Shown here: piece after piece, positions 1-40,091 of the stretch
Layout: each line of letters opens with the position of its first letter
Position numbering within the stretch: the first letter of the stretch is position 1
Assembly (NCBI GenBank): GCA_040755095.1
Contig: JBFMBH010000020.1
Location: forward strand, 1-40,091
Length of the DNA: 40,091 bases
DNA from: Thermodesulfobacteriota bacterium
GTDB lineage: Bacteria > Desulfobacterota > Desulfobulbia > Desulfobulbales > JBFMBH01
Direction: 5' to 3'
Notes under the pieces: model-generated
Seen by the model: only the letters and a program-made list of their open reading frames with translations
Told to the model about the DNA's origin: nothing
The model's database searches: none
Made by a program: the position numbers and the translations under genes

Positions 1-780
1 TTCGGCATGCCGGTGCCGGTGGCGGTCCTGGTCCTGGGCGCCGGCTTCATGGTCACCCTGGTGGCCAGCCGGGTCATCTGCCAGGGGGGCCTGGCCTACT
101 TCACCCTCACCGCGGCACCCAGCGACGGCCTCCTGGCCCTCTTCGGCCCCGGCTTCTTCACCCAGGCCGGCCTGCTCATGACCGCCGTGCTCCAGAAGGT
201 CCTGTTCCTGGACCTGCGGGAGGCCCTCCTGCCCTCGTTGTTCCATGCCCGCCGGGTCACCCGGCGGGCCGGCAATCAGGTCCTGGTGCATGCGGGTCTT
301 GTCGTCGCCCTGGTGGCCGGGGTGGCGGTGGCCGGCGCTGCCATGCTCAGCCTCTGCTACCGCTACGGCATCCGGGATCTCAAGATGGACTGGGCACTAA
401 GCTCCACCCTCACGGTCTACGAGAACGTCCGGGTGCTGGTGGAGGCCCCCATCCACTCCGGCCACTGGGTGCTGGTCTTTGCCACCATCGGCGGCCTGGT
501 GATGCTGGCCCTGGTCGTGGCTTACCACCGCTTTCCCTGGTGGCCCCTGCACCCCTTGGGCTACCTGGCCGCCTACAGCTCGGCCATGCGCCTGGTCTGG
601 TTCAGCTGTTTTCTGGGCTGGCTGGCCAACAGCCTGGTCATGCGCTACGGCGGCATCGGCCTGTTCAACCGCCTGCGCCTCCTGTTCATCGGCCTGGTGG
701 TGGGCGACCTGGTCATGGGCGGCATCTGGGCGGTGGTCGGCTGGTTTTCGTACGCCAGCTACCTGGTGCTGCCGGATTGA
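1..780 (+). CDS. OPT-like membrane protein, C-terminal part (DUF6784 type), partial
   Basis: The reading frame is open to the window's first base, so the 5' end is missing; the ATG at 7 is an internal methionine. About 259 residues are visible. The protein is very hydrophobic, with at least five membrane segments separated by short basic loops, and ends in a Gly/Trp-rich segment. This resembles the DUF6784 C-terminal half of the OPT-like 'peptide transporter' proteins found in deltaproteobacteria and Planctomycetes-type genomes. The next gene downstream is a DUF6785-type membrane protein on the same strand, and in such genomes the two are commonly adjacent. Substrate is unknown; the oligopeptide-transport link rests only on distant family resemblance. 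Family call is moderately sure, being an integral membrane protein is sure. Confidence 0.7.
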   Translation, partial: FGMPVPVAVLVLGAGFMVTLVASRVICQGGLAYFTLTAAPSDGLLALFGPGFFTQAGLLMTAVLQKVLFLDLREALLPSLFHARRVTRRAGNQVLVHAGLVVALVAGVAVAGAAMLSLCYRYGIRDLKMDWALSSTLTVYENVRVLVEAPIHSGHWVLVFATIGGLVMLALVVAYHRFPWWPLHPLGYLAAYSSAMRLVWFSCFLGWLANSLVMRYGGIGLFNRLRLLFIGLVVGDLVMGGIWAVVGWFSYASYLVLPD

Positions 781-795
781 AGGGGAGCGAATAAC

Positions 796-903
796 GAATG
801 TCCAACAAGGAATGTCCAACATTGAAGGGACCGGCAGGGACGGTTCGGATGGAGTCTGGCCTGGGATCCATCCCATTCATCCCATAAATCCCATCCCTCC
901 CAT
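796..903. repeat. Short tandem repeats in the spacer between the two OPT-like genes
   Basis: The 143-bp spacer holds two small repeat families. GAATGTCCAACA occurs at 796-807 and again at 810-821 (14-bp period). ATCCCAT occurs at 870, 879 and 888, with a six-of-seven match at 897 (9-bp period). No coding function is apparent. It looks like a slippage-derived intergenic repeat; a regulatory role cannot be judged from one copy. Confidence 0.6.
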
Positions 904-923
904 CGCCGGGACGACGCCACCCC

Positions 924-2885
924 ATGTACGACGACAAGGAGCTTGCCGAATACCGGGATCTGGTGAAGACCCCCACCACCTTTGCCGAAGGCTTCGACTG
1001 GAAGACGGTGGTGGGGGCGATCTTCATCGGCTTTCTCATGATGCCCGGCAGCATGTATCTGCAGCTGGTGATCGGCTCCGGCATCGGGCCGGCGGCCCGC
1101 TGGGTGACGATCATCCTCTTTGCCGAGATCGCCAAGCGCTCCTACACCGAGCTGAAACAGCAGGAGATCTTCCTTCTCTACTACATGGCCGGCGCCGCCC
1201 TGGCGTCGCCCTTCCAGGGCCTGTTGTGGAGCCAGTACCTGGTGCAGTCCGACGCGGCCAAGATGCTGGGATTGACTGAGCTGATCCCGGCCTGGGTGGC
1301 GCCGGCCCCGGAGTCCACCTCCCTTATTGAGCGCACCTTCTTGCACCGGGACTGGCTGGTCCCCATCCTCCTCCTGGTGGGGGCGCAGCTCATCCAGCGT
1401 ATCGACCATTTCGGCCTGGGCTACGCCCTGTACCGCATCACCTCCGACGTGGAGAAGCTGCCCTTCCCCATGGCGCCGGTGGGGGCCCTGGGCACCATGG
1501 CCCTGGCGGAATCCACCGATGACGCGGCCAAGAGCTGGAAGTGGCGGGTGTTCTCCATCGGCGGCGTCATCGGCCTTGCCTTTGGCGGCCTGTATGTCCT
1601 CCTGCCCACCCTGTCGGGCCTGATGTTCACCGAGCCGATCCGGCTCATTCCCATCCCCTGGGTCGAGCTGACCAGCCACACCGAGGCGATCCTGCCGGCA
1701 GTGGCCTTCGGCCTGCAGCTGGATCTGGGGCTGGTCTTCATCGGCATGGTGCTGCCGTTCTGGGCGGTGATCGGCGGCCTGGTGGGGCTCATCATCACCA
1801 TGATCGCCAACCCCATCCTGTACCGGCACGGCATCCTCTCCCGCTGGCACCCCGGCATGGCCACCGTGGACACGGTGTTCGCCAACACCTTCGACTTCTA
1901 CCTCTCCTTCGGCATCGGCCTGGGGCTGGCCATCGCTGTGGTCGGCATCTGGCACGTCATCCGCTCCTTCACCTCCGGCCGGGGGCCCAACCGGGGCAGC
2001 TTTCGGGACCTGTTCTCCCCGCCGCCGGGCCGCGGCGACTTCAACTTCTGGATCTCCATCGCCATCTACGTCTTCTCCACCCTGGCCTATGTGGGCCTGT
2101 CGGTGTGGCTGGTGCCCACCTTCCCCTGGGGCTTCTTCCTCCTCTACGGCTTCGTCTACACACCGGTGGTCTCCTACATCACCGCCCGCATGGAGGGGAT
2201 TGCCGGCCAGTTCGTCAGCCTGCCCCTGGTGCGGGAGGCCAGCTTCATCGCCGGCGCCCGCTTCTTCGGCTACCAGGGCATCGAGATCTGGTACGCGCCC
2301 ATCCCCATCCACAACTACGGCGAGACCACCGTGCACTTCCGGCAGATCGAGCTCACCGGCACCAGCATCCGGGGCATCATCAAGGCGGAGCTGGTCGTCT
2401 TTCCGGTGGTCATGGTGGCGAGTCTTCTGTTCTCCCAGTTCATCTGGCGGCTTGCGCCCATCCCCTCCGCCAACTATCCTTACGCCCAGGAGCTGTGGCA
2501 TCTGCAGGCCCTGAACAGCCTCTTGATGCAGACCTCCACCCTGGAGGGCAACTCCCTGTTCTTCCAGGCCTTGAACGGGCTGCATCTGGCGGCGGGCCTG
2601 GGCTTTGGCCTTCTGACCTACGCCATCCTCTCGCTCCTGGGCCTGCCGGTGCTCCTGGTCTACGGCGTGGTGCGGGGCCTGGGCCAGACCACCCCGCACG
2701 GCCTCCTCCTGGAGGTCGCGGGAGCGCTTCTCGGGCGCTTCTTTTTCCTCAAGCGTTACGGCGTCATGTGGCGCCAGTACGCGCCGGTGCTCCTGGCTGG
2801 CTTTTCCTGCGGCATGGGACTCACCGGCATGTTCGCCATGGGGCTTGCCCTGATCACCAAGTCCCTGGGCCGGCTGGCCTACTAG
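924..2885 (+). CDS. OPT-like multi-pass membrane transporter (DUF6785 type)
   Basis: A 653-residue integral membrane protein with a short acidic cytoplasmic N-terminus followed by roughly twelve or more hydrophobic segments. The stretch after residue 30 (glycine-rich helix, then a second helix and an RSYTELKQQE-like loop) is characteristic of the DUF6785/OPT-like family. Segments near residues 480-530 contain the family's amphipathic 'FRQIELTGTS' region. The start at 924 gives the conserved N-terminus, but no strong Shine-Dalgarno sequence precedes it. It follows the partial DUF6784-type gene by 143 bp on the same strand, so the two probably form one transporter unit. The transported substrate cannot be deduced. 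The large ORFs on the opposite strand here are antisense shadows. Confidence 0.8.
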   Translation: MYDDKELAEYRDLVKTPTTFAEGFDWKTVVGAIFIGFLMMPGSMYLQLVIGSGIGPAARWVTIILFAEIAKRSYTELKQQEIFLLYYMAGAALASPFQGLLWSQYLVQSDAAKMLGLTELIPAWVAPAPESTSLIERTFLHRDWLVPILLLVGAQLIQRIDHFGLGYALYRITSDVEKLPFPMAPVGALGTMALAESTDDAAKSWKWRVFSIGGVIGLAFGGLYVLLPTLSGLMFTEPIRLIPIPWVELTSHTEAILPAVAFGLQLDLGLVFIGMVLPFWAVIGGLVGLIITMIANPILYRHGILSRWHPGMATVDTVFANTFDFYLSFGIGLGLAIAVVGIWHVIRSFTSGRGPNRGSFRDLFSPPPGRGDFNFWISIAIYVFSTLAYVGLSVWLVPTFPWGFFLLYGFVYTPVVSYITARMEGIAGQFVSLPLVREASFIAGARFFGYQGIEIWYAPIPIHNYGETTVHFRQIELTGTSIRGIIKAELVVFPVVMVASLLFSQFIWRLAPIPSANYPYAQELWHLQALNSLLMQTSTLEGNSLFFQALNGLHLAAGLGFGLLTYAILSLLGLPVLLVYGVVRGLGQTTPHGLLLEVAGALLGRFFFLKRYGVMWRQYAPVLLAGFSCGMGLTGMFAMGLALITKSLGRLAY

Positions 2886-2908
2886 GACCTCCTCATGGAG
2901 ACCCGCGC

Positions 2909-3508
2909 ATGCGATTTCTCGTCCTCCTGGCTGCCCTCACCACCCTCTCCGGTCCCATGGCCCCCACCGAGGCAGCGGCCCCCCGGGGCATCGCCGGGCT
3001 CACCCTGGGCCAGACGGTCGGCAGCGTGCCGGACCTTGTGGCCATGGACACCGACCAGCCGATCCGCTTCACCGAATACCTCCACGAGGTGGAGATCCGG
3101 GAGCGGCCAGGCTTCAAGACCGGCGTTGTGTGGTACGGCACCTGCGCGGCGCCGGGCGCCATCGTCCGCATCAAGCTCAAGTACGCCGACGCCTCGAAGC
3201 CGTATTTCGACCAGCTGCTGAAGCGTTACCAGGAGCGGCTGGGCAAGCCGGACGAGTGGCGGGGCGACCCCTTCGGGGTGGTGGTGGCCTGGAAGTGGTC
3301 CTTCGAGGAGCCGGACGGCAGCCGGATCAGCATCGTCTTGCAGCACAACGCCCGGGACGAGGAGCAGAAGATGGGCAACTCCGTGAAGCTCACCGCCACC
3401 CACCTCCTGGAAGCGGAGATGGCCTGCCACGACCGCCACCATGCAGCCCCGGTCGAGGACGGCAGGAAAGGCGGCGCGGTCGCCTGGGATGACCTCCTAC
3501 CCCGGTGA
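2909..3508 (+). CDS. Secreted protein of unknown function
   Basis: A 199-residue protein with a clear signal peptide: Met-Arg, a Leu/Ala-rich core, then a likely cleavage near residues 20-24 (EAAA). The mature part begins with a GIAGLTLGQTV-like segment resembling the start of small periplasmic proteins that describe 'flow' or substrate binding, but I do not recognise the family. It has two cysteines, at about residue 79 and near the C-terminus. The first ATG of this frame after the preceding stop is used; an ATG at 2895 is out of frame. It lies 23 bp after the transporter gene and overlaps the next gene by 20 bp, so it is probably cotranscribed with both. Codon use matches the neighbours. 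Confidence 0.75.
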   Translation: MRFLVLLAALTTLSGPMAPTEAAAPRGIAGLTLGQTVGSVPDLVAMDTDQPIRFTEYLHEVEIRERPGFKTGVVWYGTCAAPGAIVRIKLKYADASKPYFDQLLKRYQERLGKPDEWRGDPFGVVVAWKWSFEEPDGSRISIVLQHNARDEEQKMGNSVKLTATHLLEAEMACHDRHHAAPVEDGRKGGAVAWDDLLPR

Positions 3509-4361
3509 CGGGAGCGGCTGGCGGCAGCTGGCCTGGAGTGGGCTCCTCTTCTCGGCCCCCGCAACCTGGGCGCCGGTGGCGGTGGGCCGCCGGCACCTCC
3601 TCTTGGCGGACGAGGCGGGGCCGGTCTTCGAGGTCAAGTGGTGGCCCGGCCGCCGGCGCCTGCAGCCGGAGAAGGAGCGGCAGCGGCTTCTGGCCGCATG
3701 GCGCCGGGCCAGGCGCCAGGCCGAGCCCTGGCCGTGGCCGCCGGCCTGGCGCGGCCAGGACCGCTGGCAGACCGCCGGCTTCGCCTGGCAGGACGGGACG
3801 CGGGCCGGCTGGGGCGGGGTGATCCTCTGCCATAAGACCAGGACCGCTCTCCTGGTGCAGTTTTTGACCCCGGCGGGGCAGCCGGCGCCATCGACCCTGG
3901 CGGCTCGCCTTCTCGCCTCGCTCTCGGTGGGCGATCGCGACCGCTCCCTGTGGAGCCTGTACGACATCCGGGCCGAGCTGCCGGCCGGCTGGATCCTGCG
4001 GCAGTCCCGGTTCGACGCCGGGGTCTTCCGGCTGCGCCTGGCCGCCGGCCGCCGCCACCTCTTCCTCTGGCGGTGGGGTCTGGCCGCCGAGCGGCTGGCC
4101 GCGGCCGGCGGCCTGGCCGCGTTTGCCGGCCAGGAGCTGGGGATTCCTGCTGCGGCCTGGCAGGGGTCGGATGGGGTCCTGGCCTGGCAACGGCCGCCCC
4201 GGCCCTGGTGGCAGCGCCTGCTCGACCGCCGTCCGGTACCGGCCCAGGCCCGCCTGTGGCAGCTGCCGGCGGCCGACCGCATCCTGGCGGCGCGCCTGGA
4301 TGGGCCCGACCTGCCACCCGCCGAATTTCTGTCCTTGTGCCAAGGCTATGGCCTCGTCTGA
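3489..4361 (+). CDS. Hypothetical protein, Trp/Arg-rich, upstream of a PqqD-like gene
   Basis: A 290-residue protein that I do not recognise. It is rich in Trp, Arg and Ala, has no signal peptide and no membrane segment, and shows repeated W-x-x-G/P-R patterns. The ATG at 3489 is chosen over the in-frame ATG at 3441 because it reduces overlap with the preceding gene to 20 bp and starts with a polar MTSYPGDG segment; 3441 remains possible. The end overlaps the PqqD-like gene by 14 bp, which implies translational coupling and a shared task. By position it may be the partner or substrate-handling protein of the PqqD-like domain, but nothing in the sequence proves that. Confidence 0.65.
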   Translation: MTSYPGDGSGWRQLAWSGLLFSAPATWAPVAVGRRHLLLADEAGPVFEVKWWPGRRRLQPEKERQRLLAAWRRARRQAEPWPWPPAWRGQDRWQTAGFAWQDGTRAGWGGVILCHKTRTALLVQFLTPAGQPAPSTLAARLLASLSVGDRDRSLWSLYDIRAELPAGWILRQSRFDAGVFRLRLAAGRRHLFLWRWGLAAERLAAAGGLAAFAGQELGIPAAAWQGSDGVLAWQRPPRPWWQRLLDRRPVPAQARLWQLPAADRILAARLDGPDLPPAEFLSLCQGYGLV

Positions 4362-4770
4362 AGCCGGCGGCCGCCCGCCGCCCGCCGGCCGCATGGCGGC
4401 CCTGGCCTGCGTGCCGGTGCGCAGCCTGGCCGTGGCCGAGGAGCGGCTGGCCGGCGGCCTGGTGCGCCTGTCCTACCCGGTGCAGCTCAGGCCCTGGCTG
4501 GCCAGGCTGGTCCGGGGCCTGGGGCTGGCCGGTTCCCCCCAGCGCCGGCCCCTGGATCTGGACCGTCTGGGCACCGCGGTCTGGGACCTGGTGGACGGCC
4601 ACCGCACGGTGGCCGAGGTGGCGGCGGCCTTTGCCCGCCAGCACCGGCTGGAGCCCCGGGAGGCGGAGCTGCCGGTGGCCGCCTTTCTCCGGGAGCTGGG
4701 CCGGCGCGGGATCATCGGCCTCGCGGACCGGGGAGGTGAGACGCCCCCGGCGCGCACTTGTCCGCGGTAG
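4348..4770 (+). CDS. PqqD-family peptide-chaperone-like protein
   Basis: A 140-residue protein. The C-terminal ~85 residues show the PqqD pattern: a 'RPLDLDRLGTAVWDLVDG' type strand-helix segment, then 'RTVAEVAAAFA' and a final helix with 'FLRELGRRGII', as in winged-helix PqqD/RRE domains that bind precursor peptides or act as adaptors. The N-terminal 20 residues are Gly/Pro-rich and probably disordered. The ATG at 4348 lies inside the end of the upstream gene (14-bp overlap). No radical SAM maturase or precursor peptide is adjacent, so the usual RiPP context is missing. The true partner may be the upstream protein or lie elsewhere. Nothing conserved follows until the hsdS remnant. Confidence 0.7.
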   Translation: MASSEAGGRPPPAGRMAALACVPVRSLAVAEERLAGGLVRLSYPVQLRPWLARLVRGLGLAGSPQRRPLDLDRLGTAVWDLVDGHRTVAEVAAAFARQHRLEPREAELPVAAFLRELGRRGIIGLADRGGETPPARTCPR

Positions 4771-4841
4771 TCTCGTGAGGTCGAGCTTGGCAAAGCGAAA
4801 GAACCCGGCAGGAGTGGCCCAAGTCACTCGCACCGCCAGCA

Positions 4842-4872
4842 CCTGCCACGCCGGGCGTGGGCCGGTGGCAGG
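4842..4872. other. Inverted repeat downstream of the PqqD-like gene
   Basis: CCTGCCAC at 4842-4849 pairs exactly with GTGGCAGG at 4865-4872 (15-nt loop that is itself GC-rich). It lies about 70 bp after the PqqD stop and just before the hsdS remnant. It has no T-run, so it is at best a weak terminator; it could equally mark the junction where foreign DNA joins. Confidence 0.35.
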
Positions 4873-4897
4873 GGCGGGAGAAGGCTGGGTATGGGGG

Positions 4898-4996
4898 GTG
4901 AGTCTCGCCACCTTGCGCGACGCGCTGTTGCCCAGGCGCATCTCCGGCGACCTGCGGGTGAAGGACGCGGAAAAGTTCATCGGGGGGGCTGTCTGA
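4898..4996 (+). pseudogene. hsdS: hsdS 3' remnant (type I restriction specificity subunit C-terminus)
   Basis: The frame ending at the TGA 4994-4996 encodes, from about 4898, a segment reading SLATLRDALLPRRISGDLRV then KDAEKF. This matches the conserved C-terminus of type I HsdS subunits, in which an (L/T)xxLRDxLLPxLxSGxLRV(x)DAE pattern ends the protein. Everything upstream (target recognition domains, and hsdM) is absent, so this is a 5'-deleted remnant. Its stop overlaps the next gene's start as TGATG, the usual coupling within hsd operons. The left boundary is approximate. It shows that the helicase gene that follows once lay inside a type I restriction-modification operon. Confidence 0.75.
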
Positions 4997-7900
4997 TGTC
5001 CACAGCCCTCGCATCCAAGGTCAGCTACTCGGCAACGTATGCGAGCGTATCCTGGCAAGGGCGCGCCGTTGACGATCGCGTGCGTTTTGCCGTTTTCCTC
5101 CGCGATGTTGTTCGGCCGCGAGTCGCCGATGCGGATTCGGGGTTCGAAGCTGATTTGCGAGGGTTGGCCACCACTGACATGTCCATTGATCAGGTCGAGC
5201 GCCTGCTTCGTGCCGTCCCTGATCCGGAGGGATGGGAAGTCGGTGAGGCGCTCGCGGAGTGTGCGCTCCAGAGCGATTCGGGCCGCGAGCTCCACTGGCC
5301 GTGGAACACGGTTCGTGATCGCCGGACGCCCCGAGCGAGCTTGCCAGGCACCGACCTCGTAGGGTTCTGCAGACTCGACGGCAGCATCTGGCTCGCGTTC
5401 GGCGAGGTCAAGACATCGTCCGAGGCAACGGCTCCTCCCAACGTGATGTATGGAGGTGACCGTGGAGCCGACGTTCGTCGTATCCTTGCGGGCGTGATGT
5501 TCCCTGCGCCGGCACCCGCCGAGGGCTGGGGACAACGCGTCGAGCGGACCATCTACGAAATCTGGCTGCGTCTGCTGCGGAAGCAGGGCTGGGAGGACCT
5601 CGACGGTGTTCAGAGCGCGGTGGCTCGACTGCGCGCCGAGCAGCGGGAAGGCGAGGCGACGTTTCTTGCCAAGGCAGAGCGGAACAAGGATGTACGCCCG
5701 GCATGGGATCTGATGTCACAGTACCACCTCGCGAAAGCAGCCGAGATTCTCGGTACCTATCTTGCTCAAGGACCTGTCGACGGCCACTACGACGTGCGCG
5801 AGCAACTCGAAGCGCAGTTCGACCGCGCGATCAGCACCGCCGCGAAAGGGCGACTGATGGAGCGTGAGACGCTGGCGCGGCTGCTTGGACGAACGGCGCG
5901 TACGCTCGCGGACAATAGCATCTGGATGGTGACCCGCGCAGTCAACAGCCGCGTCACAAAGTTCGTCGAATCCGTCATGGCAAGAAAGAGAAAGCAGCCG
6001 ATCTTCGAGATGCTGCCACCACAGCGGCGCACGCTTCGGGAGCAAGGTCTGCTTGGGTCGGGACACCGCTCGGTCGTGGTGAGCCTCCCGACATCGAGTG
6101 GCAAGACGTTCATTGCAGAGTTCCGCATTCTGCAGGCGTTGAACCAATTCGACCATGAGCGCGGCTGGGTCGCGTACCTCGCGCCCACACGTGCACTGGT
6201 CAACCAGCTTGCGCTACGGCTCCGTTGCGACTTCGTGCCGCTTGGGATCGTGGTGGAGAAGGTGAGCCCCGCGCTCGAGATCGATGGGCTGGAGGCAGAC
6301 ATGCTCACGGATCAGGACGCGAAGCGGCAATTCCGCGTCCTGGTCACGACGCCGGAGAAGCTGGATCTGATGCTCCGTAGCGAGTGGGAGACGAAGATCG
6401 GTCGCCCGCTCACACTGGTTGTCGTTGACGAAGCCCACGGCCTTGCGTCGCAGGCCCGCGGGCTGAAGCTGGAGCTGCTGCTTGCCACGATCAACCGCGA
6501 GTGCCGCTACGCGCAGTTCCTGCTCCTCACGCCGTTCGTCCGCAACGCCGCCGAGATCGCTCGGTGGCTCTCGCCCGACAGCAACAGGAACATCGAGCTC
6601 GGCGTCGACTGGAGCCCCAACGATCGCATCATCGCCATCGCCAAGCCTGTCCGGGGAACCAGGCGCGGTGACTTCGGCATTCGATTGGTCACGCGACATA
6701 CGTCGCGGAACACGCTGAGCATCCCCGAGGAGCTCGAGCTCGCGGATCGTCGTCCCTTGGGTCTCGCTTGGTCCGACGTATCAGGATCGCCTGGCAAGCT
6801 CGCAGCGGCCACGGCGCACCTGCTCCAGCGGCGAGGGACGGTCATCGTGCTCGTGGACAAGCCGCGCAACAGCTGGGGGATCGCGAACGCTTTCAAGGTC
6901 GAAGAGAACCGGGGCATCGTATCGAGCGGGGATCTCGCCCAGATCCAGCGCTTCCTCGAAGACGAGATGGGTACGGACTTCCCACTGACGACGCTCCTCG
7001 AATACGGGATCGGCGTCCATCACGCCGGGCTCTCGGAAGACACACGAACGCTTGTCGAGTGGATGACACAACAAGGATTGCTCAGGGCGCTCGTGGCCAC
7101 GACCACCATCGCCCAGGGGGTGAACTTCCCAGTCTCCGGCGTGGTGTTCGCGAGCCACCAGTACCCCTACGGCCAGGACATGCCCCCCGAGGACTTCTGG
7201 AACATCGCCGGCCGCACAGGGCGCGTCGACCAGGGCGACCTCGGGATCGTCGCGCTGGCCGGGCATGATGAGGCAAAGGCCAGGCAGCTCGAGACGTTCA
7301 TCGCACGGTCGGTTGGCTCGCTCAACTCGACCCTCGTCGACCTCGTTCAGCAGGTCGCGGCAAGTGGCGACCTGCTCCGGCTGGAGTCGCTCGCGTGGCA
7401 GCCGGGCTGGTCGTCGTTCCTCCAATACCTCGCCCACACCTATCGGCAGATCGGAAGCCATGAGCGCTTCGCTGCACAGGTCGAACAGGTGCTGCGCGGC
7501 ACTCTCGGCTTCCAGGCGCTCCGCAAGAGCCACAAGGGATGGGCCGACAGCCTTGTGCAGGGGGTCTACAACTACGCCGAGCGCATCAAGGGGCAGCCAC
7601 TCAAGCTTGTCGATGCGACAGGGTTCTCGTGGGAGTCCGTCTCGAACACGCTTGTCCGTCTCAATCAAGCGGGCGTGACCAGTGCGGTCTGGTCGCCGGA
7701 CCTGTTCACGTCACAACGCGCGAACTTGCAGCAGATGATGGGCATTCTGCTGCGGGTTCCCGAGCTGCGGGAGCCGCTTCGGGAAGTCACCGGCGGGACG
7801 CAGCCGGACGGGGACACGCTCGCTCGAATCATCTGTGACTGGGTGCAAGGCCGACCGCTTCCGGAGATGGCCACCAAGTACTTCAGGACGGCGGGCCGTG

Positions 7901-8307
7901 CAGGAGGGGACGGCTCGGACCCCGTCGATGCCATGACGCGATGCTGCCGAAGCATCTTCGGCCGCCTCACGCAGACGGCGTCCTGGGGCTTGGCGGCCCT
8001 GCAGTCGCTCACCGTCGGCGACACGCTCGAGTCGATGTCGGAAGATGACCAACGAACGCTCCGCAACTTGCCGGCTCGCGTCTACTACGGGGTCAACTCG
8101 GACGAAGCGGTAGCACTGCGCCTTCTCGGTGTGCCACGAACTGCCGCCACGCCACTGGCGACCGCTCTCGGAGTCACGGCGAGCGAGTCACTGCACGTCA
8201 TACGCAATCGGTTGCGTGCTTCGACCGTCGACACTTGGCGCCGTGCGCTTGGCGAGCGTGGAGCGAGCTACCACCGCGTGTGGACGATCATGGAGGGGAA
8301 AGGGTGA
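4996..8307 (+). CDS. Fused PD-(D/E)XK-like nuclease / Ski2-like helicase (HamAB-like, Hachiman-type defence)
   Basis: A 1103-residue protein. Residues ~115-140 carry GTDLVGF...[12 protein letters not shown], the D...E-x-K pattern of a PD-(D/E)XK nuclease (Asp120, Glu137, Lys139), close in style to the HamA/DUF1837 domain. The helicase part has TSSGKT (366-371), APTRAL (396-401), DEAH (478-481), HHAGL (675-679), [11 protein letters not shown] (702-712) and IAGRTGR (737-743), an order typical of Ski2-like superfamily 2 helicases such as HamB. Residues ~750-1103 are helical and unrecognised. Hachiman normally uses two genes, so a fusion is unusual, and the nuclease part seems shorter than a full HamA. 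The start at 4996 overlaps the hsdS stop; the end overlaps the hsdR start. Codon use (more TCG, CTC, CGT; less CTG/GCC dominance) differs from the flanks, which suggests transfer. Helicase sure; HamA link probable. Confidence 0.85.
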
Positions 8308-8592
8308 TGGCTTTCACCGAATCCGTCGTCGAACAGGCCGCCCTCGCGTGGCTGGAGGCGATCGGCTGGCGCATCGCCCACGGCCCCAGACCTCGCGCCG
8401 GACATGCCAGCGGCCGAGCGGCGCGACTACGGCGAGGTGGTGCTCGCCCAGCGGCTGCGCGATGCGTTGGCGCAGCTCAATCCCGCGTTGCCGCCCGACG
8501 CGCTGGAGGACGCCAAAGCTGACGCGGCGGTCGGTCGATCCCCCGCCGGCGGGGGCGTGGTCCCGGCGGCCGGATGCCGGTATCGGCGCTGA
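8307..8592 (+). pseudogene. hsdR: hsdR 5' remnant, frameshifted and truncated
   Basis: The ATG at 8307 overlaps the helicase stop (TGATG). The first 27 codons read [20 protein letters not shown] then WRIAHGP, the classic N-terminus of type I HsdR. An extra A at 8388 shifts the frame; removing it restores [20 protein letters not shown] and [15 protein letters not shown], also canonical HsdR sequence. Similarity stops after LEDA at about 8515, and the second frame ends at 8592. A full HsdR has about 800-1100 residues, so only the first ~70 remain. The nuclease and motor domains are lost, so no restriction activity is possible from this copy. Confidence 0.85.
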
Positions 8593-8603
8593 CCGGGTTC
8601 TTC

Positions 8604-8632
8604 TTGCCGAATCCAGGCAATTGGGGTATATG
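8604..8632 (+). promoter_or_regulatory. Sigma70-type promoter of the tRNA-Arg gene
   Basis: TTGCCG (8604-8609) and TATATG (8627-8632) are separated by 17 bp, placing transcription start around 8639, a few bases before the tRNA 5' end. TTGCC/GGCAA (8604-8608 and 8616-8620) also form a small inverted repeat within it. A good match in position and spacing. Confidence 0.65.
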
Positions 8633-8644
8633 ACTCGGATCCAT

Positions 8645-8721
8645 GCACTCGTAGCTCAGTTGGATAGAGCGCCGGACTACGAATCCGTAGGTCGGGGGTT
8701 CGAATCCCTCCGGGTGCACCA
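8645..8721 (+). tRNA. tRNA-Arg (anticodon ACG)
   Basis: A 77-nt cloverleaf with encoded CCA. The acceptor stem GCACTCG pairs with CGGGTGC (one T-G wobble), the D arm is GCTC/GAGC around AGTTGGATA, the anticodon loop is CTACGAA with anticodon ACG, and the T arm contains TTCGAAT. The outermost anticodon-stem pair is a C-T mismatch; the other four pairs hold. ACG is expected to be deaminated to ICG by TadA and to read CGU/CGC/CGA. It sits directly after the hsdR remnant, a typical boundary for integrated defence DNA, although no repeated tRNA 3' end (att copy) is evident in the window. Confidence 0.95.
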
Positions 8722-8730
8722 GCAGCATCC

Positions 8731-8765
8731 AAGGACTTGGCCCACCCGCGGTCAGGTCCTTTTTT
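8731..8765 (+). terminator. Rho-independent terminator of tRNA-Arg
   Basis: AAGGAC (8731-8736) pairs with GTCCTT (8756-8761), followed directly by a T-run to 8765. It begins 10 bp after the tRNA CCA. It overlaps the far upstream extension of the kinase reading frame, which argues that the kinase starts later. Confidence 0.75.
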
Positions 8766-8832
8766 GTTGGTGCGGGCAGCGGCTTTTTTCCGGAGCAGCG
8801 AGGACATCTCCCCTGAAGGAACGGATTGTGTC

Positions 8833-10566
8833 GTGGACTTGAGCGCCCTGGCCAGAATCGGTATGGTCCCGGGGGTGGCGGCCATCAGCCTGGTGGCGGT
8901 TGCCGTTTCCCCTCTTCTCTATCTCCTCCTCACCCGGCTCACCGGCGATTTCCAGACCGCCGGGCTGGTGCGGGCGGTGATTATCCCCTCCTGTGTCGCC
9001 CCTTTTCTCAGCTACTTCGTGCTCACCCTGCTGCGGCGCACCGAAGAGGCCCGCAGCCGCTACCAGGGACTGGTGGAGACGATGCAAGACGGGGTGCTCC
9101 ATCTCGGTGCCGACGGCCTCATCCTGACCGCGAATCCCGCCTGGGAGGCCCTGACTGGACACCGGCCCCAGGATGTCGTCGGCAGGCCCCTTGATGCCCT
9201 GGTGCCGGAGGGCGAGCGCCAGCGGGTGGAGCGGGGGCTGCAAGTGCTCCGGGACGGGCGAGCGAGTACGGATCTCCATCTCCGCCTGCCCCATCGTGCC
9301 GGTGGCGAGATCCTGGCCGAGCTTCGTCTGAGCCGGCAGGGGAGGTCCGGTGTCCTGGACCGGGTGGTGGCGGTGGTGCGGGACATCACCGAGCGCCAAC
9401 GGCTGGAGGGGGAGCTGCGGCAGGCCCGACAGCTGGAGGCCGTCGGCCGGCTGGCCGCCGGCGTGGCCCACGACTTCAACAACATCCTCAACATCATCGA
9501 GGGCCATGTTCGGCTCTCGCTCCTGGAGGCGGAAGCAGCCGGACCACTGCGGGAGAGCCTGGACGGCATCGCCCAGGCTGGCAGCCGTGCGGCGGCCGTG
9601 GTGCGGCAGCTCCTGGCCTACAGCCGGCAGCCCACCGGCGAGCGGGTGCCGGTGCGGCTGCAGGACCTCCTGGCCGAGACCCTGCGTGGGGTGTCCGGTG
9701 CCCTGCCGCCGGGGATCACCCTCCATCAGGAGCTGGACCAGGCCTGCGGACCGGTGCTCGGCGACCCCGCCGGGCTCCAGCAGGTGGTCCTCAATCTGGT
9801 CACCAATGCCCAACAGGCCATGGCCGGCGGGGGGACCCTGGAGGTGCGCCTGGACCGGGCGGAGCTGCCGGCCGCCGCGGAGGTCCCCCTGAGCCTGCCA
9901 GCCGGCACCTACCTGCGGCTGACCGTGACGGATACCGGCTCAGGCATGGACGAGGCGACCCGGCAGAGAATCTTCGAGCCGTACTTCACCACCAAGGCAC
10001 TGGGCAAGGGGACGGGACTGGGGCTGGCCATGGCCCACGGGGTGGTCCTGGCCCATGGCGGCGGTGTACAGGTGCACAGCCGGCCCGGTCAAGGCAGCCG
10101 CTTCCTGGTCTTTCTGCCAGAGGAGAATGCCCCAGGGCGCCTGCCCGCATCACAACAGGAAGGGGAGGGAGAGCCTATGCCGGCCAAAGGCATTCGCGTG
10201 CTGTATGTGGACGACGAGGAGATGAGTCTTTCCGTCTGGAGGATGACCCTCCAGAGGCTCGGGTTCGAGGTCACAGCCTGCTTCCGGGCGGACCAGGCCC
10301 TGGAGCGGCTCCAGGAGATGCCGGACGGCTTTGATGTCGTGCTCACCGACCAGCGGATGCCGATCATGACCGGTCTGGAGCTCTGCCAGGCCATCCACGC
10401 CATCCGGCCGCACCTGCCGGTACTGTTGGCCACCGGCTGGAACGACCTGGCCTCCGCGGAGGAGGCCCTGGCCCAGGGGGTCTGGAAGGTGATCCCCAAG
10501 CCCCACCAGCTGGATGATCTGGTGTCTGCCCTGCTCGAGGCCGCCGGCTCCCCCCTCCGTTCCTGA
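8833..10566 (+). CDS. Membrane hybrid histidine kinase (TM-PAS-HisKA-HATPase-REC)
   Basis: A 577-residue kinase if started at GTG 8833 (GAAGGA at 8815-8820); ATG 8863 is an alternative, while the in-frame ATG at 8737 lies in the tRNA terminator. Two membrane helices (~13-33 and ~44-66) with almost no periplasmic loop precede a PAS domain (~75-185) ending in the DITERQRLE linker. The H-box VAHDFNN has the phosphorylated His at ~213, the N-box contains [10 protein letters not shown], and DTGSGMD and [10 protein letters not shown] form the G-boxes. The C-terminal receiver has VDDEE, Asp ~506 in LTDQRMP, and the conserved Thr (ATGW) and Lys (PKPHQ). It has no DNA-binding output, so it signals by phosphotransfer. 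The last 135 bp of the gene are duplicated after the next gene. Confidence 0.9.
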
Positions 10567-10593
10567 GCGGCGGGCCGGCGCGTAAGACACGGT
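10429..10593 (+). repeat. Direct repeat copy 1 (3' end of the kinase receiver domain)
   Basis: This 165-bp stretch spans the last 138 bp of the kinase gene, including its stop, plus 27 bp downstream. It matches 11828-11992 without gaps (constant offset 1399) with about nine substitutions, roughly 95% identity. Together the two copies bracket the Rpn-family gene. Confidence 0.9.
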
Positions 10594-10796
10594 CAGCCTC
10601 TACTGGGGATACCCGTGCCACGTGGCCCTGCGTTGCGGGACGATCAGTGCCGGTGGGGCGCCACAGCAGCCGGCTTTGGCCCTCACTGTTGCGGGTGGGG
10701 ATGGCCTCGCCGTGATGACTGCCGAGACTGCCCCGTCCCCTGACCGACCCCTGCTTTCCGCTTGCAATCCCCGAACGACAAAGGCATGTTCAGGTC

Positions 10797-11813
10797 ATGG
10801 ACCATGATGGCGGTTACAAGCATCTTTTTTCCCACCGGGAGATGATCGCCGATCTTCTTGTCGGCTTCGTCCGGGAGGACTGGGTGGCCCAACTAGATCT
10901 TGCCACCCTGGAGCGGGTGAGCGGCAGCTATGTTGCCGACGACCTCCGGGAGCGGGAGGATGACCTCGTCTGGCGGGTGCGCTGGGGTGAGGAGTGGCTG
11001 TTCGTCTACCTGCTCATCGAATTCCAGTCGTCCGTGGACCGGTTCATGGCCGTCCGGATCATGGCCTACCTGGCGCTCTTGTATCAGGACATCATCCGGC
11101 AAGGCTGGCTGAGCACGGGCGGCCAGTTGCCGCCGGTGCTGCCGGTGGTACTGTACAACGGCGACCCTCGCTGGACCGCGGCCACCAACATCCGGGACCT
11201 CATCGTCCCGGTCCCAGGTGGCCTGGCGGCGTACCGGCCGGAGGTCCGCTACCTGCTCCTGGATGAAGGCCGCTACCAGGAGGCCGAGCTCGCCCCCTTG
11301 CGCAACCTGGTGGCAGCGTTGTTCCGCCTCGAGAACAGCCGAACCCCGGCGGACATCAGCCGGGTGCTGGAGAACCTCATCGCCTGGCTGGCAGCTCCCG
11401 CGCAAGCCAGCATCCGCCGGTCCTTCACCGTGTGGATGAGGCGGGTGCTGTTGCCTGGCCGCATGCCAGGGGCCATCATCCCGGAAGTCGGGGACCTTCA
11501 GGAGGTGAAGAGCATGCTTGCGGAACGTGTCAAGGAATGGACCAGGGAATGGCAGCGCCAGGGAATGGAGGAGGGCATGGCCCAGGGCATGGCCCAGGGC
11601 ATGGCCCAGGGCATGGCCCAGGGCATGGCCAAGGGCATGGCCAAGGGCATGGCCAAGGGCCAAGCCGTGATCCTGTTCCGGCAGGTGGAGCTGAAGTTTG
11701 GCCCGGCCTCAGCAGAGGTCCGGCAACGGCTGGAGACCGCCAGCCAGGAGGAGTTGGAGCGCTGGAGCGGCCGGATACTTACCGCCACCTCCTTGGAGGA
11801 GCTGTTCGGCTGA
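10797..11813 (+). CDS. Rpn-family recombination-promoting nuclease / PD-(D/E)XK 'transposase'
   Basis: A 338-residue protein of the Rpn (Transposase_31, PF04754-like) family, DNA nucleases that stimulate RecA-independent recombination and have recently been linked to phage defence. The N-terminus MDHDGGYKHLF and the block DDLVWRVRWGEEW...VYLLIEFQSS supply the family's PD-(D/E)XK signature (Asp56, Glu75-x-Gln77). Residues ~105-240 are the usual LPPVLPVVLYNG region. Near the C-terminus lie four GMAQ and three GMAK units encoded by a 12-bp tandem repeat, followed by a DUF4351-like tail (LEELFG). The start at 10797 has only a weak purine stretch upstream. It is flanked by near-identical direct repeats of the neighbouring kinase gene. 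Length and motifs look intact. Confidence 0.85.
   Translation: MDHDGGYKHLFSHREMIADLLVGFVREDWVAQLDLATLERVSGSYVADDLREREDDLVWRVRWGEEWLFVYLLIEFQSSVDRFMAVRIMAYLALLYQDIIRQGWLSTGGQLPPVLPVVLYNGDPRWTAATNIRDLIVPVPGGLAAYRPEVRYLLLDEGRYQEAELAPLRNLVAALFRLENSRTPADISRVLENLIAWLAAPAQASIRRSFTVWMRRVLLPGRMPGAIIPEVGDLQEVKSMLAERVKEWTREWQRQGMEEGMAQGMAQGMAQGMAQGMAKGMAKGMAKGQAVILFRQVELKFGPASAEVRQRLETASQEELERWSGRILTATSLEELFG
11574..11657 (+). repeat. 12-bp tandem repeat, seven units, inside the Rpn gene
   Basis: Four copies of GGCATGGCCCAG (11574-11621) are followed by three of GGCATGGCCAAG (11622-11657). The period is a multiple of three, so changes in copy number keep the frame and add or remove GMAQ/GMAK tetrapeptides in a helical linker. 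Confidence 0.95.
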
Positions 11814-11827
11814 GGTGCACCAGGCCC

Positions 11828-11992
11828 GCCACCGGCTGGAACGACTTGGCCTCCGCGGAGGAGGCCCTGGCCCAGGGGGTCTGGAAGGTGATCCCCAAGC
11901 CCCACCAGCTGGATGATCTGGTGTCGGCCCTGATCCAGGCCGCCGGCTCCGCCCCCCGTTCCTGGGCGGCGGGCCGGCGCGCAAGACGCGGT
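11828..11992 (+). repeat. Direct repeat copy 2 (orphan fragment of the kinase receiver domain)
   Basis: A non-functional second copy of 10429-10593 starting 14 bp after the Rpn stop codon. The kinase stop TGA has become TGG here, and the fragment has no start, so it is debris. It ends 13 bp before the stop codon of the convergent protease gene and fills most of the 192-bp gap; nothing else is visible there. Confidence 0.9.
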
Positions 11993-12005
11993 GCTCATCT
12001 CCTTC

Positions 12006-15000
12006 TCAGTCGCCACCCCACTGCACCGCCCGGCTGGCGGTGCCTTCCGGCCCGGCGACGGTGACCGTCGCCGGTGCCGCCGTCGCGGACAGGCTCCGCA
12101 CCGTCAGCTCCCAGCGGCCCTGGGAGGCGTTCCAGGTCATGGGCCCGAAACCGGCCACCGTCAGAGCGGCATCGGCACCGTAGGCGCTGGTGGCCCGCAC
12201 CGACAGGGTCCGGCTCTGGTAGCGGGCCCGGGTGACGGCGATGGTGGTCACCGCCAGGTCGAAGGCCGGCATGGTCGCGGTCAGCTGGCCATCCGTGACC
12301 GTGATGACGATCCCGCGGGTGATACTGGCCTGGCTGGTGGTGGGGGTGCCGGCAAGGGTGCCGGTGGCGGGGTCGAAGCTGGCCCAGGCCGGCCGGTTGG
12401 CGATGGAGAAGGCCAGCGCATCGCCGTCCGGATCGCTGGCCAGGGGGGTGAAGGCATAGGGCTCGTTGACCCGGGCCGAGATGCCCGGGGTGCCGCTGAT
12501 GGCCGGCGCCCGGTTCGCGGCCGTGACAGTCACCTGCACGGTGCCGACGTTGGAGACCAGGCCGTTGTCGGCCACAAAGGTGAACTGGTCGTGCCCCGTG
12601 GCGCCCGGGTTGGGGGTGTAGGTGCAGGCGCCGGTGGCCGGATCGGTGATCTCGGCGTGGCCCAGGAGGCCGTCCGCCACCAGGCGGAAGGCCGGTGCCG
12701 GGCAGCCGCTGTCCGCAGCAGTGAGGACGCCCGCTACCGCCTGGTCCTCCAGGGTGGTCCAGGCGTCGTCCTGGGTCTGGGGCACGCTCGCCACCAGGGC
12801 ATACTTGACCAGGAGGGGCTGCCAGGCGCCAGCGACGACCGACCGGCCGGCGAGATAGACCGCGCAGCCGTCCAGGGCCAGGGCTGCCGGATAGTCCCAG
12901 TCGCCGCCATCGTAGAAGGCCAGCCAGGCCATGGTGCCTTCGCTGTCCAGCATCGCCAGGGCCAGGTCATACCGGTTATAGGCCCCCAGCGCCAGAAGGT
13001 TGCCGGCCGGGTCCATGGTCAGGCCGTAAAAGGGGCCCTCGCCGGTCTCCTGGCTGTAATCCCGGGCCCACAGCAGCTGGCCTTGGGCGTCGTATTTGAG
13101 GAGCCAGGGCGGTGCCGAGCTGAGGTTGTACTGCTGGGCCGCCACATAGACGTGGCCCGCCCCGTCGGTCACCACGGCGTTGCCCTGGGGGCCGCCCCAG
13201 GTCCCCACCCGGGCCTGGTGGCTCCACTGCTGCCGGCCAGCCTCGTCGCAGCTCATGGTGAGGATGGCCTGCTCGGCGCTGCCCGCACCGGCGGTGCCGG
13301 TAGCCACGACCGTGCCGGCCTGGTCCACAGCCAGGGCCAAGACCAGGTCGCTGCCGCCGCTGTCATGGGTGGTCGCCCACAACCCGGCGCCGTCGGGGCT
13401 GTATTTGAGCACCAGGGCATCGGCGTCGACGCCGTTGTGGCTGGCGCCGCCGGCATAGACGTTGCCCGCCCTGTCGACCCGCACCGCGAAGCCCATAAAG
13501 CCGCCGCCGGCCGGGCCGTAAAGGGCCTGCCACAGAACGCCCCCATCCGGGTCCCGTTTGCTGGTCTCGATCTGGCCGCTGGCCGTGGTGGCCACGGTGA
13601 CGATGTTGCCGGCTGAATCGATATCCACGCCGGTGAGGTAGTCGGCCGGCAGGGCCCAGAGCCGTTGCCCGCTGGGGGCGTACTTCTCCAGCCCCGAGCC
13701 GCCGGCCAGGACGACGTTGCCCTGGGGGGCCACCGCCACCCCCCGGGGGGCGAACAGGCTGCTCACCCCGGTCTGGCGCCAGGCCGTTTCCACGGCCGCC
13801 ACCCTGAGGTCGAAGGCGGGCAGGGTGGCCGTGGCCTGGCCGTCGCTCACCGTGATGACGATGCCTGCTGTGGTGCCCAGGTCGGCCATCCCCGGCGCTC
13901 CCGACAGGAGCCCGCTGTCCGCCGCCAGCGTGGCCCAGGCCGGCAGGTTGGCCGCCGCAAAGACCAGGGGATCGCCATCCACATCCGTGGCCGCGACCTT
14001 CGACTGGAACGGATGGCCGACCTTGGCCACCGTGGCCGGCCCGCCCCGGAAGACCGGCGGGTCGTTGACCGGCGTCACCTCCAGGGAGACGAAGGCCGGG
14101 TTGGAGAGGCCGAAGCCGTTGTCCGCCTGGACCTGGAAGCTGTCGCTGCCCGAAAAATCCGGCGCCGGGGTGTAGGTGAAGGCGCCGGTAGCGGCATCGT
14201 CCAGGATCACGGTGCCGTGGCTGGCCTGGCCGGTCACGGCGAAGGTGAGCGGCAGGCCGGAGGGGTCCTCGGCCAGCAGCTCGCCCTGGATGGGGGTGTC
14301 TTCGGCCAGCACCAGGGTCTGGTTCAGGGCCGTCGGCGGCGGGTAGACCACCGTCAGGTCGAGCTCCAGGTGATCGGCCAGGCCATGGGCGTCCCTGGCC
14401 TCGATGACCATCCGGTAGGTGCCCACGGTAGCGCACTGACCGGTGATCCGGCCGCTGGCCGGATCCAGGGTCAGGCCGGGCGGCAGGGCCCCGGCCACCA
14501 CCTGCCAGAGCACCGCCGCGCTGCCGCAGCCTACGGTCAGGCTGGCCTGCCAGGGCTGGCCGGCGCTGATGGCGGCCAGGGCCGGCGGCGCGATGCGCGG
14601 GCCCTGGTTGGCGTACTTCCTGATCCCATACCAGGAATAGCTGCGGTACAGGACATAGCCGTTGCCGCAGCTGTCCAGGGCCATGGCCTGGGGTATCTGG
14701 CCGGCGGCGTCGGCCTGCCACTGGCGGCTGCCGTCGCCCGCCGCCAGGGCCGCGGCTACCGAGGAATCGCTGAAGAAGAGGCGGCCCCGGTCATCGGCGG
14801 CCACCGCCCGGAAGGGGTCGCCGTTGTCGCTGCTGCCGGCGAAATAGTCCCACCGGAGCTGACCGCTGGCATCGAACCCCGCCAGGAAGAAGTGGCCGCC
14901 GTAGCGGGTGCGGCCGGCGACGCCGATCTCCCCGCTGGGTGCCACGGCCACGTTTCTGGCCTCGGCCACAAAGGAGCGCCGGGACCACAGGCAGCTGCCG

Positions 15001-18000
15001 TCCGGCGCAAACCGACTCAGCAGGATGCGGCCGGTGCCGAAGGCGGTGCCCACCACGATCACCGCGCCGCCGGGATCGAGGGCGAGGTCGTTGCCCAGGC
15101 CTGGCCGCAGATCCCGCCACAGCTCGTTGCCGTCCCGGTCCAGCTTGACGGTGAGGGCTTCGCCGCCGGCGGCGCCCAGGGCCGAGCCAACGGCGTAGAT
15201 GTTGCCCTCGCCATCCACCGCCACCCCCCGCAGGCCGGGACTCAGCACGCCGCCCGGCCGGGGCAGGAGCGGCCGGGACCAGAGCACCTGGCCGGAAGGA
15301 TCAAGCTTCACCACCAGGAAGTCGCTGTCACTGCCGCCCACGGCCACCACATGGCCTTCCGGGTCCAGCGCCAGATCCGTGAGCCGGGAGGAGGCACCCA
15401 TCGGCACCACCGTTGTCCACAGGACGCTGCCGTCTGCGGCCAATCTGGTCACCGCGCCGTGGGACTGGCTGGTCACCGCTCCGGCCACATAGAGGGCACC
15501 GCCGGCATCCACGACGAGGCCAGTGCTCTCCCCGGGCAGGAAGGTGCCCAGCAGCTCGGCGTGCATGGCGACCGGGATGACGAGGGCGGCCTGGGCCGTG
15601 GCGCCGGCAGCATCAGTCACCGTCACCTGGAAGCTGGAGCTGGTGCCGGCAGCGGCACTGGGAAGGGTGCCGGCGAGGCGGCCGGAGTCCGGGTCCAGGC
15701 TGAGGCCGGCCGGCAGGCTGCCGCCGGCCAGCTGCCAGGTGTAGGGCGGCTGGCCGTAGCGGGCGGTGAGGGTGTGCTGGTAGCCGGCGCCGGCGGTGCC
15801 GGCCGGCAGTGGCAGGCCGGTCATCTCCAGGACGCCGGGCTGGCGGTCGAAGGTCAGCAGATGGGCGTACGGTCCGGCAGCGGCCACCTGCAGCCGGCCG
15901 GTCCGGTCTTCGCAAAGGGCGGTGGCGGTCTCGTCATAGCCGGCCAGGTCCCGGCGCTGGCCGCCCAGGAGCTGGCCATCCCGGTCGTAGGCCAGGAGGA
16001 AGAGATCCTCGCCGCGGCTGCTGCCGCTCTTGCCGGCCACCAGGACCGCATCGTCGCTGCCGGCGGCCACGTCCATGGCCATGTCGTTGCCGCCGCTGTC
16101 GTACGTCGCGGCCCAGAGCACCTGGCCTGCGGCCGACAGCTTGACGGTCAACAGGTCCGCAACCGCCCCCCGGGTCTGGTAGCCGGTGGCATAGGCATCG
16201 CCCCAGCGGTCGATGGCGATGGCCAGGCCGTATTCGTTGCCGTCGCCGTCGTACGTTTGGCTCCATTGGAGGACGCCGCCGGTGTCGAGCCTGGCCACCA
16301 GGAGGTCGGCGCCGGTGTTGCCGTTGGCGGCCCGGCCGGTCACCCATACCCCGCCCTGGCCGTCCAGGGCCACGCCGAAGCCCTGGTCCTCCAGGCCCGC
16401 CGAGTCCAGGGTCTGCTGCCAGGCCAGGACGCCATCGCCGGCCAGCTTGATGAGGGCAAGGTTGCCGGCCAGGGTGCCTGCCACGTAGGCGGCACCGGTG
16501 GCATCCACGGCAATGCCGTGGCCGAAATCCTGGACGCCGGGGGAGGATGCATAGGCCCATTGCAGCCGGCCGGCCGGATCGTGCTTGCGCACCAGAAGCT
16601 GCCGGGAGTAGGCCTGCAGATCCTGCCAGCCGGCCACGAGCACGCTGCCGTCCGGGGCCAGGGCCAGCCCCTCGGCGCACTCGCTCTTTCCCACCGGGCC
16701 GTTGTACCGGTCTTGCCAGAGCACCTGCCCCGCAGAATCGAGCTTCACCACCTGCCAATCCAGGCCGGTGTCGGTCTCTTGGCAGCCGGCCAGATAGCGG
16801 TTGCCGGCGGCATCCACCACGAGATCGTTGATCTGGCTCATGCCGGCCGGGGAGAGGGTGCGCTCCAGGAGCGGCATGGCCAGATCCTGGTAGACCGTGA
16901 GTGTGTACTCCCGGCTGACCACGGTGCCGAAGCCTTCCCCGACCGTGACCGTGAAGGGGAAGGTCCCCGGGCGGGTGGGGATGCCGCTGATGCTCGCCCG
17001 GGAGCTGGAGCCGGCCAAGGACAGGCCGTCCGGCAGGCGGCCGGCGGTGATCGTCCAGGTGTAGGGCGTGCGGCCGCCGCTGGCCAGGATCTCCAGATTG
17101 GCCGGCTGGCCCGCCGGCAGATGGAAAAGCCGGTCGGTGGCGAGGGAAAAGGGCGGCGAGACGATGGTCTCGAAGGCCACGGTGCTGCCCTGGTCGCTGA
17201 ACACGAAATCGAAGCGCTCGCTGGAGCTGGTGGCGGTAAAAAGCCCGGTAAACACCCCGTCCCCGGCCAGGGCGTCGCCCCCCTGGCCGTCATCCGCCAG
17301 CCCGATGGCCGAGCCGCCCGCGGTCAGGACCGTGACCTCGCCGGTCGCAGCGCCGCAGGACAGGCTCAAGGCCGACAGGGCATACTGGCGGCCGGCAACC
17401 GGGGCGGCCGGGACATCCAGGACCGCGTGCACCGGATCCTCCGGGCAGACCAGGGCGTTGGCGGCATTGACCCGCCGGCCGGTGACGCTCCGGCCGGCCA
17501 GGGCCGGGGTCGGGTCGCCGGTGGCCAGGATGCGGTTCCTGATCGCCAGCCACCCCAGCTGTCCGGCCTCGGTCCACACCCCCCGGGCCGCGGCGCACTC
17601 GGCCGGGGTCAGAGAGATGCCGTCGCTGCAGCCGGCGGGCGCCGGCGTCCAGCTGCCGCCGGCTGCGGCACAGGCGCCGGCAGCAGCCAGTCCCGGCAGG
17701 GAGCAGGTGCCGGCGATCCGGGGCGAGGCCGCCGCCAGGAGCGCGGCCAGGCCGGCAACATGGGGGGTGGCCATGGAGGTGCCGGACAGATGGCGGTAGC
17801 CGCTGGGGTCGGACAGAAGCCCGGAAAGCTGCGGCACGCTGGACAGGATATTCACCCCCGGTGCGCCCACATCCACCGAGCGCCGGCCATGGTTCGAGAA
17901 CCAGGCCAACTGGTCGTCGTGGTCCAGGGCGGCCACGGTCAGCACGTTGGGGTTGTCGTAGCTGGCCGGCCAGTCGGGCCTGGCCTCCAGGTCATGGGCG

Positions 18001-19085
18001 TCGTTGCCGGCAGCGGCGATGAAGAGGATGCCCTGTTCCTGGTGCAGCCCGATCATGGCCTGAAACGACGCGGAAGCACCGCCGCCGCCCCAGCTGTTGC
18101 TGGTGGCCACCACCGGCTCCCGCTCCGCCATGGCCAGTACGTACTCCATGCACTCCTCGGCATCGCTGATGGCCCCGTAGCCGTCCTGGCCCAGGAACTT
18201 GCAGCCCAGGAGCCGGACCTGCCAGTTGACGCCGGTCACCCCGAGGCCGTTGTTGCCGGCCGCGCCGATGGTGCCGGCGCAGTGGGTGCCGTGGCCATGG
18301 TCGTCCATGAGGTCGCCGGTGCCGGTGATGGCGTTGATGCCGTGGAGATCGTCGGCATAGCCGTTCTCGTCGTCATCGTCCTTCAGATCGTTCTGCCAGG
18401 CCGGGTTGGGCGTGACCCCGCCGGCCAGGAAACGGCTCTGCTCCGCCCGGTCCTCGTCCACCAGGCCGTCGCCGTCGTCATCCACCCCGCATAGGCCCGG
18501 GCAGCCGTCGCCGTTGGCATCTCCCTCCGCTTCCCGGTCGTTGGTCCACAGGTTTGCCGCCAGGTCCTCGTGGCCGATGTCGATCCCGGTGTCGATCACC
18601 GCCACGATCACCCCCGGATCGCCGGTTTCGACCGACCAGGCCCCGGTGGCCCGGATGTCCCGGCCGGCCGTGCCGCCGGTCTGACCGCTGTTGCGTAAGC
18701 CCCACAGCTCCGGGAAGAGGGGATCGTCCGGGATCACCTCCAGGGCGTGGACGAGATAGTTGGGCTCGGCGTATTCGATCTCCGGATCCTGGCGCAGCTC
18801 CGCCAGGGCGGTCCGGACATCGACCCCCGGCGCCAGCCGCACCCTCTCCACCCCCAGCCTTTTGAGCCCGCGGATCCTGGTGAGCCCCTTCTGCCGCCTC
18901 TTCTTCTCCTGGTCCTTCTTCGGGAGCTTCTGGTGATACTTGACCAGCAGCTCCCCCGGGACATGGGGGCGATCACCGGGAGCAGACCGGTGATCGATCA
19001 CCGCCCCAGCCGGGGCGGGCAGAAGAATGGCAACGGTGACGAGCAGCGCAAGCAGGAGGCGGCAGACAAGGCCGGAGCGGGGCAT
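12006..19085 (-). CDS. Giant secreted subtilisin-like protease with SBBP-type propeller repeats and Ig-like domains
   Basis: A 2359-residue exoprotein started at ATG 19085 (GAGGGAGA upstream). A signal peptide (1-28) is followed by a fervidolysin-like propeptide (~48-120) and an S8 catalytic domain with Asp165 (AVIDTG), His265 (HGHGTH), Asn361 (AAAGN) and Ser437 ([13 protein letters not shown]). A Ca-binding-like DDDGDGLVD loop lies at ~202-210. Downstream, many repeats of the style 'VDAAGNxYLAG...[11 protein letters not shown]' form SBBP-type beta-propellers, alternating with putative Ig (He_PIG-like, '[20 protein letters not shown]') and cadherin-like '[14 protein letters not shown]' domains. 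No sorting anchor is obvious at the C-terminus. It probably degrades extracellular protein while the repeats bind surfaces or polymers. The triad is complete, so it is likely active. The long plus-strand ORF opposite it is a shadow. Confidence 0.92.
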
Positions 19086-19118
19086 GCTGATCTCCCTCGT
19101 TTGGTGAGCACAGTTGCG

Positions 19119-19134
19119 CGGCCAGCGCTGGCCG
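19119..19134. promoter_or_regulatory. 16-bp perfect palindrome in the protease leader
   Basis: CGGCCAGCGCTGGCCG lies between the predicted transcription start (~19161) and the ATG (19085) of the protease gene, where an operator could act. Its 12-bp core GCCAGCGCTGGC recurs just after the ABC permease stop (26910-26921). Function is not shown. Confidence 0.4.
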
Positions 19135-19167
19135 ATGGGGAAAGGGCGAACAAAGGACCAGGGCCGC

Positions 19168-19196
19168 ACTATACTGGCCGGTCGGGGAAGACCCAA
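19168..19196 (-). promoter_or_regulatory. Sigma70-type promoter of the protease gene
   Basis: Read on the minus strand, TTGGGT (19196-19191) and TATAGT (19173-19168) are separated by 17 bp, giving a start near 19161 and a leader of about 76 nt to the ATG. Hexamers and spacing fit; no other candidate is seen in the gap. Confidence 0.55.
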
Positions 19197-19247
19197 TACG
19201 GCAGGGGCACTAATTTGGCCTAAGCGGGGCTAGGCGGAAGGGGAGTC

Positions 19248-19355
19248 GGGGGGGGGGGGGGGGGAGCCGAAACCACCCCCCCCCCCCCCGGGGGGGGGGG
19301 GGGGGGGGGGGGGCGGGGGGGGGGGGGTGGCCCCCCCCACCCCCCCCCCCACCCC
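19248..19355. repeat. Extreme homopolymer tract (poly-G / poly-C)
   Basis: G17 at 19248-19264, C14 at 19276-19289, G24 at 19290-19313, G13 at 19315-19327, then C8, C11 and C4 runs broken by single A residues. The C14/G24 junction forms a long perfect hairpin. It fills most of the 303-bp gap between the protease promoter and the hydrolase stop, and no gene lies there. It could be a real G-quadruplex or terminator-like structure, or an assembly or read artefact; run lengths should not be trusted. Confidence 0.8.
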
Positions 19356-19388
19356 GAGGGGGGATGGGGAGCGAGGAGGAGGGGCTGC

Positions 19389-20240
19389 TCAGGGCTTGGC
19401 GGCGGGGGCTTGCAGCTGCCGGCCGGTGAAGCGGACCGTCTCGCCGGGCTGCATGAGGAGCGGCTGCACCCCGAGCTTCTCGGCGGCAGCCACGAAGGCC
19501 GAGGTGTCCTGGGCCAGGACCGGGAAGGTGGCGACGTGGTGGGGCACCGCCCAGCGGGCCTTGACCGCGGCGGCGGCCCGGGCGGCCAGGGCGGGCTCCA
19601 TGGTGAAGTGGCCGCCCGCCGGCACCAGGGCCACATCCGGATGCCACAGCTCGCCGATCAGAGCCATGTCCGAGAAGAAGGCGGTGTCGCCGCTGTGGTA
19701 GAAGGTCGGCCCGTCCTCTATGCTCACCACCAGGCCCACCGGGCTGCCGGCATAGACAAAGGGCGCCTCGTCCTGGTCGTCATCGGGATTGGCCATGCCG
19801 GCGGAGTGGACGGCCGGGGTCATGGCCACCCGCACCTCGCCGCCGGCGATCGTAATCTCGCCGCCGATGTTCATGAGGGTGTCGTAGCCCATTTGTTCCG
19901 CCGGATAGCCGAGCAGGCGGGCCGCGGTCTGGCCCAGCTCGAAGAGGGCCACCAGCCGGGCGCCGGTCTTCTTGGCCAGGGCCACCGCATCCCCCACGTG
20001 GTCCGAGTGGCCGTGGGTAATGAGGATGTAGTCCAGACGGCTCACCTCGGCCACCGGATCCTGGCCCTCCGCGGTCCGGGGATTGGCCGGGTTCCTGAGC
20101 CAGGGGTCGATCATGAGCTTTACGCCCTTGGGGGTGGTGATCTCGAAGCTGGCATGGCCATGCCAGGTGAGGCTGGTGTCGGCGGCAAGACCGGGGGGGG
20201 CCAGGACGGTCAGGAGGATGAGAGCGAGGACAGCAGGCAT
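19389..20240 (-). CDS. Secreted UlaG-like metal-dependent hydrolase (metallo-beta-lactamase fold, UPF0173 type)
   Basis: A 283-residue protein with a signal peptide (~1-19, cleavage after LAA) and a metallo-beta-lactamase fold of the UlaG/UPF0173 type. It starts with LTWHGHASFEI and then MIDPWL; the zinc motif is THGHSDHVGDA (His75-x-His77-x-Asp-His80 approximately); later ligands are the His of AVHSAG and the Asp of SGDTAFF, and HH in WAVPHHVATFP completes the site. All metal ligands expected for the family are visible. Most UPF0173 proteins are cytoplasmic, so the export signal is notable. The start at 20240 is preceded by AAGGAG at good spacing. The substrate is unknown. It is divergent from the FKBP gene. 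Confidence 0.88.
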   Translation of the reverse strand: MPAVLALILLTVLAPPGLAADTSLTWHGHASFEITTPKGVKLMIDPWLRNPANPRTAEGQDPVAEVSRLDYILITHGHSDHVGDAVALAKKTGARLVALFELGQTAARLLGYPAEQMGYDTLMNIGGEITIAGGEVRVAMTPAVHSAGMANPDDDQDEAPFVYAGSPVGLVVSIEDGPTFYHSGDTAFFSDMALIGELWHPDVALVPAGGHFTMEPALAARAAAAVKARWAVPHHVATFPVLAQDTSAFVAAAEKLGVQPLLMQPGETVRFTGRQLQAPAAKP

Positions 20241-20454
20241 GGCTGGGCTCCTTGGCAGATGGGAGGGGTACCCGGAGCCGGCACTCCGGCCGGCCTGGCT
20301 TCTTCTAGCAGAGCGCCGGAGTCTCCGTCAAGGGTTGGCAGGCAGTGCCAAGGCCTCGTGGCTGGCCGAGGCCCGGCGCCTGTGGTAGGCTGGCGATTCG
20401 CGGTCCGGGTGGCAACAGCCCGGGCAACCTCAGACACCGTTGACCTCGCTCCCG

Positions 20455-20473
20455 CGCCGGCGCTTCGCCGGCG
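20455..20473. other. GC-rich hairpin in the hydrolase/FKBP divergent spacer
   Basis: CGCCGGCG (20455-20462) and CGCCGGCG (20466-20473) form an 8-bp stem with a 3-nt loop. The 333-bp spacer 20241-20573 otherwise shows GC-rich, REP-like sequence and no gene or convincing promoter. Confidence 0.4.
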
Positions 20474-20573
20474 TGCTCCGGTGGGGCTCCCTGGGCCGGC
20501 GTTGCGCCGCGGGCCGGCATCCGGGGCGGGGGCTGTTCCCCGGCGGCCGGAAGACAACTCCAGGAGGAGCATC

Positions 20574-20993
20574 ATGACACGGATCATCTGCGGCATCATT
20601 GCGGGGGTATTCCTGACCATGGCACAGGCACAAGCAGAGATGAAGACCTTGCCCTCGGGGCTGCGCTACGAGGACAGCACGGTGGGCAGCGGGCCCGAGG
20701 CCAAGTCCGGCCAGCAGGTGGAGGTGCACTACACCGGCTGGCTGGACGAGGGGGCTGGCACGAGAGGGAAAAAATTCGACAGCTCCGTGGACCGCCAGCA
20801 GGCCTTCGTGTTTCCCCTGGGCGCCGGCCGGGTGATCCGGGGCTGGGACCAGGGGGTGGCGGGCATGAAGGTGGGAGGCAAGCGCACCCTCTATATCCCC
20901 GCCGCCCTGGGCTACGGCGCCCGGGGTGCCGGCGGCGTCATCCCCCCCAACGCCGATCTCATCTTCGACGTCGAGCTCCTGGGCGTCCGCTAG
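20574..20993 (+). CDS. FKBP-type peptidyl-prolyl cis-trans isomerase, exported
   Basis: A 139-residue single-domain FKBP. A signal peptide (~1-21, AQA-E) targets it to the periplasm. The fold is complete: VEVHYTGWL, KFDSS, FPLGAGRVIRGWDQGV (with the active-site Val-Ile and Trp), MKVGGKRTLYIP, LGYGARG, IPPNADLIFDVELL. These residues line the FK506/proline pocket, so it should isomerise Xaa-Pro bonds in exported proteins. An ideal AGGAGG lies 7 bp before ATG 20574. It appears monocistronic; the ABC fragment begins 53 bp downstream. Confidence 0.93.
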   Translation: MTRIICGIIAGVFLTMAQAQAEMKTLPSGLRYEDSTVGSGPEAKSGQQVEVHYTGWLDEGAGTRGKKFDSSVDRQQAFVFPLGAGRVIRGWDQGVAGMKVGGKRTLYIPAALGYGARGAGGVIPPNADLIFDVELLGVR

Positions 20994-21045
20994 CCCGGAG
21001 CTTCCCATCCCCAGCCTTCGTGCACCGCTGCCCGCGGCACGGCCG

Positions 21046-21246
21046 GGGGTAAGCTTTTCCATCCGCCGGGGCAGCTGCTTTGGCCTCCTGGGCCCCAACG
21101 GCGCCGGCAAGAGCACCGCCCTCGAGGTCATCGAAGGGATCATCCCGCCTACTGCCGGCGAGGTTCTCTACAAGGGCCGACCGCCCACCGATGCCTTCCG
21201 GGAGGAGGTGGGCATCCAGTTCCAGCACACCTCGCTTCTCGAATTT
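21046..21246 (+). pseudogene. Fragment of the ABC transporter ATPase gene (inverted copy of part of 27979-28908)
   Basis: Sixty-seven codons in one frame, GVSFSIRRG through LLEF, match residues ~37-103 of the ATPase encoded at 27979-28908, with 63 of 67 residues identical by eye, including Walker A GPNGAGKST. It has no start codon context, and the similarity stops abruptly 11 bp before the TIR stop codon. It lies on the plus strand while the full gene is on the minus strand, so the two copies form a long-range inverted repeat around 21.25-28.6 kb. It cannot encode a working ATPase. Confidence 0.9.
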
Positions 21247-21257
21247 CGGCACCGAGG

Positions 21258-22319
21258 TCAGGTGTGGGAAAGAACACCGAGGCTTTGGGCCAGTTGCCGA
21301 GCTCGGGGAAGCAAACGGCCGTAGTCCAGCTCTTCCAGCCGGTGGACGGCTTTTCGAATCGCCTGACGTGCCTGTTCCTGCATGTCGGGAAGCTGGGCAA
21401 GGAATACAGCTTCTTCCAGATCAACTTCCGCCGAATTGAGCGCCATTTTCTGCCCAGTGGCGATCTCCCGGGCGTTTTGGATGTCCGTCCGTGCGTCTTG
21501 CGGTCTATTGTCAAGGGAGGCAAAGCGAGCGCGGATCAGAAGTGCCCGCACCACAAACTCGTTGAACCCGGACTTTCGGAGAAAGTCCAGAGCCTGCTCA
21601 ATCTCTCCGGCTCCATCTGTGGTCGCCGTCCCGCTCCCCCCTGGGTCGACCAGGCAGGCCCGCGCCTTGAGCAGATGACACAGGCCTCGAGGGAGGGCTG
21701 CGGTGAGCCTCTGATTCGTCAGAGCTTCAGCGGCAGGCACCTGTTCGTCCCAACGGTGGCCGCCCAGCTGCGGCGGTGGCACGTCAAGGGATCCCCGTAA
21801 CCCCGAGACGAGTCCGCCAGTGAGGAGTAAGCCGGCGGCGGGCAGGGGGGGAGGTCCATGTGGAGTGACGGGACCTGGAGCTTTGTGCCTGGGGATAAAC
21901 CGACTTTCCAGCTCGTCTATGTCCTTCTCGAAGCCTTTATGGCGGATGGGACAACACTGGTAACGGAAGACGCCCTTCATGCACTCTGGGCAAGCCTGGC
22001 GCAGCTTCCCGGGATCCACCGATTCCCCGTGCACGGGCACGATGTTCCGCCCGGCTGTGACGGCGATCTCAAACTCCCGCCGCACCCAATCGTCCTCATG
22101 ATCGCACCGGTCGAGCGCACCGGGAGTCAAGACCAGCAGGAAATGGGAACGGTGGCGGACTTCGTCGGGAATTTGCTCATCCCAGTGCCCGGGGGGCATG
22201 TCGTCCACATCCAGGAAGGCGTCGTAGCCCCGGTGGGTCAACCCCTGCTTCAGATTTCTGGCGAAGGACTTCCCCGTGTCATCCCGGCGGTAGCTGATGA
22301 AGACGGTTTTTGGGCTCAT
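21258..22319 (-). CDS. TIR-domain protein with helical (TPR-like) C-terminus
   Basis: A 353-residue protein. Residues 1-~145 form a TIR domain of the bacterial defence type: VFISYRRDDT at the start, GYDAFLDVDDM (BB-loop region) and DDWVRREFEIA, where Glu82 is the likely NADase catalytic glutamate. A Pro/Gly-rich link with a short hydrophobic patch (~157-172) leads to helical repeats at ~215-350 (EQALDFLRKSGFNEF..., AREIATGQKMALNSAEVDLEEA) that look TPR-like and could sense a partner. A start at 22319 with GGTGAGAG upstream is good. Base composition is clearly less GC-rich than the flanks, which suggests transfer. The stop lies 11 bp from an ABC gene fragment, an apparent insertion scar. Predicted role: NAD-depleting or signalling abortive-infection protein. 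Confidence 0.82.
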   Translation of the reverse strand: MSPKTVFISYRRDDTGKSFARNLKQGLTHRGYDAFLDVDDMPPGHWDEQIPDEVRHRSHFLLVLTPGALDRCDHEDDWVRREFEIAVTAGRNIVPVHGESVDPGKLRQACPECMKGVFRYQCCPIRHKGFEKDIDELESRFIPRHKAPGPVTPHGPPPLPAAGLLLTGGLVSGLRGSLDVPPPQLGGHRWDEQVPAAEALTNQRLTAALPRGLCHLLKARACLVDPGGSGTATTDGAGEIEQALDFLRKSGFNEFVVRALLIRARFASLDNRPQDARTDIQNAREIATGQKMALNSAEVDLEEAVFLAQLPDMQEQARQAIRKAVHRLEELDYGRLLPRARQLAQSLGVLSHT

Positions 22320-22570
22320 GGTCTCTCACCCATGGCTGACAGAGGCTGCGCACAGAACTACCTGAGAAATCGTTGGCTGCAACCCCGCCCTCGGCGGTAC
22401 CTTCGGGGAGAGGGTGGTCTGTGGCGCTGTGCGGCCTGCGCCCTTGTCAGCCTGCCGGAAGGGATATCGCCCGCACAGCACAATCAAGGGGGAGGCCGTC
22501 GAGGTGCCCCCCCGCCTCAACACGACAGAGTCCACCGCTGGCACGGTGCCAGAGAGGCTCGCAGCCGCCA

Positions 22571-23233
22571 TCATCCCTCCCGCCGCCGACTCTGGCGGAC
22601 CCGGTAGAGCCGCTCGGTGAAGCCGCCCTCCTGCTCGAAATCCTTGGCCTGGGCGGCAATCTGACGGCTCAGCAGGGCCACCGCCACCCCGATCAGGACC
22701 AGGGCGGCATTGGCGGCCGGTCCGGCATAGATGGACGTGCTGGACCCGATGGACGGCATGGACTCCATGGACGGAGGATCGGGATGGTGGCTCTCCGCAA
22801 GCCAGGCGGCCACCTCGTCGGCGCTGGCGCAGCGCCGGGCCACCAGGGCCTGGCGGCGCGGGTCGGCTGGCTCCCAAAGCGGCAGTCCCCGCTGCCGCAG
22901 GAAGTCCTCGAAATCGAGACGCAGCTCCTCCAGGCTGGCACGGGCGACATTGGTCAGCTTCAGCTCGGTCTTCTTGGAGGTGGCGCTCGCCAGGCTGCCC
23001 TCGGCGATGTTCTGCACCCCGGAGCGTGCCGCCTGCACCATCTGGTCATGGGTGCGGCTGCGCCGGTCGATGTAGCGGTCGCAGAAGCGCACCGTGACAT
23101 CGTACACCAGTTGCGCCACCTGGAAGCTTTTGAGCTGCCGGTATCCACCGTGCTTGCGGATAAGCGGCTCCCGCCCGTCCCGTTCCCGCTGTCCATCCTG
23201 TCCATTGGGTCCATGTTGTCCCTTCCGGTCCAT
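22571..23233 (-). CDS. Four-helix-bundle protein with suffix domain (23S IVP-like family)
   Basis: A 220-residue protein. Residues ~25-115 carry the family pattern of bacterial four-helix-bundle/'IVP' proteins: a HGGYRQLKSFQVAQLVYD helix, SRTHDQMVQAARSGVQNIAEGS and SKKTELKLTNVARASLEEL. The C-terminal region (~150-220) is a hydrophobic helix, AALVLIGVAVALL, and a QEGGFTERLYRVR tail, as in the 'four helix bundle suffix' subgroup. The ATG at 23233 (AAGGGGCGGGG upstream) is chosen because the frame upstream belongs to a different gene remnant. The function of the family is unknown; it is common in accessory regions. It is cotranscribed in direction with the TIR gene, but with 251 bp between them and no visible signal. 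Confidence 0.82.
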   Translation of the reverse strand: MDRKGQHGPNGQDGQRERDGREPLIRKHGGYRQLKSFQVAQLVYDVTVRFCDRYIDRRSRTHDQMVQAARSGVQNIAEGSLASATSKKTELKLTNVARASLEELRLDFEDFLRQRGLPLWEPADPRRQALVARRCASADEVAAWLAESHHPDPPSMESMPSIGSSTSIYAGPAANAALVLIGVAVALLSRQIAAQAKDFEQEGGFTERLYRVRQSRRREG

Positions 23234-23290
23234 CACCCCGCCCCTTGTGCTGATTGATCGCCAGGCCCGGCCTCCGGGCACGGACGAGGC

Positions 23291-23386
23291 CTTTTCCACC
23301 TGGCGCGCCCCGCGCGTGACCACGGGCTTCCTGCCCGGCTTCGTTTTCCATTCATGAAGGAATGTCGCTATGTTACGCCTGCGCAT
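23291..23386 (-). pseudogene. AAA_14/DUF4143-type ATPase, 5' remnant
   Basis: From ATG 23386 about 32 codons read MRRRNIATFLHEW, then RKPVVTRGARQV, the N-terminus of AAA_14 (DUF4143) ATPases, whose next residues should be the Walker A GKT. Here they are E-K-A and the similarity ends at once, so only the first strand and half a P-loop remain. The frame runs on into the four-helix-bundle gene. The rest of the 351-bp spacer shows three TGTTA-containing words upstream of the remnant (minus strand) and nothing else. Confidence 0.65.
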
Positions 23387-23584
23387 GCCCCATTCCATAA
23401 CAATGGTTTTGCGAATCCATGTAACAGGATCGAACCTGTCTTCGGACTTCCGTGTAACAAAGTCGAAGATGCTTGGCCGCAGCCGGCGGGACCAGAACTG
23501 GGGGCCCACCCTGCCGCATCCTTTCCAGTAGCCTGCAACGCCTCCCGCAAGGCCCCGTGCTGGCCGACCGGGCCGGGGTGCAGC

Positions 23585-23896
23585 TCAACCGGCCCGGATC
23601 AGACCCCGCCCGATCAGGGCTGCCAGCACCACCCGGGCGGTGGCCCGATCGTACTCCTTCTCCGCTTCCGGCAGATGGCGGTAGGCCACCAGGCAGGGGT
23701 GAAGCTTTCTGGCGTCGTCCCGCTTGGGGCCGTTCCGCCAGCCGTCGGCGATGCGGGCTTGTGCCCACACATCGTGGTTGAGCTCGGCAATGGCCTCCAG
23801 GGCGTCTGCCATGAGGGCCTGGGCCCGGTCCATCTCCCGCTGGGAGGGGACCTGGGGGGTGTAAGGGCCGAAGGGGGTGTCGATGGCTTGGCTCAC
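23585..23896 (-). CDS. RyR-domain protein
   Basis: A 103-residue protein started at GTG 23896 (GGAG upstream). Residues ~33-100 match the bacterial RyR domain (PF02026-like): LNHDVWAQARIADGW, PKRDDARKLHPCLVAY, LPEAEKEYDRATA, VVLAALIGRGLI. In ryanodine receptors this repeat is a helical lobe; in bacteria it is found alone or fused to conflict and CARF-like systems, where ligand binding has been suggested. It lies 70 bp after the patatin-like gene on the same strand and is probably cotranscribed, so it may sense a signal for the lipase. Being short, it is likely a complete single-domain protein, not a fragment. Confidence 0.8.
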   Translation of the reverse strand: MSQAIDTPFGPYTPQVPSQREMDRAQALMADALEAIAELNHDVWAQARIADGWRNGPKRDDARKLHPCLVAYRHLPEAEKEYDRATARVVLAALIGRGLIRAG

Positions 23897-23966
23897 AGGG
23901 CAGCTCTCTCCAAGGGGTTGGGAGGAACAGGAGACCACGGGGCGCCGGGTTGGGCCCGGGGTCGGC

Positions 23967-26642
23967 TCACCTGACCGGCAGCCGCAACAGACGGGCCAAT
24001 CGGCCACGGCGCAAGAAGAACGGATCGATGACCTTGAGGTGGACATTGAACCCCAGCCAGCCCACCGCGGCCATGGCCAGCTTGACGGCCAGGCTGCGGC
24101 CCGCCGCGGCCGGATCCAGGAGCTTCAGGACCGGCCAGACGGCGGCCATGATCAGGAACAGGACCAAGCCAACCGCAGCGCCCAGGGTGAGATCGATGCC
24201 GAAGCTCAGCCGGTCCGACCAGTGCCGGAAGACATACCAGGCGCCGCCGAGCACCAGGATGACGGCAGCCAGCATGGCACCGCGGCGCAGGCCAGCCGAC
24301 AGCTTCCAGGCCTTCAGGAAGAGATCCCGCGATACCGCCAGCTGTCGCTCCAGATCCTGGCGCCGCAGGTCGGAGCTCTCCGGCTCCTTGGCCATGATCT
24401 CCACCAGGGGCTTGAAGGGCCAAGCGACCGGGCTGTGGCCAGGGGCGTCCACGTCGAAGCCGCCCCACCGGCTATTCGGCTCGGCCAGGCGATGCTCCGC
24501 GTCCAGCTTGTGCAGCTGGCGGGTCGTCATCTGGTAGCCGCTGGCCATGAGGGCATAGGCCTCCACCTCGGTGAAGCTGTCGAGATCGGTCCGGATCTCG
24601 GACAGCCGGCGCTGGATGGCCCGGTCGACGCCGTAGCTGGTGGCGGTTGAGCGGACCGGCTCCGGCTTCTCCTCCTGGCAGCCGATCCAGTCGATGGGCG
24701 CCGTCTCCAACTCCTGCTTGAGGTGGATGAAGAAGAGGCCGGCCAGGGCATGGCTGTCCACCCGGCTGGCCAGGTCCTGGTACTGGGTCTCCCGGAGCCG
24801 ATCCTGGAGGATGCTGTCCGAGCGATAGAAGACGCTGAGCATGCCGCTGGCAGGATCCGCCTGGTCGTCCATCTGGCCGGAGGCATCGCTGCACAGGATG
24901 AGGGTGCAGCCCTCGTCCAGGAGACCGGCCACCCCCTGGTTGTCGTGCACGCCGCCGTCCACCAGCCGCACCGTGCGGCCCGGATAGAGCCCTTCCAGGA
25001 CCAGGGGCTCGAAGAGGGCGGGCACGCCGGCGGAGGCAGCCACCGCGTAGCCCAGGGGGCAGGAGCGCAGCTCCTCGGAAGGTGCCTGGTGGTAGTAGAG
25101 GCGGCGGTAACGCTCGTTCACGTCCACCTCTTCCCCCAGAAGGCCGGGCGGCTCGCCCATCCAGGAGGCGGTGAAGTGCCAGTTGTGGCCGGAGTTGAGG
25201 GAGGTGGTGTTGAGGAGCAGGATCGGCACCTTCGCTTCGCGCCGCCAGTTGGAGAACTTCGGCTTGAAGGCGGTGTCCAGATCCGCGGCGGCCGCCGGCT
25301 GCAAAGGCGTTTGCAGGGGATGGATGAGGAGGTCCCGCAGGGGGCGGGGATCACCCGGGGCATGGCCGTCCCGCACCCGGGCGTAGAGGTGCCGCTCGTA
25401 GAGCCTGCCCATGCGGTTGCTGCGGCTGAAGCCGGACAGAAAGATCATCCGCAGGTTGTCCGCCAGATTGGTGAAGGCGCGGACCCGCAGGTTCTCGCTG
25501 ACCCCGGCCAGGAAGTCCTTCATGAGCCGCTGGACCAGGAGCACGTAGTCCTCCCGGTTGATCTCGCCATCGGTCCTGGTCTGCAAGAGCCGCCGCAGCT
25601 CCAGGTAGTAATGAGCGCCGACGATGCTGCCGCCGGAGACCGTGGACAGGACCTCGACGCTCCGCAAGACATCGCATTCCGCCAGCCGGGCCAGGACGCC
25701 CAGGTGGAAGAGGGCGGCCCGGAAGCCGCCGCCGGAAAGGGCCAGCCCCACCTTGCCCCGGTGGCAGCCCAGGGCGGCCCGAGTGTCCTTGCCGAGAAGC
25801 TCTGCCAGGGCCTGCCAGGCCGGATGCCAGGCCGGCCGTTGCACCTCCGCCGCGGGCGGGTTGATACCCTGCAGCCGGGCGATGGCCACCAGCTGCTTGG
25901 CCGTGGACTGCAGGGTCCATTCGTCAGGGCTGGTGGCAGCCGCCCGGGCCAACCAGACCCCGGCCTCCTCCCATTCCTCCAGCCCCCAATGGCATTCCGC
26001 CACGGTGACCGCGAGCCAGTAGTCCGTCTGGCCGGCGGGTTGAGCGGCCGGCAGATCGGCGAGCCGGGCCAGGATGCTGCGGCGCAAGTCTTTCGCCTCC
26101 TGGGCGTAGGAGCCGGCCTGGCCCACCAACCCTTCCCGGGCCGCCAGCCGCCGGGCCCGATGGTCCAGGAGGTCCAGGATGAAAGCAGCGTTGGCGCCGC
26201 AGTAGCCCCGGTCCTCTGCCGGCGCTCTCGCCCAGCCCTGGCGGTAGAAGGACAGAGCGGTATGGAGGTGCTCCAGCTGGCCGCCATGCTCCCACAGCCG
26301 CTTGTAGACCGCGCCCGCCAGGCCCAGGGTCTCCGGATCGCGGCATCCGGGGTCCCGGAGCCGGAGCTGGGTATCGAGGATGGCCAGACCGTCGCGGAAG
26401 CGCTTCAGGGGCGGCAGCTCCTCGTCCTTGTAGGTGCACAGGGCGAGCTGCTGGAAGAGCCAGTCCCGCTGGCGGCCCGGAGGCAAGCCCTCCGGCCGGC
26501 TCTCCTCCAGCAAGGCCCGGGCCTGGCCGAACTTGAATTCCCTCTTGCAGCGGGCTACCTCCTTCTTGAGGGTCGAGAAATCCATGGCTGCCGGCCTGGA
26601 AGCATCCGGTCTGTGCCTCGACTCTGATCCTGGCTCACTCAT
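23967..26642 (-). CDS. Patatin-like phospholipase with N-terminal helical domain and C-terminal membrane segments
   Basis: An 891-residue protein from ATG 26642 (AGGAGG 8 bp before). Residues ~20-260 are TPR/DUF4071-like helices. The patatin/cPLA2-like domain follows: VGLALSGGGFRAALFHLGVL (~298-317, oxyanion loop), nucleophile Ser336 in STVSGGS, and the dyad Asp in VDGGVHDNQG (~565). The C-terminal ~120 residues hold three to four membrane helices. The catalytic set is complete, so it should cleave membrane phospholipids, a known way for defence effectors to kill infected cells. The membrane anchor and the adjacent RyR protein fit a sensor-triggered effector, but this is inference; a housekeeping lipase is possible. 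Codon use is like the host. Confidence 0.87.
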   Translation of the reverse strand: MSEPGSESRHRPDASRPAAMDFSTLKKEVARCKREFKFGQARALLEESRPEGLPPGRQRDWLFQQLALCTYKDEELPPLKRFRDGLAILDTQLRLRDPGCRDPETLGLAGAVYKRLWEHGGQLEHLHTALSFYRQGWARAPAEDRGYCGANAAFILDLLDHRARRLAAREGLVGQAGSYAQEAKDLRRSILARLADLPAAQPAGQTDYWLAVTVAECHWGLEEWEEAGVWLARAAATSPDEWTLQSTAKQLVAIARLQGINPPAAEVQRPAWHPAWQALAELLGKDTRAALGCHRGKVGLALSGGGFRAALFHLGVLARLAECDVLRSVEVLSTVSGGSIVGAHYYLELRRLLQTRTDGEINREDYVLLVQRLMKDFLAGVSENLRVRAFTNLADNLRMIFLSGFSRSNRMGRLYERHLYARVRDGHAPGDPRPLRDLLIHPLQTPLQPAAAADLDTAFKPKFSNWRREAKVPILLLNTTSLNSGHNWHFTASWMGEPPGLLGEEVDVNERYRRLYYHQAPSEELRSCPLGYAVAASAGVPALFEPLVLEGLYPGRTVRLVDGGVHDNQGVAGLLDEGCTLILCSDASGQMDDQADPASGMLSVFYRSDSILQDRLRETQYQDLASRVDSHALAGLFFIHLKQELETAPIDWIGCQEEKPEPVRSTATSYGVDRAIQRRLSEIRTDLDSFTEVEAYALMASGYQMTTRQLHKLDAEHRLAEPNSRWGGFDVDAPGHSPVAWPFKPLVEIMAKEPESSDLRRQDLERQLAVSRDLFLKAWKLSAGLRRGAMLAAVILVLGGAWYVFRHWSDRLSFGIDLTLGAAVGLVLFLIMAAVWPVLKLLDPAAAGRSLAVKLAMAAVGWLGFNVHLKVIDPFFLRRGRLARLLRLPVR

Positions 26643-26908
26643 GGCCTTCCTCCTGGTGCGATCGTAGCAGAATCGTGCGCCGATCCGGCCGCCAGACAAC
26701 TGGTGGCAATCGCAGGGCACTCTGTGGACGATGGGGGGGTCGGGGGCATCATACAGCGCCCTCAGCCGCCAGGGCCAGAAGAAAGCCCCCTGGCCGTGCT
26801 GCATGTCCGGCGCGATCGGGTCGACCGCCAGCTGTCGCCCCGGAAGATCGCCCTGGAGTGCGGCTGCCAGGTCACGGTCTGACCACCGTTGGCCGCCGGC
26901 ACGCCCAC

Positions 26909-26922
26909 CGCCAGCGCTGGCG
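26909..26922. other. 14-bp palindrome after the ABC permease stop
   Basis: CGCCAGCGCTGGCG begins two bases past the permease stop codon. It could form a short terminator-like hairpin but lacks a T-run. Its core is shared with the protease-leader palindrome at 19119-19134. The remaining gap up to the patatin gene (26643-26908) shows no gene. Confidence 0.35.
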
Positions 26923-26924
26923 CC

Positions 26925-27968
26925 TTATTCCGTCCAGGAGAACAATAGCGCTCCGGTCACCAGACAGACCAGGGTGACGGCAAGGAGGAGCCCGCACTCG
27001 GGCAGGACGTCCCAGAGCCCGGCGCCCTCGTTCATGACCCGGCGGGCGGCGGCCAGCATGTGGGTGAGGGGGAAGATCTTGGCCCCGGTCCGGACCCAGG
27101 CAGGGGCGCCTTCCAGGGAGAACCAGACCTCGGAGAGGAACATCATCGGCCAGGAGAGGAAGTTGAGGATACCGCTGGTGAATTCCTCGGAGACCCCCCG
27201 GGCGGCCAGGAGGAGGCCCATGGCGGTGAGGCTCAACGCCCCGCACAGGAAGACCAGCCCCAGGACCAGATAGGAGCCCTCCACCCGGAAGGCAAAGATG
27301 AGGGAGGAGCCGATCCAGACCACCACCAGGGTGAACATGAGGAGAAAGAGCCGGGACAGGGCCTGGGCGGTGAGAAACTCGAAGGCGGTCAGCGGCGTGG
27401 TCCGCAGGCGCTTCAGGGTGCCGTTCTTCCGGTAACGGACCACCACGTAGCCGACCCCCCAGAGGGCGGAGAACATCATGTTCATGCCCAGGACGCCGGG
27501 GAACAGCCAGTCGAGATAGCGGATCTGGCGGCCGGAGATGGTCTGCCGCTGGCCGGGCGGCTGGGCCGGGTCCACGAAGCCGGCCCAGAACAGCCGCTCG
27601 ACGATGGCGCCCTTGGGGGAGGTATCGTTGAGCCAGTAGGCGCGCTCCGGCGAGGCGAGATCGATCACGAAATCGATCTTGTGCAGCCGCAGCCGCGCGA
27701 GGGCGGCCTCCCGGTCCGGAAAGCCCACAAAGTGGAGCTGGGGGCTGGCGGCAAAGCCGGGCGGCAGGCCGGGGGTGTCCGGGGCGACCGCAGGCGGCGC
27801 CGGGAAGACCCCGACCTTGAAGCCGGCGACATCCCGGCCGGAGAAGACGATGCCGAAGCCGACGATGATGAGAAACGGGAAGAGGAAGTTCCAGCCAAAG
27901 GCGGCCCGATCCCGAAAGAACTCGTGATTCCGGGCCCGGAACATGGCCCACATCCGCTTCCAGCTCAT
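26925..27968 (-). CDS. ABC-2 type transporter permease
   Basis: A 347-residue permease. The amphipathic N-terminus (KRMWAMFRARNHEFFRDRAAF) and first membrane helix (~27-43) are typical of ABC-2 exporters. A ~120-residue extracytoplasmic loop follows, then five helices in the C-terminal half, including the conserved GxxxxxGLLLAARGVSEEF and FPLTHMLAAARRVM segments. It starts 10 bp after the ATPase gene ends, and together they form a one-ATPase, one-permease exporter, possibly a homodimer. ABC-2 pairs of this kind export lipids, polysaccharides or drugs. If the upstream operon makes a small molecule, this pair may export it, but that is inference. Confidence 0.9.
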   Translation of the reverse strand: MSWKRMWAMFRARNHEFFRDRAAFGWNFLFPFLIIVGFGIVFSGRDVAGFKVGVFPAPPAVAPDTPGLPPGFAASPQLHFVGFPDREAALARLRLHKIDFVIDLASPERAYWLNDTSPKGAIVERLFWAGFVDPAQPPGQRQTISGRQIRYLDWLFPGVLGMNMMFSALWGVGYVVVRYRKNGTLKRLRTTPLTAFEFLTAQALSRLFLLMFTLVVVWIGSSLIFAFRVEGSYLVLGLVFLCGALSLTAMGLLLAARGVSEEFTSGILNFLSWPMMFLSEVWFSLEGAPAWVRTGAKIFPLTHMLAAARRVMNEGAGLWDVLPECGLLLAVTLVCLVTGALLFSWTE

Positions 27969-27978
27969 GGCGTCGGCG

Positions 27979-28908
27979 TCAGTCCCGCAGCTGGCGGCCG
28001 GTCAGCTGCAGAAAGACATCCTCCAGGTTCGGCGACCGCACCACCATCTCCCGGACATCGATGTTCATGGCCAGCAGCATCGACAGGCCGTCATGGGTGT
28101 TCTCCACCATGAGCTCCACCCGGTCCTGGAGGTCGTGATGCGGCATGGGCAGATGCTCCAGGGCGAGGTGGATGGCGGCCCGGGGCAGGATGATGGTGCT
28201 GCCGTGGCAGTGGCGCCGGACCAGCTCGGCGGGCGGTCCCTGGGCGATGATGCGGCCATGGTCCATGATGGCGATCTCGTCGCAGAGCAGCTCCGCCTCC
28301 TCCATGGCGTGGGTGGTGAGCACGATGGTGCGCCCCGCCTGCCGCACCCCGGCCAGGATATCCCACAGGTTGTGCCGGGCCTGGGGATCAAGGCCGGTGG
28401 ACGGCTCGTCGAGAAAGACCAGCTCCGGCCGGTTGAGGAGGGCCAAGGCCAGGAGCAGCCGCTGCCTTTGTCCGCCGGAGATCTGGTCGTTGAAGTGCTG
28501 CCGGATCTCCTGGAGCCGGCACAATTCCATCAGAGAGTCGACGTCCTCCGGGTCGTGGTAGAGGCTGGCAAAGGTCTCCAAGGTCTCACGCACGGTGAGG
28601 AATTCGAGGAGCGCTGTGTGCTGGAGCTGGATGCCCACCTCCTCCCGGAAGGCATCAGTGGGCGGCCGGCCTTTGTAGAGGACCTCGCCGGCGCTCGGCG
28701 GGATGATCCCCTCGATGACCTCCAGGGCCGTGCTCTTGCCGGCACCGTTGGGGCCCAGGAGGCCGAAGCAGCTGCCCCGGCGGATGTCGAAGCTGACGCC
28801 ATCCACCGCCGCCAGGCTGCCATAGCGCTTCACCAGGCCCCGTACGGCGAGAAGGGGCGCCTCGTCTGGTCCGCCACCGGGGTGAAGGGCGGAAAAGAGC
28901 CGGGACAT
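27979..28908 (-). CDS. ABC transporter ATP-binding protein
   Basis: A 309-residue ATPase with all motifs: Walker A GPNGAGKST (~52-60), the Q-loop at QLQHTALLEF, signature ISGGQRQR (~143-150), Walker B LVFLDEPSTGLDP and the switch His in TTHAMEEAE. The C-terminal ~70 residues end in SPNLEDVFLQLTGRQLRD, the usual DrrA/CcmA-like tail that pairs with ABC-2 permeases. The gene starts 11 bp after the SIR2-like gene, too little for its own promoter, so it is probably cotranscribed with the eight-gene operon. No strong Shine-Dalgarno sequence precedes ATG 28908. Part of it (residues 37-103) is duplicated in inverted orientation at 21046-21246. Confidence 0.93.
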   Translation of the reverse strand: MSRLFSALHPGGGPDEAPLLAVRGLVKRYGSLAAVDGVSFDIRRGSCFGLLGPNGAGKSTALEVIEGIIPPSAGEVLYKGRPPTDAFREEVGIQLQHTALLEFLTVRETLETFASLYHDPEDVDSLMELCRLQEIRQHFNDQISGGQRQRLLLALALLNRPELVFLDEPSTGLDPQARHNLWDILAGVRQAGRTIVLTTHAMEEAELLCDEIAIMDHGRIIAQGPPAELVRRHCHGSTIILPRAAIHLALEHLPMPHHDLQDRVELMVENTHDGLSMLLAMNIDVREMVVRSPNLEDVFLQLTGRQLRD

Positions 28909-28919
28909 GGCCTGATGGG

Positions 28920-30137
28920 TCAGCCCCAGGATTCTCTTCTGAGCGGCTTTGCCCGCTCGAGCGCACGGTCGAGGTCGTACAGGGCCGGGTTGCCGAAGTA
29001 GGCATCAAGGTAGAAGAGACGCCCTTCCCGGGAAAGAGGCTCAAAGAGATCGAGGTAGCTCTCCCGGACCGGCCCTCGCCGGGAGGCGGCAGGGTTCCAG
29101 ACATAGACCTTGGGGATATATTTCGCTTCCGCGAGGGCCAAGGCGATGAAGTGCCGGAAGTACACATCGGTCCGGGGCAGGGAGTAACCGATGAAGACCA
29201 GCCGCCGGATCTCCTGCAGGTCGTGCTTGATCACCGCCCATTGGTAGGCCAGGGGCGAGTCGTCCAGGAACTTCTTCCAGGTGGGTGGGACGATGGCCAT
29301 GTACGGGAGAAGGTCTGGGGACCGAGTCCCATTGGCGGAGAAGAAGAGGCGGCCCTCTGCCCACAGGAAGATGCCGTCCTTGTCCCGAAAGGGTAGCTTC
29401 TTGGCACAAAAAGCGGCTTTCAGGTCCTCGTTGGGAGCGGCGTTGAATCCCCGACGCCTCGCCCTTCTCTTTCGCCCGTACCTCCAATGGATCCCGCCAT
29501 GGGGGCGCGTCACGCGAGGGCATTTTGTATAGTCGTGCGGCTCCTGCGAGCCATACCAGGAAAAAAGATCCCCGTTCTTTCCACAAGCAAGGGCACGCTC
29601 CAGAGCCACATCCCAGTTGAACTGGATGAACAGAGGGAAGATGTCGCCGCCTTTTTCGCCTCTGTCCCGGTGAGCGGCGAGGCACAGGTAGGCCAGGAGG
29701 TTCGTATGGCGGTTGCCGAGGTTTTCGAACTGATCCGACTCCGCAGCGCTCTCCCGCATGATGATAGGGGCAGAAGTGGCCGCTTGCTGGAGTCTCAGGT
29801 CCATAATGAACTCTGCACCTGCCGGCTGGGCGACTTCGTAGATGGCCTTGTTCAACGTCGCGACGGTTCTCCTCACCTTCGCTCCAGCCCTGCCCAGACT
29901 TTCAAGGCTGAGCGCCATGTCGGCGAGACCGTAGATCTCCTCGATGTTGAGAAGATCCGTACGGGCGTAGGCGGCCGATTTCCGGATATGCTCCAGGAAG
30001 TCTGTGATGATCCTGCAATCATCGGGGTCGAGCTTGTCGAAAACCCGATCCATGAAGCCGGCCAGGAGCGGGACGCCCAGGTTGCGCGAGCAGCCGGCGC
30101 CCAGGACGATCGCCGTCCGCGGCAAAGTGGTCGTCAT
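28920..30137 (-). CDS. SIR2-like domain protein (probable NADase-type effector)
   Basis: A 405-residue protein. The N-terminus TAIVLGAGCSRNLGVP (Gly-Ala-Gly-x-Ser at 13-17) is the NAD-binding loop of SIR2-like proteins. The FNWDVALE block (173-180) supplies the expected Asn/Asp, RPHGGIHW gives the catalytic His213, and IVPPTW (282-287) and FIGYSLPRTD (315-324) are hallmarks of the SIR2_2-type defence proteins, such as those in DSR, Thoeris and SIR2-HerA systems, where they destroy NAD+. The zinc-binding cysteines of protein deacetylases are missing, so deacetylation is unlikely. The start overlaps the ATPase stop by ATGA, so the two are made in fixed ratio and may form a complex. No C-terminal sensor domain is visible. 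Confidence 0.85.
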   Translation of the reverse strand: MTTTLPRTAIVLGAGCSRNLGVPLLAGFMDRVFDKLDPDDCRIITDFLEHIRKSAAYARTDLLNIEEIYGLADMALSLESLGRAGAKVRRTVATLNKAIYEVAQPAGAEFIMDLRLQQAATSAPIIMRESAAESDQFENLGNRHTNLLAYLCLAAHRDRGEKGGDIFPLFIQFNWDVALERALACGKNGDLFSWYGSQEPHDYTKCPRVTRPHGGIHWRYGRKRRARRRGFNAAPNEDLKAAFCAKKLPFRDKDGIFLWAEGRLFFSANGTRSPDLLPYMAIVPPTWKKFLDDSPLAYQWAVIKHDLQEIRRLVFIGYSLPRTDVYFRHFIALALAEAKYIPKVYVWNPAASRRGPVRESYLDLFEPLSREGRLFYLDAYFGNPALYDLDRALERAKPLRRESWG

Positions 30138-31297
30138 ACACCCTCCCCCGACATCGGCTCACCGAAGAGCAGCTCCAGCCAGGTGATGCCTTCCGGACCG
30201 AGCTCGTAGGCATATGGCCGCATGTCGTGGCCGCACCCACGCATCTTGAGCACCCGCAGATAGCGGATCATGTCTCCTGACCGGTAACGGTGGTAGTTGA
30301 GCTGGATGACTCCGGAGGCCACGTACCGTTCCTGGGTGCCCAGGAACAAAGGCCGTCCACCCAACGTGTCATCGGGACGTACCGCCTCGCAGGCCATGAA
30401 GGTTGTCGCACCCCGCTCCTCAAGCCAGCGCACAAGGTTCAACATGTGGAGCCGGCGGATGGGGAGGTCGTCCTGTCCGGCGGCATCCTGCCCCGGCGCG
30501 GACAGGAGGGCGCTCAGCGAATCGATCGCCAGGATGCAGTCATGACCCGGGAATCTCCGGAAGAGCTCAGCGAGCAGATCTTTGAGGAGACGAATACGCT
30601 GCTCCGGGCTCTGGATGGTTTGGGTCAGAAGCGTGAGCACTGTTGGGTGATTGCCCGCAAAGGGGTGATCGCCGCCCCCGCCATCAACGGACAAACTCTC
30701 GATCCGTTCGGGCCGTTTCCCCTCGCCTCCCTGCCAATAGAGCCCGAAGGACGGATTATCCTCCGTCCCGAACCCGCCCAGGCTCAGGCGATAGTGACGC
30801 CAACCGGCAGTATCGTCCTTGCTTTCCTGCTGCTCCCACTCCGGCGTCTCGCTGGGAGCGGCAGGCAGGTATCTCAGGTAGTCCTCCAGCCGCCCGCTCA
30901 GGAAGGCGGTCGCATCAACGAACCAGAAGGCGTCGGCATCCTCGGTGGCCGTCCCGTTGCGAACAGGGAGCAGGTGCGTGTGGGCACGGACACGCTGGTA
31001 GCTGCTCTCCAGCGAGACGAAGCATCGAAGAAGGGGCTTGTGGTTTTTCCCCCCAAGCTTCGAGGCACTCGAACCAAGGAACAGACGGTTAAATCGGTCC
31101 CCGGGTGGCAGGGTTGAGCACAGGACGATGGAGCGGGCGCCCGGCGGCCCTGCGTCCGACTCCGGCCCATACTCGCGGATCCTGCCGTGGCAGAAAAAGG
31201 AGAGCAGGAATGTCGTCTTCCCGGTGCCGGGATCGCCCACCAAGGCCACCGTATTCCCGGCCGGAATGCCGATCAACCGTTCATGCCCAGCGTCCAT
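30134..31297 (-). CDS. KaiC/RecA-like ATPase
   Basis: A 387-residue P-loop protein. Walker A is GDPGTGKT (21-28) after the short IPAGNTVALV strand; Walker B is CILAIDSL (254-261, Asp259); and the C-terminus contains YLRVLKMRG with ...YELGPEGITWLE, the KaiC/RadA-like pattern in which the last strands position the neighbouring subunit's nucleotide. An insertion at ~80-220, with a low-complexity SVDGGGGD stretch, separates the motifs and is larger than in canonical KaiC. It overlaps the carbamoyltransferase by 25 bp and the SIR2 gene by 4 bp. RecA/KaiC proteins assemble as rings or filaments, so it may act as a sensor or switch for the SIR2-like protein; that is inference. Confidence 0.82.
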   Translation of the reverse strand: MDAGHERLIGIPAGNTVALVGDPGTGKTTFLLSFFCHGRIREYGPESDAGPPGARSIVLCSTLPPGDRFNRLFLGSSASKLGGKNHKPLLRCFVSLESSYQRVRAHTHLLPVRNGTATEDADAFWFVDATAFLSGRLEDYLRYLPAAPSETPEWEQQESKDDTAGWRHYRLSLGGFGTEDNPSFGLYWQGGEGKRPERIESLSVDGGGGDHPFAGNHPTVLTLLTQTIQSPEQRIRLLKDLLAELFRRFPGHDCILAIDSLSALLSAPGQDAAGQDDLPIRRLHMLNLVRWLEERGATTFMACEAVRPDDTLGGRPLFLGTQERYVASGVIQLNYHRYRSGDMIRYLRVLKMRGCGHDMRPYAYELGPEGITWLELLFGEPMSGEGV

Positions 31298-33096
31298 GAA
31301 GCCTCACTTGGTTCGTTAAAAGAGCCGCAGGACAGCGGAGGACACGGAGTTTCCGATGCTCCCACATCTGCATTTTCCGCTCCCAGAGAACCGGCGTGCC
31401 TGGTCCACAGCTCCCCGTCGACGACGATGGATGCGAGACCGAGCTGTTCGACCAGCGCCAAGGCCTCAGCCTGGCCTGCCGGCATGGGCCTTCCCCTCGG
31501 ATTGAACGAGGTATTGAGGAGCATCGGCAGCCCCGTGGCCGTGAAGAACGCGCCGAGTAGACGGTGGAAGAGCGGATTCTCCTGCCGCCCCACGGTCTGA
31601 AGCCGCACCGTCCCGTCGCTGTGCAGGAGGTGGGCAAGACGCTGGGCCCAAGCGGACCGCGGACGTACGGTGGCCAACATGTGGCGACACAGGAGGCGAG
31701 CGGCTTTCGGAATCTCGAACAGCTGTTCAGCGTCCTCCTCCCGGACAGAGCATGCCGCCGGCTCGAAGCCGTATCGGCCCTTCTGGGCATTGAGCCGGGC
31801 CACGGCATCCGCGGGAAGGGATGAGGCAAGGAGCGACCGGTGCCCGAGCGCTCTGGGGCCAAGCTCGCAACGGCCCCAGAGCCACCCCACCAGCTCACCC
31901 CGGAGGAGAAGTCGCACTGCCGCGTCAACGGGGTCCGCGCCGGGAGCATGACGCCAACTCCCCTCATCGGGCACGGCTCCTGGCCCCCCGCCCCGAACGG
32001 GCGTGCCGGGGGCAAGCACCAGATCCTCCGGGATGTGCGGCACCACGCCACCGAACTGGTGGACGTGGACGTGCCAGGCGGCGCCCAGAGCGGTGCCGGC
32101 GTCATGGCAGGCCGGACCGACGTGAATCTGCTCGAAGATCCCGGAGCAGGCCAGGGCGCCGTTGGCACGGCAGTTCAACGCCACCCCGCCGCCGTAGGCG
32201 AGATGAGGCTGGCTCATACGCCGACGCAGCTCCTGCGCGATATCGAGCAGGAGGCTTTCGGTCGCCTGCTGCAGCGCGGCGGCGATCTCCGCGCTCTTGG
32301 CCAGATGGTGCAGCTCGGGACTCCCCCTCTTCAGTTGAAAGAGCTCTTCCAAGCCTGCGAAATCATCCGGATCCTCAAGCCGGAAGATGTCCTCCGCCAC
32401 GTGGAGACGCTCCCCGGCAAAGGAGAGACGGCCTCGCAGCCGCGACCTCCCTTCGGAAGACACCAGCCCGGCAAGGGCCATCACCTTGCAAGCATCGTAC
32501 TCGCTGTAGCCGAGATAGCGGGCGACCTTCTCCCAGGCGAGTCCCACCGAGTAGGGAAAATACTCCTGGAGGTCCAGCTGCAAGCCCCGGCGCGTGGCGC
32601 TCCCCAGCGACAGGGTCGCGCCCTCACCGATGCCATCCAGGACCAGAATGGCCGCCTCCTCGAAAGGCGAAGTGCCCAGGGCATACCAGGCATGGGCTTC
32701 ATGATGCGGGACGAAAAAGAAGGGGGCAGCCGTGCACCGCCGGAGAAGACCGGGCACGTTCTGAAGGCCTCGCTGGAAGGTCCTTTCCCCCTCGGGATGG
32801 CCAAAGCTGTCCGGTGGTCCCTCTGTCCCGAGGCGTACGTGCTTGCGCCGAAGAACGGGATCCAGGGAGAAGGCCACCGCAGACAGCTCGGACCAGCGTA
32901 CACCTGCCGTACGCAAGCAGGCCTCCATGGCCCGCCACGGAAGCTCATCGGCGTTGTTCACCCGCACCGGCTTCCCATGCTTGCGGCCCGTGAGCCGCTC
33001 CTCTTCCACGGCGGCCAGCACGGCACCGTCGGCGATCAAGGCCGCTGAGGTTTCGTGGTAGGCTCCGTTGATGCCCAGGATGAGGTGTGGTCGCAT
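31273..33096 (-). CDS. O-carbamoyltransferase (NodU/CmcH/TobZ family)
   Basis: A 607-residue enzyme with both family domains. The N-terminal Kae1-like ASKHA domain starts LILGINGAYHETSAAL, has the metal-binding HHEAHAWYA (131-139) and later YGGGVALNCRANG and GPACHDAGTALGAA (328-340). The C-terminal YrdC-like domain has CELGPRALGHRSLLA (410-424) and LNTSFNPRGRPM. Such enzymes make carbamoyl-adenylate from carbamoyl phosphate and ATP and transfer the carbamoyl to a hydroxyl or amine of an antibiotic, Nod factor or toxin precursor. All motifs are present and length is normal, so it should be active. Its start overlaps the unknown gene's stop (TGATG). In this operon it may decorate the product of the radical SAM and ligase enzymes. 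Confidence 0.93.
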   Translation of the reverse strand: MRPHLILGINGAYHETSAALIADGAVLAAVEEERLTGRKHGKPVRVNNADELPWRAMEACLRTAGVRWSELSAVAFSLDPVLRRKHVRLGTEGPPDSFGHPEGERTFQRGLQNVPGLLRRCTAAPFFFVPHHEAHAWYALGTSPFEEAAILVLDGIGEGATLSLGSATRRGLQLDLQEYFPYSVGLAWEKVARYLGYSEYDACKVMALAGLVSSEGRSRLRGRLSFAGERLHVAEDIFRLEDPDDFAGLEELFQLKRGSPELHHLAKSAEIAAALQQATESLLLDIAQELRRRMSQPHLAYGGGVALNCRANGALACSGIFEQIHVGPACHDAGTALGAAWHVHVHQFGGVVPHIPEDLVLAPGTPVRGGGPGAVPDEGSWRHAPGADPVDAAVRLLLRGELVGWLWGRCELGPRALGHRSLLASSLPADAVARLNAQKGRYGFEPAACSVREEDAEQLFEIPKAARLLCRHMLATVRPRSAWAQRLAHLLHSDGTVRLQTVGRQENPLFHRLLGAFFTATGLPMLLNTSFNPRGRPMPAGQAEALALVEQLGLASIVVDGELWTRHAGSLGAENADVGASETPCPPLSCGSFNEPSEASWTLGMNG

Positions 33097-34160
33097 CAGG
33101 TGCGTCGACTCCTGCGCACAAGCCGCTCCACATCTCGACGATGGTCATCCGGGATCGGCAGGATCTGGATGAAGACGCCTTTGGAGGGTGCTGCTCCGGC
33201 TAGCCCAAGCTCGGTGAGCCCTGGGAGGGCGAAAAGGCTCTGCTCGTCCTCTGCGGTGAAGATCCGCTCTGGCCAGAAGAGCATCGGTGGCGGGAGCCGA
33301 GCAGCAAGTGGCAGGCTCGCCACCCGGACCAATGGCACACGGTACGGCCCGAAGCGTAGCGGATCGAAACGAATTACCCCGTCGAAGAAGGATTCGAGGT
33401 ATTGGGTCTCTTCGTCCTGGAGGACCCCTTCCTGAAGAACGGCGAAGAAGGCGCTGTCCTTACTCTTAATCTTCTTGTCGTCCGTTTCACCGCCGGTCGC
33501 AGCCTCTTCGCCGCCCCAGATGGAGGCAAGGATGGTCTTCAAGAAGGCGCTCGTGTCCGAAAGGCCGAGACTCCGGTGCATGTTGCTGAGGGAGTTGAGG
33601 AGATACAGGTTCAACTCGCTCGTGGCTTCCAGCTCCGAGACTTCACGATAGAACCGGAAGACGCTCATGGGGTTGCCAGAGCCGGCGAGCGAGCGGGACC
33701 GCCTTCCGTTCCTCGCCTCCCGGTAGCCTTTTTGGGAGCCGGCCTCACTGCCAAACTGGCCCTGGGTATCAAGCCATGCGGCGAACTGGCCGTCATGCGC
33801 TCCTTGCACTCCTTGCAGCAGGTTAACGAACGTCTCAGTGGGATCTTTGTCCTTGGCAAACTTCTCGACCCCGAAGAGGGTCGTGAAGAGGTTCTCTTTC
33901 GTGTCGTCGATGAACAGCCCGACAAGGTTGGGCCACCGCTCCGCCCCCTGCTTATCCCCCTCCTCTGCCCCTCCAACTTGCGAGCAGAAAAGCAGCTCGC
34001 CCAGCCAGAAGTAGAGTTCCGGGACCGTGAGCCTGGACCGCAGCAGATACGCATAGCCTGGTCGGAGGCTCACCGCAGACCCGTCGGCGCCCTGCCCGAG
34101 GACGTTCGTCAAGAGCACCGGTTGTTTTGCAGCCCTGCTATTGTCCGCGGTTTCCGTCAT
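33096..34160 (-). CDS. Protein of unknown family, operon-specific
   Basis: A 354-residue soluble protein that I cannot assign. No signal peptide, membrane segment, P-loop or cysteine pair is seen. The N-terminal third has SLRPGYAYLLRSRLTVPELY and an acidic FIDDTKENLFTTLFG segment. The middle is polar and low-complexity (Gln/Gly/Ser rich, then EEAATGGETDDKKIKSKD). The C-terminal third begins with RFDPLRFGPYRVPLVRVASL and is rich in Pro and Leu. It overlaps the ligase gene by ATGA and the carbamoyltransferase by TGATG, so it is surely part of the same pathway. It could be a structural or adaptor subunit. Composition is slightly less GC-rich than the enzymes around it. Confidence 0.8.
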   Translation of the reverse strand: MTETADNSRAAKQPVLLTNVLGQGADGSAVSLRPGYAYLLRSRLTVPELYFWLGELLFCSQVGGAEEGDKQGAERWPNLVGLFIDDTKENLFTTLFGVEKFAKDKDPTETFVNLLQGVQGAHDGQFAAWLDTQGQFGSEAGSQKGYREARNGRRSRSLAGSGNPMSVFRFYREVSELEATSELNLYLLNSLSNMHRSLGLSDTSAFLKTILASIWGGEEAATGGETDDKKIKSKDSAFFAVLQEGVLQDEETQYLESFFDGVIRFDPLRFGPYRVPLVRVASLPLAARLPPPMLFWPERIFTAEDEQSLFALPGLTELGLAGAAPSKGVFIQILPIPDDHRRDVERLVRRSRRT

Positions 34161-35332
34161 GCCTCGACTCCCCCTGGCGCAGCAAACCGGACGTCAACCT
34201 CGCCTTCGTGGACCAGCTCCGCAAGCTCCGGCAGCGCCGCGAAGAGCGCCCGTTCCAGCCCTTCTCGACCATGAGCCGCGACGGCCGCGTGGCGGATCTC
34301 CATGGCCGGGCGGAAGACACCGGCCACGTGCAATGCCGCTGGACTACCCGGCACGGGCTTCCAGAAGACCGTTGCCCCCTGGCAGCCGATCTCGGCCAGG
34401 GCTTCCAGGACATCAGCCCGACGCAGCTTGACCCCCCGGGGCAGAGCGTACGTCTCCCCGATCCGTCCTGTGATCTCGACCCTTGGTTGAGCGGCGCCAC
34501 ATATGCACGGCGCGGCGGGAATCCGGCCGCGATCGCCGGTGCGGTACCGGAGTATCGGGGCCAGTGCCTGCATGAAGCTCGTGACCACGACTTCACCGGT
34601 TTCCCCAGGGGGGAGCAGACAGTTGCCGTCCTCCTCCAGGATCTCCACGCCCACGGCGTCGGGCCAGAAATGGAAGCCATGCCGGGCGCGGCACTCGACC
34701 CCCACGACGCATTCTGAAAGGCCATACGCGTCGTGGACAAAGCACCCGAAGGACGCCTCAATGGCGTGGCGCTCGCTGTGAAGAAGGGTCTCGCCCGTGG
34801 TCTCGACCAGCGTCAGCGCCCGGCCCCGGTAATGCGGAGCCCACGCGGACAGCACACTGGGCGTGCTTGAGATGACGGTGGGACGGATGGCGTCGGCCGC
34901 CCGCTGCCATGCCTCCACCCCGCCGTGAAGGTCGACGGGGAAAACCTGGGCGCCGGCTCGCAGATGGCCCTGAACAGTGATCTTGCCCACTGTCCACAGG
35001 GCCATGGGCAACAGGGCCATGACCCGGGAGTGGGCACCGACACCTTCGAGACGTGCAAAACGGACGCAGAGGTCATACACCCGATCCAGATCGCCGGCAC
35101 CGTAGCGCGTGAGCTTGGGCAGCCCGGTGGTGCCGCTGGAATAGAAGAGGACCTCGCCGCCGTGCCGTGGGCCGGACAGCGGGCCGGTTGTAGGATCCCG
35201 GAGGTCTTCTTTGCTGAGGGTCGGAAGCTTCCGCCACGCTGGATCGCCAAACCGCGCCACGCCAGAGAAATCCCAGGAGCGATAGAGCGCATGGGCATGG
35301 GCCTGGTGCACCAGCTCGGCCACACCAAGCAT
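34157..35332 (-). CDS. PaaK/F390-synthetase-like adenylate-forming enzyme (second of two)
   Basis: A 391-residue member of the phenylacetate-CoA ligase-like branch of adenylate-forming enzymes, which activate a carboxylate as acyl-AMP. The ATP loop YSSGTTGLPK lies at ~64-73; YGLSECVVGVECRA follows the adenine pocket; RYRTGDRGRI holds the ribose-binding Asp; and PCICGAAQPRVEITGR resembles the C-x-CG...R-x-x-x-GR of the family. The ATG at 35332 is preferred: it follows the previous stop by 10 bp and uses the TGAGG of that stop as ribosome site, while the upstream alternative would be TTG. It is only distantly like the other ligase of the operon, so the two likely act on different acids. Overlaps the next gene by ATGA. 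Confidence 0.87.
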   Translation of the reverse strand: MLGVAELVHQAHAHALYRSWDFSGVARFGDPAWRKLPTLSKEDLRDPTTGPLSGPRHGGEVLFYSSGTTGLPKLTRYGAGDLDRVYDLCVRFARLEGVGAHSRVMALLPMALWTVGKITVQGHLRAGAQVFPVDLHGGVEAWQRAADAIRPTVISSTPSVLSAWAPHYRGRALTLVETTGETLLHSERHAIEASFGCFVHDAYGLSECVVGVECRARHGFHFWPDAVGVEILEEDGNCLLPPGETGEVVVTSFMQALAPILRYRTGDRGRIPAAPCICGAAQPRVEITGRIGETYALPRGVKLRRADVLEALAEIGCQGATVFWKPVPGSPAALHVAGVFRPAMEIRHAAVAAHGREGLERALFAALPELAELVHEGEVDVRFAAPGGVEA

Positions 35333-35342
35333 CACGGAAGCC

Positions 35343-36545
35343 TCAGAGCGACCAGGGGGACTCGTGGAATGCAACCCGGCGCTTGCCCCCGGGATAGCCC
35401 CGTGGAATCGGCCGCAGCTGGACGAAGATCTTCAGGTAGCCGCAGGCGCGGGCATCGGCGAGGTCGAGGCTCAGCGACTGAAACCAGCGCGCCACCTCCC
35501 CCTGGTCCAGTCGGTCGGCAGCACGCAGGTCAATGGTGATCGCATCCGTGCCATCGGCCAGGTGCCGGATCCGGAAGGAGGCCGAGGCGATACCGTAGCC
35601 CAGCGCATCCAGAAACCGCTCGATCTGGACGCGGGTCACCTTGACTCCGGTGGCCAGACTGAAGGCGTGACCAACCCGGCCGATGAACCGGAAGCATGGT
35701 CCGCTGGCATCCGGGACCAGCTCGATCAGATCGCCCAAGCGGTAGCGAACAAGGGGTATCGCCTCGGCATACCGCCGGGTCACCAGGGCCTCCCCGAAGC
35801 CGCTGTCGCGAACGACCCCATCGGGGTCCAAGACCTCCAGATGGATCCGCTCCGGGTCCCAGTGGTACCTGCCCGACACGCAGTCATCCTCGAAGCCGAG
35901 GATGGCTTCGCTGGCGGCAAAGAGGCTCCGGGGTCGAACCCCGAAGCTGTCCTCGATCCTGGCCCGCAGCTCGGGACTTGCGGCCTCACCCACCAGGATG
36001 AGCTTGCGGATCCCGTGCAAGGGCGAACAAGTGCCCAAGGCCAGGGCAGCTGTGGGCAGGGTGACGACGGCCGTGGCGCCGATCCTGTTCAGAAGCTTGG
36101 CCGTACCGGGAAGGTGGGGGAGATAGAGCCCTGCGGGCAGTACCCGGGCGCCAAGCTCCACCAGAGCGTCGGTCACGTTATCGCCGGAGAACCAGGGACC
36201 GAAAGGGAGAAGAACGGCCACCGTATCGTCGGGTGTCACCCCCACCGCCCGCAGGCAAGCTGCCCGATGCCGGACAGACTCATGCCAGTCCTCCCGGGAG
36301 AAGATAACCCTCTTCGGCTGGCCGGTGGTGCCGCTGGTCAGGTAGAACAGCCGGGCGGCCGGCGGAGCATCGGTTGCGTAAAGCCTGTCTTCAGGGGCAG
36401 GAAGGTCGTGGCTGACCGGCAGATCCGCAAAACAAGCGGGGGGTGCGGGAAGTCCTGCGGCACGTCGATGGCGGCGGACCACCTCGAGGAGCTCAGTGCC
36501 CCAGCTGGGGCCGGAGGAAGGCCTTGCGAGAGGGAGATGGGCCAT
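35343..36545 (-). CDS. PaaK-like adenylate-forming enzyme (first of two)
   Basis: A 400-residue enzyme with the ATP loop YLTSGTTGQPKRVIF (~68-82), an acyl-binding core (~110-200, LLPFGPWFSGDN, VVTLPTAALAL), FAASEAILGFEDD before the adenine site, and RYRLGDLIEL carrying the conserved Asp. The C-terminal lid (~310-400) has VGHAFSLATGVKV and ends in PGGKRRV, where a Lys expected for adenylation sits. Length is normal for the compact PaaK-like type. The start overlaps the radical SAM stop as TGATG. With its neighbour it would provide two activated carboxylates, or an activation plus transfer step. The substrate cannot be told from sequence. Confidence 0.87.
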   Translation of the reverse strand: MAHLPLARPSSGPSWGTELLEVVRRHRRAAGLPAPPACFADLPVSHDLPAPEDRLYATDAPPAARLFYLTSGTTGQPKRVIFSREDWHESVRHRAACLRAVGVTPDDTVAVLLPFGPWFSGDNVTDALVELGARVLPAGLYLPHLPGTAKLLNRIGATAVVTLPTAALALGTCSPLHGIRKLILVGEAASPELRARIEDSFGVRPRSLFAASEAILGFEDDCVSGRYHWDPERIHLEVLDPDGVVRDSGFGEALVTRRYAEAIPLVRYRLGDLIELVPDASGPCFRFIGRVGHAFSLATGVKVTRVQIERFLDALGYGIASASFRIRHLADGTDAITIDLRAADRLDQGEVARWFQSLSLDLADARACGYLKIFVQLRPIPRGYPGGKRRVAFHESPWSL

Positions 36546-37861
36546 CAGCTGTCCTCCGTTGCGAGCATGGTGGTCAAGGCGGCACGCCGCCGCTGATCAT
36601 AGCGCTTCAGCCGATGGGAGGCAAGAAGAAGGGCCTCGTGCAAGCGGTCATCCCAGGGCTTTTGCTCCTGGCGTTGCCGTTCGGCGTGATAGAACCGGTA
36701 TTCAGGATGGGATCGCAGGTCCTGGGCGTGGCTCCGGAACCGGCGAGCATCGTGCGTGGCAGCGAATTGGGCAAGACACTCGGCGATTTCCTGGGTCACG
36801 GCGTCCGATGTCAAACGCCTGGGGTTCGTGAGCAGGGTGACCTCCGGCTTCGGATCGGCGACAAGACCGCCAATGAACCAGTGGAAAGGGGTGACGAAAT
36901 CCGGCCGGCCCGGGGCCAGGGAGGCGGCGAGCTCTCCGAGATCGAGGAGGAAAAAGGGCTCCGGCAACGCGTACACCCCCTCCTCCCAAAGGAGGTGGGG
37001 GAGCGTGTACGTATGCAGGTTCGGCACCATGAAGTTCACGAACACGCCCAGGCCCCCGAGGTAGCGGGCGCTCTCCCTGGTGGCGGCCAGCATCTCACCG
37101 GTGGTCAACACGTGGCCACCGGTGAACAGAAACACCCCTGGATCGAGCCGGTAATGCTTGGCCACCCCTACAGCGCGGACAAACATGTCTTCATCCAGGT
37201 CCTTGGCGAAGAGCACATTCCGCAAAAACGGGTCCCGGGCCTCGAAGCCCATGTTCACGACCACGTCCAAGACCCGGAACAGCGGCGAGAGCCGGGCCAA
37301 CTCCCCGCTTTCGGCAGCGAAGACGAGATGCTCTGGCCGGGTCTCGACCATGACGTGCAGGTTGATCCGGCGGTCCTCCTGAAAGTCGACCAGACGCTGG
37401 AGGATCGCCCGCCGGTGGGGAGGCGGAATCTCGGCATCCCGGAAGAAGCTGCTCTCCCCGGCGATCTGGAGCATGTACCAGGGCCGGCCGTGCCCTGGCC
37501 GCAGACGGTAGCCCGGGAGATCGCCTGAAGAGCGGGTGACGACCAGCTGGTCGAAGCGGGCCAGCACCCATTCAAGCTGGGGAAGCAGAGTCTCGTGAAG
37601 GGCCCGGGGGGGCAGGTCAGGTGCGCGCATCCGGGCAGAGTAAGCACAGGGCGTGCAGTTGCCCCGGAGGAAGTAACCGCAGGGTACTGTTCGGAAGGCC
37701 AGGATCGGGTACTCGCCCGAGGGACCGCGCTCAAAGAAAAGGTCCGGCCGCTCGGGCAAGGCTTCCGCATAGCCGGCCGACAATGCCTGACACCGCCGCA
37801 GCTCTCGGGAAACGCGCCGAGCCTGCTCCGTCAGGTCACGGTACTTCGCCGCCTCAACCAC
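36545..37861 (-). CDS. Radical SAM-like enzyme with CX7CX2C cluster motif (second gene)
   Basis: A 438-residue protein with Cys61, Cys69 and Cys72 in TVPCGYFLRGNCTPCAYSAR, a CX7CX2C spacing seen in the Elp3/archaeosine-synthase (RaSEA)-like branch instead of the usual CX3CX2C. Later segments fit a TIM barrel: VVTRSSGDL, HVMVETRPEHL (strand with an SAM-binding-like Glu), VVNMGFEARDPFLRN and FLFTGGHVLTT. This order resembles the next-door radical SAM enzyme, with which it may be an ancient duplicate or heterodimer. The start is GTG 37861, overlapping the previous gene by 8 bp. A 4Fe-4S cluster is expected; the reaction is unknown. Confidence 0.8.
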   Translation of the reverse strand: MVEAAKYRDLTEQARRVSRELRRCQALSAGYAEALPERPDLFFERGPSGEYPILAFRTVPCGYFLRGNCTPCAYSARMRAPDLPPRALHETLLPQLEWVLARFDQLVVTRSSGDLPGYRLRPGHGRPWYMLQIAGESSFFRDAEIPPPHRRAILQRLVDFQEDRRINLHVMVETRPEHLVFAAESGELARLSPLFRVLDVVVNMGFEARDPFLRNVLFAKDLDEDMFVRAVGVAKHYRLDPGVFLFTGGHVLTTGEMLAATRESARYLGGLGVFVNFMVPNLHTYTLPHLLWEEGVYALPEPFFLLDLGELAASLAPGRPDFVTPFHWFIGGLVADPKPEVTLLTNPRRLTSDAVTQEIAECLAQFAATHDARRFRSHAQDLRSHPEYRFYHAERQRQEQKPWDDRLHEALLLASHRLKRYDQRRRAALTTMLATEDS

Positions 37862-39014
37862 GCATCGGCTCCGGGGATGGTGGCGGTACCGCCAACTCGG
37901 TGGCCAGACGGTCGCACTCCTCGCGCACCCGATCTCTCAGTGGCCGGCTGCCGGTCTCTGCCCACTCGCCCGCCAGGAAGGCGGCACGGCAGAGGCAGCC
38001 CGGGAGTGCCCGCAGGTGCTCGATATCGGCAGTCTGGTTCCAGAGGTTGAGCGCCGACTTCACGGTCTCTTCGCAACGGGGGCAGGTCGTGGCAAAGGCC
38101 AGGGGAGGTACCGGCGCCCGCGAAAAGCCCTTCACCTGCACCAGGGCACGATGGTCTGCAGGCAGAGCCTCCAGAAGCTCCACCGCCCGCCAGAGGCTTG
38201 GCAGGTGGTACCGCCCCCTCTTCTGGAGATACTCTGTGAGGCTCAGGGGCATGAGGTTCATGACCATCACGAACACGTAGGAGGCGCCCCGGTCGATGGC
38301 GAAGCGGATCGTCTGCAGGGCATCCGCCACATCCTCCCGGGCACTCAGGAAAGGCTTGCCCAGGAGCACGTAGCAATCGAAGGGAACCCGTTGGGCACCC
38401 AGGATCTCGAAGGCGGCGCTGGCCTGTTGCGGCTCCAAGCCCTTGTTCACGCACCAGCGGAGGATCTCAGAATCCGAACTCTCCAGGCCGATCGAAACCG
38501 ATACCCCCCGTGATGCCTGGGCACCGTCCGCCTCGAAGGCAGCGCGCAGCCCGGCAAGCCGCTCCGCCGTGACATACTCCGCCCGGCTTTCCACCGTGAC
38601 AAATCGGAACCCGGCGGACCGGAGGCGGGAGATGAGAAGCGGCCGGGTGTCGTCTGGCACCTCCGCGGGATCCAGGAAGCTGCCGTTGGAGGTGAACACC
38701 AGGGCAGGATACGTCCGCGGATCGAGCCGGCGGATGGCGCGTTCTGTCTGCCCCATCAAGTCCATCGGACGAGGGCCTGGTGTACTTGCCAGATGGTAGC
38801 CGCACATGAGGCAGCCGCTGCCCACCGACCAGCGACACGGCGGCGTCCGGAGCGTGACCAGCGGCATGACATACGGCCCCACAACCGGATCGTCCGGTCC
38901 ATGCAGCCGCACCTCTTCGAAGTAGAGGTCCGGCCCGGGGAACGCCACCTGGACAGTGGGAGGGACGTCAGGGCGTAGCCTGCGCAAGACGTTGGTGTAG
39001 AAGTTGGGGTTCAT
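37854..39014 (-). CDS. Radical SAM enzyme, archaeosine-synthase-alpha (RaSEA)-like, first gene of the operon
   Basis: A 386-residue protein started at ATG 39014 (GGCAGGAG upstream). TLRTPPCRWSVGSGCLMCGY (55-73) holds Cys60, Cys68 and Cys71 (CX7CX2C), very like the GC...GGCTMCGY signature of RaSEA, which turns a lysine-preQ0 base into archaeosine on tRNA. The barrel continues with FTSNGSFLDP, VTVESRAEY, VSIGLESSD and DCYVLLGKPFL. The C-terminus carries extra cysteines, CPRC (~307) and CLC (~340), perhaps for a second metal. Archaeosine is not expected here, so a related base, lysine or small-molecule rearrangement is more likely. It heads the eight-gene operon and is divergent from the TIR/NB-ARC gene. 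Confidence 0.85.
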   Translation of the reverse strand: MNPNFYTNVLRRLRPDVPPTVQVAFPGPDLYFEEVRLHGPDDPVVGPYVMPLVTLRTPPCRWSVGSGCLMCGYHLASTPGPRPMDLMGQTERAIRRLDPRTYPALVFTSNGSFLDPAEVPDDTRPLLISRLRSAGFRFVTVESRAEYVTAERLAGLRAAFEADGAQASRGVSVSIGLESSDSEILRWCVNKGLEPQQASAAFEILGAQRVPFDCYVLLGKPFLSAREDVADALQTIRFAIDRGASYVFVMVMNLMPLSLTEYLQKRGRYHLPSLWRAVELLEALPADHRALVQVKGFSRAPVPPLAFATTCPRCEETVKSALNLWNQTADIEHLRALPGCLCRAAFLAGEWAETGSRPLRDRVREECDRLATELAVPPPSPEPMRG

Positions 39015-39106
39015 ACCTGCTATGCTCCTGCCAAGCCAACTCGGCGGCCCCCCTATGTACCATGAGGCACCTGCCCGCCGCAAGCCGAGGAGCCCTGGAG
39101 GTCACC
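39015..39106. promoter_or_regulatory. Divergent promoter region between the operon and the TIR/NB-ARC gene
   Basis: Only 92 bp separate the two divergent starts, so promoters for both must be here or overlap the coding ends. AT-richer words TATGCT (39021) and TATGTA (39054) are the only -10-like candidates; no clear -35 partner is seen. Shared regulation of both transcripts is plausible. Confidence 0.35.
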
Positions 39107-40027
39107 ATGCATGTCTTCGTCAGTTACAGCCACAAGGACGAGGTCTGGTTCGATCAGCTCGCCCCGCACCTCAATGCGCTCGCCAACCACATCCCCGACG
39201 TCACGATCGAGACCGACCGGGGTCTCCAAGGCGGGGACGACTTCGGCAACGAAATCCAGGCAATGATGGAACGGGCAGATGTCGCTGTTCTTCTTTGCTC
39301 ATCTCGCTGGTTGGCGTCCGAGTATGTGAAGGAGAACGAGCTCCCGGTGTTGCAGAGGAGGCAACAGGAAGACGGTCTCACCCTCATTCCCGTACGTCTT
39401 GAGCGGTACGACGAGGGTCTGATCCAATGGCTGCAAGCGATTCAAGCGATCCCAGGGAACGGAAAGTGGGTGGTGCCCGATTTCCGCCAGGATCCGTCTA
39501 CGCCCTTCGGGGAGGTGTCCACGCGGATTCGGCAACTTCCGCGGCCCGCGCCTTACCCGCCGGAGAACAAGGACCTGACCAGGCTGCCCCCAACGGGCTC
39601 CGCCCTCTTCGGCCGGGAGAAAGAGCTCGAGATGCTGGACACAAGCTGGAGCCAAAAGAGCCTGGGAGTCCTCGTGCTCGTCGCCAAGGGTGGCGTGGGC
39701 AAGACCACCCTGGTGAATGAATGGCTGGAGAAGCGCATGGAGAAAAAGCGCTTCCGAGGCGCGGGCAAGGTCTTCGGCTTCTCCTTCCACAGCCAAGGCT
39801 CGGGGACAAGGATAACCGACAGCGATGAATTCGTCCGCCTTGCCCTCGAGTTCTTTGGCGACAACGCCCCGGCCGAAGGTACTCCCTGGAGCAAGGGGGA
39901 ACGGTTGGCTGGGCTGGTCCGTGCCAGGAACGGGCTCCTCATCCTGGATGGCCTGGAGCCACTCCAGCAATTCCCGGAGCCCCCAAACTTGGCTATTCCC
40001 ATAGGGTTTGACGCGTGGGCTTCGTAA
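39107..40027 (+). pseudogene. TIR-NB-ARC (STAND) protein, probably disrupted
   Basis: 306 residues remain. A TIR domain (1-~145) begins MHVFVSYSHKDE and has VKENELPVLQRR with the likely catalytic Glu78. FGREKEL introduces an NTPase with Walker A AKGGVGKTT (193-201) and Walker B GLLILDGLEPLQ (~276-287). In family members the 'LDGLEPLQ' stretch continues into a long NB-ARC and repeat region of several hundred residues. Here similarity breaks off after LQQFPEPP, about 39980-39990, and a TAA follows at 40025. The start at 39107 has GGAGGT 5 bp upstream; the in-frame ATG at 39062 has none. As a STAND defence sensor without its sensor repeats it is probably dead, or it works as a short TIR-ATPase. 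Confidence 0.75.
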
Positions 40028-40091
40028 ACTTTTTGCCGGAATCAGCCAGGACGCGGTGGTGATCCGGGGCAGTTTGGGGTGGCTTACGGCC
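39985..40091. other. Foreign sequence after the TIR/NB-ARC break (possible insertion sequence end)
   Basis: From about 39985 the sequence no longer looks like NB-ARC coding DNA and holds no recognisable gene to the window edge. The words GCCAAGTTTGGGGG (minus strand of ~39983-39996) and GGCAGTTTGGGGTGG (~40067-40081) resemble each other in inverted orientation, as terminal repeats of a mobile element might. Too little is visible to name an element. Confidence 0.3.

Follow-up and report, generated by a model that had tools for sequence, protein, structure and literature searches.

A probable remnant of a type I restriction-modification operon in a Thermodesulfobacteriota bacterium, with a HamA/HamB-like gene pair joined by a deletion

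Organization of the locus

The window, i.e. the whole stretch of 40,091 nucleotides that was analysed (contig JBFMBH010000020.1, assembly GCA_040755095.1, Thermodesulfobacteriota bacterium), contains the following features:

4898..4996, + strand, C-terminal scrap of hsdS, the last ~30 residues and the stop codon (PADLOC Specificity_I, tblastn)
4996..5457, + strand, remnant of PDC-M23A, HamA-like nuclease (PADLOC, alignment, tblastn break in every relative)
5452..5460, + strand, deletion joint (both edges compared in relatives)
5455..8307, + strand, PDC-M23B, HamB-like Ski2-type helicase, to its stop codon (PADLOC, Pfam, PDB)
8307..8517, + strand, N-terminal scrap of hsdR, ~70 residues, frameshifted and truncated (two frames matching HsdR of the relative L001)

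The central frame (4996-8307, +) is uninterrupted and comprises 1103 codons (1103 amino acids). At both ends it shares a TGATG overlap with its neighbour: the stop codon of the hsdS scrap overlaps the start of the central frame at 4994-4998, and the stop codon of the central frame overlaps the start of the hsdR scrap at 8305-8309. Both junctions had been noticed in a preliminary description of this DNA and are borne out. The same description regarded the central gene as the only whole gene at this site, which it is not. Inside the frame, one gene has lost its 3' part and the following gene its 5' part; the frame is 638 bp short in comparison to L001 (640 bp to L005; 641 bp to L012) and is incomplete in comparison to every relative found.

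In the PADLOC analysis, the central frame matched positions 6-154 of 263 of the model PDC-M23A (E 1e-46), directly followed by positions 110-1059 of 1060 of PDC-M23B (1290 bits). These very strong matches are not due to chance, and neither part reaches the full length of its model. PDC-M23 is a predicted candidate system, and no paper naming it was found in a literature search.

The C-terminus of HsdS (4901-4993) matched the last ~30 positions of the Specificity_I models (best E 1.3e-7) and showed 50% identity to HsdS of the locus L003 in tblastn. The HsdR scrap is readable only across two frames, from 8313 to 8387 (76% identity to L001) and then in the +1 frame up to 8514, which match residues 4-28 and 16-70 of HsdR of L001. 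It is therefore frameshifted, near position 8388, as well as truncated; the homology to HsdR stops at ~8517, and the remainder of the frame, up to 8592, does not belong to HsdR. A whole hsdM-hsdS-hsdR operon is thus not present at this site: all that remains is ~30 codons of hsdS and ~70 codons of hsdR, as the earlier claim of deleted flanks implied, and hsdM is missing from its expected place. With the L001 proteins as queries, no further match to hsdR or hsdS was obtained in the genome, and the body of hsdR was not found.

Homologous loci carry two separate genes

Eighteen homologous loci were compared (14 from the genome collection, two from IMG/VR and two from the phylum of the window's host). 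In all of them the counterpart of the central frame consists of two separate genes, A and B. In tblastn the fused protein matched two separate places in each of the 18 loci, which meet at around residue 153-154 of the fused protein (range 149-163) and lie roughly 600-710 bp apart. In loci with readable ends, A comprises ~264 and B ~1055 codons, and B usually starts at the stop codon of A. These genes represent PDC-M23A and PDC-M23B, and the intact relatives cover both models nearly at full length (A positions 6-260; B from position 4); the window has only shortened versions of A and B, fused to each other. Furthermore, two distant relatives of the helicase on Ensifer and Rhizobium plasmids (~30% identity) are preceded by a separate, overlapping gene of ~285 codons. 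A single-chain HamAB as a natural architecture, as which the central gene had initially been described, was rejected, since no second fused case exists among the 18 loci and both plasmid relatives possess two genes; the fusion is a deletion product.

The two plasmid loci (L048 and L049) are located on conjugative plasmids, and in Rhizobium a CBASS locus adjoins. Carriage of the pair by phages was also considered and rejected; phages gave only generic helicase matches, and A matched on two IMG/VR contigs. In the phylum of the window's host the pair is uncommon (3 of 395 genomes, the host's own genome counted).

Intact operons of the order hsdM-hsdS-A-B-hsdR, for which the preliminary description had proposed to search, are present in L007 (Nitrospirae) and in L043 (a one-contig genome of the same phylum as the window). 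In both, A starts within the hsdS stop codon. L042 shows the order hsdM-A-B-hsdR, and L008, L009 and L013 show hsdS-A-B. In L001 and L002, hsdM, hsdS, two Abi_C genes and hsdR are followed by A-B, and in the remaining loci A-B lies away from hsd genes. The position between hsdS and hsdR that had been assumed for the ancestral helicase gene is consequently confirmed by L007 and L043, but it was occupied by two genes, A and B, and not by one.

In the sister locus L003, gene A (8001-8674) is broken by two small frameshifts and has no recognisable start, and the frame of B is open. L003 represents a second case in which the nuclease was lost and the helicase was left standing.

The deletion joint and the direction of the fusion

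In comparison to L001, residues 157-264 of A (the last 108) and residues 1-104 of B are lost. The sequence at the joint is TATGGAGGT|GACCGT. At the corresponding places, the relatives have GGCGGC|AGCGGG on the A side and CTG|GGTGACCGT on the B side, and the ends of the deletion have ~3 bases in common.

In a maximum likelihood tree of the helicase part, the window is placed beside L003 and L005 (support 96/96), and these three are nested among L001, L002, L011 and L012, which are all two-gene loci. The protein thus descends from within the PDC-M23 family, and the fusion is derived.

One in three random deletions leaves the joined frames in phase, and the open frame is therefore not strong evidence of selection. 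The remnant of A is as well conserved as intact pairs are (71% identity between the window and L001; 64% between L012 and L001). In the helicase part, four of 300 otherwise invariant positions are changed. Within the clade, 15 of 468 conserved positions are changed in the window versus 8 of 461 in L012, which is no clear excess, and relaxed selection in the helicase was discarded as an explanation. This normal conservation of both parts suggests a recent deletion, but the same pattern would be expected of a fusion on which selection still acts. Open frame and normal conservation together mean only that the deletion is recent or was not counter-selected. The earlier conclusion that the helicase-nuclease was kept while the restriction-modification system was lost, and hence has an independent value, does not follow, because the module itself is damaged.

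The nuclease and helicase parts

Residues 1-154 of the fused protein align with residues 4-156 of the 264 residues of A of L001. The residues D120, E137 and K139 are retained, and their equivalents D122, E139 and K141 are invariant in intact A proteins. Two strands and five helices disappeared with the lost part of A, as did 19 of its 57 invariant residues. Among the lost invariant residues are a glutamine shortly after the E-x-K strand and an R-D-T segment, and the lost region approximately corresponds to one of the three contacts of HamA with HamB (residues 159-199 of E. coli HamA; PMC12278908). The nuclease half-domain in the window would hardly be able to fold or dock. A structure model of the fused protein reached a mean pLDDT of only 62, with low values in the helicase core too, and is too poor to judge folding.

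The relationship of A to HamA was assessed with intact proteins. For intact A, an AlphaFold model (pLDDT 80) gave HamA (8vxy_A) as the sole PDB match below E 1e-3 (E 4e-6; probability 1.00; TM 0.53/0.56). Intact A thus shows a HamA-like fold with the D...E-x-K residues, and the copy in the window lacks part of this fold. On the other hand, four intact A proteins gave no Pfam match at all, to DUF1837 or otherwise, and matches to HamA models were marginal (E 0.003-0.5; PADLOC HamA E 0.003-0.004 in two of five). By the DUF1837 test, A is not a HamA. The part of the fused protein that carries D120, E137 and K139 stems from a protein with a fold model matching HamA, and in this respect the preliminary description was right.

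The helicase part starts at residue 105 (L001 numbering), and the first 104 residues are gone. The motifs PTSSGKT, DEAH and NIAGRTGR are retained, and the Pfam domains DEAD and Helicase_C were detected. Similarity to HamB was clear in PADLOC (up to 187 bits) and in the PDB (8vx9_B, E 4e-24), and the protein is a Ski2-like helicase of the HamB type known from Hachiman.

Comparison to known defence systems

The reference system for Hachiman consists of HamA and HamB of E. coli ECOR31 (PDB 8VX9/8VXY). HamB senses damaged DNA and releases HamA, which then degrades DNA, and defence is abolished by the loss of either activity or of the helix-loop-helix contacts of HamA (PMC12278908). PDC-M23 resembles this system in the combination of a nuclease with a Ski2-like helicase and in the overlapping gene pair of the intact relatives; the two separate genes of Hachiman are found in all relatives and not in the window. 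It differs in that A has no DUF1837 match and is only marginally similar to HamA models, and in that the intact pair often lies in or beside type I restriction-modification operons. Since the fold of A best matches HamA and B is HamB-like, intact PDC-M23 pairs probably work like Hachiman by analogy; as A fails the DUF1837 test, it is not claimed that they are Hachiman.

AbpAB is a probable Hachiman variant that also combines a nuclease and a Ski2-like helicase (PMC12278908). In this system AbpA bears a further nuclease domain at its N-terminus, its HamA-like part is inactive, and there are still two genes. With regard to gene order, PDC-M23 resembles TgvAB, a two-gene defence cassette embedded in a type I restriction-modification operon on VPI-2 of V. 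cholerae (PMC11411939). TgvAB is a type IV system, for which both proteins are needed (PMC11411939), and its GmrSD-like proteins are unrelated to HamA and HamB. PDC-M23 hence represents a second kind of two-gene cassette in type I restriction-modification operons besides TgvAB, and the HamA/HamB-like pair is documented here inside intact hsdM-hsdS-A-B-hsdR operons, recurring across several phyla.

Interpretation of the locus

The region 4898-8517 is most probably (probability about 0.85) the remnant of a decaying type I restriction-modification operon, whose two-gene HamA/HamB-like cassette was joined by a deletion of ~640 bp. The ancestor was a type I operon with PDC-M23A and PDC-M23B between hsdS and hsdR. 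The ~640-bp deletion cut off the 3' part of A together with the 5' part of B and left both in one frame; through other losses hsdM disappeared from its expected place, and hsdS and hsdR were almost completely removed. The two-gene ancestry, the deletion and the operon context are directly seen in the comparison with the relatives. In the intact pair, as predicted from homology, the helicase B would sense abnormal DNA and release or activate the nuclease A, and the DNA would be degraded. As the remainder of the nuclease fold has been lost, the product encoded in the window most likely does not act as a nuclease effector and is most likely inactive in defence. At best it is a helicase without an effector, and a residual role as a helicase is possible.

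Retention as a helicase-only protein for another use, e.g. in repair, in which case the remnant of the nuclease would be carried along as a passenger, is unlikely. From residue 105 (L001 numbering) onwards the helicase is intact and normally conserved, and the sister locus L003 likewise combines a broken A with an open frame of B. There are no more than two such cases, each from a draft genome, and the loss of the 104 N-terminal helicase residues and the lack of a promoter match at the site (see below) also argue against it.

Still less probable is a working single-chain HamAB, in which the shortened nuclease, tethered to the helicase, would still act. Although the frame is open, D120, E137, K139 and all helicase motifs are kept and no relaxed evolution was seen, the nuclease has lost 108 of its 264 residues and the helicase 104, including invariant residues and core strands, and the 18 loci provide no second fused case. 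It is equally doubtful that a nuclease core of ~154 residues in cis with a HamB-like helicase forms a one-chain nuclease triggered by DNA damage. If a truncated fusion of this kind worked, it would show how little of HamA suffices.

That the host possesses full A and B genes, and that ~640 bp were merely dropped from its draft assembly of 255 contigs, is very improbable: the joint ends have only ~3 bases in common, which are too few for repeats to mislead an assembler, a genome search for the missing 3' part of A, done without a positive control, gave no match elsewhere, and the neighbouring hsd genes are likewise truncated.

With the remnant of a two-gene cassette as the preferred explanation, the claimed single-chain Hachiman is struck off, and the locus demonstrates that a deletion in a two-gene locus can mimic a domain fusion as long as a single genome is considered.

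Neighbourhood of the remnant

A search around the site revealed no sigma-70-like promoter. Directly upstream and on the same strand, a PqqD-like protein is encoded (4123-4770, +; Pfam E 3e-9). Because the hsd promoter was lost, expression of the remnant would need the region of this gene or a new promoter.

A tRNA-Arg gene (anticodon ACG; 8645-8721, +) follows the hsdR scrap at a distance of ~130 bp and could mark an integration site. An island at this tRNA with an att duplication was considered and rejected, as neither a second tRNA 3' end in the window nor telling flank repeats were found. A little further downstream of the remnant, a YhgA-like putative transposase is encoded (10797-11813, +; Transposase_31, E 2.4e-29). 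In addition, the plus-strand frame at 13665-18494 (1609 codons), which gave no Pfam match, is overlapped in GC-rich DNA by a frame of 2396 codons on the minus strand (12006-19196).
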